A stretch of 64,000 bases of DNA from NCBI RefSeq assembly GCF_000701365.1, contig NZ_JNIK01000018.1, positions 186,001 to 250,000 on the forward strand, in the 5' to 3' direction. Positions 1 to 64,000 of the stretch are shown one piece after another (the first letter of the stretch is position 1; each line of letters starts with the position of its first letter). A model generated the notes under the pieces. The model was not told where the DNA came from, did no database searches, and saw only the letters and a list, made by a program, of their open reading frames with translations. Source of the DNA: Blastococcus sp. URHD0036. GTDB lineage: Bacteria > Actinomycetota > Actinomycetes > Mycobacteriales > Geodermatophilaceae. The position numbers were made by a program, and so were the translations under genes.

Positions 1-742
1 TGGGCGCCTCGGCACCGGCGTCGGGCAGCCACGTGTGCAGCGGCACCAGCGGTGCCTTGATCGCGAAGGCGATGAAGAAGCCGAGGAAGAGCAGCTTCTG
101 CACGTCGGGGTCGATGTCGATGGCGTTGAGCACCTCGAAGGCGAAGCTGCCCTCGCCCTGCTGGGCGCTCACGACGTACAGGCCGATGACGGCGGCGAGC
201 ATGATCAGCCCGCCGACCAGGCTGTAGAGGAAGAACTTCACCGCCGCGTACTGCCGGCGCGGCCCGCCGAAGCTGCCGATCAGGAAGTACATCGGGACGA
301 GCATCGCCTCGAAGAAGACGTAGAACAGGAACACGTCGGTCGCGGCGAAGACGCCGACCATCATCGCCTCGAGCAGCAGGATCCAGGCGAAGAAGGTGGT
401 GGTCGAGCGGGTGCCGACCGGTGCGTCGTCCCACGAGGCCCCGACGACCACCGGCACGAGGACGCCGATGAGCAGCAGCATGACCAGGGCGATGCCGTCG
501 ACGCCGAGGGCGAAGGAGACGCCGAAGTCCTCGATCCAGGAGACCGAGCTGGTCAGCTGGAACCGGTCGCCGCCCGCGTCGAAGGCGGCCGTGGCCAGCA
601 CCGCCAGCAGCAGCACCAGCAGGCTGACGCCGAGCGAGATCTGCTTGCCCAGCAGTTCGCGGCCGCGGGGGAGCGCCGCGACGACCGCCGCCCCGACCGC
701 GGGCACCACGATCATCAGCAGCAGGAACGGGAAGTCACTCAC
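1..742 (-). CDS. nuoM: NADH-quinone oxidoreductase subunit M (partial, C-terminus off the left edge)
   Basis: Proton-pumping membrane subunit of complex I. The reading frame starts with GTG at 742 (residues MSDFPFLLLMIVVPAVG) and stays open to position 1, so about 247 N-terminal residues are present. Hydrophobic helices, the stretch FYVFFEAMLVPMYFLIGSFG and the family motif IKAPLVPLHTWLPDAGAEAP are visible. It lies 40 bases downstream of the nuoL stop and belongs to the same operon; nuoN is expected beyond the edge. Incomplete only because of the window border. Confidence 0.95.
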   Translation of the reverse strand, partial: MSDFPFLLLMIVVPAVGAAVVAALPRGRELLGKQISLGVSLLVLLLAVLATAAFDAGGDRFQLTSSVSWIEDFGVSFALGVDGIALVMLLLIGVLVPVVVGASWDDAPVGTRSTTTFFAWILLLEAMMVGVFAATDVFLFYVFFEAMLVPMYFLIGSFGGPRRQYAAVKFFLYSLVGGLIMLAAVIGLYVVSAQQGEGSFAFEVLNAIDIDPDVQKLLFLGFFIAFAIKAPLVPLHTWLPDAGAEAP

Positions 743-782
743 CGGGCAGCCTCTCGGTCCGTCGTCAACGTGGCCTTCCCGC

Positions 783-2696
783 TCATCCCGCCGTCACCGC
801 CAGCAGCGCCCCGACGACGAGCACCGCGCCGCCGAGCATCCCCAGGGCGTAGGTGCGGACGAAGCCGGTCTGCGCGCGGCCCAGCCGGGCGGAGGACCCG
901 CCCAGCCCCGCGGCGAGGCCGTTGACCGCGCCGTCCACGCCGCGGTTGTCCACCCACACCAGCGCCCGCGTCAGCCACTGCCCGGGGCGCATGAACAGCG
1001 ACTCGTTGATCGCGTCGGCGTAGAGCGCCTTGCGGGCGGCCCGGGTGACCGGCGAGACCCGCGCGGGGGCGACGACCGGGACCTCGCGGCGGCCGACGAA
1101 CAGCCAGGCGGCGAGCACCCCGAGGAGCATCACCACCGTGACGGCGATCCCCACGACGGCCGGCGCGACGACGTGCTCGGCCTCCTCCGGGACGCCGAAC
1201 ACCGGCTCGAGCCACTCGTCCAGCGGGAAGGCCTGCACCAGCAGGAAGCCGGCCGCGATCGACCCGACCGACAGCACGATCATCGGCACCGTCATCACCG
1301 GCGGCGACTCGTGCGGGTGCGGCGTCTCCCGGCCCGGCTCCGACGGCGCCCAGCGGGGCCGGCCGAAGAACGTCATGAACATCAGCCGGGTCATGTAGAA
1401 GGCGGTGAGACCGGCACCGAGCACCGCCACGCCGCCGAGCACCCAGCCGGAGGCGCCACCCCGGTCGAACGCGGCCTCGATGATCGCGTCCTTGGTCCAG
1501 TAGCCGGACAGGAACGGGAACCCGATGAGGGCCAGGTAGCCCAGCCCGAAGGTCACGAACGTGACCGGCAGCTTCCTGGCCAGACCGCCGAACCGGCGCA
1601 TGTCCACCTGGTCGTCCATGGCGTGCATGACCGAGCCGGCGCCGAGGAACAGCCCGGCCTTGAAGAAGCCGTGGGTGAGCAGGTGCGCGATCGCCGCGGC
1701 GTAGCCGATCGGACCGAGGCCGACGGCCAGGAACATGTAGCCGATCTGGCTGACCGTCGAGTACGCCAGGACCTTCTTGATGTCGTCGAAGGCGCAGCCG
1801 GCGATCGCGCCGATCATCAGCGTGATCGCCCCGACGCAGAGCACCACGGTCCGGGCGGTCTCGGTGAGGTCGAAGATCGGCGCCGACCGCGCGATCAGGT
1901 AGACGCCGGCGGTGACCATGGTCGCGGCGTGGATGAGCGCCGAGACCGGCGTGGGGCCCTCCATGGCGTCGGGCAGCCACGCCTGGAGCGGGAACTGGCC
2001 GGACTTCCCGCAGGCGCCGAGGAGCAGCAGCAGGCCGATCGCCGTGACGGTGCCCCCGGCCAGCAGCCCGACCGATCCGAAGACGCCCTCGTAGGTGACC
2101 GTGCCCAGCTGGGTGAACATCACGAAGATGGCCAGCGCCAGGCCGACGTCCCCGACGCGGTTCATGATGAAGGCCTTCTTGGCCGCCGTGGCCGCGGCCG
2201 GGCGCTCGTGCCAGAAGGCGATGAGCAGGTACGAGGCCAGGCCGACGCCCTCCCAGCCGACGTACAGCGCCACGTAGTTGTCGCCCAGGACCAGCAGCAG
2301 CATCGCCGCGACGAACAGGTTCAGGTAGGCGAAGAACCGGCGGCGGCGCGGGTCGTGCGCCATGTAGCCGATCGAGTAGACGTGGATCAGCGCGCCCACG
2401 CCGGTGATCAGCAGGGCGAAGACCGCCGACAGCGGGTCGAACAGCAGCCCGGCCTGGACGTCGAGGTTGCCGCTGTCGATGAAGGTGAAGAGGTCGACGG
2501 CGACCTGCCGGTCGTCCAGCTGGAAGGTGCAGGCGACAGCGAGGACGAAGCTCGCCGCGATGGTGGCGGTGCCCAGCAGGTGGCCCCAGCGGTCGGTGCG
2601 CTTGCCGCCCAGCAGCAGCACCGCCGCGCCCGCGAGCGGCAGCGCGATGAGCAGCCAGGAGGCAGAGAGCAGCCCGTCAGCAGGCACGGTGTCCAT
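783..2696 (-). CDS. nuoL: NADH-quinone oxidoreductase subunit L
   Basis: Largest antiporter-like, proton-pumping subunit of the complex I membrane arm. At 637 residues it has the family's usual length, with many hydrophobic helices. Typical motifs are the Glu-containing stretch [19 protein letters not shown] in the first third, [20 protein letters not shown] and [20 protein letters not shown]. The start ATG at 2696 lies 15 bases after the nuoK stop. Order K-L-M is as in other nuo operons. No anomaly seen. Confidence 0.97.
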
Positions 2697-2711
2697 GTCC
2701 GGCGTCCCCGA

Positions 2712-3011
2712 TCAGTACTTGAGCAGGTTGGCGTCGTCGACGGACGCCGAACGGCGGGTCCGGTAGATCGACATGATGATCGCCAGGCCGACCACGACCT
2801 CGGCGGCGGCCACGACCATGACGAAGAACGCCATGATCTGGCCGTCGACGGTGCCGGTGGCGCGGGCGAAGGTGACCAGCGTCAGGTTCACCGAGTTCAG
2901 CATCAGCTCGACGCACATGAACACGACGATCGCGTTGCGCCGCACCAGCACGCCGACGGCGCCGATGGTGAACAGGATCGCGGCGAGGACCAGGTAGTGG
3001 CTCAGGGTCAC
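2712..3011 (-). CDS. nuoK: NADH-quinone oxidoreductase subunit K
   Basis: Small membrane subunit of complex I (99 residues, three predicted helices), homologous to the MrpC antiporter subunit. The conserved acidic residues needed for proton transfer are present in [13 protein letters not shown] and in the helix containing [10 protein letters not shown]. The GTG start overlaps the nuoJ stop by 4 nt, implying translational coupling. Confidence 0.96.
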
Positions 3012-3832
3012 CGCAGGTCACCGTCCTGTGCGCCGTCGGTGGTGCCGAGCGCGGCGTCGGGGCTGCCCAGCTGGCGGCGGCCGGTGGGACGCGGCATCTG
3101 GTCGACCTCCGCGGGATCGATTCCGGTGGCGAAGCTGGACTCGGCGAGGCTGCCGTCGGGCAGCAGCGCCGGCGTGGCCACCGAGTTGGCCCGGGCGAAG
3201 ACGCCGGGACCGGGGTGGGTCTGCGGCCGGTCGGTGAGGAACCGGGCCCGCGAGAGCTCCTTCTGGGTCTGCTTGGTGCCGGGGTCGCGTTCGATGTGCG
3301 CCAGCACCATGGCGCCGACCGCCGCCGTGATCAGCAGCGCGCTGGTCACCTCGAAGGCGAGCAGGTAGCGGGTGAACAGCAGCTCGGCGATCGCCTGGAT
3401 GTTGCCGTCGGGCTGGGCGTCGTCCAGGCCGGTGGCCGACAGGTCCTCGGTCGCCCGGGCGATCCCGGTGCCCGCCAGGCCGGCGAAGCCGACGCCGAGC
3501 ACGATCGCCGCGACCCGCTGCCCGCGCAGGGTCTCCACGACCGAGTCGGAGGAGTCGCGGCCGACCAGCATCAGCACGAACAGGAAGAGGATCATGATCG
3601 CGCCGGTGTAGACGATGATCTGCACCGCGCCGAGGAACGGCGCCTCCTGGACGACGTAGAAGACGCCCAGCGCGAGCATCGTGTTCACCAGCCAGAGCGC
3701 CGAGTGGACGGCGTTGCGGGAGAACACCATCCCCAGCGCCCCGGCCAGCGCGATCGGGGCCAGCACCCAGAAGACGACGGCCTCGCCGGTGCCCAGCGAG
3801 ACACCGGTGTCGGCCGCGGCGAGCACGCTCAC
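3008..3832 (-). CDS. nuoJ: NADH-quinone oxidoreductase subunit J
   Basis: Membrane subunit J of complex I, 274 residues. I place the start at GTG 3830-3832, which overlaps the nuoI stop by 4 nt; the frame is open further upstream but that part lies inside nuoI. Five hydrophobic segments are followed by a soluble tail of about 90 residues that is Pro/Asp rich and has no obvious domain. The sequence [20 protein letters not shown] is typical of the pi-bulge helix region of NuoJ. Confidence 0.95.
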
Positions 3833-4461
3833 TGCGCCTCCCCGCGCTGGGTCGCCGCCAGGTAGTAGTCCTTCTCGTCGTTCCCGAGGCGCATCGCGTG
3901 CGGCGGCGCCTCCATGCCCGGCAGCAGCGGGGCCATGAGCTGCTCCTTGGTGAAGATCAGGTCCTGCCGGTTGTCGTCGGCCAGCTCGAAGTCGTTGCTC
4001 ATCGTCAGCGAGCGGGTGGGGCAGGCCTCGATGCACAGCCCGCAGAAGATGCAGCGCAGGTAGTTGATCTGGTAGACGCGGCCGTACCGCTCGCCCGGGG
4101 AGAAGCGGGCGTCCTCGGTGTTGTCGCCGCCCTCGACGTAGATGGCGTCTGCCGGGCAGGCCCAGGCGCACAGCTCGCACCCGACGCACTTCTCCAGCCC
4201 GTCCGGGTGCCGGTTGAGCACGTGCCGCCCGTGGTAGCGCGGCTTGGTCACCTTCGGGACCTCGGGGTACTCCTCGGTCGTCACCTTGCGGAAGATCTGC
4301 GCGAAGGTGACGCCGAAGCCCTGGCCCGGTGCGGGCAGCAGGCTGCGGCGGGTCGCCGGGGCCGGGGCGGAGCCGCGCCCGGCCCGTTCGACCTCGCCAC
4401 CCCGCGCCGCCCGGGTGACGCCCTTCTCGCCGCCGCCGGTCGTGGGGCTCTGGTCAGACAT
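3829..4461 (-). CDS. nuoI: NADH-quinone oxidoreductase subunit I
   Basis: Peripheral-arm iron-sulfur subunit (210 residues) that passes electrons towards NuoB. Two 4Fe-4S ferredoxin motifs are intact: Cys92, 95, 98, 102 in [12 protein letters not shown] and Cys137, 140, 143, 147 in [13 protein letters not shown] polar N-terminal extension of about 40 residues, rich in Gly, Arg and Ala, precedes the core. The start overlaps the end of nuoH by 8 nt. Confidence 0.97.
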
Positions 4462-5971
4462 CGCCGTCCTCCGTGCTGGTGGTCGAGGGGGCGTCGGAGA
4501 GGCCCGTGCGGGTGCTGCCGCGGCGGCCCGTGGAGACCACGCCGCCCTCGCTGCGCGCGACGGCGCCGACCGGCTCGCCGCGACGCAGCCGCGGCGACGG
4601 TGGGACGAGCAGGTCCATCGGCGGGACGGGGAAGCCGCCCTCGGCCCGGCTCGGGCCGGTGCGCTGCGCCGGCCGGCGGCGCGGCCCGGCGGGGGCGAGC
4701 ACCTCCGGCTCGGGGTCGACCGCGTGCACGGCGCCGGCCGTGGCCTCCTCGGCCATGAGCCGGGTGTCCCGGTTGGCCGCCCGGCTGGCGACGGCCAGCC
4801 CGCCGAGCACCAGCAGCGCGATGGGCACCCCGACGAACAGGGCGACCTGGCCGGTGGAGAGGTCCGCCTCGCGGGAGACGGTGCGCATCGTGGCGACGGC
4901 GAGGATCCACACCAGGGCGGTGGGGACCAGGACCTTCCAGCCGAACCGCATGAACTGGTCGTAGCGGAGGCGGGGCAGGGTGCCGCGCAGCCAGATGAAG
5001 ACGAACAGCGCGACGACGACCTTGCCGAAGAACCACAGCATCGGCCACCAGCCGGAGTTGGCGCCGTCCCAGATCGACAGCGGCCACGGCGCCCGCCAGC
5101 CGCCGAGGAACAGCGTCGCGGCCAGGGCGGAGACGGTGACCATGTTGATGTACTCGGCCAGGAAGAACAGCGCGAACTTCAGCGACGAGTACTCGGTGTG
5201 GAACCCGCCGACCAGCTCGCTCTCGGCCTCGGGCAGGTCGAACGGTGCACGGTTGGTCTCCCCGACCACGGCGATCGCGTAGATGACGAAGCTGACCGGC
5301 AGCAGCACGGCGAACCAGCTCGGCCCGGTGAACTCCCAGCCGAAGAAGGACACCTCGTTGCCCTCGGCCTGCGCGGCGACGATCTCCGACGTCGACATCG
5401 AGCCGGCGTAGAGGAAGACCGCGACGATCGACAGCCCCATCGCGATCTCGTAGCTGACCATCTGCGCGGCGCTGCGCAGGCCGCCCAGGAGCGGGTAGGT
5501 CGAGCCGGAGGCCCAGCCGGCGAGCACGATCCCGTACACGCCCATCGCCGAGCAGGCCAGGACGACGAGCACGCCGATGGGGGCGTCGGTCAGCTGCAGC
5601 GGGGTGACCTGGCCGAAGATGCTGACGCTGGGCCCCATCGGGATGACCGAGAAGGCCAGGAACGCCGGGACGGCCGCGATGACCGGGGCCAGGAAGTACA
5701 CCGGCTTGTCGGCCAGCGCCGGCATGATGTCTTCCTTGAAGGCGAGCTTCAGGCCGTCGGCGAGGCTCTGCAGGTAGCCGCGGGGGCCGACTCGGTTGGG
5801 GCCGATCCGCTGCTGCATCCGCGAGACGACCTTGCGCTCGAAGACGATCGCGAACAGCGTCATCACGACCAGCACGACGAAGACGCCGACGATCTTGATG
5901 AGCACGATCCACCAGACGTCGTGCCCGAAGTCCTCCAGCGTCGGCTGGTCGGCGCTGGCGAGGACGTTCAC
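4454..5971 (-). CDS. nuoH: NADH-quinone oxidoreductase subunit H
   Basis: Membrane subunit at the quinone-binding interface, 505 residues. The N-terminal 400 residues form the normal NuoH core with motifs such as [20 protein letters not shown] and [20 protein letters not shown]. The last roughly 100 residues are a low-complexity Pro/Arg/Ser/Gly tail containing [11 protein letters not shown]. The ATG start overlaps the nuoG stop by 4 nt. Confidence 0.97.
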
Positions 5972-8454
5972 GCGGGGCCTCCTGCGACGGCGAGACGGAC
6001 GACGCCGCCCGGGGCGGTCCCGAGGGAGTCGCGGACCTCGCTGCCGGGCGAGCGCATCGGCAGCCAGACCACGCGGTCGGGCATCTCGGTGACGCGGACC
6101 GGCAGCGTGATCGCGCCGGCTGCACCGGTCACGGTCAGCCGGTCGCCGTCGGTGATGCCGAGCCGCGCGGCCGCCTCGCGGCCCAGCCGGGCCACGGGTG
6201 GACGGGCCGTCCCCGCGAGCTCGGGCTCGTCGCGCTGCAGGGTGCCGACGTCGAGGAGCTGCCGCCAGGAGGCGAGGACCGCCTCGCCCTCGCCGGGGGC
6301 GGCCTCGGTGGCGGGGGTGACGTCGAGGCCGGCGACGGGGGCGACCGTGCCCGGCAGCCCGAGCGCGCCGAGTTCGGCCTGCGCGGCCTCGACGGCCGGC
6401 AGCCGCAGGTCGACGCCCATCTCCTCGGCCAGGCCGTGCAGCACGCGGCCGTCGGTCAGCTGGCCGGTGCCGTGCAGCGTGGCGTCGAAGGACCGGACCC
6501 GACCCTCCCAGTCCAGGTAGCTGCCGGCCTTCTCCGGCGCCGCGGCGACCGGGAGGACGACGTCGGCGTGCTCGGTGACCGCGCTGGGCAGCAGCTCCAG
6601 GCTGACGACGAAGCCGGCCGCCGCCAGGGCCGCCTCGGCCAGCCGGGGGTCGGGGAGGTCGTGCGGGTCGACGCCGCCGACGAGCAGGCCGCCGAGGGCA
6701 CCGTCGCGGACGGCGGTGAGGATCGCGGTGGCGTCGCGGCCGGGAGTCGCCGGCAGGGCGTCGACCGGCAGGCCCCAGGCCGCGGCGACGTCGGCCCGGT
6801 GCGCGGGCTCGGTCACGACCCGGCCGCCGGGCAGCAGGCCGGGCAGGGCACCGGCCTCGACCGCGCCGCGCTCACCGGCCCGGCGCGGCACCCAGGCCAC
6901 GCGGGCGCCCGTCACGCGGGAGAGCTCGGCCAGCGCGCTGAACGCACCGGGGACCTCGGCCAGCCGCTCGCCGGCGAGCACGACCGCCCCCGGCTGCCGC
7001 AGCGCCTCGACCGCGGGGCCGCCCCAGGTGCCGGCCGCCAGCGCCGACAGCGAGCGGGCCTCGGTGCCCGGCAGGGTGCCGAGCACGGTCGCCTGCAGCT
7101 TGACGGCCGCGCGGGTGGCGAACGGAGCCAGGTCGAAGACCGGCAGCCCGCGGGTGCGCACGGCGCGGCGCAGCCGCAGGAAGACGATCGGGGACTCCTC
7201 CTCCGGCTCGAAGCCGGCCAGGAGCACCGCCGGGGCCTCGCCCAGCTCGTCGTAGCTGACGGCGCCGGCGCCGGGGAACCGGCCGGCCACGCGGGCGGCG
7301 AGGAAGGCCTCCTCCTCCGCGGAGTGCGCGCGGGCGCGGGCGTCGACGTCGTTGGTGCCCAGCGCCACGCGGGCGAACTTCGCGTAGGCGTAGGCGTCCT
7401 CGACCGTCAGCCGGCCACCGGGCAGCACGCCGACGCCGCCGGCCTCGCGTGCCGCGGCGAGGCCGGCGGCGGCCGCCGCCCAGGCCTCGGGCCAGGACGC
7501 GGGCTCGAGGACGCCGTCGCGCCGGACCAGCGGCGTCGTCAGCCGCTCGTTGGCGGTCGCGTAGCGGAAGGCCCAGCGGCCCTTGTCGCAGTTCCACTCC
7601 TCGTTGACCTGCGGGTCCTCACCGGCCAGGCGTCGCTGCACCTTGCCGCGGCGGTAGTCGGTGCGCTGGGCGCAGCCCGACGCGCAGTGCTCGCAGACAC
7701 TGTCCTCGCTGCGCAGGTCGAACGGCCGCGACCGGAACCGGTACTGCGCGCTGGTCAGCGCCCCGACCGGGCAGATCTGGGTGGTGTTGCCGGAGAAGTA
7801 GGACTCGAACGGCTCGTCCTCGTAGATCGCCACCTGCTCCAGCGCGCCGCGCTCGAACAGCTCGATGAACGGGTCGCCGGCCACCTGCTGGGAGAAGCGG
7901 GTGCACCGGGCGCAGAGCACGCAGCGCTCGCGGTCGAGCAGCACCTCGCTGCTGATCGGCAGCGGCTTCGGGTAGGTCCGCTTGACGTCGACGAACCGGC
8001 TCTCGGTGCGGCCGTTGCTCATCGCCTGGTTCTGCAGGGGACACTCGCCGCCCTTGTCGCACACCGGGCAGTCCAGCGGGTGGTTGATCAGCAGCAGCTC
8101 CATCGTGCCCTGCTGCGCCTTGTCGGCCGCCGGGCTGGTGAGCTGGGTCTGCACGACCATGCCCTCGCTGACCGGCATGGTGCAGGAGGCCACCGGCTTG
8201 CGCTGGCCCTCCACCTCGACGAGGCACTGGCGGCAGGCGCCCACCGGCTCGAGCAGCGGGTGGTCGCAGAACCGCGGGATCTGCACGCCGATCATCTCGG
8301 CGGCCCGGATGATCAGCGTCCCCTTGGGCACCGCGACGTCGAAGCCGTCGATGGTGCAGTGGACGGCGTCGGGCGGGGTGTGCGGCCCGGGTGCGCCCGG
8401 CGGGACCGCCGCCGCGGGCTCGGGGCTCGACGGCGAGGTGGGCGTCAACGTCAC
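5968..8454 (-). CDS. nuoG: NADH-quinone oxidoreductase subunit G
   Basis: Large peripheral subunit carrying several iron-sulfur clusters, 828 residues. It has an N-terminal 2Fe-2S domain ([20 protein letters not shown]), the HxxxCxxC site ([18 protein letters not shown]), a 4Fe-4S pair (CVLCARC with later CPVGAL) and the additional CEHCASGC motif. A molybdopterin-oxidoreductase-like domain of Ala-rich composition follows, and a C-terminal MopB-like beta domain ends the protein. Start overlaps the nuoF stop by 4 nt. Length fits actinobacterial NuoG. Confidence 0.96.
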
Positions 8455-9779
8455 GAGGCAGCTCCGACGGGCTCCAGGCGGAGGGAGCGACCCAGCCGGC
8501 CCTGCTCCTCGGGAGGCAGCAGCGCGACGTAGTCGTCCCGGAAGTACTTCAGCGAGCTGGCGATGCAGCTGGTGGCGCCGTCACCGAGGGCGCAGAACGA
8601 GCGGCCCAGGATGTTGTCGCAGGTGTCGGTCAGCAGGTCGAGGTCGGCGGCCGTCCCGCGGCCCTGCACGATCCGCTCCAGGATCTGGACCAGCCAGTAC
8701 GTGCCCTCCCGGCAGGGGGTGCACTTGCCGCAGCTCTCGTGCGCGTAGAACTCGGTGAAGCGCAGGGTGGCCTCGACGATCGAGTCGGTCTCGTCGAACA
8801 CCATCAGCGCCGTGGTGCCGAGCATCGAGCCCGCGGCGGCGACCGAGTCGAAGTCCAGCGGGACGTCGAGGTGCTCGGCGGTGAAGTACGGCGTCGAGGA
8901 GCCCCCCGGCGTCCAGAACTTGAGCTCGTGACCCGGGCGGACGCCGCCGGCCATCTCCAGCAGCTCCCGCATCGTCGTCCCCATCGGGGCCTCGTACTGG
9001 CCGGGACGGACGACGCGGCCCGACAGCGAGTAGATCTTCGGGCCGGGGGACTTCTCCGGGCCGAACGCCTTGAACCACTCGGCGCCGCCGCGGACGACGA
9101 ACGGCACGCTGGCCAGCGTCTCCACGTTGTTGATGACCGTCGGGGCGCCGTAGAGACCCGCGACCGCGGGGAACGGCGGCTTGAGCCGGGGCTGGCCGCG
9201 GTAGCCCTCGAGCGAGTCCAGCAGTGCCGTCTCCTCGCCGCAGATGTAGGCGCCCGCGCCGGCGTGCACGACGAGCTCCAGGTCGTAGCCGCTGCCGAGG
9301 ATGTCGGTGCCGAGATAGCCGGCCGCGTAGGCCTCCTGCACGGCGGCGACCAGCCGGCGGTGGGCGTGCACGGCCTCGCCGCGGACGTAGATGACCGCGA
9401 AGTGACACCGGATCGCGAACGCGGAGATGATCACGCCCTCCACCAGGGAGTGCGGGTCGGTCATCATCAGCGGCAGGTCCTTGCAGGTGCCCGGCTCGCC
9501 CTCGTCGGCGTTGACCACCAGGTACTTGGGCTTGGCCGCCGGGCCGGTCGGGGTCTCCCCCGGCTTGGGCTGCGGGATGAAGCTCCACTTCATGCCGGTC
9601 GGGAAGCCGGCGCCGCCGCGGCCGCGCAGGCCGGAGTCCTTGACCAGGGTCACGAGGTCGTCGGGGGCCATGCCCAGCGCGGTGCGCAGCGCGGCGTAGC
9701 CCTCCAGCGACTCGTAGGTGGACAGCCGCCAGGGCTGGTCGGCACCCCACCGGGAGGTGAGGACGGGTGTCAGGGGCAT
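8451..9779 (-). CDS. nuoF: NADH-quinone oxidoreductase subunit F
   Basis: NADH-oxidising flavoprotein subunit (442 residues) that binds NADH, FMN and a 4Fe-4S cluster. The FMN loop [13 protein letters not shown] is at residues 53-65, the NADH/FMN region [15 protein letters not shown] is mid-protein, and the cluster motif [12 protein letters not shown] with a later Cys in GRSFCALGD lies near residues 350-400. One base separates its start from the nuoE stop. Confidence 0.97.
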
Positions 9780-9780
9780 G

Positions 9781-10704
9781 TCAGGCCTTCCCGGGTCCTT
9801 GGCCGCTCGTGCCGGGTTCGGAACCCGCGGGGGTGTCGGTGCCGTCGTTCTGGTCGGCGAGGGAGCGCCCGGCCGGCTCCGGGGCGCCGCGCTGCGCGGA
9901 CTCGACCCCGGCCGCCTCCGCGGCCGGCGCGCCGGAGGAGGACGTCGCCGACGCGCGCGGCATCTCCGGAGCGCTCTCGCCCCGCTCGTCAGCCAGGTGG
10001 ACGCCGATCAGCGTGGGCCCGGCGGACCAGGGTGCGTCGATCGCGGCCGCCTCGGCGTCGGCGTCGGCCCACTGGGAGAACCCGGCGAGCTGCCGGGAGA
10101 CGCCGCGGAAGTCGCTGAGCGGCGCGCCCCGCGTGGGGTGCGGCTTCTCGCCGCGGCGCAGGGCCGCGACCAGTTCCCGCGCGCTCTCGACGTCCTGCTG
10201 GTCGTAGAACTCGTAGTCCACCGTCACGACCGGCGCGTAGTCGCAGGCCGCCAGGCACTCGGCGTGCTCGAGGGTGATCGAGCCGTCGGCGGCCGTCTCG
10301 TCGTGGTGGACGCCGAGGTCGGCGCTCAGCGCGTCCATGATCCGCTGGCCGCCGAGCACGTTGCAGAGGGTGTTCGTGCAGACGCTGACGAGGTGGCGGC
10401 CGGTCGGGCGGCGCTTGTACATCGTGTAGAACGTCGCGACCGCGCCGACCTCGGCCTTGGTCAGGCCCAGTTCCTCGGCGCACAGGGCGACGCCCTCGGG
10501 CGAGACGTAGCCCTGGACCGACTGCACCAGGTGCAGCATCGGCAGCAGCGCGGAGCGGGCCTGCGGGTAGCGGGCCATGATCTCCCGCGCCTCGAGCCGG
10601 GTCTGCTCGGTCAGCGGCGGCAGGTCGGCGGGGGCCGGCTGGACCGGGCTGCTGTCCAGCCCGGTGACGGCGGTGCCCTCGGCGGAGCCGGGGAGTGCGC
10701 TCAT
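9781..10704 (-). CDS. nuoE: NADH-quinone oxidoreductase subunit E
   Basis: Thioredoxin-fold subunit with one 2Fe-2S cluster. The four ligands are Cys109, Cys114, Cys150 and Cys154 (CTNTLC and CLAAC). I chose ATG 10704 because it overlaps the nuoD stop by 4 nt; the frame is open further upstream inside nuoD. At 307 residues it is longer than most NuoE because the last roughly 100 residues form an acidic, Ser/Pro/Ala-rich tail without recognisable fold. Confidence 0.95.
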
Positions 10705-12023
10705 CGGTCGACTCCTCCCATCACGGGGTCGATGGAGGCGATCGCCGCGATGACGTCGGCGATCATGCCGCCCTCGCTCATCGCGGCCGTGGCCTGCAGG
10801 TTCACGAAGCTGGGGTCGCGCACGTGGACGCGCCACGGGCGGGTGCTGCCGTCGCTGACCACGTGGTAGCCGAGCTCCCCGCGGGGCGACTCGAGCGGCA
10901 CGTACACCTGGCCGGCCGGCACGCGGAAGCCCTCGGTGACCAGCTTGAAGTGGTGGATCAGGGACTCCATCGAGCCGGCCATGATGTGCTGCACGTGCTC
11001 GAGGGAGTTGCCCATGCCGTCGGCGCCCAGCGAGAGCTGCGCGGGCCAGGCGATCTTCTTGTCCTCGACCATGACCGGGCCGGGCTCCAGCCGATCCAGC
11101 GCCTGCGCGACGATCTTGAGCGACTCGCTCATCTCGGCCATGCGGACCAGGTAGCGGCCCCACGCGTCGGAGGTGTCGGCGGTCGGCACCTCGAAGTCGT
11201 AGGTCTCGTAGCCCAGGTAGGGGTCGACCTTGCGCAGGTCCCACGGGAGCCCGGCGGCACGCAGCACCGGCCCGGTGACGCCGAGCGCGACGCAGCCGGT
11301 GACGTCGAGGTAGCCGACGTCCTTGAGCCGCCGCTGCCAGATCGGCTGGCCGGTCAGCATCCGGTGGTACTCGGCCAGCCGCTTCGGCATGATCTCCAGC
11401 CACTCGCGGATGTGCTCCACCGCGCCGGGCGGGAGGTCCTGCGCGAGGCCGCCGGGGCGGATGTAGGCGTGGTTCATCCGCAGGCCGGTGATCTCCTCGA
11501 GGAGGTCCAGGCACAGCTCCCGCTCGCGGAAGCCGTTGGTCATCGCGGTGAGCGCGCCGAGCTCCATGCCGCCGGTGGCCAGGCCGACGAGGTGCGAGGC
11601 GATCCGGTTGATCTCCATGACCAGCACGCGGATGGTCGCCGCGCGCTGCGGGATCTCGATGCCGAGCAGCTTCTCGACCGCCATGCAGTAGCCGGCCTCG
11701 TTGTAGAGCGGGGCCAGGTAGTCCATGCGGGTCACGAAGGTCGTGCCCTGGGTCCAGTTGCGGTACTCGGTGTTCTTCTCGATGCCGGTGTGCAGGTAGC
11801 CGATGGTGACCCGGGCCTTGGTCACCGTCTCGCCCTCGAGGTCGAGGATCAGCCGGAGGACGCCGTGGGTCGACGGGTGCTGCGGCCCCATGTTGACGAC
11901 GAGGCGTTCCTCGCCGGTGAGGTCCTGGCCGAAGGTCTGGTCCCAGTCGCCGCCGGTGACCGTGTAGACGCGGCCCTCGGTGGTCTCGCGGGAACCGGCG
12001 TACGGGTCCTGGGTCGCGGTCAT
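10701..12023 (-). CDS. nuoD: NADH-quinone oxidoreductase subunit D
   Basis: 49-kDa-type subunit (440 residues) forming the quinone site with NuoB and NuoH. Family motifs include [31 protein letters not shown], the [12 protein letters not shown] region and the C-terminal [11 protein letters not shown]. Overlaps nuoC by 4 nt upstream and nuoE by 4 nt downstream. Confidence 0.97.
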
Positions 12024-12757
12024 CGGTAGGCCCTCCGCGTGTCCGGCGGCGGGATGGTGGCGTCGTGGTACTCCACGGGCACCCCGCCGAGCGGGTAGTC
12101 CTTGCGCTGGGGGAAGCCGTCCCAGTCGTCGGGCATGAGGATCCGGGTCAGCGCCGGATGGCCGTCGAAGACGATCCCGAACATGTCGAAGGTCTCCCGC
12201 TCCTGCCAGTCCGCGGTCGGGTAGACGCCGGTCGCCGAGGGGACGTGGGGGTCCTCCGCGGTGACCGCCACCTCCAGCCGGATCCGGCGGCGGTAGGTCA
12301 TCGAGGTCAGGTGGTACGCGACGTGCAGCCGCGGCCGGCCGGGCGTCACCTCGGGGCCGCCGCTCTCGAGGTAGTCGACGCCGGAGAGGCTGCTCAGCAG
12401 CTCGAAGCGCAGCGCCTCGTCGTCCCGGAGCGCCTGCAGCAGCACCGGCAGGTGCTCGCGGACGACGAAGTAGGTGATCTCGCCGCGGTCGACGAGCACC
12501 CGCGGGACCGCCGCGGCGTAGGTCTCCTCGCCGACGGCCTCGACGAGCGCGTCGGTGACCTCGTCGAAGTACCCGCCGTAGGGCCGCTCCGTGGAGTGCA
12601 GCGCCACCGCGCCGCCGGGCTCGACCCGGACCAGGCCGCCGAACCCGGAGGTGTCCCCGCTCCCGGAGACCCCGAAGGCCCCCTTGCGGAACCCGCCGGA
12701 CGGCGCCGCAGCCCCCTGGGCGGCGTCCTCGCGCTCCCGGTCGCCGGGCCCGGTCAC
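12020..12757 (-). CDS. nuoC: NADH-quinone oxidoreductase subunit C
   Basis: 30-kDa-type peripheral subunit of complex I, 245 residues. The C-terminal signature [20 protein letters not shown] followed by [18 protein letters not shown] is clear. The start is GTG 12755-12757, overlapping the nuoB stop by 4 nt; earlier in-frame starts lie within nuoB. An N-terminal 45 residues, Gly/Ser rich, look disordered. Confidence 0.95.
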
Positions 12758-13434
12758 CGCGCGCCCCGGACGTAGGGCTCGGGCAGCAGCACGGCCTTGC
12801 CTCCGCGCTGCTCGATCGCGAACTGGCCGGTGCGCCCCTCGGCCGCGGCCTGCTCGTAGGCGCGGCGGGCGTCCTTGTCGGCGCGCACGCTCGACGGCAT
12901 CTCGACCAGCAGGTCCGGCGCCGTGCCGTCGGCCCGGGCCCGGGCGAGCTGCGCCGCCCGCTTCTCGCCGAGCGGCTCGTGCTGGATCTTGTAGTGCAGC
13001 TTGAGGATCGCGTCCATGAGCATCTCCGGCCGCGGCGGGCAGCCGGGCAGGTACATGTCCACCGGGACGACGTGGTCGACGCCCTGGACGATCGCGTAGT
13101 TGTTGAACATCCCGCCGGAGCTCGCGCACACGCCCATCGCGAGCACCCACCGCGGTTCGGGCATCTGGTCGTAGATCTGGCGCAGGACCGGCGCCATCTT
13201 CTGGCTCACCCGGCCGGCCACGATCATCAGGTCGGCCTGGCGCGGAGAGGCGCGGAAGACCTCCATGCCGAACCGGGCCAGGTCGTAGCGGCCGGCGCCG
13301 GTGGCCATCATCTCGATGGCGCAGCAGGCCAGGCCGAACGTCGCCGGCCAGAACGAGGACTTGCGCGTCCAGTTGACCAGCTTCTCCACCGACGTCAGCA
13401 GCACGCCGCTGGGCAGCTTCTCCTCGAGACCCAT
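12754..13434 (-). CDS. nuoB: NADH-quinone oxidoreductase subunit B
   Basis: Carries the terminal N2 4Fe-4S cluster that reduces menaquinone. Ligand cysteines are Cys37, Cys38, Cys103 and Cys132 ([26 protein letters not shown]). The family core ends near residue 165; a tail of about 60 residues follows, so this 226-residue protein is longer than the E. coli version. Ten bases separate its start from the nuoA stop. Confidence 0.96.
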
Positions 13435-13444
13435 CGCTAGACCC

Positions 13445-13807
13445 TCAGTCCCACTCGAGCCCGCCGCGTCGCCACACGTACGCGTAGGCGAGGAACACGG
13501 TGGCGATGAAGACGACCATCTCGACCAGGCCGAAGACGCCGAGCGCGTCGTTGGCGACGGCCCACGGGTAGAGGAAGACGATCTCGATGTCGAAGACGAT
13601 GAAGAGCATCGCCGTCAGGTAGTACTTGATCGGGAAGCGACCGCCGGTGAGCGGCTGGTCGACCGGCTCGATGCCGCACTCGTAGGCCTGCAGCTTCGCG
13701 TGGTTGTAGCGGCGCGGGCCGACGAACGGGGCCACCGTGACGGAGCCGAGAGCGAACGCCGCGGCCAGGGCGAACAGGCCGATGATCGGCACGTACATCG
13801 ACAGCAT
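13445..13807 (-). CDS. nuoA: NADH-quinone oxidoreductase subunit A
   Basis: First gene of the complex I operon; a three-helix membrane subunit with the signature [11 protein letters not shown] and [18 protein letters not shown] place the start at ATG 13805-13807 (residues [12 protein letters not shown]) because a TANNNT hexamer lies 7 nt upstream. The longer GTG start at 13816 overlaps that hexamer and is less likely. Length 120 residues fits the family. Confidence 0.93.
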
Positions 13808-13814
13808 CAGCGGC

Positions 13815-13838
13815 ACCCTACGGTGATGACGGTCACGC
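13815..13838 (-). promoter_or_regulatory. Predicted nuo operon promoter with a weak Rex/Crp-like palindrome
   Basis: On the coding strand a TAGGGT -10 hexamer (13815-13820) sits 7 nt before the chosen nuoA ATG, the geometry of a leaderless transcript. Immediately upstream, 13823-13836 reads GTGA-N6-TCAC, the core of Rex and Crp operators, but the flanks do not match (8 of 14 Rex consensus positions). No clear -35 is seen. nuo is a Rex target in Streptomyces (family knowledge); binding here is inference. Confidence 0.45.
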
Positions 13839-13894
13839 CCGCCGCGTGTCGCGAACAGCTGGTGCTCATTCGGTACCGGATCGTCATGTCGACC

Positions 13895-15181
13895 TCACAC
13901 CGCCGGGGTCAGTCGGGTCAGGAGGGCCAGGGCGCGGTCGAACCGGTCGCCGTCCCGGCCGTCGGACAGGTTGCCCATCAGCCGCAGTGCGCGGTTGACC
14001 AGGGCGGGCCGCTTGAGGCCGTGCGCCGTCGCGAAACGGACGACGTCCGGGCGGTCGAGCAGGGCCAGGAAGCCCATGCCGAGCCGGTGGTGACGGCCGT
14101 ACTCCTCGCGCAACCGGGCGGGGTAGCGGCGCAGCTCGGCCTCGCGCGCCGGGCCCTCGCTCGCCCGCAGTCCCGCGACCGCCGCCGCCGCGGCCATCCG
14201 GCCGGTCTCCAGCGCGTAGCTGATGCCCTCGCCGTTGAAGGGGTTGACCACCCCGGCGGAGTCGCCGGCCAGCAGCAGGCCGCGGGTGTACGCGGGCTGG
14301 CGGTGCAGCGCCATGGGCAGCCCGGCGCCGCGCAGCGGGGTGACCGCGTGCTCCTCGCCGAGCTCCCACTCCGGCGGCAGGGTGGCCAGCCACTGCCGGA
14401 GCACCGCCCGCGGCTCCACGCCGCTGCCGCGCCGGGTGTCGAGCAGGCCGAAGCCGACGTTGGCGGTGCCGTCGCCCATGCCGAACGACCAGCCGTAGCC
14501 GGGCATGGAGTCCGCGCTCGGCCCGTCGGCGGAGAGGTCGAAGGAGATGTCGAGGTAGTCGTCGACCGACCGCGAGGTGCGCACGTACCGGCGGACGGCG
14601 ACGCCGAGCGGACGGTCCTCGCGACGGACCAGGCCCAGGGACTTGGCCAGCCGGCCGGAGAGGCCCTCGGCGGAGATCACCAGCGGCGCGCGCCAGACGG
14701 CCGCCTCCCGGCCCGGGCCGACCAGCGTGCGTACCCCGACCACGCGGCCGGCGTCGTCGAGGAGCGGGTCGGTGACCTGGACGGCGGTGTGCACCCGCGC
14801 CCCGGCCGCGGCCGCGTGGTCGGCGAGGAGGCTGTCGAGGTCGCTGCGGGTCCGGATGAGGCCGTAGGAGGGCCAGGACCGCAGCTGCGGCCAGTCCACC
14901 TCGACGACCTCGCCACCGCCGAAGACCCGCAGGCCCTTGTGCCGCACCCAGCCGGTGGTGTCGACGCCGAGGTCGTCGAGGGCCTTGACGCCGCGCGGGG
15001 TCAGCCCGTCGCCGCAGACCTTCTCGCGGGGGAAGTCGGCCTTCTCGAGGACGACGACGTCGAGACCCGCGGTCGCCAGGGTGCGGGCCGCCGACGACCC
15101 CGCCGGGCCGGCGCCCACGACCACCACGTCGGCCCGCAGATCGCCGTCCTGCGGCGGCTGACTGAGCGCGCTCGGTGGCAC
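13895..15181 (-). CDS. menJ: Geranylgeranyl-reductase-family FAD protein, likely menaquinone reductase MenJ
   Basis: FAD-dependent oxidoreductase of 428 residues. The N-terminal dinucleotide-binding motif VVVGAGPAGSSAARTLA, the family motif CGDGLTPRGV and the second FAD motif GDSAGVVNPFNGEGISYA are clear. In M. tuberculosis the homologue Rv0561c partly saturates the menaquinone side chain. Location beside menG/menF and the nuo operon favours the same role. GTG start has a strong purine-rich ribosome site (GAGGGGGGAG). A Rex-like operator lies 32 bases upstream of the start. A role in lipid geranylgeranyl reduction cannot be excluded. Confidence 0.85.
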   Translation of the reverse strand: MPPSALSQPPQDGDLRADVVVVGAGPAGSSAARTLATAGLDVVVLEKADFPREKVCGDGLTPRGVKALDDLGVDTTGWVRHKGLRVFGGGEVVEVDWPQLRSWPSYGLIRTRSDLDSLLADHAAAAGARVHTAVQVTDPLLDDAGRVVGVRTLVGPGREAAVWRAPLVISAEGLSGRLAKSLGLVRREDRPLGVAVRRYVRTSRSVDDYLDISFDLSADGPSADSMPGYGWSFGMGDGTANVGFGLLDTRRGSGVEPRAVLRQWLATLPPEWELGEEHAVTPLRGAGLPMALHRQPAYTRGLLLAGDSAGVVNPFNGEGISYALETGRMAAAAAVAGLRASEGPAREAELRRYPARLREEYGRHHRLGMGFLALLDRPDVVRFATAHGLKRPALVNRALRLMGNLSDGRDGDRFDRALALLTRLTPAV

Positions 15182-15212
15182 GTCGCTCCCCCCTCGGCGG
15201 TTCCCGGTGTGC

Positions 15213-15230
15213 TTGTGAACATTTTCACTA
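15213..15230 (-). promoter_or_regulatory. Rex-type operator upstream of menJ
   Basis: TTGTGAACATTTTCACTA matches 13 of 14 defined positions of the Rex operator TTGTGAA-N4-TTCACAA. It stands out as AT-rich in an otherwise GC-rich region and ends 32 bases before the menJ GTG. It also satisfies the Crp-type pattern TGTGA-N6-TCAC, so Crp is an alternative. A rex gene is encoded at 40065-40754. Confidence 0.65.
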
Positions 15231-15259
15231 AGTGACCGGATGAGAGCCTACGCCCGCGT

Positions 15260-15296
15260 GTGAGCCAGGGAACAAGCCCCCCGTGACGAGGCTCAC
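15260..15296 (-). terminator. Hairpin downstream of the phosphoribosyltransferase gene
   Basis: Inverted repeat GTGAGCC (15260-15266) / GGCTCAC (15290-15296) lies 14 bases past the stop of the minus-strand phosphoribosyltransferase gene and before the menJ operator. No U-tract follows, as is common in actinobacteria. Could also be a structured spacer. Confidence 0.4.
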
Positions 15297-15310
15297 GCCG
15301 GGTGCGGTGC

Positions 15311-15946
15311 CTAGGGGGCGAGGGCGGCGCGGACGGCGTCCTCGGACGCGGCCGGGAAGGCGGCGTAGGCCTGGCCCACCGCCCGGAAGTCCGCGGGCGC
15401 GCTGAGGCAGACCAGCACGTCCACCTGCGCGGCCAGCTCCGCGACGACGTGCGGCGAGCCGACGGGCACCGCCACGACCACCCGCGCCGGGTCCTGCGAC
15501 CGCAGCGCGGCGAGGGCCGCGCGCATGGTCGAGCCGGTCGCCAGGCCGTCGTCCACGAGCACGACGGTGCGCCCGCGCACCGGGACGGGCGGCCGGTCGC
15601 CGCGGTAGGCCCCCGCCCGGCGACGGAGCTCGACCACCTCGCGCTCGCGGACCGCGGCGAAGGCTGCGTCGTCCACGCCCGCGGCGGCCAGGACCTCGGC
15701 GTTGCGCACCGTCTCGACCCGGTCCCCGACCGCCGCGATCGCGCCCATGGCCAGCTCGCGGCGCCACGGCAGCCCGAGCTTGCGGACGACGAGCACGTCC
15801 AGCGGCGCGTGCAGGGCGGCGGCCACGGGGGCGGCCACGATCACGCCACCCCGCGGCAGGCCGAGCACGACCGCCTCGCCGGCCACCCGCTCCGCCACCG
15901 CCGCGGCGAGTGCCCGTCCGGCCTCGGCCCGGTCGGCAAACCGCAT
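15311..15946 (-). CDS. Phosphoribosyltransferase-domain protein
   Basis: Type I phosphoribosyltransferase fold, 211 residues from ATG 15946 (MRFADRAEAGRALA). The PRPP-binding signature VVLVDDGLATGSTMRAAL and the early VLGLPRGGVIVAAPVA loop are intact, as is VVRKLGLP. Proteins of this family often have no defined substrate, and here the neighbours (menJ, menG) do not identify one. Upstream in-frame codons to 16006 exist but lack support. Function beyond the fold is unknown. Confidence 0.8.
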   Translation of the reverse strand: MRFADRAEAGRALAAAVAERVAGEAVVLGLPRGGVIVAAPVAAALHAPLDVLVVRKLGLPWRRELAMGAIAAVGDRVETVRNAEVLAAAGVDDAAFAAVREREVVELRRRAGAYRGDRPPVPVRGRTVVLVDDGLATGSTMRAALAALRSQDPARVVVAVPVGSPHVVAELAAQVDVLVCLSAPADFRAVGQAYAAFPAASEDAVRAALAP

Positions 15947-16042
15947 GACCCAGCGTGGCACGGGCGCGGTGCGGTGGGTGACCGATCCGGGCGCCGAACG
16001 GTCCACCCGCGCACACTGCCCGTGCTCCGCGCGGGGGAGCGC

Positions 16043-16777
16043 TCAGCGACGGCGGGCGCGGTGCAGCGCGACGATGCCGCCGGTCAGGTTGCGGTACGCG
16101 ACGTCGCCCCAGCCGGCGTGCCCGATGCGGGCGGCGAGCGCGGCCTGGTCCGGCCAGGCCCGGATCGACTCGGCGAGGTAGACGTACGCGTCGGGGTTGC
16201 TGCTGACCGCGCGGGCGATCCGCGGCAGCGCCCGCATCAGATACTCGGTGTAGACGGTGCGGAACGGCGACCAGGTGGGGCTGGAGAACTCGCAGACGAC
16301 GAGGGTGCCGCCCGGCCGGGTGACGCGGGCGAACTCGCGGAGGGCGGCGTCCGGGTCGGCGACGTTGCGCAGCCCGAACGAGATCACCACGGCGTCGACG
16401 CTGGCGTCGGCCAGGGGCAGTGCCATCGCGTCGCCGGCGACCTTGGGCACGGGCCGCTCGGCGCCGGCGCGCAGCATCCCCTGCGAGAAGTCGCAGGCGA
16501 TCGCGGTCACCCCGTCCGCGGCCAGTTCCACGGTCGAGACCGCGGTGCCCGCGGCGACGTCGAGCACCGTCTGGCCGGGCCGGGCGGCGACCGCCTCCCG
16601 GGTCGCCCGCCGCCAGCCGGCGTCCCGGCCGCCGGACAGCACCGTGTTGGTGACGTCGTAGCGGCGGGCGACGCGGTCGAACATCGCGGCCACCTCGGCG
16701 GGTGCCTTGTCCAGGCCGGCCCGGAGCCCCGCGGGGGATGCCACGTCGCCCGATGCCCTGTCTCGCCGGTCTGCCAC
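16043..16777 (-). CDS. menG: Demethylmenaquinone methyltransferase
   Basis: SAM-dependent C-methyltransferase of the UbiE/MenG family (244 residues), catalysing the last core step of menaquinone synthesis. Motifs: [15 protein letters not shown] (SAM binding), [20 protein letters not shown], and the C-terminal [14 protein letters not shown] typical of UbiE proteins. GTG start at 16777 with a TAACGT hexamer 8 nt upstream suggests a leaderless mRNA. Divergent from menF across 62 bases. Confidence 0.95.
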
Positions 16778-16785
16778 GGCGACCG

Positions 16786-16833
16786 ACGTTACAGAGCCTT
16801 CCCCGGCCGCGGAGCGCCGCGGCTGCCTACTCT
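16786..16833. promoter_or_regulatory. Divergent leaderless promoters of menG and menF
   Basis: In the 62-base gap, TAACGT on the minus strand (16786-16791) lies 8 nt before the menG GTG. TACTCT on the plus strand (16828-16833) lies 6 nt before the menF GTG. Both fit TANNNT -10 elements of leaderless actinobacterial transcripts. Inference from spacing only. Confidence 0.5.
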
Positions 16834-16839
16834 GGTGAG

Positions 16840-18117
16840 GTGACGACAGTGGCCGTGACCTCGCCGGACGCTGCCGCGTCCGCGGTCACGACCGTCGAGC
16901 TCCCCGACTCCCCCGACCTGCTCCGGCTGCTGCCGGCCGCCGGCGGGCTGTCCTGGGTGCGCCGCGGCGAGGGCCTCGTCGGGTGGGGCGAGGCCGCGCG
17001 GCTGGAGGTCTCCGGCCCCCGCGCGCTGGCCGAGGCGGCCGCCTGGTGGGCGGAGCTGTCGGCCGGGCTCGCCGCCGACGACCCGGTCGCCGTGCCCGGT
17101 TCGGGACCGGTCGCCTTCGCGAGTGTCGCGTTCGACCCCGCGGCCGGGACGTCGGTGTTCGTCCTCCCGCAGGTGGTGGTCGGCCGCCGCGACGGTGTCG
17201 CCTGGATGACCACGATCGCCTCGCCGACCCGCCCCGACCCCGCCCCGCTCCCCTCGCGGTCCGCGCCGGCACCGGCGCCCGGGCGGCTGCGCTACGCCGA
17301 CGGCGCGCTGGACCCGGCGTCGTGGTGCGCGGCCGTGGCCGCCGCCGTCCGCCGCATCGGGAACGGCGACCTGGCGAAGGTCGTGCTGGCCCGCGACCTG
17401 CTCGTGACCGCCGACGTGCCGCTGGACCCGCGCCGGCTGCTGGACCGGCTGGCCACCCGGTTCCCCGACTGCTGGACCTTCGCCGTCGACGGCCTGCTCG
17501 GCGCCACCCCGGAGCTGCTGCTGCGCCGGACCGGCCGGCAGCTGTCCTCCCGGGTCCTCGCCGGGACCGCACCGCGCGGCGCCGGGGCCGAGGACGAGCG
17601 CCTGGCCGCCGAGCTGCTCGGCTCGGCCAAGGACCTGGCCGAGCACTCCCTCGCCGTCGACTCGCTGGTGGGTGCGCTGGAGCCGTACTGCAGCGAGCTG
17701 ACCGCGCCCGACGAGCCGTCCCTGCTCACGCTGGCCAACGTGCGACACCTGGCCAGCGACGTGACCGGCGTCCAGCGCCGCGGCGGTCCGCGGGGCGCGG
17801 CCGGACTGCTGGACCTCGTCGCCGCGGTGCACCCGACGGCCGCGGTCTGCGGCACCCCGCCCGACCGGGCCGCCGCGCTGATCGGCGAGCTGGAGGGGAT
17901 GGACCGGGGTCGCTACGCCGGCCCGGTCGGCTGGCTGGACGGCCGCGGCGACGGCGAGTTCGGCCTGGCGCTGCGGTGCGCGCAGCTCTCCCCCGACGAC
18001 CCCGCCAGTGCCCGGCTGTTCGCCGGCTGCGGCATCGTCGCCGGCTCCGACCCGGCCGCGGAGCTGGCCGAGACGCAGTCGAAGTTCGCCGCCTTCCAGG
18101 CCGCGCTCGAGGGCTGA
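16840..18117 (+). CDS. menF: Isochorismate synthase
   Basis: Chorismate-utilising enzyme of 425 residues converting chorismate to isochorismate for menaquinone. The C-terminal catalytic domain shows [62 protein letters not shown] and [19 protein letters not shown], all characteristic of the EntC/MenF/DhbC family. GTG 16840 is chosen because it follows a TACTCT hexamer by 6 nt; the frame remains open upstream. A siderophore/salicylate isochorismate synthase is an alternative, but the men context favours MenF. Confidence 0.9.
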
Positions 18118-18128
18118 CCGGCCGGACC

Positions 18129-18770
18129 GTGCGGCGGCTGGCCTGGGACCACAACGCCCACCACCAGCGGCTGCTGCTGCGCGCGCTCCCGAGATCGTGC
18201 GGCCGGGTCCTCGAGGTGGGCTGCGGCGCCGGGGCGCTCGCCGTCCGGCTGGCCGCGCGGGCCGACCACGTCGACGCGGTGGACAGCTCCGCCGCGATGG
18301 TGGCCGCTGCCCGGGCCCGCGCGCCCTCGAACGTGCGGGTGCTGCACGACGACGTCCTGGCCCTCGAGCTGGCCCCCGGGAGCTACGACGCGGTCGTCAG
18401 CCTGACCGCGCTGCACCACCTCCCCCTGGAGCCGGCGTTGCGGCACCTGGCCGCGGCCCTGCGGCCGGGCGGTGTCCTGGCCGTCGTCGCCCTGCCCGCC
18501 AAGGACCTGCCGCGGGAACTCCCGGTGGAGCTCGCCGCGGCCGCGGCCGCCCGCCTCGTCGGCCTCGCCCTGGCGGCCGGCCGCGTCCTGGGGTGGCACG
18601 GACGGCGCTCCGGCGACCCGGCCTCGGCCGGCATGCCCGTGCGGGACGCCGAGCTGACCGTGCGCGAGGTGCGCCGCCGCGCAGCCGAGGTCCTCCCCGG
18701 CGTCCGGGTCCGCCGGCTGCTGTTCTGGCGGTACTCGCTCGTCTGGCACCGCCCCGGCGCGGCGGGCTAG
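18129..18770 (+). CDS. Class I SAM-dependent methyltransferase
   Basis: Small methyltransferase of 213 residues, 11 bases after menF. SAM-binding motif I is VLEVGCGAGALAVRLA, followed by VDAVDSSAAMVAAAR and YDAVVSLTALHHLPLEPAL. The start GTG 18129 gives WDHNAHHQRLLLRALP, a common opening in this uncharacterised family. Substrate unknown; co-transcription with menF does not prove a menaquinone role since MenG is already present. Its TAG stop shares a CTAG with the stop of the convergent ABC gene. Confidence 0.85.
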   Translation: MRRLAWDHNAHHQRLLLRALPRSCGRVLEVGCGAGALAVRLAARADHVDAVDSSAAMVAAARARAPSNVRVLHDDVLALELAPGSYDAVVSLTALHHLPLEPALRHLAAALRPGGVLAVVALPAKDLPRELPVELAAAAAARLVGLALAAGRVLGWHGRRSGDPASAGMPVRDAELTVREVRRRAAEVLPGVRVRRLLFWRYSLVWHRPGAAG

Positions 18771-20575
18771 CGGTCGCGGCCCTGCCAGGCGGCCCAGAGC
18801 GCGGCGTAGCGGCCGCCGGCGGCGACCAGCTCGGCGTGGGTCCCCTCCTCGACCACCCGCCCGGCGTCGAGGACGACGACCCGGTCGGCCCGCACCGCCT
18901 GGGTGAGCCGGTGCGCGACCACGAGCGTCGTCCGCCCGGCCGTCGCGGCGAAGGCGGCCTCCTCCAGGTCGCGCGCCCCGGAGCTGCCCGCCTCGGCGGT
19001 GGCCTCGTCGAGCACCGCCACCGGGGGGTCGGCGAGCACCAGCCGGGCCAGCGCCAGCTGCTGGGCCTGGGCGGGGGTGAGCGCGGTGCCGCCCTCGCCG
19101 ACGCGGGTCGCCGTCCCCTCGGGCAGGGCCTGGACCCAGCGGGCTCCGACCCGCTCCAGCGCCGCGGCCACCTCGTCGTCGGTCGCGGCGGAGCGGGCCA
19201 GGCGGACGTCGTCGGCCAGCGTGCCGGCGAAGACGTGCACCTCCTGGCTGACCAGGGCGACGACGTCGCGCAGGCCCCGGCCCGGCAGCGCGGCGGCGGG
19301 CACCCCGTCGACGAGCACCTCGCCCCCGGCCGGCTCCAGGGCGCCGGCGAGCACGGCGGCGAGCGTGGTCTTGCCCGCTCCGCTGGCCCCCACCAGCGCC
19401 ACCCGCTCCCCCGGCGCGATCCGGAGGTCGACGTCTGACAGCACCGGGTACCCGTCGCCGTAGCGGTGCCCGATCCCGCGGAGCTCGACCCCGGGACGGG
19501 TCCCGGGGGCCGGCCGCTGCGGAGGGGTTTCCGGATCGGGCAGGTCGACGACGCCGACGAGCCGGACCAGGGCGGCACCGGCCGCCTGCACCTCGTCGAA
19601 CGAGAACAGCAGGGTGCCGAGCGGGCCGAAGAGGCGGTGGAACAGCAGGGCCGCCGTCGTCACCTCGCCGACCGACGCCGAGCCGGTGCGGGCGAGCACG
19701 AACCCGACGCCCAGGACGGCGGCCAGCCCGATGTACTCCGACCGGTTCATCCGCCAGCCGAAGTCGGTGTAGAGCCGGAAGACGCCGATGCCGACGTCGC
19801 GGGCCGCCGCGGACCGGCGCTCCACCTCGGCGGCGTGCGGGCCGCTGCGGGCGTAGGCGCGGATGGTGTCGGCGCCGTCGACGGCACCCAGCAGCCCGTC
19901 GGCGCGCTCGGCGACGGCGATCCGCTCGCGGGCGTAGACCGGCGCGGAGCGCGGCAGGTACCAGCGCAGGGCGAGGACGTAGGCGGGCAGCGCCAGGAGC
20001 CCGGCCACCGCCAGGCGCCAGTCGAGCACCCCGAGGCCGAGCATGGTGAGCAGCACCGCGAGCGAGGCGCCGATGACCTCGGGCAGGCCTGTGGTGACCG
20101 ACTCGCTGACGCGGGCGACGTCGTCGCCGACGCGGGAGAGCAGGTCGCCGGAGCGCACCCGGTCCAGCGTGGCGGTGCGCAGGTGCAGCACGCGGGCGAC
20201 GACGGCCTCCCGCAGCCGGGCCAGCACCGTCTCGCCCAGGCGGCTGATCGCGACGGCCGACAGCCCCGTCAGGACGGCGGCCAGCACGGCGGCACCGGCC
20301 AGCGCCAGCAGGTACCCGCCGATGGACCCGCCGCCGGACACGGCGTCGACGAGGCGGCCCAGGACGGCGGGGGCGATGAGACCGGCGGCGGCCGAGGCGA
20401 CGCTGACGACCAGCGCCGTGACGGCGAGGCCGGGCCGCTCGCGGGCGTACCGGCCGACGACCCGCGCCGCCCGCCGTCCGGCCGCCGTGGGCAGCAGGTC
20501 GCCCGGGCCGGCGCCCGCCGGCGGCTCGACCACGACCGCCTCGGCCGCCGTCTCCGCCGTGGCCTCCACGGTCAC
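18767..20575 (-). CDS. ABC transporter, fused permease and ATPase (catalytic half)
   Basis: Exporter-fold ABC half-transporter of 602 residues with a membrane domain (about 40-330) and a nucleotide-binding domain. Walker A GASGAGKT (396-403), Walker B with Asp523 and catalytic Glu524, and switch His555 are intact. The signature is LTPAQ (499-503) instead of LSGGQ. It overlaps the upstream half-transporter by 4 nt, so the two should form a heterodimer with one working ATP site. An iron box before the operon suggests siderophore-linked transport, comparable to IrtAB/YbtPQ; direction and substrate are not evident. Confidence 0.9.
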   Translation of the reverse strand: MTVEATAETAAEAVVVEPPAGAGPGDLLPTAAGRRAARVVGRYARERPGLAVTALVVSVASAAAGLIAPAVLGRLVDAVSGGGSIGGYLLALAGAAVLAAVLTGLSAVAISRLGETVLARLREAVVARVLHLRTATLDRVRSGDLLSRVGDDVARVSESVTTGLPEVIGASLAVLLTMLGLGVLDWRLAVAGLLALPAYVLALRWYLPRSAPVYARERIAVAERADGLLGAVDGADTIRAYARSGPHAAEVERRSAAARDVGIGVFRLYTDFGWRMNRSEYIGLAAVLGVGFVLARTGSASVGEVTTAALLFHRLFGPLGTLLFSFDEVQAAGAALVRLVGVVDLPDPETPPQRPAPGTRPGVELRGIGHRYGDGYPVLSDVDLRIAPGERVALVGASGAGKTTLAAVLAGALEPAGGEVLVDGVPAAALPGRGLRDVVALVSQEVHVFAGTLADDVRLARSAATDDEVAAALERVGARWVQALPEGTATRVGEGGTALTPAQAQQLALARLVLADPPVAVLDEATAEAGSSGARDLEEAAFAATAGRTTLVVAHRLTQAVRADRVVVLDAGRVVEEGTHAELVAAGGRYAALWAAWQGRDR

Positions 20576-22236
20576 CGCAGCACCGCCGTCCGGTAGGCGT
20601 CGGCGGCGGAGAGCTCCGCGTGGGTCCCCTCGGCGGCGACCCGGCCGCCGTCCAGCAGCAGTACCCGCCCGCAGCGGCCGAGCAGCGCCGGGCTGCTGGT
20701 GACCAGCACCGTCGTCCGTCCCGCCCGCAGCCGCGCGATGCCGGCGGCGATGGCCTCCTCGGTGACGGCGTCGACGGCGGTGGTCGGGTCGTGCAGCACG
20801 AGCACCGGCGGGTCGGCCAGCAGCGCGCGGGCCAGGGCGATCCGCTGGCGCTGACCGCCGGAGAGGGTGCGCCCACCGTCGCCGACCGCGCGCCGTTCCC
20901 CGTCGGGGTGCCCGGTGAGGACGTCGTCGGCGCCGGCGGCCCGGACGGCGGCGAGGAAGCGGTCGTCCGGAGCGGCGCCGTCGGGGTCGACCGCCGTCCG
21001 CAGGGTGCCCTCGAACAGCACGACGGCGTGCGGCTCGACCAGCACCGCGCGCCGGGTGGCGGCCGGGTCGAGCCCGGAGACGTCGGCGCCGTCGACGAGC
21101 ACCGCGCCGCCGACCTCCGCGGCCGGCAACCGGCCGGCGAGGACGGTGACGAGCGCCTCGGCGTCCCGGGGGTCGGGCGCGACCACACCCACGAACTCAC
21201 CGGGGGCCGCGGTGAGCGACACCCCTGCCAGCGAGCGCGCGGTGACGTCGCGGAGCTCCAGCCGGCCCTCGCCGGCCGGGGAGCCCCCGCCCCCGCGCGA
21301 GGTCAGCAGCGGACGGCCGAGCACCTCGGCGATCCGGGCCGCCGACGCCTTCGCCTCGGCGTACTTCTGCCCGGCGAAGCCCAGGAGGCCGATCGGCTCG
21401 GCGAGGAACTGCGCGAGCCCGACCACGGTGACCAGGTCGCCGATGCTCAGCTCGCCGTCGAACGCCAGGGCGCCGGCGAAGCCCGCGACGCCGGTGAGGA
21501 ACAGGCCGCTGCCGAGCGTGGTGACCCCGCGGTAGACGCCGACCGCCCGGGCCGCGTGCAGGGTCGAGGCCAGCGCGGTGCGGCTGGTCCGCCGGTAGCG
21601 CTCGGTGGCCGCGTCCTCGGCGCCGATGCCGCGCAGCGCCCGGACGCCCCGGACCAGGTCGGTGGCCATCCCGGCGGTGCGGGCGACGTCCTCCTGCTGG
21701 GTGGCGGTGCGGCGGGTGAGCAGCGGCGCGAGCAGCTGGATCGCCGCGACCAGCAGCGGGGCGCCGACCAGGACCGCCAGGCCCAGCGGCACGTGCACCA
21801 GCAGCAGCGAGACCGCCGCGACGACGACCGCGGTGGTGCCGGCGACGACCAGCGACGCCGCCTCGATCACCCGGCCCACCCGGTCCGCGTCGGAGGTCGC
21901 GGTGGACAGCAGCTCCCCGGTCGCCGGCGGGTCGGCCAGCCCGCGGGGGTCCAGCACCCGCTCGGTGAGCTCGACGCGGAGCAGGTGGGTCTCCTCCCAC
22001 CACGCCGCGACGACCGCCCGCGCGCCGAACCGGTAGGCCTGGGAGAGGACGACGAACAGCAGCCCGGTGCCAAGCAGGCAGACGACGAGCGCGGGCACCT
22101 CGCCGGTGGCGACCGCGCGGTCGATGGTCAGCCCGATGGCGACGGGGACCAGCGCCTCGCACGTCTGGTGCAGCGACAGCAGGAGGACCGAGGCGGCCAG
22201 CCGCCGGGGATGCCGGCGCAGGGCTCGCCGGAGCAT
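20572..22236 (-). CDS. ABC transporter, fused permease and degenerate ATPase half
   Basis: Partner half-transporter of 554 residues from ATG 22236; a TTG slightly upstream is possible. The membrane domain spans about residues 10-300. The ATPase domain keeps the signature LSGGQ (458-462). The Walker A position reads APDPRDAEA with no Gly-Lys-Ser/Thr, the Walker B Asp is replaced by His482, the catalytic Glu by Asp483, and the switch His by Ser. It therefore cannot bind ATP in its own site but supplies the signature for its partner's. First gene after the iron box at 22286-22304. Confidence 0.88.
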   Translation of the reverse strand: MLRRALRRHPRRLAASVLLLSLHQTCEALVPVAIGLTIDRAVATGEVPALVVCLLGTGLLFVVLSQAYRFGARAVVAAWWEETHLLRVELTERVLDPRGLADPPATGELLSTATSDADRVGRVIEAASLVVAGTTAVVVAAVSLLLVHVPLGLAVLVGAPLLVAAIQLLAPLLTRRTATQQEDVARTAGMATDLVRGVRALRGIGAEDAATERYRRTSRTALASTLHAARAVGVYRGVTTLGSGLFLTGVAGFAGALAFDGELSIGDLVTVVGLAQFLAEPIGLLGFAGQKYAEAKASAARIAEVLGRPLLTSRGGGGSPAGEGRLELRDVTARSLAGVSLTAAPGEFVGVVAPDPRDAEALVTVLAGRLPAAEVGGAVLVDGADVSGLDPAATRRAVLVEPHAVVLFEGTLRTAVDPDGAAPDDRFLAAVRAAGADDVLTGHPDGERRAVGDGGRTLSGGQRQRIALARALLADPPVLVLHDPTTAVDAVTEEAIAAGIARLRAGRTTVLVTSSPALLGRCGRVLLLDGGRVAAEGTHAELSAADAYRTAVLR

Positions 22237-22285
22237 GGTGCGCGCCGTGGGAGGCAGGGCTCCTCCTCGGCCGCCGGACAACAGG

Positions 22286-22304
22286 TCAGGGCACCCTAAC
22301 CTAA
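22286..22304 (-). promoter_or_regulatory. IdeR/DtxR-type iron box
   Basis: The coding strand reads TTAGGTTAGGGTGCCCTGA, 15 of 19 matches to the IdeR/DtxR consensus TTAGGTTAGGCTAACCTAA with a perfect first half-site. It lies in the 85-base gap between the menD stop and the ABC operon, 49 bases before the ATG. It contains a TANNNT hexamer (TAGGTT), so bound repressor would block the promoter. Predicts iron-repressed transporter expression. Confidence 0.7.
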
Positions 22305-22321
22305 GTGTCGGGCCGGCCTGG

Positions 22322-24022
22322 TCAGCGGTCCGCGAGTGCGGTGTCGGCCGCCGATCGCAGCCGGACGGCGAGGTCGGCCTCGGCACGCTGGTCGGTCCGG
22401 ACGACGACGACCCGCGGTCCGCCGCGGGCGAGCACCGCCGGTAGTTCGTCCGGCGCCGCGACGGCCGTCGCCGCCCAGCCCAGCGACTGCGCCACGGCGA
22501 CCAGGTCGCGGCCGTGTGGGGTGCCGAACACCCGGTCGTAGTCGGCGGCGTAGCGCTGCTGCCCGGGCTCCAGCTGGGCGAAGATCCCGCCGCCGTCGTT
22601 GTCCGGCACGACGACGGTCAGGTCCGGCCGCCGCTCCCCCGCGCCGAGCAGCAGCCCGGTGAGGTCGTGCAGGAACGTGAGATCACCCATCAGCGCGAAC
22701 GCCGGGCCGCCGTGCACGAGGGCGGCTCCGACCGCGGTGGAGACCGTGCCGTCGATCCCGGCGACGCCGCGGTTGGCCAGCACCGTCACGTCCGGGCGGG
22801 GCACCGCCAGCCGGTCCACGTCGCGGACCGGGGTCGAGGAGCCGAGCACGAGCAGCGCACCCGGGGGCAGCGCCGCCACGACGTCGCGGGCCAGGCGGGC
22901 GGCGGTCAGTCCGGGCGCGGCGTCCAGCACCGCGTCGACCGCGGCGCCCACCCGGCCCGACGCCTGCTGCCACGCCTCGGACCAGGCCGGGTCCCCCGGC
23001 TGAGCCGGTGCTCCCCCGGCCAGGTCCCGCGTGACCTGGACGCTGGACCGGCCCGCGTCGGCCCAGCGCGGCGCGGCGCTCACCGTCTCGACGCGGACGG
23101 CGGGGTCGGCCAGCAGCGCGCCGACCGGGCGGGAGAGCGTCGGCCGGCCGACGACGACCACGCGGTCGGGCCGGTGTGCGGCCAGCCAGTCCGCCGCGCC
23201 CAGGACCAGCGCGCCCGCCCGCAGGGTGCCGTGGGATCCCCAGACGCCGCCGCTGGGCTCGGCGACCACCGGCCAGCCGAAGGCATCGGCGCACTCCGAC
23301 ACCCGCTGCGCGGAGCCCGCCGGCCCGTCCCCGACGACGACGAGCGTGCGGCCGCCGTCCGGGACCGAGGCAGGATCCGGATCACCCGGGAGCGGTGCGA
23401 CGGCCGTCCAGGGCGTCCCGTCCGGTCGGCCGGACCAGGAGCCGTCGAGCGCGCCGTCGGAGTGGTCGGGGAGCAGCGGTTCGCGGAACGCCAGGTTGAG
23501 GTGCACCGGCCCCGGGTCGCCGGACAGGGCACCCGTGGCGAGCGCCAGGGCCTTGGCCGCGAGGGACCGCCAGTAGCGGTTCTGCGGTTCCTCGCGGCCG
23601 TTCTCGGGCACGCCCACGTCGGCGGCGAACCGCACCGCGCGGCCGTAGAGCCCCGCCTGCTCGATCGTCTGGTTGGCGCCGGTGGCCCGCAGCTCCGGTG
23701 GCCGGTCGGCGGTGAGCGCCAGCAGTGGCACCCCGCTCGCGTCGGCCTCGAGCACCGCCGCGTGCAGGTGCGCCGTCGCCGTCCCGGAGGTCGTCAGCAC
23801 CGGCACCGGCCGCCCGGAGGCCTTGGCCAGGCCCAGCGCCAGGAAGGCCGCCGTCCGCTCGTCGATCCGCACGTGCAGGGCGAGCCGGCCGGCCCGCTCC
23901 GCGGCGGCCAGCGCGAGCGCCACCGGGGCCGACCGCGAGCCGGGCGCGACGACCGCGTCGGTCACCCCGCCACGGATCAGCTCGTCGACCAGCACGGTCG
24001 CCAGGGCGGTGGAGGGGTTCAC
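22322..24022 (-). CDS. menD: 2-succinyl-5-enolpyruvyl-6-hydroxy-3-cyclohexene-1-carboxylate synthase
   Basis: Thiamine-diphosphate enzyme of menaquinone synthesis (566 residues). It joins isochorismate and 2-oxoglutarate. N-terminal motifs VVAPGSRSAPVALALA, RIDERTAAFLALGLAK and LTTSGTAT are typical, as are ADRPPELRATGANQTI and the cofactor-binding MGDLTFLHDL and VPDNDGGGIF. GTG 24022 overlaps the menC stop by 4 nt; the frame extends upstream inside menC but that part is not coding. Confidence 0.96.
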   Translation of the reverse strand: MNPSTALATVLVDELIRGGVTDAVVAPGSRSAPVALALAAAERAGRLALHVRIDERTAAFLALGLAKASGRPVPVLTTSGTATAHLHAAVLEADASGVPLLALTADRPPELRATGANQTIEQAGLYGRAVRFAADVGVPENGREEPQNRYWRSLAAKALALATGALSGDPGPVHLNLAFREPLLPDHSDGALDGSWSGRPDGTPWTAVAPLPGDPDPASVPDGGRTLVVVGDGPAGSAQRVSECADAFGWPVVAEPSGGVWGSHGTLRAGALVLGAADWLAAHRPDRVVVVGRPTLSRPVGALLADPAVRVETVSAAPRWADAGRSSVQVTRDLAGGAPAQPGDPAWSEAWQQASGRVGAAVDAVLDAAPGLTAARLARDVVAALPPGALLVLGSSTPVRDVDRLAVPRPDVTVLANRGVAGIDGTVSTAVGAALVHGGPAFALMGDLTFLHDLTGLLLGAGERRPDLTVVVPDNDGGGIFAQLEPGQQRYAADYDRVFGTPHGRDLVAVAQSLGWAATAVAAPDELPAVLARGGPRVVVVRTDQRAEADLAVRLRSAADTALADR

Positions 24023-24966
24023 GCGGTGACCTCCTGCAGGCGCGCCCGCCAGCGGGCGTCGACCTCGGCCGGGGCGGGGAGCGCGGTGAGCCGGTCGGGG
24101 ACGACGGTCCGCACGGGCAGGGCGCCGTCGACCGGGAGCAGCGGGTCGGTGGCGACGTCGTCGGTGAAGAGGGCGACCGTGGCCAGTCCGCAGGCGAACG
24201 GCAGCTCCGGGAGCGCGGCCGCCAGCGCCACCCCGGCGGCGATGCCGACCGAGCTCTCCAGCGCCGAGGACACCACGCACGGCAGCCCGTGCGCCTCGGC
24301 CACGCGCAGCGCGGCACGCACCCCACCCAGCGGCTGCACCTTGAGGACGACGACGTCGGCGGCCTCGCGCAGGTCGACCCGCAGCGGGTCGGCCGACCGG
24401 CGCACGCCCTCGTCGACCGCGATCCGCACGTCGAGGCGGCGGCGCAGTGCGGCCAGCTCGGCGAGGGTGGCGCACGGCTGCTCGACGTACTCCAGGCCGA
24501 CGGCCGCGTCGAGCTCGCGGATGCGGGCCACGGCGGTGTCGACGTCCCAGGCGGCGTTGGCGTCGACCCGGATCGCGCCGGACGGGCCCAGCGCCGCCCG
24601 CACGGCCTCGACGCGGGCGACGTCGTCCGCGCGGGTCTGACCGGGCTCGGCGACCTTCACCTTGGCGGTCCGGCAGCCGCTCGCGGCCACGATCGCGTGC
24701 GCCCGCTCCGGGTCGACGGCCGGGACCGTGACGTTCACCGGGACCTCGGCACGGACCGGCTCCGGCCAGCCCTCGACGGCGGCCTCGCGGGCGGCGGCCC
24801 ACCAGCGGCGGCTCTCGGCGACGCCGTAGTCCCAGAACGGGCTGAACTCGCCCCAGCCGGCCGGCCCGTGGACCAGCACGCCGTCGCGGACGTCGATGCC
24901 GCGGAACCGGGTGCGCATCGGCACGGAGTACACGTGCACGGCGTCGATCCCCGCCGCGTCCGCCAT
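24019..24966 (-). CDS. menC: o-Succinylbenzoate synthase
   Basis: Enolase-superfamily dehydratase (315 residues) making o-succinylbenzoate. Catalytic features are visible in order: TAKVKVAEPGQ (base Lys), RVDANAAWD, LEYVEQP and AVDEGV (metal ligands), and VVLKVQPLGG (second Lys). The ATG at 24966 follows a TACCCT hexamer by 7 nt, consistent with a leaderless transcript. Upstream in-frame extension to 25095 would cross the divergent menE start and is rejected. Confidence 0.95.
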   Translation of the reverse strand: MADAAGIDAVHVYSVPMRTRFRGIDVRDGVLVHGPAGWGEFSPFWDYGVAESRRWWAAAREAAVEGWPEPVRAEVPVNVTVPAVDPERAHAIVAASGCRTAKVKVAEPGQTRADDVARVEAVRAALGPSGAIRVDANAAWDVDTAVARIRELDAAVGLEYVEQPCATLAELAALRRRLDVRIAVDEGVRRSADPLRVDLREAADVVVLKVQPLGGVRAALRVAEAHGLPCVVSSALESSVGIAAGVALAAALPELPFACGLATVALFTDDVATDPLLPVDGALPVRTVVPDRLTALPAPAEVDARWRARLQEVTA

Positions 24967-24973
24967 GGTCGTG

Positions 24974-24999
24974 AGGGTAGTTCGCGGCCGAAGTACGCT
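24974..24999. promoter_or_regulatory. Divergent leaderless promoters of menC and menE
   Basis: Within 41 bases, TACCCT on the minus strand (24974-24979) precedes the menC ATG by 7 nt. TACGCT on the plus strand (24994-24999) precedes the menE GTG by 8 nt. The arrangement mirrors the menG/menF gap. Confidence 0.5.
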
Positions 25000-25007
25000 C
25001 GCTCGTC

Positions 25008-26138
25008 GTGGCCCGGCACCTGACCCTCGTGCCCGCGCCGGACGATCCCCTGGCGCTCCTGGAGCCACTGCGCGCCTGCCTGGCCGGCACCGCACCGCTG
25101 GCGGTCCTCCCCGCCGGTCCGCCGGCCGCGGTCGACGCGGCCCGTGCCGTGCTGCGGCCGGAGGAGCCGCTCGAGGAGGGCGCCGACCTGGTCGTGGTCA
25201 CCTCGGGCTCCACCGGCGGAGGGCGCGCCGTCCTGCTGCCCGCGACCGCGCTGCGCGCCTCCGCGACGGCCACCGCCGAGCGGCTCGGTGGCCCCGGCGC
25301 CTGGCTGCTGGCGCTGCCGGTGTCGGCCGTCGCCGGCCTGCAGGTGCTGTGCCGCTCGGTGCTGGCCGGGACGACGCCGACGGTCCTCGGCCGCGGCGAG
25401 CCGCTCGCCACCGCCGTTGCGCGGATGCCGGCCGGACGGCGGTACGCCGCGCTCGTGCCCACCCAGCTGCGCCGGTACCTCGAGACCGAGCCCGCCGCCC
25501 TGCGCTCGTTCGACGCGGTCCTGGTCGGCGGCGCCGCCACCGACCCCGGGCTGCTGGCCCGCGCGCGGGAGGCCGGCGTCGCGGTGGTGACGACGTACGG
25601 CATGACCGAGACCGCCGGCGGCTGCGTGTACGACGGCGTCCCGCTGGACGGCGTCCGCGTCGCCGTGGACGACTCCGGGATCCGCCTCGCCGGACCCGTC
25701 CTCGCGCTGGGCTACCGCGGTGACCCGGCGGCGACCGCGGAGGCGTTCGCCGGCGGGGAGTTCCACACCCGGGACGCCGGGGAGCTCATCGACGGCGTCC
25801 TGACCGTGCACGGGCGGCTGGACGACGTCGTGGTCACCGGCGGGGTCAACGTCGCGCCCCAGGCGGTCGAGGGCGTGCTCCGGGAGCACCCGTCGGTGGC
25901 CGACGCCGTGGTCTTCGGCCGGCCCGACGACGAGTGGGGACACCGGGTGGTGGCCGCCGTCGTCCCGGCACCGGGTGCCGCGCCCGACCTGGCCGAGCTC
26001 CGGCCGTGGGTCACCGAGCGGCTGGGCGCCCCGTCCGCCCCCCGCGAGCTCCAGCTGATCGAGGAGATCGCGAGCCTGCACACCGGCAAGCCCGACCGTC
26101 GTGGTGTGGCGGCCGCGCTGAGCGGCGGAGCGGCCTGA
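25008..26138 (+). CDS. menE: o-Succinylbenzoate-CoA ligase (compact form)
   Basis: Adenylate-forming enzyme of 376 residues activating o-succinylbenzoate with CoA. The phosphate loop VTSGSTGGGRAVLLP, YGMTETAGGCVYDG, GRLDDVVVTGGVNVAPQAVE and the C-terminal catalytic Lys in HTGKPDRRG are present. It is about 100 residues shorter than E. coli MenE, mainly at the N-terminus, as I recall for other actinobacterial versions. Context (menC divergent, menA next) supports the assignment. Confidence 0.9.
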   Translation: MARHLTLVPAPDDPLALLEPLRACLAGTAPLAVLPAGPPAAVDAARAVLRPEEPLEEGADLVVVTSGSTGGGRAVLLPATALRASATATAERLGGPGAWLLALPVSAVAGLQVLCRSVLAGTTPTVLGRGEPLATAVARMPAGRRYAALVPTQLRRYLETEPAALRSFDAVLVGGAATDPGLLARAREAGVAVVTTYGMTETAGGCVYDGVPLDGVRVAVDDSGIRLAGPVLALGYRGDPAATAEAFAGGEFHTRDAGELIDGVLTVHGRLDDVVVTGGVNVAPQAVEGVLREHPSVADAVVFGRPDDEWGHRVVAAVVPAPGAAPDLAELRPWVTERLGAPSAPRELQLIEEIASLHTGKPDRRGVAAALSGGAA

Positions 26139-27010
26139 TGGCCACGCCTGCGCAGTGGGTGGCCGGCGCCCGCCCGCGGACCCTGCCCGCCGCCGTCGCC
26201 CCGGTGCTCGTGGGCACCGGCGCCGCGGCCGCCCTCGACGGGTTCCGGCTCGGCCCCGCGCTGCTGGCACTGCTCGTCGCGCTGGCCCTGCAGGTCGCGG
26301 TCAACTACGCCAACGACTACTCCGACGGCCGGCGCGGCACCGACGCCGACCGGGTCGGCCCCATGCGGCTGGTCGGCTCGGGCGCGGCCACGGCCCGGCA
26401 GGTGCTGGTCGCCGCGATGGTCTCCTTCGCCGTCGCGGCGGTCGCCGGCATCGCGCTCGCCGCCCTGTCGAGCTGGTGGCTCGTCGCGGTCGGCGCGGTC
26501 TGCATCCTCGCGGCCTGGACCTACACCGGCGGCCCGATCCCCTACGGCTACCGGGCGCTGGGCGAGGTGTTCGTCTTCGTCTTCTTCGGCCTCGTCGCCG
26601 TCGTGGGGACGACGTTCGTGCAGACCGAGACCGTCGAGGGGCTGGCGTTCGCGGGCGGGGTGGCCATCGGCCTGCCGATCGTGGCGATCCTCGTGATCAA
26701 CAACCTGCGCGACATCGCCGGGGACGCCGCGGTCGGCAAGCGGACCCTGGCCGTGCTGCTGGGTGAGCGCGGCACCCGGTGGGCCTACGCGGGGCTGCTG
26801 GCCGGCACCTTCGTCGTCGTCGTCGCGATCGGCGTGGTCCGGCCGTGGGCGCTGATCGCCCTGCTGGCGGCGCCGCTGGCCGTGCCGCCGGCCCGGCTGG
26901 TGCTGTCCGGGGCTCGCGGTCCGGCGCTGATCGCCGGGCTGGCCGCGACCGGCCGGCTCACGCTGGTCACCGGCGTGCTGCTCGCCGCCGGGCTCGCACT
27001 CAGCGGCTGA
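26138..27010 (+). CDS. menA: 1,4-Dihydroxy-2-naphthoate polyprenyltransferase
   Basis: UbiA-family membrane prenyltransferase (290 residues, about eight helices) attaching the polyprenyl chain to dihydroxynaphthoate. The two Asp-rich motifs are NYANDYSDGRRGTD and NNLRDIAGDAAVGKRTLAV. The ATG overlaps the menE stop by one base (TGATG), so the two genes are translationally linked. Confidence 0.95.
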   Translation: MATPAQWVAGARPRTLPAAVAPVLVGTGAAAALDGFRLGPALLALLVALALQVAVNYANDYSDGRRGTDADRVGPMRLVGSGAATARQVLVAAMVSFAVAAVAGIALAALSSWWLVAVGAVCILAAWTYTGGPIPYGYRALGEVFVFVFFGLVAVVGTTFVQTETVEGLAFAGGVAIGLPIVAILVINNLRDIAGDAAVGKRTLAVLLGERGTRWAYAGLLAGTFVVVVAIGVVRPWALIALLAAPLAVPPARLVLSGARGPALIAGLAATGRLTLVTGVLLAAGLALSG

Positions 27011-27024
27011 CCGGTACCGGCCCG

Positions 27025-27351
27025 TCAGTCGTCGCCGGGATCGTCCCCCGACAGCCGCGCGCGGAGGTCCTCCTTCTCGGCCCGTCGGGCGACGCTGCGG
27101 GCGGCGAGGGCCTCGGTGAGGCGGTCGCGGACCCCGCGCAGCAGCAGGTGCGAGACCGGCATCGACAGCAGCAGGCCGAACAGCAGCGCCGGGAAGCCGG
27201 GCAGCCCGGCCACCCAGATGACCGCGACGAGCGCGGCCGTGATCAGCACCCGGCCCACCGTGTAGAGCGCCAGGGGCCCCCCCACCCGCGGCGGCGTCGC
27301 CGGTCCGCCGGTCGGCGCCCCGGGCGTCCCTGCTCCGGTCCCGTCAGCCAT
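27025..27351 (-). CDS. DUF4229 membrane protein
   Basis: Protein of 108 residues with two central hydrophobic segments (LALYTVGRVLITAALVAVIW and the segment after LPGFPALLFG) and a charged tail (RRAEKEDLRARLSGDDPGDD). It resembles the DUF4229 family, usually found beside menaquinone genes in actinobacteria; I recall this association but no function. Convergent with menA across a 14-base gap containing CCGGTACCGG. Start overlaps the Lrp-family gene by 8 nt. Confidence 0.75.
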   Translation of the reverse strand: MADGTGAGTPGAPTGGPATPPRVGGPLALYTVGRVLITAALVAVIWVAGLPGFPALLFGLLLSMPVSHLLLRGVRDRLTEALAARSVARRAEKEDLRARLSGDDPGDD

Positions 27352-27841
27352 GCCGGCCCTCCCACTTGGTCGAGAGCACCACGGTGGTCCGGGTGCGTGC
27401 GACTCCTCTGATCCGGTTCAACGCGCTGATGGCCGCCTCCAGTGCCGGGATGTCGGTCACGCGGACCTTGAGCACGTAGCCCTCGTTGCCGGCCACCCGC
27501 CAGCAGTCCTCGACCTCCGGCATCGCCGCGAGGGCGGCCTCCACGCCGGTCTCGTCCACCGAGTCGCTCTCGATGACGCCGATCAGCGCCGTGACGTCGA
27601 GCCCCACCGCCATCGGGTCGACGACGGCCTGGTAGCCGGTGATGACCCCGGCCGCCTCCAGCTTGCCGACCCGTTCGTGCACGGCGGGAGCCGAGAGGCC
27701 GACCTGTCGCGCCAGCTCGGCGTAGCTCGCCCGGCCGTTGGCCTGCAGCAGCTCGATCAGCCTGCGGTCGACCGCGTCGATGACGTCCTCCGTCCGGGAT
27801 CGGCGCCGGGAGGATCCGGCACCACCCCCGAGTATCGCCAC
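27344..27841 (-). CDS. Lrp/AsnC-family transcriptional regulator
   Basis: Regulator of 165 residues. An N-terminal winged helix-turn-helix (DAVDRRLIELLQANGRASYA through LSAPAVHERVGKLEAAGVI) is followed by the effector-binding RAM domain (residues about 90-165; ALAAMPEVEDCWRVAGNEGY). GTG 27841 gives an unusual 20-residue Gly/Arg/Ser leader; no better start exists before the helix-turn-helix. Effector unknown. Confidence 0.88.
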   Translation of the reverse strand: MAILGGGAGSSRRRSRTEDVIDAVDRRLIELLQANGRASYAELARQVGLSAPAVHERVGKLEAAGVITGYQAVVDPMAVGLDVTALIGVIESDSVDETGVEAALAAMPEVEDCWRVAGNEGYVLKVRVTDIPALEAAISALNRIRGVARTRTTVVLSTKWEGRHG

Positions 27842-27887
27842 GGACGTACTGTGGGCGGTGCAGGGGGAGACGGAGAGGTGGCGCCGC

Positions 27888-28115
27888 GTGATTTTCCTGG
27901 TGTTCCTGGTCATGGCGATCGCCGTGGTCGTGCTCGTCATGCGAGCCGCGGAGAAGTCCGGCGGTGCCGGCGGTCCCGGCCTGGGGGCTCCCCGTCCGCA
28001 GCGTCGTCCACGGCCGCCGCGCACGCAGGCACGTCCGCTGGCGCCCGACGACGACCCCGAGTTCCTCCGGGAGCTGGAGCGGCGCACCCGCCGCGACGAC
28101 GGCTCGCCGGCCTAG
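27888..28115 (+). CDS. Small single-helix membrane protein
   Basis: Of 75 residues, the first 17 form a hydrophobic helix (VIFLVFLVMAIAVVVLVM). A Pro/Arg-rich linker and a charged end (DDDPEFLRELERRTRRDD) follow. GTG 27888 has a GGAGAGG ribosome site 9 nt upstream. An alternative is GTG 27858, which lies 5 nt after a TACTGT hexamer (27847-27852) and would add ten residues. Divergent from the Lrp-family gene. No family recognised. Confidence 0.65.
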   Translation: MIFLVFLVMAIAVVVLVMRAAEKSGGAGGPGLGAPRPQRRPRPPRTQARPLAPDDDPEFLRELERRTRRDDGSPA

Positions 28116-28130
28116 CGCCCAGGCGCCTCT

Positions 28131-28454
28131 CTAGGCGGCGCGGCCGCCGAACAGCCGGCGCCAGCCGGTGGCGCGCTCCGGCGCCGGCTCGGCCTCCCGA
28201 GCGGGCCGCTGGACCGGTTCGCCGGTGATGTCCCCGGGCCAGCCGACGGGTGATCCGGCCGGCGCCCCGTCGTCCTCGCGGCCGGGCCAGCCGACCGGGC
28301 CCTCGCGCCGCTCACCGGCCTCCCCCGAGTGTCGGGGGCCTCCGCCGTCCGGCCGCTGGGCGAGCGCGGCCGCGACGACCGGGTCCACCTCGGCGCCCAC
28401 CGGCGCCGCGTGCCTACCCACAGTGATCAGCCTCGCACCTGTCCATGCCTGCAT
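28131..28454 (-). CDS. Hypothetical protein with repeated VGWPG motif
   Basis: About 107 residues, no recognised domain. It opens with an MQAW or, from GTG 28421, a GRHAAPVGAEVDPVVAAALAQR segment. Later it has two copies of VGWPG (in PVGWPGREDD and PVGWPGDITG) and ends with GWRRLFGGRAA. Codon bias fits coding DNA, but the protein is low complexity. Start uncertain. Confidence 0.45.
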   Translation of the reverse strand: MQAWTGARLITVGRHAAPVGAEVDPVVAAALAQRPDGGGPRHSGEAGERREGPVGWPGREDDGAPAGSPVGWPGDITGEPVQRPAREAEPAPERATGWRRLFGGRAA

Positions 28455-28560
28455 CCCAGCACGGAGCAGGGGCATCCGTCACCCGGCGGCGTCCCCCGAC
28501 CGGGTCCGGCATCACCCGGAGTGAGCAACCCGGCCACTCGCGGAGCCGCGGCCGGAGGCC

Positions 28561-29526
28561 CTACTCGACGCCGGCGTAGCTGTGCAGGCCGGTCGACACC
28601 ATGTTCACGTAGAGCAGGTTGAAGACCATGACGCCCAGGCCGACGACGTTGACCCACGCGGCGCCCTTGCCGCGCCAGCCGGCCGTCGTGCGGGCGTGCA
28701 GGTAGGCGGCGTAGACGACCCAGGCGATGAAGGCCCACGTCTCCTTCGGGTCCCAGCCCCAGAAGCGGCCCCACGCGCTCTCCGCCCAGATCGCGCCCGC
28801 GATGACGGCGAACGTCCAGATCGGGAAGCCGAAGACCGCGGTGCGGTGGGCCAGCCGGTCGATCGCGGCGGGGGCCGGCAGCCGGTCCAGCAGGCTCCCC
28901 CGCTCGGCCGTGCCCTCGGCGACGCGGGCGTCGTGGCGCAGCCGCAGCAGGTACATCACGCTGGCGATGCCGCTGACGAAGAAGATGCCGAAGCCCAGGA
29001 TCGCCGTCGTGACGTGCACGGCCAGCCAGCTCGAGCGCAGTGCCGCCACGAGCGGCCCCGCCTCCGCGTAGAGGAAGAGCCCGATCGCGACCATCGCCAG
29101 GACGACGGGGGCCATCACGAACACCCCGAGGTGGCGCAGCACCGGCCGGCGCACCGCGAGGACCGCGAACGAGACCACCGCGACGAGCACCACGGCGGTG
29201 GCGAACTCGTACATGTTGCCCCAGGGCAGCCGGTCGGTGGCCAGCCCGCGGAACAGCAGCACGCCGGCGTGGGTCAGCGCCCCCAGCACCGTGAGGACCA
29301 TCGCCGCGATGCCGTAGCGGCGGACGGCCGGCGGCTCGGCCGCCGGTCCCTCCGGAGCCGCCGGGGGCTCGGCCGCCGCACCCGCGCCGACCAGCTCGCG
29401 GGCCGCGGCGGGGCGCCGGCCGAAGGCCAGCTGGGCGCAGAAGGCGACCACCGCGAGGGAGTACAGGCCGACGCTGACGGAGAACAGGGCGTCCGACAGC
29501 TCGGCGAGGGTCGTGTCGACGGTCAC
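28561..29526 (-). CDS. ccsB: Cytochrome c biogenesis protein CcsB/CcsA (heme handling)
   Basis: Polytopic membrane protein of 321 residues delivering heme to apocytochrome c in the System II pathway. The tryptophan-rich heme motif WGRFWGWDPKETWAFIAW is intact, and LPWGNMYEFA and conserved His residues (LTHAG, LAHRTAV) are visible. A Pro/Ala/Glu insertion lies at residues 45-68. The GTG start overlaps the resB stop by 4 nt. Last gene of the heme/cytochrome operon. Confidence 0.93.
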   Translation of the reverse strand: MTVDTTLAELSDALFSVSVGLYSLAVVAFCAQLAFGRRPAAARELVGAGAAAEPPAAPEGPAAEPPAVRRYGIAAMVLTVLGALTHAGVLLFRGLATDRLPWGNMYEFATAVVLVAVVSFAVLAVRRPVLRHLGVFVMAPVVLAMVAIGLFLYAEAGPLVAALRSSWLAVHVTTAILGFGIFFVSGIASVMYLLRLRHDARVAEGTAERGSLLDRLPAPAAIDRLAHRTAVFGFPIWTFAVIAGAIWAESAWGRFWGWDPKETWAFIAWVVYAAYLHARTTAGWRGKGAAWVNVVGLGVMVFNLLYVNMVSTGLHSYAGVE

Positions 29527-31166
29527 GGGGTGGGGACCTCCGGGTCCGGGGAGACCCCGCCGGCCGGCGGGGTCGGGCGTGCGGGAGCACGGGCGGAGAG
29601 CGCGGCCCGGAGCTCGTCGGCGAGGCCGGCGAAGCGTTCCCCGCCCTCACCGCCGCCCCGCGTCAGCGAGCCGACGGTCAGGACGGTACCGCCGCCGCCC
29701 GGGGCGGCGGTGGGGCGGGCGAAGACGCGCTCGCGGCGCAGCAGGAGCATCCCCAGCAGCCCGACGAGGACGGCGATCGCGGCACCGAGCACCCAGACCT
29801 GGCCCGGGTCGTGGGACAGCTGCAGCGCGGCGAACTCGTCGTAGCCGGTGAAGGTGATGGCGGTGCCGTCTGGCAGCGTCAGGGTCTCGCCGAGGGCGAG
29901 GTTGGCCGAGCCCACCTCGTTCAGGGCGCCGCGGGCGATCTGCTCCTGGTCGATGGCGTAGACCGACTGCGGGCGGCCGGTGTCCAGGCCGAGGTAGCCC
30001 TGGTAGGCGATGAGCGCGACCTGCGGCTCGAGCGGGCGCGGGTCGATGCTGGTCAGGATCCCGCCTTGGACGACCCCGGTCGGGGCGAAGAAGCCCTGGA
30101 GCGCCAGCTGCGGCTGGTCGGCGCCGAGGTCGGGCAGCTTGACCGCGCCCTCGCTGGCCATCGTCGACGGGTTGGTGGGGAGGAACGGCGCCGAGACGTC
30201 GAGGGGAGGCTGCCCGTCCGGCGTGGTCACGGTGAACCGCGGCGCGTAGCCGTGCCCGGTCAGGTAGACCCGGTCGCCCTCGGTGCGCAGCGGGTCGTTG
30301 ACGCCGATGGTCTGGGGCGTGCCCTCCTCGCCGGGGCCGCCGTAGCGGATGTCGGCGGTGAACGACGAGGCGGTCAGGTTCTCCTCGTACTCGGCCTGGA
30401 AGTCCTCGAGGTCGACGCACAGCGGGCTGAGGTCGTTGCCCTCGACCAGCGGGCCGGCGGAGTAGGTGTCGTAGTTCTGGAAGCTGTTGCAGAACCCGCC
30501 GCCCTCGACCACCAGGACGCTGCCCTCGTAGCCCCAGAGCTTCCCGCCGGCCAGCGCGAGCAGCAGCGCGACGAGGGAGAGGTGGAAGACGAGGTTGCCG
30601 GCCTCCTTGAGATAGCCCTTCTCCGCGGAGAGCTCGGGGCCGGCCGCCGTCTGGCGGCGGACGACGCGGAAGCGCCGGACCCGCAACTCCTCCTCGACCA
30701 CGTCGAGGGCCGCCGCGTCGTCGAGACGCGTCTGTAGCCCGGCCGAGTCCGGCAGCCGCAGCAGGTTCCGGGGGGCCGGCGGCGGCGGCGTGCGCAGCGC
30801 GCGGAAGTGCTCGGCGGCCCGCGGCAGCACGCAGCCGACGAGCGAGATGAACAGCAGCAGGTAGACCGCGGCGAACCACGGCGAGCTGAAGACGTCGAAC
30901 AGGTACAGCCGGTCGAGCACCGGCGCGAGCGTCGGGTGGTCGGCGAAGTAGCGGGCGACGTTGGTCTGCGACAGCGAGCGCTGGGGCAGCAGCGAGCCGG
31001 GGATGGCGGCCAGCGCCAGCAGGAACAGCAGGATGATCGCCGTCCGCATGGCGGTGAGCCGGCGCCACCAGCGCACCCACAGGTTCCAGGCCCGGCGGCC
31101 GGCGGACGGCCGGGCCGGCGGCGGGCTCGGCGCCGCGGCCTCGCGCGGCGGCGCGGTGACCGTCAC
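29523..31166 (-). CDS. resB: Cytochrome c biogenesis protein ResB
   Basis: ResB/Ccs1 family membrane protein, 547 residues, partner of CcsB in System II cytochrome c maturation. Helices near residues 40-60, 95-120 and 195-220 and a final one near 480-500 flank a large extracytoplasmic domain. GTG 31166 overlaps the ccdA stop by 4 nt; the frame continues upstream only as a shadow. Typical start of the core: LTAMRTAIILLFLLALAAIPG. Confidence 0.93.
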   Translation of the reverse strand: MTVTAPPREAAAPSPPPARPSAGRRAWNLWVRWWRRLTAMRTAIILLFLLALAAIPGSLLPQRSLSQTNVARYFADHPTLAPVLDRLYLFDVFSSPWFAAVYLLLFISLVGCVLPRAAEHFRALRTPPPPAPRNLLRLPDSAGLQTRLDDAAALDVVEEELRVRRFRVVRRQTAAGPELSAEKGYLKEAGNLVFHLSLVALLLALAGGKLWGYEGSVLVVEGGGFCNSFQNYDTYSAGPLVEGNDLSPLCVDLEDFQAEYEENLTASSFTADIRYGGPGEEGTPQTIGVNDPLRTEGDRVYLTGHGYAPRFTVTTPDGQPPLDVSAPFLPTNPSTMASEGAVKLPDLGADQPQLALQGFFAPTGVVQGGILTSIDPRPLEPQVALIAYQGYLGLDTGRPQSVYAIDQEQIARGALNEVGSANLALGETLTLPDGTAITFTGYDEFAALQLSHDPGQVWVLGAAIAVLVGLLGMLLLRRERVFARPTAAPGGGGTVLTVGSLTRGGGEGGERFAGLADELRAALSARAPARPTPPAGGVSPDPEVPTP

Positions 31167-31972
31167 AGGGACGACCCGATGCCGGTGGACGCGGCCCAGG
31201 AGCGCAGCCAGTCCATCATCTCGCCCCACGCGCCGGTGACCAGCAGGACGCCGACCAGCACGAGCAGCCCGCCGCCGACCTGCGTGACGGCTCGCGCGTG
31301 CCGGCGCAGGAAGGAGGTGGCCCCCAGTGCCCAGCGGGCGCCGAGCGCGACCAGCACGAAGGGCACCCCGAGGCCGACGCAGTACGCCACCGAGAGGAAC
31401 GCCCCGCGGCCGGCGGTCCCCTCCGAGTACGCGAGGGTGAGGACGGCACCCAGCGTCGGGCCCAGGCACGGCGTCCAGCCCAGCCCGAAGACGACGCCCA
31501 GCAGCGGGGCCCCGACCAGGCCGGTGGCCGGCCGCAGCGCCAGTCGCTTCGTGCGCTGCAGCAGGGGCAACCAGCCGAGGAAGCCCAGCCCGACGAGGAT
31601 GACGACGACGCCCATGACCCGGGTGATGACGTCCTGGTGCACCAGCAGCAGCCGCCCGAGGCTGCCCGCCGCGGTGCCGAGGGCGACGAAGACCGCGCTG
31701 AAGCCCAGCACGAACAGCAGGGCGCCGAGGACCATCTGGCGGCGGCCGGTGCGCTCGTCGACCGCGGTGGCCGTCGCGGTGCCGCCGCCCGCGCCGGCCG
31801 CCTCGGCACGCCGGTCACCGGTCCCGGCGAGGCCGGCGACGTAGGAGAGGTAGCCGGGGACGAGCGGGAGCACGCACGGCGAGGCGAAGCTGATCAGCCC
31901 GACCAGTGCCGCGACGGCCGCGGCGACGAGCAGCGGGCCGTCGGTGACCAGGCCGCTGAAGGTGTCCCCCAC
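31163..31972 (-). CDS. ccdA: Cytochrome c biogenesis/thiol transport protein CcdA
   Basis: DsbD-type electron conduit across the membrane (269 residues, six helices). The two redox cysteines are Cys33 (FASPCVLPLVPGY) and Cys169 (GLGWTPCLGPTL). It passes reducing power from cytoplasmic thioredoxin to the lipoprotein thioredoxin encoded next door, which keeps apocytochrome thiols reduced. Confidence 0.94.
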   Translation of the reverse strand: MGDTFSGLVTDGPLLVAAAVAALVGLISFASPCVLPLVPGYLSYVAGLAGTGDRRAEAAGAGGGTATATAVDERTGRRQMVLGALLFVLGFSAVFVALGTAAGSLGRLLLVHQDVITRVMGVVVILVGLGFLGWLPLLQRTKRLALRPATGLVGAPLLGVVFGLGWTPCLGPTLGAVLTLAYSEGTAGRGAFLSVAYCVGLGVPFVLVALGARWALGATSFLRRHARAVTQVGGGLLVLVGVLLVTGAWGEMMDWLRSWAASTGIGSSL

Positions 31973-31973
31973 C

Positions 31974-32549
31974 TCAGCCCTCCTCGATCAGCTGGTCGAC
32001 CACCGCGCGCAGGTCCTCCTGCGAGATCTGGCTGGTGTAGACGGCGGCGACGCGGTACTCGCGGTCCAGCACGATGGTGGACGGGACGGCGTTGGCCGGG
32101 TAGTCCCGGAACGCCAGCGCCACCTCCCCGCGCGGGTCGTAGACCGACGGGAACTCGATGCCCTTGGTGTCGACGAAGGCCTGGGCCAGCTGTTCGGGGT
32201 CCTTGACGTTCAGCCCGACGAACTGGACGCCGGCGTCGCGCACCTCGGCGTAGACCTCCTGGAACTCCGGCGTCTCCACCCGGCAGGGCGCGCACCACGA
32301 TCCCCAGAAGTTGAGGACGGCGACGTCGCCGTCCAGCTCCGCGGAGTCGAAGTCCCCGCCGCCCAGCAGGTCCCCGGTGAACTGGGGCGCGGTGGCCCGC
32401 TCGTCCTCCGGGATGACCTCGCCGAACGGCGTGCCGGCCTCGAAGCGGAACTCCCCGCCGTTGTTGACGTCGACGGCCGAGCCCTCGCCGGTGGTGCACC
32501 CGGCGGCGAGCAGGAGGCCGCCCAGCAGGGCGGGGAGCAGGCGCCTCAT
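31974..32549 (-). CDS. Thioredoxin-like lipoprotein (TlpA/ResA type)
   Basis: Extracytoplasmic thiol-disulfide protein of 191 residues. A lipoprotein signal ends at Cys18 (GLLLAAGC), and the active-site motif WCAPC has Cys86 and Cys89 within a thioredoxin fold (VAVLNFWGSW). The cis-Pro is in ANAVPSTIVLD. ATG 32549 overlaps the stop of the phosphatase gene by 4 nt. Role: reduces apocytochrome c cysteines before heme attachment. Confidence 0.92.
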   Translation of the reverse strand: MRRLLPALLGGLLLAAGCTTGEGSAVDVNNGGEFRFEAGTPFGEVIPEDERATAPQFTGDLLGGGDFDSAELDGDVAVLNFWGSWCAPCRVETPEFQEVYAEVRDAGVQFVGLNVKDPEQLAQAFVDTKGIEFPSVYDPRGEVALAFRDYPANAVPSTIVLDREYRVAAVYTSQISQEDLRAVVDQLIEEG

Positions 32550-33193
32550 GCGCCGGGGACCGCGTCGGGGTCGGTGGCACCGGCGGGCTCGGCGTAGGTG
32601 ACGCCGGCGAACCGGTCGCCCTCGTAGGTCACCGAGGTGACGCTGGCCAGCGCACACTGCCGGCGACGCGGGTCGTGCACGAAGCTGCGGCCCTCCAGGT
32701 GCAGGCGCAGCGTCCAGATCGGCAGCTGGTGGCTGACGCAGACCGCCGCGGAGCCGCGGGCGGCGTCCCGGGCGGCCTCGACCGCGGCGAGCATCCGGGC
32801 GGCGATCTCCACGTAGGGCTCGCCCCACGAGGGCCGGAAGGGGTTGCGCAGCTTCCACCAGTGCCGGGGGTCGCGCAGCGCGCCGTCGCCCACGGCGACC
32901 CGCAGCCCCTCGAAGTCGCTGGCGGCCTCGATCAGCCGGTCGTCGGTGGTGATCGGCAGGCCGAGCGCCTCGGCGATGGGGGCCGCGGTCTGCTGTGCGC
33001 GCTCCAGCGGGCTGGCGACCAGGTGGGTGATCGGCGGGTCGGCGGCGACGCCGGTGAACCAGCGCGCGGCATCCCGGGCCATCTCCTCGCCCGCCTCGGA
33101 CAGCCGGTACCCGGGCAGCCGGCCGTAGAGGACCTTCGAGGGGTTGAAGACCTCTCCGTGCCGGAGCAGGTGGACGACGGTCGTCTCGCTCAT
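32546..33193 (-). CDS. Histidine phosphatase family protein
   Basis: Phosphoglycerate-mutase-like phosphatase, 215 residues. The catalytic motif LLRHGE (His12), the RAQQTA motif and the second catalytic His in VCVSHQLPIWTLRLHL are intact. The homologue Rv0525 holds the same place between hemL and the thioredoxin gene in M. tuberculosis; substrate unknown. ATG shares one base with the hemL stop. Confidence 0.9.
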   Translation of the reverse strand: MSETTVVHLLRHGEVFNPSKVLYGRLPGYRLSEAGEEMARDAARWFTGVAADPPITHLVASPLERAQQTAAPIAEALGLPITTDDRLIEAASDFEGLRVAVGDGALRDPRHWWKLRNPFRPSWGEPYVEIAARMLAAVEAARDAARGSAAVCVSHQLPIWTLRLHLEGRSFVHDPRRRQCALASVTSVTYEGDRFAGVTYAEPAGATDPDAVPGA

Positions 33194-34572
33194 CAGGTGC
33201 TGACCTCGCTCGGGTCCTGGCCGGTCGCCCGCGGTGCGTCCTCCGGGGTGGCCTCCGCGGCCGCGCGCGCGGCGGCGGGGAGAGCCTCCAGCACGTGCTC
33301 GACAGCGGCGTCGTCCAGAGCGGCGCTGACGAACCACGCCTCGAACGCCGACGGCGGCAGGTACACCCCGCGGGCCAGCATGGCGTGGAAGAACGCGGTG
33401 TAGCGGAACGTCTCCTGGCTGCGGGCGTCGTCGAAGTCGCGCACCTGGCGCTCGTCGGGCACGAAGAACACCGAGAACATCGAGCCGGCCTGCTGCACCC
33501 GGTGCGGCACGCCGGCGGCGAAGAGGGCGGCGCTGGCGGCGCCCCGGAGGGTCACGGCGACCTCGTCGCAGCGGGCGTAGACCTCGTCGGTGCACAGCCG
33601 CAGTGTCGTCAACCCGGCGGCGACGGCGACCGGGTTCCCGGACAGCGTGCCCGCCTGGTAGACCGGCCCGGTCGGGGCGAGCTGGGACATCAGGTCGGCC
33701 CGGCCGCCGAACGCCGCGGCCGGCAGGCCACCGCCCATGACCTTGCCGAAGGTGAAGAGGTCGGCGTCGACCGGGTCGAGGCCGTACCAGCCCGACCGGG
33801 ACACCCGGAAGCCGGTCATGACCTCGTCGAGGACCAGCAGCGCACCGTGCTCGGCGGTGATCCGGCGCAACTCGGAGTTGAAGCCCGACAGCGGCGGGAC
33901 GACGCCCATGTTGCCCGGCGAGGCCTCGCTGATCACGCAGGCGATGTCGGCGCCCCGCTCGGCGAAGACGGCCTCGACCGCGGCGACGTCGTTGTAGGGC
34001 AGCACCACGGTGTCGGCGGCCGCGCCGGTGGTGACGCCGGGGGTGTCGGGCAGGCCGAGGGTGGCCACGCCGGAGCCGGCCGAGGCGAGCAGCGCGTCGA
34101 CGTGGCCGTGGTAGCAGCCGGCGAACTTGACGACCAGCCGCCGGCCGGTGGCACCGCGGGCGAGGCGGACGGCCGACAGGACGGCCTCGGTGCCGGAGTT
34201 GACCAGCCGCACCCGCTCGACCGGGGGCATGCGGGCGATGATCTCGTCGGCGAGGTCCAGCTCCCCCTCGGTGGGGGCGCCGAAGGAGGTACCCCGGCGG
34301 GCGGCGGCGGTGATCGCCTCGACCACGGCCGGGTGGGCGTGGCCGAGGATGAGCGGCCCCCAGGAGGCGACGAGGTCGACGTAGCGGCGGTCGTCGGCGT
34401 CGGTGATCCAGGGGCCCTGCCCGGAGGCCATGAAGCGGGGGGTGCCGCCGACGGCACGGAAGGCGCGGACCGGGCTGTTCACCCCGCCCGGGGTCACGCG
34501 CTGCCCGCGGGCGAAGAGCTCGGCGGAGACCGGGGCCTCGTACGGGTAGCGGGAACCGTCCAGCGAGGTCAC
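33193..34572 (-). CDS. hemL: Glutamate-1-semialdehyde 2,1-aminomutase
   Basis: PLP enzyme (459 residues) making 5-aminolevulinate in the C5 pathway started by HemA. The PLP lysine is Lys277 in [12 protein letters not shown], and [27 protein letters not shown] and YHGHVDA are family motifs. GTG start overlaps the upstream membrane-protein stop by 4 nt. Confidence 0.96.
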
Positions 34573-35114
34573 GGGCCCAGTGTCCCCTCTGTTCCTGACA
34601 GGCCGGGTGTGGGCCCCGTCCCATCGGCGCCGGCCTCCCCGGGTGCGGCGGCCAGCAGCGCCCGGGTGAGCGCGGACGGGTCGCGGGTCGGCACGAGCAC
34701 GGTGCGCCCGTCGGTCAGCCGCAGCGGCAGACCCGTGCGGCCGCTGGGCAGCGACCAGCCACCGCCGAGGATCGGTGCGCCCGCGTCGACGCCGGCCTCA
34801 CCCCCCGGGACCGCGCGCAGGTGGGCGGTGTCGACGTCGGCCAGGAGCACCCGCTCCCGCCCGACGGACAGCGCCGGCCGGGCGTCGTCGCCGCCGGCGT
34901 CCGGTCCGGTCACCCGGACCGTCCAGACGCGGGCGGCCGACAGCGCCCCGGCGGCGACGATGCCGAGGACGACGAGCACGGCCAGCGCCCACAGCAGCGG
35001 CGGCACGTCGGGCCCGGGCAGCACCAGGTCCATGACCAGCAGCACCGCCAGCGCCCCGGCGACCAGCCAGAACGCCCGCCAGGAGCCCCCGGGCTCGACG
35101 TACTCCTCGGTCAT
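34569..35114 (-). CDS. Two-helix membrane protein between hemB and hemL
   Basis: Protein of 181 residues with two adjacent hydrophobic helices (about 13-33 and 38-60) and a soluble C-terminal domain without known motifs. The position after hemB equals that of Rv0513 in M. tuberculosis, also a transmembrane protein of unknown function. Overlaps hemL by 4 nt, so it is part of the heme operon. Confidence 0.8.
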
Positions 35115-35134
35115 GACCTGCCCCGGCGCCCGGG

Positions 35135-36133
35135 TCAGCGACGCAGCAGGCGGGCGGCCTCGACCGCCCAGTAGGTGAGCACGGAGCCCGCGCCGGCCCG
35201 CCGGATCGCGGTCAGCGTCTCGAGGATGGCCCGCTCGCGGTCCACCCAGCCGTGGGCCGCCGCGGCCTCGACCATCGCGTACTCGCCGCTCACCTGGTAC
35301 GCGCTGACCGGCACCCGGACCTCGTCGGCGACCCGGGCGATGATGTCCAGGTAGGCCAGCGCCGGCTTCACCATCACCGCGTCGGCACCCTCGGCCAGGT
35401 CCTGCGCGACCTCGCGCAGCGCCTCGTCGGCGTTGGGCGGGTCCATCTGGTAGGTCGACCGGTCGCCGAACTGCGGCGCTCCCTCGGCGGCCTCGCGGAA
35501 CGGGCCGTAGAAGCAGGACGCGTACTTGGCGGCGTAGGCCAGGACCGGCAGCTCGGTGTACCCGCCGCCGTCCAGCGCCCGGCGGATCGCCGCGACCTGG
35601 CCGTCCATCATCCCGCTGGGGGCGATGACGTGCGCCCCGGCCTGGGCCTGGGCCAGCGCCACCGCGGCGTACCGGTCCAGCGTCGGGTCGTTGTCGACCA
35701 CGCCCGCGGGGGTCACGACGCCGCAGTGCCCGTGGTCGGTGTACTCGCACAGGCAGAGGTCGGCCATGAGCACGAGCTCGTCGCCGAGGTCGGCCCGCAG
35801 CTGCTGCAGCGCGACGTTGACCACGCCGTCGGCGGCGTCGGCCTGCGTGCCCAGCGGGTCCTTGTCGGCGGGGATGCCGAAGAGGATCAGCCCGCTGATG
35901 CCGGCCTCGGCCGCCTCGTGCGCGGCCTTCCGCAGCGAGTCCTGGGTGTGCTGGACGACGCCCGGCATCGAGCCGATCGGCTGCGGCGAGTCGAGGCCCT
36001 CCTTGACGAACACCGGCAGCACGAGATCGGCCGGCGACAGCCGCGTCTGCGCGGTCAGCCGCCGCAGCGCGGGCGTCGACCGCAGTCGACGCCCGCGCGC
36101 GAAGCCCGGGTTCGCTCCACCGGCGGAGGTCAC
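35135..36133 (-). CDS. hemB: Delta-aminolevulinic acid dehydratase (porphobilinogen synthase)
   Basis: Condenses two aminolevulinate molecules (332 residues). Zinc-type cysteines Cys127, Cys129 and Cys137 occur in DLCLCEYTDHGHCG. The active-site lysines are Lys203 (AAKYASCFYGPFR) and Lys256 (VMVKPALAYLD). GTG 36133 overlaps the hemD stop by 4 nt; upstream in-frame codons lie inside hemD. Confidence 0.96.
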   Translation of the reverse strand: MTSAGGANPGFARGRRLRSTPALRRLTAQTRLSPADLVLPVFVKEGLDSPQPIGSMPGVVQHTQDSLRKAAHEAAEAGISGLILFGIPADKDPLGTQADAADGVVNVALQQLRADLGDELVLMADLCLCEYTDHGHCGVVTPAGVVDNDPTLDRYAAVALAQAQAGAHVIAPSGMMDGQVAAIRRALDGGGYTELPVLAYAAKYASCFYGPFREAAEGAPQFGDRSTYQMDPPNADEALREVAQDLAEGADAVMVKPALAYLDIIARVADEVRVPVSAYQVSGEYAMVEAAAAHGWVDRERAILETLTAIRRAGAGSVLTYWAVEAARLLRR

Positions 36134-37671
36134 TTGGAGTCGCCTTCCTCCCGGCGCGCCTCGGCGAACGCCGCGAGCGCGTCGACCAGCGGGCCGACCG
36201 CGGCGGTCTCGGGCTGCACGTCGACGCGCAGGCCGAACTCCGCGGCGGTGGCCGACGTCTGCGGACCGATCACCGCGACGACCGTCTTGGCGTGCGGCTT
36301 GCCGGCGATGCCGACCAGGTTGCGCACGGTGCTCGACGAGGTGAAGCACACCGCGTCGAACCCGCCGCCCTTGATCGCCTCGCGGACCGCGGCCGGCGGA
36401 GGCGCCGCCCGGACGGTGCGGTAGGCGGTGACGTCGTCGATCTCCCAGCCGCGCTCCTTGAGCCCGGCGGCGAGGGTCTCGGTGGCGATGTCGGCCCGGG
36501 GCAGCAGCACCCGGTCGATCGGGTCCAGGACGTCGTCGTACTCGGGGAAGTCCGCGAGCAGGCCCTCGCTGGACTGCTCACCGGAGGGCACGAGCTCCGG
36601 CACGATGCCGAACTCCCGCACCGCCGCGGCGGTCTGCTCGCCGACGCAGGCCACCTTCACGCCGGCGAAGGCGCGGGCGTCGAGGCCCAGCTCGGCGAAC
36701 TTCTCGCGCACGGCCTTCACCGCGTTCACGGAGGTGAACACGATCCAGCCGTAGCGGCCGGTGACCAGGCCCTTGATCGCCCGGTCCATCTGGGCGGGGC
36801 TGCGCGGCGGCTCGACGGCGATGGTCGGCACCTCGACCGGCACCGCTCCGTAGGCACGCAGCCGCTCGCTCATGTCGCCGGCCTGGTCCTTCGTGCGCGG
36901 CACCAGCACCCGCCAGCCGAACAGCGGCCGGCTCTCCCACCAGGAGAACTTGCCGCGCTTGTCCACGACCGCGCCGACCGTGGTCACCACGGCGCCGGTG
37001 AGCGCGTCGAGACCGGCGGTCTTCTCGGCGACCGCGGCGAGCTTCGTGAGCACGCTCTTCTGGTCTGTGGTCGACCCGGCGGCCGTGACGACGACGGGGG
37101 TGGTCCCGGGCAGGCCGCCCTCGACCAGCCGTGCGGCGGCGTCGGGGAGGTCGGCGGCGTCGCCGGTGAGCACCAGCGGCGCGCCGAGACCGTGCGCGGC
37201 GGAGCCGAGCGCGGCCAGGTCGGCGGTGCCGCGCAGCTCCGCGGTGAGCGTCGTGCCACCGAGGGCCACGCCGGCGAACGCGGGGACCGCCGAGGCCGGG
37301 GCGACCCCGGGCACGACGTCGAACGGCACCGAGGTGCGGCCGACGGCGAGCACCTCCTTCACCACCGCGTCGGAGGTGAACGGGTCGCCGGCGACCAGCC
37401 GGACGACGGTGTCGCCCTTCTTCGCCGCGGCGACGGTGGCCTTGGCGATCTCGTCGGGCTCGCCGGTCGCCGTCGTCGGCTCGAGGTCCGGCCGGCTCTC
37501 GCGGACCGCGGCGGTCACCGCCGGGGCCACTCCTGCGTCGACGACGAGGACGTCTGCCTCGCCGATCGCCGCGGTCGCCCGGGCAGTCAGCATGCCGGGG
37601 TCGCCCGGGCCTGCGCCGACGAAGACGACCGTGCCGGCCGCTCCGCCGCTCTGCTTGCGGAAGCGCGTCAT
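36130..37671 (-). CDS. hemD: Uroporphyrinogen-III synthase fused to a degenerate methyltransferase-like domain
   Basis: Two-domain protein of 513 residues. Residues 15-240 resemble SUMT/CobA methyltransferases: VGAGPGDPGMLTARA is kept, but the expected GGDPFxFGRG loop reads AGDPFTSDAVV. Residues 255-505 form the HemD synthase (FTSVNAVKAV, CFTSSSTVRNLV). ATG 37671 is preferred over GTG 37689 because CAGGAG lies 6-7 nt before it. The methyltransferase part is probably inactive or altered; the same kind of fusion occurs in Rv0511. Confidence 0.92.
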   Translation of the reverse strand: MTRFRKQSGGAAGTVVFVGAGPGDPGMLTARATAAIGEADVLVVDAGVAPAVTAAVRESRPDLEPTTATGEPDEIAKATVAAAKKGDTVVRLVAGDPFTSDAVVKEVLAVGRTSVPFDVVPGVAPASAVPAFAGVALGGTTLTAELRGTADLAALGSAAHGLGAPLVLTGDAADLPDAAARLVEGGLPGTTPVVVTAAGSTTDQKSVLTKLAAVAEKTAGLDALTGAVVTTVGAVVDKRGKFSWWESRPLFGWRVLVPRTKDQAGDMSERLRAYGAVPVEVPTIAVEPPRSPAQMDRAIKGLVTGRYGWIVFTSVNAVKAVREKFAELGLDARAFAGVKVACVGEQTAAAVREFGIVPELVPSGEQSSEGLLADFPEYDDVLDPIDRVLLPRADIATETLAAGLKERGWEIDDVTAYRTVRAAPPPAAVREAIKGGGFDAVCFTSSSTVRNLVGIAGKPHAKTVVAVIGPQTSATAAEFGLRVDVQPETAAVGPLVDALAAFAEARREEGDSK

Positions 37672-37698
37672 CGCGTGCTCCTGTTCCACTTCACTTGA

Positions 37699-37753
37699 GA
37701 GCCCCTCCCGGGGCTCGTTCTGGGGTCTGGGTGGCCGGGCAGCGGTGCCCGGC
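37699..37753 (-). other. Two stable hairpins in the hemC-hemD spacer
   Basis: This is the only sizeable gap (103 bases) in the otherwise overlapping heme operon. GAGCCCC/GGGGCTC (37699-37705, 37710-37716) and GCCGGGCA/TGCCCGGC with a GCGG loop (37734-37741, 37746-37753) are perfect stems. They could serve as partial terminators or RNA-processing sites between hemC and hemD. Confidence 0.5.
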
Positions 37754-37774
37754 GGGGGGAGGTCGTGTGGGGGC

Positions 37775-38713
37775 TCACCGGGAGGCGGCCATCAGCTCGG
37801 CCGCGCCGCGGTCGAGCAGGTCGGCCGCGAGCTCGCGGCCCAGCCGTTCGGCGTCCTCGGCCGGGCCGGTGACCGAGCCGCGGACGCCGTCGCTGCCGTC
37901 CAGCGCGGTCACCGACGCGCGCAGGAACAGCTCGGGGCCGTCCTCGCCCTCGGCCACCTCGGCGTAGGCGGCGACCGGCGCGCTGCAGCCGGCCTCGAGT
38001 GCGGCCAGCGTGGTCCGTTCGGCGCGTACGCAGGCCCGCGTGACGGCGTCGTCGAGCGGGGCGAGGAGCCGGCGGGTCGCCTCGTCGTCGGCCCGGCACT
38101 CCACGGCGAGCGCCCCCTGCGCCGGTGCGGGCAGCACCTGCAGCGGGTCGAGGGTCTCGGTGATCGCGTCCAGCCGGCCGAGGCGGGTGAGGCCGGCGCG
38201 GGCCAGGACGACGGCGTCGAGGTCTCCCGGCACGACCCGCGCCATGCGGGTGTCGACGTTGCCCCGGATCGGCACGACCTCGAGGCCGAGGCCGAGGGCG
38301 CGCAGCTGGGCCACCCGGCGGGGCGCACCGGTGCCGATGCGGGCGCCGGCGGGCAGCTCGCCGAGGGTCAGGCCGTCGCGGGCGACGAGCGCGTCGCGCG
38401 GGTCCTCCCGCGGCGGGACGGCGGCCAGCACCAGCCCGGGCTCGGGCGCGGTGGGCAGGTCCTTGTAGCTGTGCACCGCGACGTCGACGGTGCCCTCGTG
38501 CAGCGCCTGACGGATCGCGGTCACGAAGACCCCGGTGCCGCCGAGCTGCGCGATCGCCGCGGCGGAGCGGTCGCCCTCGGTGCTGATGTGCACCAGCTCG
38601 ACCGGGACCCCGGTGGCTGCGGTGATGGCGTCGGCCACGTGCCGGGACTGCGTCGTCGCCAGCTGGCTGGCGCGGGTGCCCAGGCGCAGCGTCGTGGTGC
38701 GGGTGGCGGTCAC
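37775..38713 (-). CDS. hemC: Hydroxymethylbilane synthase (porphobilinogen deaminase)
   Basis: Joins four porphobilinogen units (312 residues). The dipyrromethane cofactor Cys243 is in [12 protein letters not shown], and [17 protein letters not shown] and [12 protein letters not shown] are family motifs. GTG 38713 overlaps the hemA stop by 4 nt. Confidence 0.96.
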
Positions 38714-40068
38714 GCCGTCCCCCCGAACTCGTCCGGGTCCACGGCGACGGCCTCGGCCAGCCGGCCCCGCTCGGCCGGGACACCGGTGTCGATGCCGAGG
38801 CCGAACAGCTCGCGCAGGGCGTCGGCGTAGTCGACCCCGCCCGGGGTGCTCGCCAGCTCCTTCACCCGGACCGTCGGCTCGTGCAGCAGCTTGTCCACGA
38901 CCCGGCGGACCGTGCGGGCGATCTCCGACCGGGCCCGCGCGTCGAGGTCGGGCAGCCGGGTGGACAGCCGCAGCAGCTCGGCGTCCACCACCTCCGCGGC
39001 CTGGCTGCGCAGGGCCGACACGGTCGGCGCCACGGCGGCGGCCTGCCGCTCGGCCCGCAGCAGCGCGGTCTCGGCCTCGATCAGCGCATGGGCGGCGGCG
39101 ATGTCGTCGCGGGCGACCGCACCGGCCAGCGAGGTGTCGTGCGCGGCCGTGCGCTCCCCCTGGAGGAGCGCCAGGTCGACGACGTGCACCCCGGGGAGCC
39201 CGGCGACGGCCGGGTCGACGTCCCGCGGCAGCGCGAGGTCGACGACGGCCAGCGGCCGGTCGGCCCGCCCGCGCATCGCGCCGGCGACCGCGTCGGTGCC
39301 GACGACGAGCCCGGTGGCCCCGGTGCAGGTGAGCAGCACGTCGGCCGCGGCGATGGCGGCCGGCAGGTCGTCGAGGGCGGCGGTCGAGCCGTCGACGGCG
39401 GCGGCCAGGCGGGCCGCGGACTCCGGCGTCCGGCTGGCCACGGTCACCCGGGCGCCGCGGCGGGCGAGCGTGGCGGCCGCGAGCGCGCCCATCGAGCCGG
39501 CGCCGACGACGAGCGCCCGGCGGCCCTGCAGCGACCCGATCCGCTCCTCGGCGTGGTCGAGGGAGACCGACACGAGGGATGCCCCGGCCTTGTCGATGCC
39601 GGTCTCGGAGTGGACCCGCTTGCCGACCCGCAGCGCGTGCTGGGCCACCGGGTGCAGCTCCCGGCCGACCGTGCCCTGGTCGCGGGCCAGGGCGTAGGCG
39701 TTGCGCAGCTGGCCGAGCACCTGGGTCTCGCCGACGACCATCGAGTCGAGCCCGGCGGCGACGGTGAACAGGTGGGCGACGGCCTGGTCCTCGTAGTGCA
39801 CCGTGACGTAGGGCGAGAGCTCCTCGACGGTCGCGCCGGCCTGGCGGGCCAGCACCCGGCTCACCTCGGTGACGCCGCCGTGGAAGCGGTCCACCTCTGC
39901 GAAGACCTCGACCCGGTTGCACGTGGCCAGGACGATCGCCTCGCTCACGTGGTCGTTGCCCACCAGCTCGTGCAGCGCCTTGACGGTGTCGTCGGAGGTC
40001 ATCGCGAACTGCTCGAGCAGCGAGACGGGTGCGGTCTGGTGGCTGATGCCGACGGCCAGCAGGCTCAT
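38710..40068 (-). CDS. hemA: Glutamyl-tRNA reductase
   Basis: NADPH-dependent first enzyme of C5 heme synthesis (452 residues). Nucleophile Cys50 is in [10 protein letters not shown]. The NADPH-binding motif [12 protein letters not shown] and the earlier GETQVLGQ are present, and a C-terminal dimerisation helix bundle follows. ATG 40068 overlaps the rex stop by 4 nt, coupling its translation to that of the redox repressor. Confidence 0.96.
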
Positions 40069-40754
40069 GCCATCCCCCCGACGGCCGGGACGCGCGCGTC
40101 GCTGCCGGTGTCCCGGCCGGCGTCCCTGCTGGTGTCCAGGAACGCCAGCACCTGCAGTTCGACGGAGAGGTCGACCTGGCGGACGTCCACCCCGGCGGGC
40201 GCGGTCAGCGTGACCGGCGCGAAGTTGAGGATGCTGCGGACGCCGGCCGCGGTCAGCCGGTCGCAGATCTCCTGGGCGACCTCGGCGGGGGTGGCGATGA
40301 CGCCGATGGTCGCCGCCGTCCCCGTGACCACGTCGTCGAGCTCGGTCAGCGCCAGCACGGGGCGGCCGCCGATCACCTGCCCGATCCGCTGCGGCGAGCT
40401 GTCGAACAGGCCGACGAACTCGAAGCCGCGGCTGCCGAACCCGGCGTAGTCGGCCAGCGCGGACCCGAGGTTGCCCAGGCCGACGAGCACGCAGGCGCGG
40501 GAGCGCTCGACGCCCAGGACGCGGGCGATCCGGTCGCGCAACCCCGCCACGTCGTAGCCGACGCCGCGCACGCCGCAGGGGCCGAGGTGGGAGAGGTCCT
40601 TGCGCAGCCCGGCCGGGTTCACGCCGGCGGCACCGGCCAGCTCACCGGAGGAGACGCTGGCCCGGCCGGAGTCGGCGAGGCCGCCGAGCACCCGGAGGTA
40701 CACGGCCAGGCGGGCCACGGTGGCCTCCGGGATCCGGGGCCTCGACGGGTTCAC
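40065..40754 (-). CDS. rex: Redox-sensing transcriptional repressor Rex
   Basis: NADH/NAD+ sensor of 229 residues. An N-terminal winged helix ([36 protein letters not shown]) precedes a Rossmann domain with GLGNLG at 92-97 and [16 protein letters not shown] 40754 is chosen because GGAGAC lies 7 nt upstream; a longer frame to 40946 would run into the terminator of the neighbouring operon. The rex-hemACD order matches Streptomyces coelicolor, where Rex controls this operon and nuo. Confidence 0.95.
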
Positions 40755-40854
40755 GGGGACTGTCTCCACAGCGGGCGCGCCGTCGCACCCGGCAGCTGCC
40801 GGGACGGGACGGACGACATCGGGTACCGGACGCAGACGCCGACCGGCGCGGCCC

Positions 40855-40883
40855 ACGTTAACCGCTTGTGAACGCAGGAACAA
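40855..40883 (-). promoter_or_regulatory. rex-hem operon promoter with overlapping Rex operator
   Basis: On the coding strand, TTGTTC (-35, 40878-40883), a 17-base spacer and TAACGT (-10, 40855-40860) form a promoter about 100 bases before rex. The plus strand at 40866-40883 reads TTGTGAACGCAGGAACAA, a perfect first half-site and 11 of 14 Rex consensus positions, covering the -35 and spacer. This predicts autorepression at low NADH/NAD+. Confidence 0.65.
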
Positions 40884-40926
40884 AGTCGCCGCCAGGCGCC
40901 CGGGCCGCTGGGCAGCGCAGATGCCG

Positions 40927-40952
40927 GTCCCTGTGGTGAGGACCATAGGGAC
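40927..40952 (-). terminator. Terminator hairpin of the acyl-CoA synthetase-glutaredoxin operon
   Basis: An 11-bp stem (one G-U wobble) with a GAGG loop: GTCCCTGTGGT pairs with ACCATAGGGAC. It begins 16 bases past the glutaredoxin stop. No U-tract, as usual in high-GC actinobacteria. It separates this operon from the rex promoter. Confidence 0.7.
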
Positions 40953-40968
40953 GAACCCCCGAAGGAGT

Positions 40969-41214
40969 TCAGAGACCGAGGTCGCGGCGCAGCCGGGGGA
41001 GGTCGACGGTGAAGTAGGAGTGCTCCCGCCCGTCGAGCAGCAGCACCGGCACCCGGTCGCCGTACTCCGCCTGCAGGTCCGGGTCGGCGTCGACGTCCAC
41101 GGGGACGACGGCCAGTCCGGCCGCCGCGGCCACCGGTACGAGCGCCTCGGCGGCCGCCTCGCACAGGTGGCAGCCGTCCCGGACGACCAGCTGCAGCCGG
41201 GCCGGGTCAGTCAC
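40969..41214 (-). CDS. Glutaredoxin-like thiol protein
   Basis: Protein of 81 residues with a thioredoxin-like fold and redox motif CHLC (Cys15, Cys18). The later VPVLLLDG carries the cis-Pro. Rv0508 is the positional equivalent beside hemA in M. tuberculosis. The GTG start overlaps the end of the acyl-CoA synthetase gene by 8 nt. Partner unknown. Confidence 0.88.
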   Translation of the reverse strand: MTDPARLQLVVRDGCHLCEAAAEALVPVAAAAGLAVVPVDVDADPDLQAEYGDRVPVLLLDGREHSYFTVDLPRLRRDLGL

Positions 41215-42757
41215 GGCTCAGTGCCTCCGACCCCTCGGCGGGCTCCTCGCCGGCCCGGGTGAGCCCGAGCTCGCGGAGACGGGCGCGGCTCACCTTGCCG
41301 GTGAGGGAGTGCGGGAGCGTGGCCAGGAAGTGCACCGAGGTGGGCACCTTGTAGCGCGCCAGCGACGACGCCGCGTACTCCTGCAGCTCCTCCAGCGTCG
41401 CGGAGGTGCCTGGCTCCAGGACGACGACGGCGCGCACGGCCTGGCCGGTGCGGGCGTCGGGGACGCCGATCACCGCGCTCTCCCGCACCGCGGGGTGGGC
41501 GTCGAGCACCCGCTCCACCTCCGCGGGGTAGACGTTGAAGCCGCTGACGAGGATCAGGTCGCTGCGCCGGTCCACCAGGTGCAGGTCGCCGTCGTCGTCG
41601 CGATAGGCCAAGTCGCCGGTGGCCAGCCAGCCGTCGGCGTCCGGACCGTCGGCGCCGTCGGGCCAGTAGCCGGAGAAGAGGTTGGCCCCGCGCACCCAGA
41701 TCTCGCCGGGGCCCTCGTCCCCGACCTCCTCCACCGGTCCGGCCGGGTCGGTGCCGTGGGTCGCGGTGTCGCGCAGCTGGACCTCCACACCGGGCAGCGG
41801 GCCACCGATGCAGGCCGGCTTCGACCGGCCCGTGGCCAGGGTGCTGGCCACCACCGGGCACGCCTCGGTCAGGCCGTAGCCCTCGTGCACGCGGATCGCG
41901 GCCCGTTCGCGCATCGCCGTCCAGACGTCCTCGGGCAGCGGTGCCGCGCCCGAGGAGGCCAGCCGCACCGCGGCGAACGCCCGCCGCAGCACGGCGTCCC
42001 CGTCGGCGTCGGCGACGGCCAGCCACGCCTGGTACATCGGCGGCGCGCCGGGGACGGCGGTGACCTGCTCGTCGGTCATCAGCGCCAGCGCCGCCCGCGG
42101 CTCGAAGGCCTCCATGAGCACGGCGCAGGCGCCGGTGGCGGCGACCAGGCCGAACCCGGCGTTGAGCCCGTAGACGTGGAACAGCGGGAGGACGAGGAGC
42201 ACGCGGTCGTCGGAGCGGACCGGCGGCGGGTCCATCGCGAGGCACTGCTCCTGGTTGGCGCGCACCGCGGCGGTGGTCAGCATCGCGCCGCGCGGCCGGC
42301 CGGTGGTGCCGCTGGTGTAGGCGAGGAAGGCCAGTCCGTCGGGATCGGGCTCGACGTCCGGCGGGGGGCCGTCACCCTCCGGCGGCCCGGGGGAGACCGG
42401 CACGCCGGCGATCGGCGCCCGCTCCCCGCGGGTCACCAGCAGGACGGCGCCGGAGTCGGTGAGCACGTGCTCGAGCTCCGGGTCGGTGTAGGCGGTGTTC
42501 ACCGGGACGACGACGAGCCCGGCCCGCAGGGCACCGAGCGTGGCCCGCAGCCAGGCGACGCCGTTGGGCAGCTGCACGGCCACCCGCTCCCCCGGCGTCA
42601 GCCCGCGGTCGGCGTAACCGGCGGCCGCGCGGTCGACCAGCGCGTCGAGCTCGGCCCAGGTCAGACGGGTGTCCCCGGCGACGACGGCGGGCGCGTCCGG
42701 ACGGTCCTGCGCGGCGCTCCGGACCAGCGCGGCGAGCGAGGGCGGTGCTCCTGACAC
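41207..42757 (-). CDS. Acyl-CoA synthetase / AMP-binding enzyme
   Basis: Adenylate-forming ligase of 516 residues. The phosphate loop YTSGTTGRPRGAML, LPLFHVYGL, VHEGYGLTEACPV, GWLATGDLAYRDDDGDLHLV, RRSDLILVSGFNVYPAEVE and the C-terminal Lys in PHSLTGKVSR are all present, so it should be active. Motif style fits fatty-acid or aryl-acid CoA ligases; the substrate cannot be read. GTG 42757 has GGAGGAG about 7 nt upstream. Divergent from the BldN-type sigma gene. Confidence 0.9.
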   Translation of the reverse strand: MSGAPPSLAALVRSAAQDRPDAPAVVAGDTRLTWAELDALVDRAAAGYADRGLTPGERVAVQLPNGVAWLRATLGALRAGLVVVPVNTAYTDPELEHVLTDSGAVLLVTRGERAPIAGVPVSPGPPEGDGPPPDVEPDPDGLAFLAYTSGTTGRPRGAMLTTAAVRANQEQCLAMDPPPVRSDDRVLLVLPLFHVYGLNAGFGLVAATGACAVLMEAFEPRAALALMTDEQVTAVPGAPPMYQAWLAVADADGDAVLRRAFAAVRLASSGAAPLPEDVWTAMRERAAIRVHEGYGLTEACPVVASTLATGRSKPACIGGPLPGVEVQLRDTATHGTDPAGPVEEVGDEGPGEIWVRGANLFSGYWPDGADGPDADGWLATGDLAYRDDDGDLHLVDRRSDLILVSGFNVYPAEVERVLDAHPAVRESAVIGVPDARTGQAVRAVVVLEPGTSATLEELQEYAASSLARYKVPTSVHFLATLPHSLTGKVSRARLRELGLTRAGEEPAEGSEALSRD

Positions 42758-42854
42758 TGGGCATCTCCTCCGGTGGCGCGCGGATGTCCACTCTCGGGAG
42801 GGACACCCGCAGGGGGCGGCTCCCCGGGTCGCGTGGACGGGCTCTCGCGATGTT

Positions 42855-42867
42855 GTCACCATGTGAC
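42855..42867. promoter_or_regulatory. Palindrome in the acyl-CoA synthetase/bldN gap
   Basis: GTCAC-CAT-GTGAC forms a 13-base inverted repeat in the 204-base divergent gap. A 13-base window over it matches 6 of 9 defined positions of the BldD box TNACNCWGNGTNA. bldN is a BldD target in Streptomyces, so this is a candidate operator, but the match is partial. Confidence 0.3.
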
Positions 42868-42961
42868 GAGCACCGCAGCACCCGCGCGGCCCCCGGACGG
42901 GGCGCGCCGCGGACGAGCCGGTCCCCATCCACCAGGGCAGACGAGGAGGTCGACGCCGCGC

Positions 42962-43753
42962 ATGGCCTCCTCCCGACCCCTGGACGAGCGGTCCGCCGCC
43001 GTCCCGGAGGGGGCCGCAGGGCTGGCGCCCGTGCCCCGCCGGCCGAGCCCGCGACCCCGGCCCACGCCGCATCCCCGGGTGAGCGGGGAGGACGCCGCGC
43101 GGGCGGTCCGCCCGCCCGACGTGGCGGCCACCGTCCCGGAGGCCGAGCCCGAGGACGCGGTGCTGGCCGAGGAGGTCGCGGCGTTCGCCGACGCCCTCCC
43201 CGACGACCAGGTCGACGTCTGGGGCCTGGTCGCGCAGGCCCAGCAGGGGGACGCCGAGGCGTTCGGCCGGCTCTACGACCACTACGTGACGATGGTCTTC
43301 CGGTACCTCTACCACCGCGTCGGTGACCGGGCCCTCGCCGAGGACTTCACCAGCGAGACGTTCGTGCGGGCGCTCCGCCGGATCGACTCGCTGTCCTTCC
43401 AGGGCCGGGACGTGGGCGCCTGGCTGGTCACCATCGCGCGCAACATCGTGCGGGACCACGTGAAGAGCAGCCGGTACCGGCTGGAGGTCACGACGGCGGA
43501 CATGCGCGACGCCGACCGGACGACCGAGGGCCCCGAGGACGCCGTCGTCTCCCGGCTCACCTCCGAGCAGCTCCTCGCCTGCGTCCGGCAGCTCGGCAGC
43601 GAGCAGCAGGAGTGCATCTCGCTGCGCTTCCTGCAGGGGTTGTCGGTGGCGGAGACCGCCGCCGTGATGGGCAAGAAGGACGGCGCGATCAAGGCCCTCC
43701 AGCACCGGGCGGTCCGCCGGCTGGCGAGCCTGCTCCCGGACGGTCTGCGGTGA
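42962..43753 (+). CDS. bldN: ECF sigma factor of the BldN family
   Basis: RNA polymerase sigma factor of 263 residues. Region 2 starts near residue 87 (VWGLVAQAQQGDAEAFGRLY, LAEDFTSETFVRALRRI) and region 4 lies near 200-255 (EQQECISLRFLQGLSVAETA, GAIKALQHRAVRRLASLLPD). Both are close to what I remember of Streptomyces BldN. The first 85 residues are a Pro/Ala/Glu-rich extension; S. coelicolor BldN has a comparable pro-sequence that is removed. ATG 42962 follows GAGGAGG; earlier starts are possible. Followed by its likely anti-sigma gene. Confidence 0.88.
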   Translation: MASSRPLDERSAAVPEGAAGLAPVPRRPSPRPRPTPHPRVSGEDAARAVRPPDVAATVPEAEPEDAVLAEEVAAFADALPDDQVDVWGLVAQAQQGDAEAFGRLYDHYVTMVFRYLYHRVGDRALAEDFTSETFVRALRRIDSLSFQGRDVGAWLVTIARNIVRDHVKSSRYRLEVTTADMRDADRTTEGPEDAVVSRLTSEQLLACVRQLGSEQQECISLRFLQGLSVAETAAVMGKKDGAIKALQHRAVRRLASLLPDGLR

Positions 43754-43799
43754 CCGCGGCCACGAGCGGGGGAATCTCGCTGGTTACCCGCCAGTACCC

Positions 43800-43828
43800 C
43801 GTAACGGCGCCCCGGGAGGCGTCGTTGG
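43800..43828 (+). promoter_or_regulatory. ECF-type promoter before the anti-sigma gene
   Basis: CGTAAC (43800-43805), 17 bases, then CGTTGG (43823-43828), lie 55 bases before the anti-sigma ATG. The AAC/CGT pair is typical of ECF promoters and agrees with the BldN-dependent pattern I recall from Streptomyces (CGTAAC...CGTTG). It predicts that the sigma factor drives its own anti-sigma gene. Confidence 0.55.
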
Positions 43829-43883
43829 TCGTCCTGATGCGGGTCCCGGACGGTCGGACCCGCCGGGGTCCGGGGGGTTCGCG

Positions 43884-45041
43884 ATGAGGACGGAGGACGG
43901 TGCCGTGCCCGCGCACTCCCGTTCCGCCGTCGCGCGCGACCGGGACGAGGCGGTCGTCACCCGGCTGCAGAGCCTCAGCACCGCGCTGGACGACGAGCCG
44001 GGCGCCGACTTCCGTGCCGCGACGCGGGCCCGGCTCGTGGCCATGGCGGCGGTCCGGTCCCCCGAGCCCGCTCGGCCCGGCCTCGCGCGGCGCCTGCTCC
44101 GGAGCCGCACCCCGGAGGCGCCGCGGTCGCGCTGGCGGACCCGGCTCACCGCCGGGCTGGCCGGCGGTGCCCTCGCCGTCAGCGCGCTGGGCGCGCTCGT
44201 CGCCCTGTCCGCCGATGCCCAGCCGGGGGACCTGCTGTACCCGCTGAAGCGGGGCACCGAGCAGACCCAGCTCGCGCTGGCCGGCGACGACCGCGGGCTC
44301 ACCCTGCTGCAGTTCGCGAGCACCCGGCTCGACGAGCTGGGCGCGGCTCCCGACGACCCCGCCCTCGTGGTCCAGACCCTCGCGACGATGGACGCCCAGA
44401 CCACCGAGGGTGCCGCGCTGCTGGTCGGCTCGGCACTGGGATCGGGGTCCGCGGCCCCGGTCCAGCAGCTGGCCGAGTGGAGCGAGGACCAGTCCGCCGA
44501 GCTGGCCGGGCTGCAGCCCACGCTGCCCCCCGCCACGGTCGGCGCGGCGCAGGCGTCGCTCGAGCTCCTGGACGCCGTCGACGCCCGCGTCGCCGCGGTG
44601 GAGGCCGCGCTCGGGTGCGCCACCGTCCCGCCCAGCCGGGGCAGCGACGACCTGGGACCCGTCCCGGGGGTCTGCGAGCCCGTCGTCGTGGCGCCGTCCC
44701 CGGGCGGCACCGCGGCGACCGACCCGGCGCCCCCGACCGGTCAGCAGTCGACGCCGGCGGCGCCCACGGCTCCGGCCGGGCCCGGCGGCGGGACGACAGC
44801 CCCCGCCCCAGCCCCAGCCCCCGACGCGGGCTCCGGGGTCGGCAGCGGGACCGGCTCCGTCCCGTCCACGGCTCCGTCGGTGCCGGCGCTGCCGCTGCCT
44901 CTGCCGGGCACCGGGAGCGGCGGCAGCCAGCCGCTGCCGACGCTCGCCGCGCCCACCCCGACCGCCGCACCGACCTCGGCGAGGCCCCCGCTCATCGACC
45001 TGCCGCTGCCCTGCATCCTCGGACTGCTCTGCACACGATGA
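43884..45041 (+). CDS. rsbN: RsbN-like membrane anti-sigma factor (DUF5667 type)
   Basis: Protein of 385 residues. The cytoplasmic N-terminus (about 1-85; DDEPGADFRAATRARLVAMA) would bind the sigma factor. One membrane helix lies at about 88-109, followed by the DUF5667-like segment (DAQPGDLLYPLKRGTEQTQL) outside. Residues 245-365 are low-complexity Pro/Ala/Gly/Thr. The partner and layout match Streptomyces BldN-RsbN. The long Pro-rich tail may reach into the cell wall. Confidence 0.8.
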   Translation: MRTEDGAVPAHSRSAVARDRDEAVVTRLQSLSTALDDEPGADFRAATRARLVAMAAVRSPEPARPGLARRLLRSRTPEAPRSRWRTRLTAGLAGGALAVSALGALVALSADAQPGDLLYPLKRGTEQTQLALAGDDRGLTLLQFASTRLDELGAAPDDPALVVQTLATMDAQTTEGAALLVGSALGSGSAAPVQQLAEWSEDQSAELAGLQPTLPPATVGAAQASLELLDAVDARVAAVEAALGCATVPPSRGSDDLGPVPGVCEPVVVAPSPGGTAATDPAPPTGQQSTPAAPTAPAGPGGGTTAPAPAPAPDAGSGVGSGTGSVPSTAPSVPALPLPLPGTGSGGSQPLPTLAAPTPTAAPTSARPPLIDLPLPCILGLLCTR

Positions 45042-45127
45042 GCTGAGTCACCGGAGGAGGCCCACTAGGGTCGAGGGCGAGCGTCTGCCGCATCCGGCGG
45101 CGGGTTGACGAGCCCTGGAGGTCGACC

Positions 45128-46072
45128 GTGCCGGTCCTGCCGTTCCGCGGCCGACGGGTTCCGGAGAACCCGGCTCCCGGCGACGAGTCCCCCGCGGTGG
45201 TGGCCGGCGCCGCGTCCGCCGCCGCGGCCGACGTCGAGCCGCCGCCGGCCGTCGTCCCGGACAACACCGCGGCCGCGTTCTTCGACGTCGACAACACGAT
45301 GATGATGGGCGCGTCGCTGTTCTGGTTCGCCCGCGGCCTGGCCGCCCGCAAGTACTTCACCGCGCGCGACCTGGCGCTGTTCGCCTGGCAGCAGGCCAAG
45401 TTCCGGATGGCCGGCAACGAGAGCGCCGACGACATGCACACCATCCGCGAGAACGCCCTCGCCTTCGTCACCGGCCGGCCGGTCAGCGAGATCATCGAGG
45501 CCGGCGAGGAGATCTACGACGAGCTGATGGCCGACCGCATCTGGGCGGGCACCCGGGTGCTGGCCCAGAAGCACCTGGACGCCGGCCAGCGGGTGTGGCT
45601 GGTGACGGCGACGCCCGTCGAGCTGGCCAGCATCATCGCCCAGCGGCTCGGGCTCACCGGGGCGCTCGGCACCGTCTCCGAGGTGAAGGACGGCCGGTAC
45701 ACCGGGCGGCTGGTCGGCGAGATGATGCACGGTGAGGCGAAGGCGGAGGCTGTCCGGGCGCTGGCCGAGCGCGAGGGGCTGGACCTCTCCCGCTGCACCG
45801 CCTACAGCGACTCGTCCAACGACCTGCCGATGCTCACGCTCACCGGGACCGCGGTCGCGGTGAACCCGGACACGGAGCTGCGGGCGGTGGCCCGCTCACG
45901 GGGGTGGCAGATCCGCGACTTCCGGACCGGCCGCAAGGCCGCCAAGATCGGGCTCCCGGCGCTCGGCGCGGCGGCACTGTCCGGTGGAGTGGTCGGCGGC
46001 GCCCTCGCGATCCGCCGGCGCAACCAGCCCCCGCCCCCGGTCGCGCCCCCCAAGCGCCTCCGATTCTTCTGA
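45128..46072 (+). CDS. HAD-family phosphatase (SerB1/CicA type)
   Basis: HAD-IB hydrolase, 314 residues. Motif I is [11 protein letters not shown], motif [10 protein letters not shown], and motif [16 protein letters not shown] with an upstream Lys. After the catalytic core come a short hydrophobic Gly/Ala-rich segment ([20 protein letters not shown]) and a Pro/Arg tail, suggesting membrane association. Rv0505c (serB1) is the positional homologue; phosphoserine may not be the substrate. GTG 45128 has GGAGG 7 nt upstream, and TAGGGT at 45066-45071 is a possible -10. Confidence 0.88.
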
Positions 46073-46163
46073 TCGTCGGCCTCCGGCCGACACCGCGGCC
46101 ACGAGCCGTCCCCGACCTGCGCTGAGCGCTTCCCCGCCCCTCGTCGGGGGACCCTCCGGGCCC
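46072..46163 (+). repeat. 92-bp intergenic hairpin repeat, copy A
   Basis: It begins in the HAD gene's stop codon. It contains a perfect hairpin GTCGGCC-TCC-GGCCGAC (46075-46091) and a second near-perfect one (46146-46165). The reverse complement of 57233-57324 has the same length, is identical over the first 30 bases and about four fifths identical overall by eye. Both copies sit between convergent genes, so they may act as bidirectional terminators or belong to a REP/MITE-like family. Confidence 0.7.
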
Positions 46164-46206
46164 CCGCTCCTCGGGACACCGGTGGTCACCTCGCGTCACG
46201 CGATTC

Positions 46207-46269
46207 CGAGCCGTCCCCCCGTTGACGGCCGCGCCCGCGAGTCCTCCTCGGGGAACCCTCCGGGTCCCC
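46207..46269 (+). repeat. Partial second unit of the hairpin repeat
   Basis: Shares the GAGCCGTCCCC opening (46207-46218) and the closing hairpin (GGGGAACCC-TCC-GGGTCCCC, 46250-46269) with copy A, but lacks the first hairpin. It ends 10 bases before the stop of the acyltransferase gene. Looks like a tandem, diverged half unit. Confidence 0.5.
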
Positions 46270-46279
46270 CTCGTCGGAC

Positions 46280-47188
46280 TCAGCCGAAGACGGAGGCGCG
46301 CTTCAGGAGGAGCTGGTACAGCGACTGCTGGATGGTCTCGCGCACCTGGTCGGTCAGGTTGAACACGAGCATCGGGTCCTCGGCGGCGGCCGGCCCGTAG
46401 GACGCGGTCTCGATGGGCTCGCCGAACGCGATGAGCCACTTCGACGGCAGCGGCACCAGGCCGAGGGGCCCCAGCAGCGGGAAGGTCGGGGTGATCGGGA
46501 GGTAGGGCAGCCCGAAGAGCCGCGCCGCCGTCTTGGCGTTGCCCAGCATCGGGTAGATCTCCTCCGCCCCGACGATGGCGCACGGGACGATCGGCACACC
46601 GGTGCGCAGAGCCGCTGTGACGAAACCGCCCCGGCCGAACCGCTGCAGGGTGTACCGGTCGCGGAAGGGCTTGCCGATCCCCTTGAAGCCCTCGGGGAAG
46701 ACGCCGACGAGCTCGCCACCGGTGAGCAGCCGCTCGGCGTCCTCACTGCAAGCCAGCGTCGCGCCGAACTTGCGGGCCATGGCGCCGATGAACGGCATCT
46801 CGAAGACCAGGTCGGCGCCGAGCAGCCGGAACCGGCGCTGCGCCGGGTGGTCGTCGTGCAGGGCGACGGTCGTCATCAGGGCGTCGACCGGGATGGTGCC
46901 GGAGTGGTTCGCGACGACGAGAGCGCCGCCGGTCTGCGGCACGTTCTCGACGCCGTGGGTCTCGACCCGGAACCACCGGTTGAACAGCGGCCGCAGCATG
47001 GGCAGCAGGACGTGGTCGGTGAGGTCGGGGTCGAACCCGAACTCGTCGGTCGCGTACTCCCCCGTGAGCCGGCGCTGCAGGAACTCCAGCGTCTCGGTGA
47101 GCTGCTGGTCCCAGCTCGGTGCGGACGACGGCGGGACGTGCGGCTCGTCGTCGTCGGGCCGCAGCGGGATGACCCGCGCCTCAGGCAT
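46280..47188 (-). CDS. PlsC-family acyltransferase
   Basis: Lysophospholipid-type acyltransferase, 302 residues. The catalytic His/Asp region reads NHSGTIPVDALM (His and Asp six residues apart rather than the usual four, as I recall for the Rv0502 group). The second motif GVFPEGFKGIGK and RFGRGGFVTAAL follow, then VPIVPCAIVGAEEIYP. Overlaps the epimerase gene by 8 nt. Acceptor lipid unknown. Confidence 0.88.
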   Translation of the reverse strand: MPEARVIPLRPDDDEPHVPPSSAPSWDQQLTETLEFLQRRLTGEYATDEFGFDPDLTDHVLLPMLRPLFNRWFRVETHGVENVPQTGGALVVANHSGTIPVDALMTTVALHDDHPAQRRFRLLGADLVFEMPFIGAMARKFGATLACSEDAERLLTGGELVGVFPEGFKGIGKPFRDRYTLQRFGRGGFVTAALRTGVPIVPCAIVGAEEIYPMLGNAKTAARLFGLPYLPITPTFPLLGPLGLVPLPSKWLIAFGEPIETASYGPAAAEDPMLVFNLTDQVRETIQQSLYQLLLKRASVFG

Positions 47189-48287
47189 CGCGCACCGCCC
47201 GCAGCCCGGGCGCCGGCGGAGCCGGCCGCAACCGCTCCCCCACCGACGCAGCGGTGTGCCCGAGCCGCCCGATCAGCCGCTCGGCGCGGCCCGCAACCCC
47301 CGCCACGAGGTCGGAGGAGACCACCGGGGAGACCGTCCGCGCGTAGTCGGCCAGCGCCTCCTCGGTGCTGTACCGGGGCGTGTAGCCGAACTCGTCGCGC
47401 AGCACCGAGGTGTCGACGACGCGGCCGAAGTTGAGGAAGCGCATCTGTTCCGGGGAGTAGTCGATGAAGCCGAACCGGCGGGTGAGCCGGCCCAGCGACC
47501 CCAGGGTCGGCGAGGGCAGCGGCGCCTGGAGGCGGCCCAGCCGGCGGATCACCTGGGAGAGCAGCAGCGTCCCGTCGCCGCCGACGTTCACCGTCCCGGC
47601 GAAGTCGCCGGTGGTCGCGCGGGTGAGGACCGCCAGGGCGTCGTCCTCGTGCAGCAGCTGCACGCGGGCGTCGTAGCCCAGCGCCGTGGGGACGACGGGC
47701 ATCCGCAGGAAACCGGTCAGCAGCGAGTCGATCCGCGGCCCGATGAAGTTGGTGAAGCGCAGCACGGCCACGCCCACGTCCGGGCGGCGACGGGCGAAGG
47801 AGCGGACGTAGCTCTCGATGTCGAGGCTGTCCTTCGCGAAGCCACCGGAGGGTACCCGGCGAGCGGGCATCGACTCGGTGAAGACGGCGGGATCACGCGG
47901 GGAGGCGCCGTAGACGGCGCTGGTCGACTTCAGCACCAGCCGGCGCACCGAGGGCGCCCGCTGGCACGCCGCCAGCAGCTGCATCGTGCCGATGACGTTG
48001 AGTTCCTTCATCGGCCCGCGACCCCCGGACCCGGCCGGGGTGGAGCTGATGTTCATGTGCACGACGGTGTCGACCGACGCCGTCGTGATCACCTTGCCGA
48101 TCAGCGGGTTGCGGATGTCGGCGCGGACGAACTCCGTGCGACCCAGCCGGCGCAGCATCTCGGCCGACGGGGGGACGGTGTCCACCCCGATCACCCGCCC
48201 GACGGCGGGATCGGCTGCGAGCTCGGCCGCCAGCGCACCACCGAGCCACCGGCTGACACCGGTGACCAGGACGACCGCAGGCGGCAC
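47181..48287 (-). CDS. NAD-dependent epimerase/dehydratase family protein
   Basis: Extended short-chain dehydrogenase, 368 residues. It has the N-terminal VVLVTGVSRWLGGALAAELA, VVHMNISSTPAG and a Ser/Tyr region (KSTSAVYGA) where a classical YxxxK is not obvious. Rv0501 (annotated galE2) is the positional equivalent; sugar-epimerase activity is not shown by the sequence. GTG start. Confidence 0.85.
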   Translation of the reverse strand: MPPAVVLVTGVSRWLGGALAAELAADPAVGRVIGVDTVPPSAEMLRRLGRTEFVRADIRNPLIGKVITTASVDTVVHMNISSTPAGSGGRGPMKELNVIGTMQLLAACQRAPSVRRLVLKSTSAVYGASPRDPAVFTESMPARRVPSGGFAKDSLDIESYVRSFARRRPDVGVAVLRFTNFIGPRIDSLLTGFLRMPVVPTALGYDARVQLLHEDDALAVLTRATTGDFAGTVNVGGDGTLLLSQVIRRLGRLQAPLPSPTLGSLGRLTRRFGFIDYSPEQMRFLNFGRVVDTSVLRDEFGYTPRYSTEEALADYARTVSPVVSSDLVAGVAGRAERLIGRLGHTAASVGERLRPAPPAPGLRAVRDA

Positions 48288-48297
48288 GAGCGTCAGC

Positions 48298-48396
48298 TCA
48301 CTTCTTGTTGCGACGCTGCACGCGGGTCTTCTTCAGGAGCTTGCGGTGCTTCTTCTTCGCCATCCGCTTGCGGCGCTTCTTGATGACCGAACCCAT
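48298..48396 (-). CDS. Small ribosomal protein bS22 (AURKAIP1/COX24-domain protein)
   Basis: Only 32 residues, extremely basic, beginning MGSVIKKRRKRMAKKKHRK and ending RVQRRNKK. It corresponds to the tiny actinobacterial protein seen as bS22 in mycobacterial ribosome structures (Rv0500B position). ATG 48396 has an AGGAGC ribosome site. A 232-base non-coding gap follows on the upstream side up to the excisionase-like gene. Confidence 0.9.
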   Translation of the reverse strand: MGSVIKKRRKRMAKKKHRKLLKKTRVQRRNKK

Positions 48397-48628
48397 GGTC
48401 TGTGCTCCTGAGGTCTGCTGGTACGGCGCCGCGACCGGAGGTCGAGAGCGCCGCGTGGGGTGATCAGCTCGTGCGCGACCCTGCGAGGGCGCACCCCCGA
48501 GCCGCATCGAGCCGAGAGTACCCGGCACCCCCGCGGCGACGTTGCCGCGGGAGCCGGAGACACCCCGTGCGGGCCAGGTGCCGACCAGAGCACCCGTCCC
48601 GTGGTCCCGCCCTGGGGCGGGGTCGCGA

Positions 48629-48979
48629 TCAGGCGATGTCGGTGTAGGCGTCGCGCAGGTAGTCCTGCACGGCGCGCTCCGGCACGCGGAAGGACCGGCC
48701 GACGCGGACGGCGGAGAGCTCGCCGGCGTGGACGAGGCGGTACACGGTCATCTTGGAGACCCGCATCATGCTGGCGACCTCGGCGACGGTCAGGAAGGTG
48801 ACCGACGCGCGGGGGGCGGGAGCGACCGGGCGGCCGACGGGCATGGCGGCCGGGTGCTGCGGGCCGACGGGGCGGGCCATCGTGGCGGCCGAGATCGGCC
48901 GGCCGACGGGCCGCGGGGCCGGCACACCCTGGCGGGGGGCGGCGTAGTGAGCGGCGTGACGCTGCTGGGGCATGGTCAT
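48629..48979 (-). CDS. Excisionase-type helix-turn-helix DNA-binding protein
   Basis: Protein of 116 residues. The N-terminal 55 are Pro/Ala/Gln rich with repeated GRP motifs. The C-terminal domain is a MerR-like winged helix (TFLTVAEVASMMRVSKMTVY, LVHAGELSAVRVGRSFRVPE), very like Rv0500A. The upstream gap (48980-49224) holds a TACTCT-like hexamer on the minus strand near 49056-49061, implying a leader of 70 or more bases. Targets unknown. Confidence 0.85.
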   Translation of the reverse strand: MTMPQQRHAAHYAAPRQGVPAPRPVGRPISAATMARPVGPQHPAAMPVGRPVAPAPRASVTFLTVAEVASMMRVSKMTVYRLVHAGELSAVRVGRSFRVPERAVQDYLRDAYTDIA

Positions 48980-49224
48980 GACTTCGTCTCCGGACTAGCA
49001 CGTATCGGGCGCCGGCTTCCCCACCGACTACGGGACACGCACGTGCTGACACAGAGAGTAGGGGGGCCCGCGTGACAGATGCGACGTATGAAACGGACAT
49101 GCGGACCGCTCCGTACTGGGCAGAATTGCACCTATGTAGCTCTGTCGACATGTGCCCCGGGCGCGTCGCGCGGATCGTGACCGCGACACGCCCTGCAGTG
49201 AGCCTCCGATGCCCGGCGCAGTCG

Positions 49225-50079
49225 CTAGCTTGAGGGGTTGGCCGCGCCCAGTTCCCGCGACCGGGCCTGTGCCGCCTCGGCCGCCGAGGCTAGCGCCGCA
49301 CGGACGCCGTGGCGCTCCAGCTCCCGGATCGCCGCGGCCGTCGTCCCGCCCGGGCTGGTCACCGCCTCGCGCAGCGTCACCGGGTGCTGGTCGGAGTCGC
49401 GCAGCATCACCGCGGCGCCCACCGCCGTCTGCACGACCAGGTCGGTCGCCAGGGCGCGGGAGAGCCCGAGCAGGACACCGGCGTCCACCAGTGCCTCGAC
49501 GACGTAGAAGAAGTAGGCGGGCCCGCTGCCCGAGAGCGCGGTGACGGCGTCCTGCTGCGCCTCCGGCACCCGGCGGACCGCACCGACGGCGGCCAGCAGC
49601 TCCTCGGCCTCGGCCAGGTGCTCCTCCCCGGCGTGCGCACCGGCCGAGACCACGCTCATGCCCTCGCCGACCAGGGCGGGGGTGTTCGGCATGACGCGCA
49701 CGACCGGGACCCCTGCCGGCAGCGGCGCCTCGATCCGGGCGGTCGGGACGCCCGCGGCCACGGAGACCACCAGGTGGCCGTCGTCGACCGAGCCGGCCAC
49801 CGCTGCCAGCACCGCGTCGACGTCCTGCGGCTTGACCGCCAGCAGCAGCACGCGCGACCGCACGGCCGCCTCGGCCAGGCCGACGACCTGTACGCCGTAG
49901 CGGGAGACGAGCTCGGCCGCGCGCTCCTCGCTGGACTCGCAGACCACGACGTCCGCGGCGCCCCGGCGGCGCACGAGGCCGGCCAGCAGCGCCTCGCCCA
50001 TGCGGCCGCCGCCGACGACGGCCACCCCGGTCCGCCCCCCGATCGCTCCGCCCAACGCCTGCTCTCCCTCGCTCGTCAC
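49225..50079 (-). CDS. proC: Pyrroline-5-carboxylate reductase
   Basis: Last enzyme of proline synthesis (284 residues). NADPH motif VAVVGGGRMGEALLAGL, VKPQDVDAVL, VRVMPNTPALVGEGM and the C-terminal signature SGSGPAYFFYVVEAL plus SPGGTTAAAIRELE are intact. GTG 50079 lies 7 nt after a TACGGT hexamer (50087-50092, minus strand), so the mRNA is probably leaderless. Confidence 0.95.
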   Translation of the reverse strand: MTSEGEQALGGAIGGRTGVAVVGGGRMGEALLAGLVRRRGAADVVVCESSEERAAELVSRYGVQVVGLAEAAVRSRVLLLAVKPQDVDAVLAAVAGSVDDGHLVVSVAAGVPTARIEAPLPAGVPVVRVMPNTPALVGEGMSVVSAGAHAGEEHLAEAEELLAAVGAVRRVPEAQQDAVTALSGSGPAYFFYVVEALVDAGVLLGLSRALATDLVVQTAVGAAVMLRDSDQHPVTLREAVTSPGGTTAAAIRELERHGVRAALASAAEAAQARSRELGAANPSS

Positions 50080-50151
50080 GCGCCGAACCGTAGCCGGGAG
50101 GGCCGCGCGGACCGGGTGTGCCGCCCGGGACCGCGGGGTAGCCGCCGCCCC

Positions 50152-50730
50152 ATGTCCAACGAGCTGAGCGGGATGCGGGTCGCCGTCCTGGCGACCGACG
50201 GTGTGGAGCAGGTCGAGCTGGAGCGGCCGTGGCAGACCCTCGAGGAGGCCGGGGCGGAGCCCGAGCTGGTGTCGCTGCAGCGGGGGAAGATCACCGCCTA
50301 CCAGCACATCGACAAGGGCGACCCGAAGCAGGTCGACACCACGGTGGCCGACGCCGACCCCGACGGGTACGCCGCGCTGGTGCTGCCCGGCGGGGTCATC
50401 AACGGCGACTTCGTCCGCGCCGACGCCGACGCCGTCGCCTTCGTGAAGGCCTTCTTCGACGCCGGGAAGCCGGTGGCCGCCATCTGCCACGCGCCCTGGG
50501 TCCTCGTCGAGGCCGACGTCGTCCGCGGACGGCGGATGACGTCGTGGCCGTCGCTGCAGACCGACCTGCGCAACGCGGGAGCGACGTGGGTCGACGAGGA
50601 GGTCGTCGTCGACGGGGTCCTGGTCACCAGCCGCAAGCCCGACGACCTCGACGCCTTCGGTGCGGCGATCCTCGAGGTGTTCGCGAAGGCCGAGGAGGAC
50701 GCCGACGCCGACGCCGACGAGGAGGGCTAG
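50152..50730 (+). CDS. PfpI/DJ-1-family protein (general stress protein type)
   Basis: Protein of 192 residues with a DJ-1/PfpI fold: RVAVLATDGVEQVELERPW, the Glu/loop region LVLPGGVINGDF and the nucleophile-elbow Cys in AAICHAPWVLVEA. These proteins act as deglycase-like or stress proteins rather than true proteases. The tail is an acidic Asp/Ala repeat (DADADADEEG). Its TAG stop shares a CTAG with the stop of the convergent gene. Confidence 0.9.
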   Translation: MSNELSGMRVAVLATDGVEQVELERPWQTLEEAGAEPELVSLQRGKITAYQHIDKGDPKQVDTTVADADPDGYAALVLPGGVINGDFVRADADAVAFVKAFFDAGKPVAAICHAPWVLVEADVVRGRRMTSWPSLQTDLRNAGATWVDEEVVVDGVLVTSRKPDDLDAFGAAILEVFAKAEEDADADADEEG

Positions 50731-51497
50731 GCGCCGCCGAGCAGCGCCGCGGCCGGCGCCACGGTGAGCAGCGTCCCGGCGAAGACCAGGACGACGACCA
50801 GGCGCAGGCCGAGGGCCTCGCCGCCGAACCGGTGGCGCCAGGCCCCCACCGCACCGACCAGCGCGGTGACCGCGAGCGGGGCGATCACGACGGTCGCGCG
50901 GGGCAGCTGCTCCCAGAGCACGGTGAACAACAGGTAGATGCCCACGCCGGCGGCCAGCGCGACGACCAGCTCGCCGGCGAACCGCAGCCAGGCGAGCGGG
51001 CCGCCGGCGGGCTCGTCCTCCAGCAGCGGCGGGTCGTCGTCGCGCACCACGGGGATCGGACCCGTCGACGGTCCGGCGTCGTCGGTGCCGACCGTGGCCG
51101 GCGCGCCGGGGACGCCGGGCTTGCGCGAGGGTCGCAGGCCGGGGATCGCCGCCGTGGACGGGCCGTCGGCGCCGCGGGCCCGGGGCGCCGGGGCGGACGG
51201 ACGGGGCCGCCCGGCCAGGGGGTCGGCGGGGACCCGTCCGCGGGCCTTGACGGGGTCGGCGGGCTCGACCGGCGGGGTCTTGCCCGTGTCCCCGGCCCGA
51301 CGGCCGAACGCCGGCGCCTCCTCCACCCGGCCCGTGTCGGCGTCACCGGCGCGGGAGCCGCGCTGGCGGACGACGGGCTGCTCACCGCTGTCGCCGCGGC
51401 GGCGCCGGCCGGTCTTGGGCGACTCGACGCCGGCCTCCCGGAGGATGTCCGCCAGCGACCGGCCCCCGGTCTCGGGGTCCCTGCGCGGAGCGGACAT
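50727..51497 (-). CDS. Membrane protein with long disordered N-terminus (Rv0497-like)
   Basis: Protein of 256 residues. The first 165 are charged and Pro/Gly-rich, opening with SLADILREAGVES. The remainder forms three hydrophobic helices (about 168-188, 195-215 and 230-252). The position next to the ppx gene equals Rv0497. No catalytic motif seen; stop and start flank ppx and PfpI tightly. Confidence 0.75.
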   Translation of the reverse strand: MSAPRRDPETGGRSLADILREAGVESPKTGRRRRGDSGEQPVVRQRGSRAGDADTGRVEEAPAFGRRAGDTGKTPPVEPADPVKARGRVPADPLAGRPRPSAPAPRARGADGPSTAAIPGLRPSRKPGVPGAPATVGTDDAGPSTGPIPVVRDDDPPLLEDEPAGGPLAWLRFAGELVVALAAGVGIYLLFTVLWEQLPRATVVIAPLAVTALVGAVGAWRHRFGGEALGLRLVVVLVFAGTLLTVAPAAALLGGA

Positions 51498-52442
51498 TCA
51501 GACGCCTCCCAAGGAGTCCAGCCGCCGGAGGATGACGCCCTCCCGCAACGCCCACGGACAGATGCGGACGAACGGTACTTCCAGAGCGCGCATCGCGGCC
51601 TGCGCCACCACGGCGCCGGCCGGAACCTGGTGCGCGCGGTCGGGCGACACGCCCTGCAACTCGGCCAGCGCCGAGCTCTCGATGCGCGAGACGAAGCCGA
51701 TCAGCTGCCCCAGCCCGTCGGCGGTCAGCTGCCGCGGCACCCGGAGACCCGCGGAGTAGGGCGCCGCGCCGGTCAGCCGGGCGAGGGTCCGGAAGGTCTT
51801 GCTGGTGGCGACGACGAGGTCCGGCGGCCCGACCGCGCGGAGCTTCTTCGCCGCGGGCGCCAGCCGGTCCTCCGCGTGGTCCTGGAGCGCCCGCAGCGCC
51901 GACAGGTCGGGCCGGCCACCCGAGGCCGCCGCCGGAAGGAAGCGCCGGGTCATCCGGCCGGCCCCCAGCGGCAGCGACAGCGCGACGTCCGGGTCCTCGT
52001 CCATCCCGGCCGCCAGCTCCAGCGAGCCACCGCCGATGTCGAGCACGAGCAGCCGGCCGGCGCTCCAGCCGAACCAGCGGCGGACGGCGAGGAAGGTCAG
52101 CCGCGCCTCGTCCTCCCCGCTGGTCACCTGCAGGTCGACGCCGGTCTCGGCACGGACGCGCTCCAGGACCTCCAGGCCGTTGCCGGCCTCCCGGATCGCC
52201 GAGGTCACCAGCCCCAGCAGCTCCTCGCAGCCCAGCTCGTCGGCCTGCGCGCAGGCCTCGCGCACGGCCCGGATCAGCGCCTCCTCCCCCGCCTCGGAGA
52301 GCAGGTCGTCCTCGCCGACGTGCTCGGCCAGGCGCAGCAGCCACCGGTCGTCGTGCGTGGGGGTGGGGTGGCCGCCGCGGTGGGCGTCGACGACCAGCAG
52401 GTGGACCGTGTTCGAGCCGACGTCCAGCACCCCGAGCCGCAT
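51498..52442 (-). CDS. Exopolyphosphatase / Ppx-GppA family phosphatase
   Basis: ASKHA-fold phosphatase of 314 residues, the short form lacking the C-terminal HD domain. Phosphate-binding loops [15 protein letters not shown] and [14 protein letters not shown], with the conserved Glu in [11 protein letters not shown], are present. Rv0496 is the counterpart. ATG 52442 is preceded at 7 nt by CAGACT, a weak -10. One base lies between its stop and the next gene. Confidence 0.9.
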
Positions 52443-52491
52443 GCGGGTCAGTCTGCCGGGCGCTCGTCGGCGCGGCCGCGGGGGCACTCCC

Positions 52492-52497
52492 TACCCT
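52492..52497 (+). promoter_or_regulatory. Leaderless promoter of the cysteine-rich protein gene
   Basis: A TACCCT hexamer lies 6 nt before the GTG at 52504, in the 61-base gap divergent from the ppx-type gene. The spacing fits leaderless transcription. Confidence 0.5.
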
Positions 52498-52503
52498 GGG
52501 TCC

Positions 52504-53367
52504 GTGCCGTACGAGGAGGTCCCCGGGGTCCCGGCCGAGGTCGACCCCGATCACGCCCGGGAGTGGCTGGAGTTCCCCGACCCGGCCGATCCGGGGCGGG
52601 TCGTGCGGGCCGACCTGACCTGGCTGAACTCCGCCTGGACGTGCGTCTTCGGCCGGGGGTGTGCCGGGGTGGTCGAGGGCCGGCCCGACGACGGCTGCTG
52701 CAGCCACGGCGCCTTCTTCAGCGAGGAGGACGACCTGCTGCGGGTCACCGCCGCCGTGGCCGAGCTCACCGACGAGGACTGGCAGCTGGCCCCCGTGGGC
52801 CGCGGCGACTGGACCGAGGCAGATGACGCCGAGGACGCCGAGGAGGGCGCCCGCTCCCTGCGCACGCGGCTGGTCGACGGCGCCTGCGTCTTCCTGAACC
52901 GGCCGGGCTTCCCCGGTGGGGCCGGCTGCGCCCTGCACCGGATGGCGCTGCGCGAGGACCTGCACCCGCTGACCACCAAGCCCGACGTCTGCTGGCAGCT
53001 GCCGGTGCGCCGGGAGCAGGAGCTGGTGGACCGCCCCGACGGCAGCCGGGTGCTCGTGACGACGCTCGGCGAGTTCGACCGCCGCGGATGGGGGCCCGGC
53101 GGAGCCGACCTGCACTGGTGGTGCAGCGGCTCACCGGTGGCGCACGTCTCGCCCGAGCCGATGGTGCTCACCTACGCCGCGGAGCTGACCGCGCTCATCG
53201 GCGCCCCGGCCTACGCCGAGCTCCGACGGCTGGCCGAGGCGCGCCTGGACCTCGGCATGGTGGCCCCGCACCCGGCCAGCCCACCGCCGCGGCGGCACCC
53301 CCGTCCGGTGACGCTGCAGGTCCGTCGTCCGGGTGTAATCGGCTCTGCCGAGCTCGGAGAGCCCTGA
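52504..53367 (+). CDS. Cysteine-rich conserved protein (Rv0495c-like)
   Basis: Protein of 287 residues with about eight cysteines clustered in the first two thirds: [44 protein letters not shown] and WWCSGS. The pattern suggests a metal or iron-sulfur site of the YkgJ kind, but I cannot assign it. The family is conserved next to ppx in actinobacteria. GTG start lies at the leaderless position after TACCCT. Confidence 0.8.
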
Positions 53368-53427
53368 CCCGACGGTCTCCGCCACTACCCTCTCGACGTA
53401 CCGACCGACGAGCGAACGGCGAGGCCA

Positions 53428-55617
53428 GTGACCGAGGACCACGCGACCGCGGGTTCTCACTCGGCTCCCGCCCCACCGGGGGCGCCGTCCGACAGCGGCC
53501 TCCGGGGGCTCCTGCGCATCCCGGTCTTCCGCCGGCTGTGGCTGGCGGTCACCGTCTCCAGCTTCGGCGACTGGCTCGGCCTGCTGGCGACCACCGCGAT
53601 GGCCGCGCAGCTCACCCGCCAGGAGTCCCTGGCGGTGCAGGGCGCAGCCATCTCCGGCGTGATCCTGACCCGGCTGCTGCCCGACCTGCTGCTGGCACCC
53701 CTGGCGGGGGCGCTCGCCGACAAGCTCGACCGGCGGGTGACCGCGGTCGTCGGCGACCTGCTCGCGCTGGGCCTGTACCTCTCGATCGCCTTCACCTACG
53801 AGCTGACCTGGCTCTACGTCGCCCAGTTCCTGGTCGAGGCGGTCGGCCTGTTCACCAACCCGGCCAAGCAGGCCATGCAGGTGGCGATCGTCCCGCGCGA
53901 GAAGCTGGCGACGTCCAACCAGTTGATGCAGTTCTCCATCTACGGCGCGGTCCCGATCGCGGCGCTGGTCTTCGCGCTGCTGTCGACGCTGACCCGCGCG
54001 GTCTCCGACGGGCCCGGCGCCGAGCAGACGGCGATCGTCATCGCGCTGGTCTTCGACGCGCTGACCTACGGCGTCACGGCGGCCACCATCTTCCTGTCCC
54101 GGCACCTGCTGCCCGGACGGGCCGCCGGAGGCAGCGAGGGGACCAACGTCTTCTCGCTGATCGCCGAGGGGATCTCGTTCCTCCGGAGCCAGCCGAGCAT
54201 GCGCGCGTTGTACATCGGCACCGTCGGGGCGTTCGCCGCCGGCGGCCTGATCATCGGCGTCGCCCAGCTCTACATCGCCACGCTGGACGCCGGTCCGGCC
54301 GGCTACGGCATCCTCTTCGGCACCGTCTTCACCGGTCTGGCGCTGGGCATGCTGGTGGGCCCGCGCATCCTCCCGACGGTCCCGCGGCGCACCCTCTTCG
54401 GCCGCGCCATCGGCATGTCCGGCCTGGCGCTGCTGGCGATGTCGGTGCTGCAGGACTTCGTCCTGGCCACCGCGTCGGCCTTCCTCGTGGGGCTCTTCGC
54501 GGGGATGAGCTGGATCATCGGCTACACGCTGATCGGCCTGGAGGTCGAGGACCGCCTCCGCGGCCGGGTCTTCTCCTTCGTCGTCTCCTCCGTCCGCATC
54601 GTGCTGCTGCTCGCCGTGGCGGTCGGTCCGGGGCTCGCCGGCGTCCTCGGGTCCCACGAGATCCAGATCGGCGACCTGGTCTTCAGCGTCACCGGTCCCG
54701 GTCTGACGCTGCTGGTCGGCAGCGTGATCGCGTTGCTGGTCAGCGTGTACGCCACGCGGCAGGTGGCCCCCCGCCACCGGAGCGGCGCGAAGGACCTGCT
54801 GCGCCTGCTCTGGGGCAACTCCGACATCCTGACCGCCACCCCGCAGTCGGCCGGCCTCTTCCTCGTCGTGGAGGGCGCCGACCGGGAGCTGACCCGGCGG
54901 TACACCGAGGCGCTGGCCGACGTGGTCCGCGAGCGCGGCTGCCCCGTCGTCGTCACGTCCGAGCCCAGCGACACCGACCTGGGCCGCCGGGTCCGCCGCT
55001 TCCTGTACCCGCCGCGGCCCGCCGTGACCTCCCACGAGCCGGGCTGGCCGGCACCGGCCCCCCGCCCCGCACCCGGGGACGAGGACGAGGGCCCCCGCGT
55101 GGAGGTCTACACCGCGGCGCTGCTCGCGGCGGCCGACCGGGCCCAGCACGTCGCGACCGTCATCCGCCCGGCCATGGCCGGCCAGCAGGTGGTGATCAGC
55201 TCCCACTACGTCGACGCCTCGATCGCCTTCCACGGCGCCGGGCAGGGGCTGGACGCCGAGCGCATCCTCCGGACGTCGATGTGGGCCACCCGCGGCCTCC
55301 TCCCCGACCTCACCGTCGTCGTGGACGCGCCGGTCACCGAGGCCCCCGCCGACGCCGATCCGGACGCCGTCCGCCGCGCGTTCGTCGGCCGGGCCGATGC
55401 CGCGCCGGACCGCTACGTCGTCGTCGCCGGGGAGGAGCTCGACGCCGTCGCCCGGGAGACCGGCGTCGGCCTGGTCTCCCCGCTGGTGCGGCAGCGGGTC
55501 GGGACGCTGCTGGGCCTGCGCTTCGCCACCGGGGCACCGGTGCCCCCGGCCGCTCCCCCCGACGTCCCGGTGCCCCCGGTCGAGGTGCGCGAGGGCAGCC
55601 CCGCCGGTCGCCGCTGA
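53428..55617 (+). CDS. MFS transporter fused to a catalytically degenerate thymidylate kinase-like domain
   Basis: Protein of 729 residues. Residues 25-450 are a 12-helix major-facilitator transporter (SFGDWLGLLA, PLAGALADKLDRR). Residues 476-700 align along their length with thymidylate kinase: GLFLVVEG, VVVTSEPSDTDLGRRVR, ALLAAADRAQHVATVIRPAM, YVDASIAFHGAGQGL. The P-loop is absent (EGADRELTRR at 482-491 instead of EGGDGAGKST) and the DRY motif reads SHY (592-594). Streptomyces has a similar fusion with an intact kinase. Function unknown; possibly nucleotide-sensing transport. TACCCT at 53386-53391 is a possible -10. Confidence 0.85.
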   Translation: MTEDHATAGSHSAPAPPGAPSDSGLRGLLRIPVFRRLWLAVTVSSFGDWLGLLATTAMAAQLTRQESLAVQGAAISGVILTRLLPDLLLAPLAGALADKLDRRVTAVVGDLLALGLYLSIAFTYELTWLYVAQFLVEAVGLFTNPAKQAMQVAIVPREKLATSNQLMQFSIYGAVPIAALVFALLSTLTRAVSDGPGAEQTAIVIALVFDALTYGVTAATIFLSRHLLPGRAAGGSEGTNVFSLIAEGISFLRSQPSMRALYIGTVGAFAAGGLIIGVAQLYIATLDAGPAGYGILFGTVFTGLALGMLVGPRILPTVPRRTLFGRAIGMSGLALLAMSVLQDFVLATASAFLVGLFAGMSWIIGYTLIGLEVEDRLRGRVFSFVVSSVRIVLLLAVAVGPGLAGVLGSHEIQIGDLVFSVTGPGLTLLVGSVIALLVSVYATRQVAPRHRSGAKDLLRLLWGNSDILTATPQSAGLFLVVEGADRELTRRYTEALADVVRERGCPVVVTSEPSDTDLGRRVRRFLYPPRPAVTSHEPGWPAPAPRPAPGDEDEGPRVEVYTAALLAAADRAQHVATVIRPAMAGQQVVISSHYVDASIAFHGAGQGLDAERILRTSMWATRGLLPDLTVVVDAPVTEAPADADPDAVRRAFVGRADAAPDRYVVVAGEELDAVARETGVGLVSPLVRQRVGTLLGLRFATGAPVPPAAPPDVPVPPVEVREGSPAGRR

Positions 55618-55625
55618 CGGGTGGG

Positions 55626-56633
55626 TCAGGCGGCGGCGTCGTCCTCCGCGGCGACGACGACGGGACGCACCGACCGGAAGGTCTGCCGGTAGGCCCGCGG
55701 CGAGACGCCGCGGCGGCGCGCGAACTGGTCGCGGAAGCCCGCGGCGGTGCCGAACCCGACGAGCCGGGCGATCTCCTCGATCGGGGCGTCGCTCTCCTCG
55801 AGCAGGGTCTCCGCCGCGGCCAGCCGCTGGCCGAGCAGCCAGGCGTGGGGCGTGGTCCCGGTGGTGGCCTTGAACCGCCGGGCGAAGCTGCGCGGGCTCA
55901 TGAGGGCCCGCCGGGCGAGCACCTCCACGGAGATGTCCTCGGCCAGGTGGCCGAGGGCCCACTCGAGGACGACGCCGAGCCGGTCGTCCTCGCACGCGGC
56001 GACGGGGGCGTCGATGAACTGGGCCTGGCCGCCGTCGCGGTGCGGCGGGACGACCATCTCGCGGGCCAGGGCGTTGGCCGCGGCCGGGCCCCACTCCCGG
56101 CGCACGAGGTGCAGCATCGCGTCGACGCCGGCCGCGGTGCCCGCGCCGGTGATGACCTGGCCGCAGTCGACGTAGAGGACCGCCGGGTCGACGTCCACCG
56201 CCGGGTAGCGGGCCGCCAGCTCGCCGGCGTACTTCCAGTGCGTCGTGGCCCGGCAGCCGTCGAGCAGGCCCGCCGCGGCGACGGCGAAGGCCCCGGTGCA
56301 GTGGCTGACGATGATCGCGCCCCGGGCGTGGGCGGCGCGCAGCGCGTCGAGCAGCGCGTCGGGCGGCGAGTGGTACATGCCCTCCCACGCGGTCATCAGG
56401 ATCACGTCGGAGACGGCCAGCCGCTCGAACCCGTGCTCCACCTGGATCGGCAACCCGATGTCCGTCCGGATCATCCCCGGCGCGTCGCTGACCAGCGCGA
56501 AGTCGAACGGCGGCAGGCCCATGGCGGTGCGGTCGTAGCCGAACACCTCGGCGACGACCCCGATGCCGAACGTGCCGACGAGCCCGTCGGCCACGATGGC
56601 GCTGACGACGACCGGGCGCTCCGTGGTGGTCAC
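55626..56633 (-). CDS. GlxA-family regulator (DJ-1 domain plus AraC helix-turn-helix)
   Basis: Protein of 335 residues. The N-terminal DJ-1/PfpI-like domain (about 8-190) keeps the elbow Cys in VSHCTGAFAVAAAG. The C-terminal AraC domain (about 220-320) has SVEVLARRALMSPRSFARRF and EIARLVGFGTAAGFRDQFAR. Such proteins are transcription factors; the ligand is unknown. The GTG start faces a small plus-strand gene. Confidence 0.9.
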   Translation of the reverse strand: MTTTERPVVVSAIVADGLVGTFGIGVVAEVFGYDRTAMGLPPFDFALVSDAPGMIRTDIGLPIQVEHGFERLAVSDVILMTAWEGMYHSPPDALLDALRAAHARGAIIVSHCTGAFAVAAAGLLDGCRATTHWKYAGELAARYPAVDVDPAVLYVDCGQVITGAGTAAGVDAMLHLVRREWGPAAANALAREMVVPPHRDGGQAQFIDAPVAACEDDRLGVVLEWALGHLAEDISVEVLARRALMSPRSFARRFKATTGTTPHAWLLGQRLAAAETLLEESDAPIEEIARLVGFGTAAGFRDQFARRRGVSPRAYRQTFRSVRPVVVAAEDDAAA

Positions 56634-56714
56634 GGGACCACTATGGCAGGAATGACGCGGTCCGTGTCACTCCGGCCACTCGTCGCGGGGGGTCCCGGCG
56701 ATCAGGCTGTTCCC

Positions 56715-56969
56715 ATGTTGCTGATCACCTGCCCCGTCGCGCAGACCGACGAACTCGTCCCCGACCGGCGCATCCGGTCGATCGTCAACCACCCGACGCA
56801 CGTCGCGCTCTCCGTCGAGTGCCCCACCTGCGGCAGCGTGCACGTCTACCGCACGGGTCGCCGGTGGGAGGAGGCCCGCCGCCGGGTCGCCGAGGCCGAC
56901 GCCCGCGCGGTCACCGCCGCGGCGACCGCCGCCTCGGCTCGCACTGCGCAGGAGCTCAGCCGGGCCTAG
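56715..56969 (+). CDS. Small CxxC-containing hypothetical protein
   Basis: Protein of 84 residues. The first half holds CPVAQTDELVPD and a CPTC motif (VECPTCGSVHVYRTGRRW) resembling a small zinc ribbon; the second half is an Ala/Arg-rich helix. Upstream in-frame ATGs at 56643 and 56652 are possible starts. No family recognised; divergent from the GlxA-type gene. Confidence 0.6.
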   Translation: MLLITCPVAQTDELVPDRRIRSIVNHPTHVALSVECPTCGSVHVYRTGRRWEEARRRVAEADARAVTAAATAASARTAQELSRA

Positions 56970-56979
56970 GCTCGAACAC

Positions 56980-57201
56980 ATGAGCGAATCGAACGTCAAC
57001 AGCGGCCAGCCCGGCGACCCGACCGCCGAGAAGGACCCGAAGGACTGGGTGACCGGCGACGAGCCGGCCACCGGGGCGCAGAAGAGCTACCTGAACACGC
57101 TCGCCCGCGAGGCGGGCGAGGACGTGCCGGACGACATCTCCAAGGCCGACGCGTCGATCAAGATCGACGAGCTGCAGGAGGAGACCGGCCGCGGCCAGTG
57201 A
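56980..57201 (+). CDS. DUF3072 protein
   Basis: Acidic protein of 73 residues with the DUF3072 pattern: DPKDWVTGDEPATGAQKSYL, then TLAREAGEDVPDDISKADAS and the closing KIDELQEETGRG. Widespread in actinobacteria, function unknown to me. It starts 10 bases after the preceding small gene and is convergent with regX3 across a copy of the hairpin repeat. Confidence 0.88.
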   Translation: MSESNVNSGQPGDPTAEKDPKDWVTGDEPATGAQKSYLNTLAREAGEDVPDDISKADASIKIDELQEETGRGQ

Positions 57202-57232
57202 ACGGACGCCGGAGGCGGTCGCCTCGGGCGGC

Positions 57233-57324
57233 GGGCCCGAAGGGTCCTCCCCCGAGACGACGGGGCAGGGCTCAGCGCAGCTCGACCCGGCTCCTGGCCG
57301 CGGTGTCGGCCGGAGGCCGACGAT
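57233..57324 (-). repeat. 92-bp intergenic hairpin repeat, copy B
   Basis: Inverted relative to copy A at 46072-46163. It fills most of the 126-base gap between DUF3072 and regX3, ending 3 bases before the regX3 stop. The perfect 7-bp hairpin GTCGGCC-GGA-GGCCGAC is at 57305-57321. As in copy A, that hairpin is next to the end of a gene, consistent with terminator use. Confidence 0.7.
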
Positions 57325-57327
57325 GTG

Positions 57328-58008
57328 TCACGCCTCGAACTTGTAACCCAGGCCCCGGACGGTCAGCAGGTACTCGGGGTTGGCCGGGTCCGGCTCGATC
57401 TTCGCCCGCAGCCGCTTGACGTGGACGTCGAGGGTCTTGGTGTCGCCGACGTAGTCGGAGCCCCAGATGCGGTCGATGAGCTGGGCCCGGGTGAGCACCC
57501 GTCCCGCGTTGCGCAGCAGGAGCTCGAGCAGGTCGAACTCCTTCAGCGGCAGCGACACCGGCTGCCCGCCGACCGCGACGACGTGCCGGTCGACGTCCAT
57601 GCGCACCGGACCGGCCTCCAGCGCCCCGTCGGCGGTCGCCTCGGGCTCACCGCGGCGGCGGAGGACCGCCCGGATGCGGGCCACGAGCTCGCGCGCCGAG
57701 TAGGGCTTGGTGACGTAGTCGTCGGCGCCGAGCTCCAGGCCCACGACCTTGTCGATCTCGCCGTCCTTCGCCGTCAGCATGATGATCGGCACGTTGCTGC
57801 GGCTGCGCAGCGTCCGGCAGACCTCGGTGCCGGGGATCCCGGGCAGCATCAGGTCCAGGAGCACGATGTCGGCGCCCTGCCGGTCGAACTCGTCGAGCGC
57901 CTGCGGGCCGGTCGACGCCACGACCGCGTCGAAGCCCTCCCGGCGCAGCATGTACGACAACGCGTCGGAGAAGGACTCCTCGTCCTCCACCACGAGCACC
58001 CGGGTCAT
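57328..58008 (-). CDS. regX3: Response regulator RegX3
   Basis: OmpR/PhoB-type regulator of phosphate starvation, 226 residues. The receiver domain has phospho-acceptor Asp52 (IVLLDLMLPG), Thr in MLTAKDG and Lys in VTKPYS. The winged-helix domain is residues 130-226 (LPLKEFDLLELLLRNAGRVL, TLDVHVKRLRAKIE, VRGLGYKFEA). ATG 58008 overlaps the senX3 stop by 4 nt. Confidence 0.95.
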   Translation of the reverse strand: MTRVLVVEDEESFSDALSYMLRREGFDAVVASTGPQALDEFDRQGADIVLLDLMLPGIPGTEVCRTLRSRSNVPIIMLTAKDGEIDKVVGLELGADDYVTKPYSARELVARIRAVLRRRGEPEATADGALEAGPVRMDVDRHVVAVGGQPVSLPLKEFDLLELLLRNAGRVLTRAQLIDRIWGSDYVGDTKTLDVHVKRLRAKIEPDPANPEYLLTVRGLGYKFEA

Positions 58009-59255
58009 GATCGTCCTTCCGTGTGTCCACCGACGTGCGAGACCGCGGACGGGGACTGGTGCGCGGCCGCGGGTTCGCTGCCGGTGTCTGTGGGGGGCTC
58101 GCCGGCCGGCGGGACGTCGGGCGCGGCGGCCAGCGGGATCCGCAGGGTGAAGGTCGACCCCAGGCCCTCCTCGCTCCACACCGTGACCGAGCCGCCGTGG
58201 TTGCTGGCGACGTGCTTGACGATCGCCAGACCGAGGCCGGTTCCGCCGGTGCTGGAGGCCCGCGACTGGTCGACGCGGTAGAAGCGCTCGAAGACGCGGG
58301 AGCGGTCCTCGCGCGGGATCCCGATCCCGCTGTCGGTGACCGCGATCTCGGCGAAGCCCGACCGCGCCCGGGCGGCCACCGCGATGCGGGTGCCCTCGGG
58401 GCTGTAGTGGACGGCGTTGGCGAGCAGGTTGGTGACCGCGGTGGCCAGCTGCGCCTCGACGCCGCGCACGACCAGCCCGCGCTCGCCGCCCACCACCAGG
58501 TCGATGTGCTTCGCGGCGGCGGCGAGCCCGGTGCGGTCGGTGGACTCGAGCAGCACGGTGTCGACGTCGACGGGGACGAGGTCCGGCAGCGGCTCGCCGC
58601 CCTGCAGTCGGGAGAGGTCGATCAGTTCGCGGACCAGGCGGGCCAGCCGGTCTGCCTCGTGCGACATGCGGGCCGCGAAGCGCTGCACGGTCTCGGGGTC
58701 GTCGGCCGCGTCCTGCACCGCTTCGGCCAGCAGCGCGAGCGCGCCGACCGGCGTCTTCAGCTCGTGCCCGACGTTGGCGACGAAGTCGCGCCGCACCTCC
58801 TCGACCCGGCGGGCCTCGGTGACGTCCTGCAGCACCAGCGCGACGGGTCCGGGCAGCGGAGCCGAGCCGCTCTCCAGCCGGACGCCGTGCACGCCGACCC
58901 GCCGCGGCCCCGAGCCGACGAGGTCACCCGGCAGGGAGACGTCGGCCCGGCGGCTCCCGCCGTCGCGGACCTCGCGGACCACGCGGAGCAGTTCCGGCAC
59001 CAGCAGGCGCGTGCCGCGCACGATGCCCAGGGCCCGTGCCGCGGGGTTCGCCAGGAGGACCGCCTCGTCGACGTCGACCACGACGACCGCCGGGTCCATG
59101 AGGTCCACCAGGCGCCGGGCGAGCAGCTGCTCCAGGGTGGGGTCGGGTTCCACGCGCACCGGCTCCTCGGCCAGCCGACGACGCGTGACGACGACGGCCG
59201 CGACCAGGACAGCACCCAGGACGAGGCCGGTCACGAGGGCGACCGTCGGGCTCAC
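58005..59255 (-). CDS. senX3: Sensor histidine kinase SenX3
   Basis: PhoR-like kinase of 416 residues. One N-terminal membrane helix (3-24) precedes a PAS-like region (45-150), the phospho-acceptor His164 (NVGHELKTPVG) and the ATPase domain with NLLANAVHYSPEG, DSGIGIP and GTGLGLAIVKH. The GTG start is 7 nt downstream of TAGCAT (59263-59268). A Pro/Ser-rich tail follows the kinase core. Divergent from phoU. Confidence 0.95.
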   Translation of the reverse strand: MSPTVALVTGLVLGAVLVAAVVVTRRRLAEEPVRVEPDPTLEQLLARRLVDLMDPAVVVVDVDEAVLLANPAARALGIVRGTRLLVPELLRVVREVRDGGSRRADVSLPGDLVGSGPRRVGVHGVRLESGSAPLPGPVALVLQDVTEARRVEEVRRDFVANVGHELKTPVGALALLAEAVQDAADDPETVQRFAARMSHEADRLARLVRELIDLSRLQGGEPLPDLVPVDVDTVLLESTDRTGLAAAAKHIDLVVGGERGLVVRGVEAQLATAVTNLLANAVHYSPEGTRIAVAARARSGFAEIAVTDSGIGIPREDRSRVFERFYRVDQSRASSTGGTGLGLAIVKHVASNHGGSVTVWSEEGLGSTFTLRIPLAAAPDVPPAGEPPTDTGSEPAAAHQSPSAVSHVGGHTEGRS

Positions 59256-59262
59256 GAGGCCG

Positions 59263-59268
59263 ATGCTA
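59263..59268 (-). promoter_or_regulatory. Leaderless senX3-regX3 promoter
   Basis: TAGCAT lies 7 nt before the senX3 GTG. ATGACG (59285-59290, minus strand), 16 bases further up, is a weak -35. Spacing suggests a leaderless transcript. Confidence 0.45.
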
Positions 59269-59328
59269 GGCCGGGAGGACCCCCCGTCATCCCCCGTGCG
59301 AGTGGTGCCACGGCACCCGCGCGGATCT

Positions 59329-59361
59329 GTTCACGTCCCCGTGCCCCCTCGTTCACCTCGC
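59329..59361 (+). promoter_or_regulatory. PHO-box-like direct repeats before phoU
   Basis: GTTCAC occurs at 59329 and again at 59351, exactly 22 bases (two 11-base units) apart, with a degenerate unit between. This matches the 11-base direct-repeat layout of PhoP/RegX3 PHO boxes (GKTCAYYY). TACCCT at 59390-59395 is a suitable -10, leaving the boxes near the -35. Predicts phosphate-controlled phoU, perhaps also senX3. Confidence 0.6.
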
Positions 59362-59479
59362 GGGCCGGACGACGTCAGGGAGCCCGGCCTACCCTCGGCT
59401 CCGGAGCGCGGACCCCGGAGCAACCGGCGCCGCCCAGCACCACCCCGGCCCGGGGACGGGCCGACGAGGAGGGACGACC

Positions 59480-60133
59480 GTGCGCGAGCACTACCGCGAG
59501 GAACTCGAGGACATCAACGCCTGCCTGGTCGAGATGGCCAACTCGGCGGGCTCGGCCATGAGCACGGCCACCACCGCGCTCCTGGACGCCGACGTCGCCC
59601 TCGCCGACCGGGTGATCGCCGGCGACGAGCACATCGACGCGGTACGGGAGAGCATCGAGCAGCGGTGCTTCGCCCTGCTGGCCCGCCAGCAGCCGGTCGC
59701 CACCGACCTGCGCACGGTGACCGCCGCCATGCGGATCGTCGCCGACCTGGAGCGGATGGGCGACCTCGCCGTCCACGTGGCCAAGGTCGCGCGGATGCGG
59801 TTCCCCGACCCGGCGGTCCCCCAGGAGGTGCGGCCGCTGTTCCTCGAGGCCGGCCACATCGCCGAGAGCCTGGTCAGCAAGACCGCGACGGTGATCGCCA
59901 AGCTCGACGTCGAGGCCGCCGCCCAGCTGGAGGCCGAGGACGACCTCATGGACCAGGTGCACCGGCAGTTGTTCTCCGAGCTGCTGTCCGACACCTGGCC
60001 GCACGGCATGGAACAGGCCATCGACGTCACCCTGCTCGGCCGGTACTACGAGCGCTTCGCCGACCACGCGGTCAGCGTCGCCCGCCGCGTCGTCTACCTC
60101 GTGACCGGCGAGATGGAGATGCGAGGGGTGTGA
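59480..60133 (+). CDS. phoU: Phosphate signalling protein PhoU
   Basis: All-helical protein of 217 residues with two PhoU repeats. Each repeat carries the acidic metal-binding pattern (TDLRTVTAAMRIVADLERMG and LGRYYERFADHAVSVARRVV). It restrains the SenX3-RegX3 kinase when phosphate is ample. GTG 59480 has GAGGAGGG a few bases upstream. No pst transporter genes lie in this window. Confidence 0.95.
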   Translation: MREHYREELEDINACLVEMANSAGSAMSTATTALLDADVALADRVIAGDEHIDAVRESIEQRCFALLARQQPVATDLRTVTAAMRIVADLERMGDLAVHVAKVARMRFPDPAVPQEVRPLFLEAGHIAESLVSKTATVIAKLDVEAAAQLEAEDDLMDQVHRQLFSELLSDTWPHGMEQAIDVTLLGRYYERFADHAVSVARRVVYLVTGEMEMRGV

Positions 60134-60151
60134 CCCTCTTGCGCTGTGTCT

Positions 60152-60901
60152 CTACTTCTTCCCCTGGTTCTTGACGGCCTCGATGGCGGCGGCAGCGGCC
60201 TCGGGGTCGAGGTACTCACCGCCGGGCTTCAGCGGCCGCAGGTCGTCGTCCAGGTCGTAGCGCAGCGGCACGCCGGTGGGGATGTTGAGGCCGACGACCT
60301 CGTCCTCGCCCATCCCGTCCAGGTGCTTCACCAGCGCGCGCAGGCTGTTGCCGTGCGCGGCGACCAGCACCGTCTGCCCGGCCCGGAGGTCGGGGACGAT
60401 CGCGTCGTACCAGTACGGCAGCATCCGGACGACGACGTCGGCCAGGCACTCGGTGGCCGGTCGCACCTCCGGCGGCAGGAACGCGTAGCGCGGGTCGTCG
60501 TCCTGGCTGAACTCGCTGCCGGGGTCGATCGGCGGCGGCGGGGTCGAGTACGACCGCCGCCAGGTCTGGAACTGCTCCTCGCCGTACTCGGCGAGGGTGG
60601 CGGCCTTGTCCTTGCCCTGGAGGGCGCCGTAGTGCCGTTCGTTGAGCCGCCAGGACCGCGTGACCGGGATCCAGTGCCGGTCGGCGGCGGCCAGCGCCAG
60701 CTCGGCCGTGGTGATGGCCCGGCGGAGCAGCGAGGTGTGCAGCACGTCGGGCAGCAGCCCGGCCGCGGCGAGCAGCTCCCCACCGCGGGCGGCCTCGGCC
60801 CGGCCCTTCTCGGACAGCTGCACGTCGACCCACCCGGTGAAGAGGTTGGCCTTGTTCCACTCGCTCTCACCGTGGCGGAGGAGCACCAGAGTCCCGGTCA
60901 C
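60152..60901 (-). CDS. gpmA: 2,3-Bisphosphoglycerate-dependent phosphoglycerate mutase
   Basis: Glycolytic mutase of 249 residues. The phospho-His motif [12 protein letters not shown], the loop [25 protein letters not shown] and the second His in [19 protein letters not shown] are intact. GTG 60901 is preferred (AGGA about 9 nt upstream and family-like length); ATG 60910 or 60922 are alternatives. Convergent with phoU. Confidence 0.95.
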
Positions 60902-60925
60902 GGCGCACATCCTGCCCGACACGAC

Positions 60926-61453
60926 TCAGGAGCCAGGGCCCGCCCCGGACCGGCGGCTGGGGTCGGCGAACTCGGCGAACGCCTCCAGGTTGCGCAGCGA
61001 CTCCCCGCGCTTGACCCGCCAGTCCCACTCCCGCTTGATCGAGGTGCCGAAGCCGATCTCGAGCATCGTGTTGAAGTGGTCGTCGGCGTAGCTGAGCACC
61101 GACCCGAGCACCCGGTCGAGCTCGTCGGCGGTGACCGCGGCGTGCGGGAGCCGGCCGGTCAGGTACACGTCCCCGACCGCGTCGATCGAGAAGGCCACCC
61201 CGTACATCCGGGCGTTGTGCTGCAGCAGGTAGGTCCACAGCTGCTCGCGGTTCTCGTCGGGCTGGCGGCAGACGAACGCCTCGACGCGCAGCGCGTGCTC
61301 GCCCACGACCAGGCCGCACACCGTCTTCAGCTTCTTGGTCCCCGGGAGGTCGACCAGCCACTGCCCGGGCCCGGGGTGCTCGTGCACGAGCTCGCTGTCG
61401 CGGAGCGCGGCGCCGATGACGCCGTCGAGCTCCTCGATCGGCCGCCGGGTCAC
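60926..61453 (-). CDS. YbjN-domain protein (Rv0487-like)
   Basis: Protein of 175 residues with a YbjN/type III chaperone-like fold ([40 protein letters not shown]). It is always adjacent to mshA in actinobacteria as far as I recall, but its role is unknown. GTG 61453 overlaps the mshA stop by 4 nt. Confidence 0.88.
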
Positions 61454-62772
61454 CGGGCCACCTGCGCTCCGCCGACGGCCCGCAGCGAGCCGCTGCCCCG
61501 CCGTCGCGACGCCCCGGCCATCTCGGCCGCCGCGGAGGTGTAGGCCTCGACCAGCGAGTCGGCCGTGCGGTCCCAGGAGAACGCCGCGGCGTGCCGCCGG
61601 GCGCCGGCCGAGAGCAGCTCGCGGCGGGCGAGGACCGACCGGACGGCGGCGGCGTAGTCGGCCGGGTCGCGGCCCGCGACCAGCACACCGGAGAACCCGT
61701 CGCGCACGGCGGTGGACAGGCCGCCGACCGCGGCGGCGACGACGGGCGTCCCGCAGGCCTGGGCCTCCAGTGCCACCAGCCCGAACGACTCGTTGTGGCT
61801 CGGGACCACGGCGACGTCGGCGGCCCGGTAGTGCTCGGCCAGCCGGTCGGGCGGCTGCGGCGGGAGGAACTGCACGAGGTCGGCGATGCCGAGCGAGACC
61901 GCCAGCTCCTGCAGCTGCCGCGGCGCCTCCAGGCCGGACCCGCTGGGCGCGCCCACCACCTGGATGCGCAGCCGGTCGCGCAGGGCCGGGTCGTCGGCGA
62001 GCATCCGCGCGGCGGTCTCGAGCAGCAGGTCGGGCGCCTTGAGCGGCTGGATGCGGCCGACGAACAGCAGGACGACGGCGTCGTCGGGCAGCCCGACCGC
62101 ACGGCGGGCGGCGGCCCGGTCGCCGGGCCGGAAGCGGTCGAGGTCCACCCCGGGCGGGACGACGAGGGTGCGCCGCGGGTCGGCTCCGTAGTGGCCGACC
62201 AGCTGGGCGGCCTCGTCCTCGGTGTTGGCGATCAGCCGGTCGGCCTCGGCGACGACCTGCTCCTCGCCGATGACGCGGGCCCGCGGCTCGGGCCGGTCCC
62301 CCGCGGCGAGGGCGGCGTTCTTGACCTTCGCGAGGGTGTGCGCGCTGTGGATGAGCGGCACGCTCCAGCGGTCGCGCGCCAGCCAGCCGACCTGCCCGGA
62401 GAGCCAGTAGTGCGAGTGGACGACGTCGTAGTGACCCGGCTCGTGCTGGGCCTCCTCGCGCAGCACCGCGGCCGTGAACGCGCACAGCTGGCCGGGGAGC
62501 TCCTCCTTGCCCAGGCCCTCGAACGGTCCGGCCGTGACGTGGCGGACGAGCACACCCGGGCTCATCTCCACCACGGGCGGCAGGTCGCTGGACGTGGCGC
62601 GGGTGAAGACCTCGACGGCGATGCCGCGGGCGGCCAGCCGGCGGGAGACCTCGACGATGTAGACGTTCATGCCGCCGGCGTCACCGGCGCCGGGCTGGTC
62701 CAGCGGGCTGGTGTGCACCGAGAGCGTGGCCACCCGGCGCAGCGGACCGGGGGTGTGCAGACGGGAGACCAC
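61450..62772 (-). CDS. mshA: D-inositol-3-phosphate glycosyltransferase
   Basis: First enzyme of mycothiol synthesis, GT4 fold, 440 residues. It transfers GlcNAc to inositol-3-phosphate. The motifs [50 protein letters not shown] and [20 protein letters not shown] are diagnostic. GTG 62772 follows GGAGG at 9-10 nt; a longer frame reaches 62871. Operon with the YbjN protein and gpmA. Confidence 0.95.
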
Positions 62773-62871
62773 GCGGCTGCGACCTCCTGACCGGACCTGC
62801 TGGGGCACTGGACGAGGGGCCGGGAGGCACCCTGTCGACCTCCCATCCTGCAACAGCGCCAGGATGTCCAC

Positions 62872-63645
62872 ATGTCCGGTGTGTCACGTACCCCCGCCGA
62901 CCTGCCCGGATCCGGGCGCACCGCCGTCGTCACCGGCGCCTCCAGCGGCATCGGCGCCGCGACCGCCGAGCGTCTGGCGGCCGAGGGCTTCGACGTCGTC
63001 CTGGGCGCCCGCCGGCTCGACCGGCTGACCGCGCTGGCCGACCGGATCGGCGGTCGGGCGCTCCCCCTCGACGTGACCGATGCCGACTCGGTGGCGGCCT
63101 TCGTCGCCGAGCTGGACCAGGTCGACGTCCTGGTGAACAACGCCGGCGGCGCGTTCGACGCGAAGCCCGTCGCCGACGCCGACCTCGACTCCTGGGCCCG
63201 GGCGTTCGACGTGAACGTGCTCGGCTCGGTGCGGCTCACGAAGGCGCTGCTGCCGCTGCTGCGGGCGTCGGGCGCGGGCGACGTCCTCTTCGTCGGCTCG
63301 ACCGCGGGCATGGTCAGCTACGAGGGCGGCGCGTCCTATACGGCGGCCAAGCACGGGGTGCACACGCTGGCCGGGACGCTGCGCCTGGAGCTGGTCGCCG
63401 AGCCGATCCGGGTGATCGAGATCGCGCCCGGGATGGTGCGCACCGACGAGTTCGCGGTGAACCGCACCGGCTCGGAGGAGGCCGCCGCAGCGGTGTACCG
63501 CGGAGTGCGCGAGCCGCTGGTGGCCGAGGACGTCGCCGACTGCATCGCCTGGACGCTGACCCGCCCGCACCACGTGAACGTCGACCTGCTCGTCGTCCGC
63601 CCCCGGGCGCAGGCCGCCCAGCACAAGGTCCACCGCGAAGGCTGA
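62872..63645 (+). CDS. Short-chain dehydrogenase/reductase
   Basis: Classical SDR of 257 residues. The cofactor motif [29 protein letters not shown], the catalytic Ser in VGSTAGMVS and YTAAKHG (Tyr and Lys) are complete. The Arg residues after the first strand (GARRLDR) suggest NADP preference. Rv0484c is the positional equivalent; substrate unknown. Confidence 0.92.
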
Positions 63646-63689
63646 GTGGAGTGCGCGGAGCGAGGTTTCCTCGCCTCTCGCACTCCACT
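63645..63689. terminator. Bidirectional nested hairpin terminator
   Basis: Perfect 11-bp arms AGTGGAGTGCG (63645-63655) and CGCACTCCACT (63679-63689) enclose a second perfect 6-bp hairpin GCGAGG-TTT-CCTCGC (63660-63674). It fills the whole gap between two convergent genes, and its arms include bases of both stop codons. Confidence 0.8.
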
Positions 63690-64000
63690 AGGGGCGGACG
63701 GCGGTCGGTTCCTGCTCGAGCGTGACGCCGAAGCGCTCCTGCACCGTGGCGACGACGTCGGCGGCGAAGGCCAGCAGCTCCGCGGCGGTGGCGCCGGGCT
63801 CGGTGGTGAGCGCGAGGCTGTGCCGCGGCGACGTCCCCACCAGCCCGCGCCGGGTGCCCCGGCCGAATCCGGCGGACTGCACCAGCCAGGCCGCGCTGAG
63901 CTTGACCCGCCCCTCGCCGGCCGGCCAGCTCGGGCAGCCCTCGACGGCGCGGTCGGCGGGCACGACCGGGTTGGTGAAGAACGAGCCGGCGCTGCGGGTG
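63688..64000 (-). CDS. murB: UDP-N-acetylenolpyruvoylglucosamine reductase (partial, C-terminus only)
   Basis: The C-terminal 103 residues of MurB, a peptidoglycan precursor enzyme; the start lies beyond the right edge. The catalytic Ser loop SAGSFFTNPVV, the closing KLSAAWLVQSAGFGRGTRRG and the C-terminal RFGVTLEQEP are recognisable. Its TAG stop lies inside the terminator stem. Confidence 0.92.
   Translation of the reverse strand, partial: TRSAGSFFTNPVVPADRAVEGCPSWPAGEGRVKLSAAWLVQSAGFGRGTRRGLVGTSPRHSLALTTEPGATAAELLAFAADVVATVQERFGVTLEQEPTAVRP

Follow-up and report, generated by a model that had tools for sequence, protein, structure and literature searches.

An apparently inactive thymidylate kinase domain maintained on an MFS transporter in Geodermatophilaceae

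Why would a membrane transporter keep a thymidylate kinase (TMK) domain whose catalytic residues are gone? TMK is a nucleotide kinase that cells need, and a single open reading frame of Blastococcus sp. URHD0036 joins a degenerate copy of it to an MFS carrier. The frame lies in the window, the whole 64,000-nucleotide stretch of DNA that was analyzed (contig NZ_JNIK01000018.1, positions 186,001 to 250,000). In window coordinates, its parts are as follows.

53428..55617, + strand: MFS transporter and degenerate TMK, fused; 729 aa, GTG start
53515..54777, + strand: MFS part, aa 30-450 (Pfam, hydrophobic scan)
54778..54855, + strand: linker from the MFS part to the kinase-like domain, aa 451-476 (dN/dS 0.49)
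54856..55497, + strand: pseudo-thymidylate-kinase domain, aa 477-690 (Pfam, constraint, domain model)
54871..54900, + strand: former P-loop EGADRELTRR, aa 482-491 (motif alignment)
55018..55098, + strand: clade-specific insert, aa 531-557 (no constraint seen, dN/dS 1.07)
55126..55128, + strand: Ala at aa 567, where active TMKs have Tyr/Phe for thymine stacking (alignment; role from PMC3619541)
55201..55209, + strand: SHY replacing the catalytic DR[FY], aa 592-594 (motif alignment)
55354..55413, + strand: site of the lost LID, aa 643-662 (alignment, constraint)
55498..55614, + strand: variable C-terminal tail, aa 691-729 (dN/dS 0.82)

In Pfam, the fusion protein matches MFS_1 (PF07690; E 5.3e-15, 55.6 bits against a cut-off of 33.4), which places its N-terminal part in the MFS, as well as MFS_3 (PF05977; E 1.8e-7, 30.4 bits against 27). 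A crude scan of the MFS part finds 11 partly overlapping hydrophobic segments, compared with the MFS standard of 12 transmembrane helices. Thymidylate_kin (PF02223) is matched at E 5.9e-16 (59.1 bits, cut-off 27), and the arrangement in a single frame, MFS then TMK, is that of actinomycete MFS-TMK fusions. A preliminary description of the locus had the C-terminal third aligning with TMK along its length. The family match stands, but the best stretch covers profile positions 52-130 of 185 and the LID is missing. Against TIGR00041, the NCBI dTMP kinase equivalog, the whole protein reaches 61 bits and the domain alone 65.1, both below the cut-off of 83.25.

The catalytic motifs have been replaced just as that description read them, with EGADRELTRR at aa 482-491 and SHY at aa 592-594. 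The P-loop pattern GxxxxGK[ST] is absent from the fused domain, which reads GADRELTRR at the position of EGGEGAGKST in intact relatives. In these relatives, DR[FY] is followed by [VIT]D, and the fused domain has SHYVD (aa 592-596) instead. The LID with its basic residues is absent too, there being 8 residues (DADPDAVR) compared with 23 in the stand-alone TMK of the same genome. With the P-loop, the DR pair, and the LID all missing, the fused protein is probably catalytically inactive, and phosphoryl transfer would not be expected, as had been proposed. Across 30 sequences (28 from g1/g4 and 2 Blastococcus records), EGADR.LTRR shows no variation in EGADR and LT and, one free position aside, is elsewhere invariant or no less than 80% identical; locus L097, misaligned in the motif table, was excluded from the motif claims. 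A sequencing error or recent mutation is ruled out by this near-invariant change in 30 sequences and by the presence of the decayed fusion in 36 genomes.

The substrate site bears on the suggestion, also made in the preliminary description, that the domain may be a nucleotide sensor or a gate on the carrier. In the TMK of M. tuberculosis, Phe70 stacks on thymine and Arg95 contacts both ring and phosphate (PMC3619541). By the alignment made in this analysis, on which the residue equivalences rest, Ala stands at the Phe70 position and His at the Arg95 position in the window's clade, while R571, the Arg74 equivalent, is invariant in the 30 g1/g4-type sequences. Because the thymine-stacking aromatic and the substrate-binding arginine are also gone, dTMP sensing seems unlikely in this clade. 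It is less so in g7/g8, whose decayed fusions have lost the P-loop and LID and retain both the aromatic (LLYLADRAEH) and the arginine at the DRY position; those of g1/g4 have LLAAADRA[QE]H and HYVD. The three alignable decayed copies of g6 are far more eroded. A sensor or gate that still binds a nucleotide and controls the carrier would accord with R571, with the residues that persist in g7/g8, and with the TMK fold predicted below. The two substitutions in the window's clade, together with comparable losses in g64 of family f17, argue against it, and we consider it distinctly unlikely.

The possibility that the fused domain is the only TMK of its genome is ruled out by a second PF02223 match, at C11. 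It is an intact stand-alone TMK with EGGEGAGKST, DRF, and the LID, and it answers the question of a separate tmk that the preliminary description had raised. This gene is placed in the order topA-tmk-holB, with at least one opposite-strand ORF between topA and tmk. In other genera, the topA-holB slot is occupied by the intact fusion (six wide-flank loci: L040, L043, L045, L051, L053, and L054). The window fusion is not between topA and holB, being flanked by ppx and an unnamed gene and by a DJ-1/AraC regulator. All 12 wide-flank loci of g1/g4, which come from 10 distinct records, show the order ppx, unnamed gene, decayed fusion, DJ-1/AraC regulator, regX3, senX3, and phoU, the last three being names assigned here to window genes. 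The gene 5' of the fusion (window 52486-53367, + strand) has no Pfam match and is kept beside the fusion in these 12 loci. A different arrangement is found in g7/g8 (L048, L049, and L050), where the decayed fusion lies directly upstream of tmk and holB. In L048 and L050, topA flanks it on the opposite side; in L049, topA is outside the view. In g6, the stand-alone TMK is between topA and holB and the decayed fusion is on other contigs.

Decay is not limited to a single strain, a point on which the preliminary description had made its case depend. Among 112 Geodermatophilaceae genomes, 36 carry the decayed fusion (3 in g1, 25 in g4, 4 in g6, 1 in g7, and 3 in g8) and 65 carry the intact type (22 in g2, 16 in g3, 1 in g5, 23 in g10, 1 in g11, 1 in g12, plus G061 of g4), and the two occur together in none of the 112. 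Named-record loci at 83-91% and 69% identity belong to Blastococcus, Trujillonella, and Geodermatophilus. A full-length stand-alone TMK is present in 34 of the 36 decayed-fusion genomes, with an intact P-loop in all 25 of those read; the two genomes in which none was detected are G068, which is 82% complete, and G074, where the gene is at a contig end. In the 65 intact-type genomes, the fusion is the sole full-length TMK match (that of G061, positions 1-110, is cut by a contig end). The sorting into intact and decayed used the P-loop pattern, so that the intact rows have a P-loop by construction; the claim for this class rests on all fusions fetched from the 65 genomes falling there, with GGEGAGKS in 48 of the 48 read. 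Nine genomes (g9) have a stand-alone TMK only, one of them, G082, as a partial match at a contig end, and two (G010 and G072) lack a PF02223 match. Neither fusion type is present in the g9 genomes (loci L055, L056, and L116-L118), and a scan of the topA-tmk region at two of these loci, L055 and L056, showed no transporter candidate. The exception in g4 is genome G061 (L096): the other 25 genomes of the genus carry the decayed fusion, whereas G061 lacks it and has an intact fusion that lies at a contig end. It is possibly a contaminant or misassigned.

Is the dead domain still under selection, or is it a passive relic in slow decay, retained merely through its fusion to a useful transporter? 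We calculated dN/dS by block for 30 decayed-fusion sequences, using the 396 of 435 pairs that fell inside the synonymous limits set and leaving repeat loci of one genome out of the codon counts; the ratios come from simple counting in high-GC genes, which we count against our main explanation. The MFS part has a value of 0.29 and the linker 0.49. Within the domain, aa 477-508, the block of the former P-loop, gives 0.40, and aa 509-530 gives 0.45, followed by the helix at aa 558-585, which at 0.21 is among the most constrained parts, the DRY block (aa 586-626, 0.30), the VVVD block (aa 627-642, 0.20), and the block of the former LID (aa 643-662, 0.27). The domain end, aa 663-690, is weakly constrained (0.64), and the insert (1.07) and tail (0.82) show little or no constraint. 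As the values of the core blocks are near that of the MFS part, unlike those of the insert and tail, most of the dead domain is maintained, yet less tightly than the TMK of intact fusions. For pairs at dS 0.15-1.2, the median is 0.50 for the pseudo-domain with its tail (637 pairs) versus 0.34 for its own MFS part (693 pairs), while it is 0.28 for the TMK of intact fusions and 0.41 for stand-alone TMKs. Three further sets were counted, with 21 of 21, 427 of 465, and 147 of 171 pairs used. In these, the active stand-alone TMKs of g1/g4 have a dN/dS of 0.29; the intact fusions of g2/g3 have 0.10-0.13 in the main TMK blocks and 0.27 after the LID; and g64 of f17 has 0.30-0.48 in the pseudo-domain blocks, 0.17 in the MFS part, and 0.77 in the tail.

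Slow passive decay would account for the relaxation relative to the TMKs of intact fusions, for the freely changing insert, tail, and domain end, and for the strong erosion of the alignable g6 copies. It fits poorly with most g1/g4 domain blocks being about as constrained as the MFS part, with the near-invariance, across 30 proteins, of the new sequence at the former P-loop, and with the retention of decayed domains in f17 and f4 as well, including the difference between domain blocks and tail in g64. We therefore regard a mere leftover as unlikely. The idea of the preliminary description that the enzyme part is kept as a fold agrees with this constraint and with structure prediction. AlphaFold2, run on the domain alone with six sequences, gives a mean pLDDT of 69 and a pTM of 0.69, and all 50 PDB matches listed by Foldseek for this model are thymidylate kinase entries (best E 5.6e-11), with TM-scores on the query of 0.58-0.67 among those listed. 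The fold of the pseudo-domain is thus predicted to be that of a TMK, and its sequence matches the chain sequence common to 4e5u and 4edh at E 1.8e-20. The full-length model (pLDDT 42) is too poor to show how the domain sits on the carrier.

Of 296 genomes of the class, that of the window included, 162 have a match to the fusion protein with an E-value of 1e-20 or lower; they represent 69 of the 115 genera. Fusions with an intact kinase, for which the preliminary description had pointed to Streptomyces, occur in many families of the class; in several f22 genomes of 1.2-1.4 Mb, the fusion is the sole PF02223 match. Locus L134 (f18) holds a fusion with a 1,095-aa open frame and an intact P-loop, its MFS part being so diverged that it matches at 71 bits.

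In f17, the P-loop position forms a series, with EGGEGSGKST in g32 (2 sequences), EGIDGAGKST and EGAEGAGRST in g46 (2), and, further along, EGAAGAGKTT, EGAVGAGTAT, and EGDTAAGAEG in g55 (5) and EGADATARAE-like sequences without a P-loop in g64 (7). The aromatic is Tyr in g32, Ala/Thr in g46, Asp in g55, and Ala/Thr in g64, and the DRY arginine is lost in g64 only, being His or Ser. Some P-loops are still intact in g46 and g55, where the aromatic is already gone, which we count against the main explanation; the order in f17 appears to be aromatic before P-loop, unlike that in the window's family. Several g55/g64 sequences (among L197-L208 and L216) have longer low-complexity stretches replacing the LID region.

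The second TMK in f17 and f4 is one that we take to be of the Mycobacterium type. As a stand-alone gene, it is present in f17 in 11 of 12 g46, 6 of 6 g55, and 8 of 8 g64 genomes, and absent from g32 (0 of 3), g135 (0 of 1), and g93 (0 of 1); the query used for it also matched, weakly, the window genome's own stand-alone TMK. In G325, the single f4 genome, the decayed fusion (L196) reads EGNTHFDTST and ERFVDS; L214 is a Mycobacterium-type TMK of this genome and L215 a further TMK-like gene. Both f3 genomes lack the Mycobacterium-type TMK, and their fusion is intact. To judge from these motifs, the fused domain decayed independently in f17 and in the one f4 genome, and catalytic loss accompanies another TMK in three lineages, namely the window's family, f17, and f4. 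Against a simple rule of decay with a second TMK, two weaker PF02223 matches are found in G184, an f3 genome. An extra TMK-like gene is not always tied to decay either, because intact fusions are kept in two g32 genomes with such a gene above the cut-off (92 and 95 bits) and in G012 and G023 of the window's family, each with a weak extra PF02223 match above the cut-off (35.5 bits, and 26.3 bits or 38.1 with neighbors).

TMKs are homodimers, and the dead domain could be a docking platform: by pairing with the active stand-alone TMK, it would hold that enzyme at the membrane, so that two polypeptides together restore the fused enzyme. Such pairing would suit the tight constraint on the aa 558-585 helix and the way in which decayed fusion plus stand-alone TMK substitutes for the intact fusion genome by genome, with no co-occurrence of the two fusions in the family. 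That the dead domain is also kept in f17 and f4, where the other TMK is of a distant type, argues against it, and we hold it to be very unlikely.

Trees built on per-genus subsets bear on the origin of the two fusion types (TMK tree of 82 rows by a quick method; MFS trees of 55 and 62 rows, the latter without L096, L097, L123, L126, L134, L135, and the NCBI-named records and with only 4 f17 rows). Decayed fusions form one side of a supported branch in both TMK and MFS trees. In the quick TMK tree, from which g6 was left out, the TMK domains of intact fusions form a group that includes the stand-alone TMKs of g1, g4, and g9, and the stand-alone TMKs of g7/g8 fall just outside it. Species trees (rpoB, without g6; topA+holB) place g7/g8 at the base, followed in the topA+holB tree by g6, and in both the genera with decayed and intact fusions are intermixed in a poorly resolved crown. 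For the MFS part, an AU test gives p 0.025 against a single clade of the family's decayed and intact fusions and p 0.55 after f3/f4 are added to that clade. Within-family duplication as the source of both types thus appears weakly disfavored. The separation of decayed from intact fusions is not revealed by the MFS trees, and this we also count against the main explanation.

That explanation, which we consider probable, is that another TMK took over catalysis and that the carrier kept the old domain in a structural or regulatory, no longer catalytic, role. The ancestor would be the MFS-TMK fusion that is widespread in families of Actinomycetes. In the window's lineage, a stand-alone TMK would have taken over dTMP phosphorylation; the fused domain would first have lost its P-loop and LID, the state seen in g7/g8, and later the aromatic and arginine of the dTMP site, as in g1/g4. 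The core may have been retained because the transporter depends on this cytosolic, non-catalytic domain to fold, to assemble, or to have its transport controlled. The sequences themselves show lost catalytic motifs, the presence of another TMK, a constrained core, and independent repeats, and the domain model has a TMK fold; from these we infer the inactivity of the protein, the order of decay in the window's family, and the service of the dead domain to the transporter, with its possible means. Because the domain is kept after catalytic loss in three lineages, the carrier may need the kinase fold for stability or control. In contrast, g9 has kept the kinase and carries neither type of fusion.

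Several known systems resemble this one. Pseudoenzymes, including pseudokinases, are a general class in which an enzyme fold is under selection without its catalytic residues; the window case differs in being a nucleoside-monophosphate kinase rather than a protein kinase, in its fusion to an MFS carrier, and in its repeated independent loss. The intact actinomycete MFS-TMK fusion (e.g., L040) has the same domain order and the same two families, with 36-42% identity over most of its length, but differs in its intact P-loop, DR[FY], and LID and in its topA-holB location in the six wide-flank loci. Bacterial TMKs (PF02223; e.g., 4edh of P. aeruginosa and 5x7j of T. thermophilus) have a fold in common with the model of the window domain, whereas that domain is without P-loop, catalytic DR pair, and LID and scores below the NCBI dTMP kinase cut-off. 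SCO3542 is a Streptomyces MFS-TMK fusion. The name SCO3542 appears in PMC3897704. Among the titles and abstract starts listed in searches of the open full-text literature, subscription papers lying outside it, none described a dead fused TMK under selection with repeated independent loss.

A broader proposal, which we put forward tentatively as a possibility, is that, after another TMK has become available, these fusions repeatedly turn into carriers with a dedicated pseudo-NMP-kinase domain that works in regulation or docking. If this is true, a need of the carrier for the kinase fold, independent of catalysis, would date back to the origin of the fusion. The fusions amount to a natural repeated experiment, in which a fused enzyme loses catalysis in separate lineages that have another TMK and the domain stays, and they open to testing the question of why so many actinomycetes have a nucleotide kinase attached to a membrane carrier.
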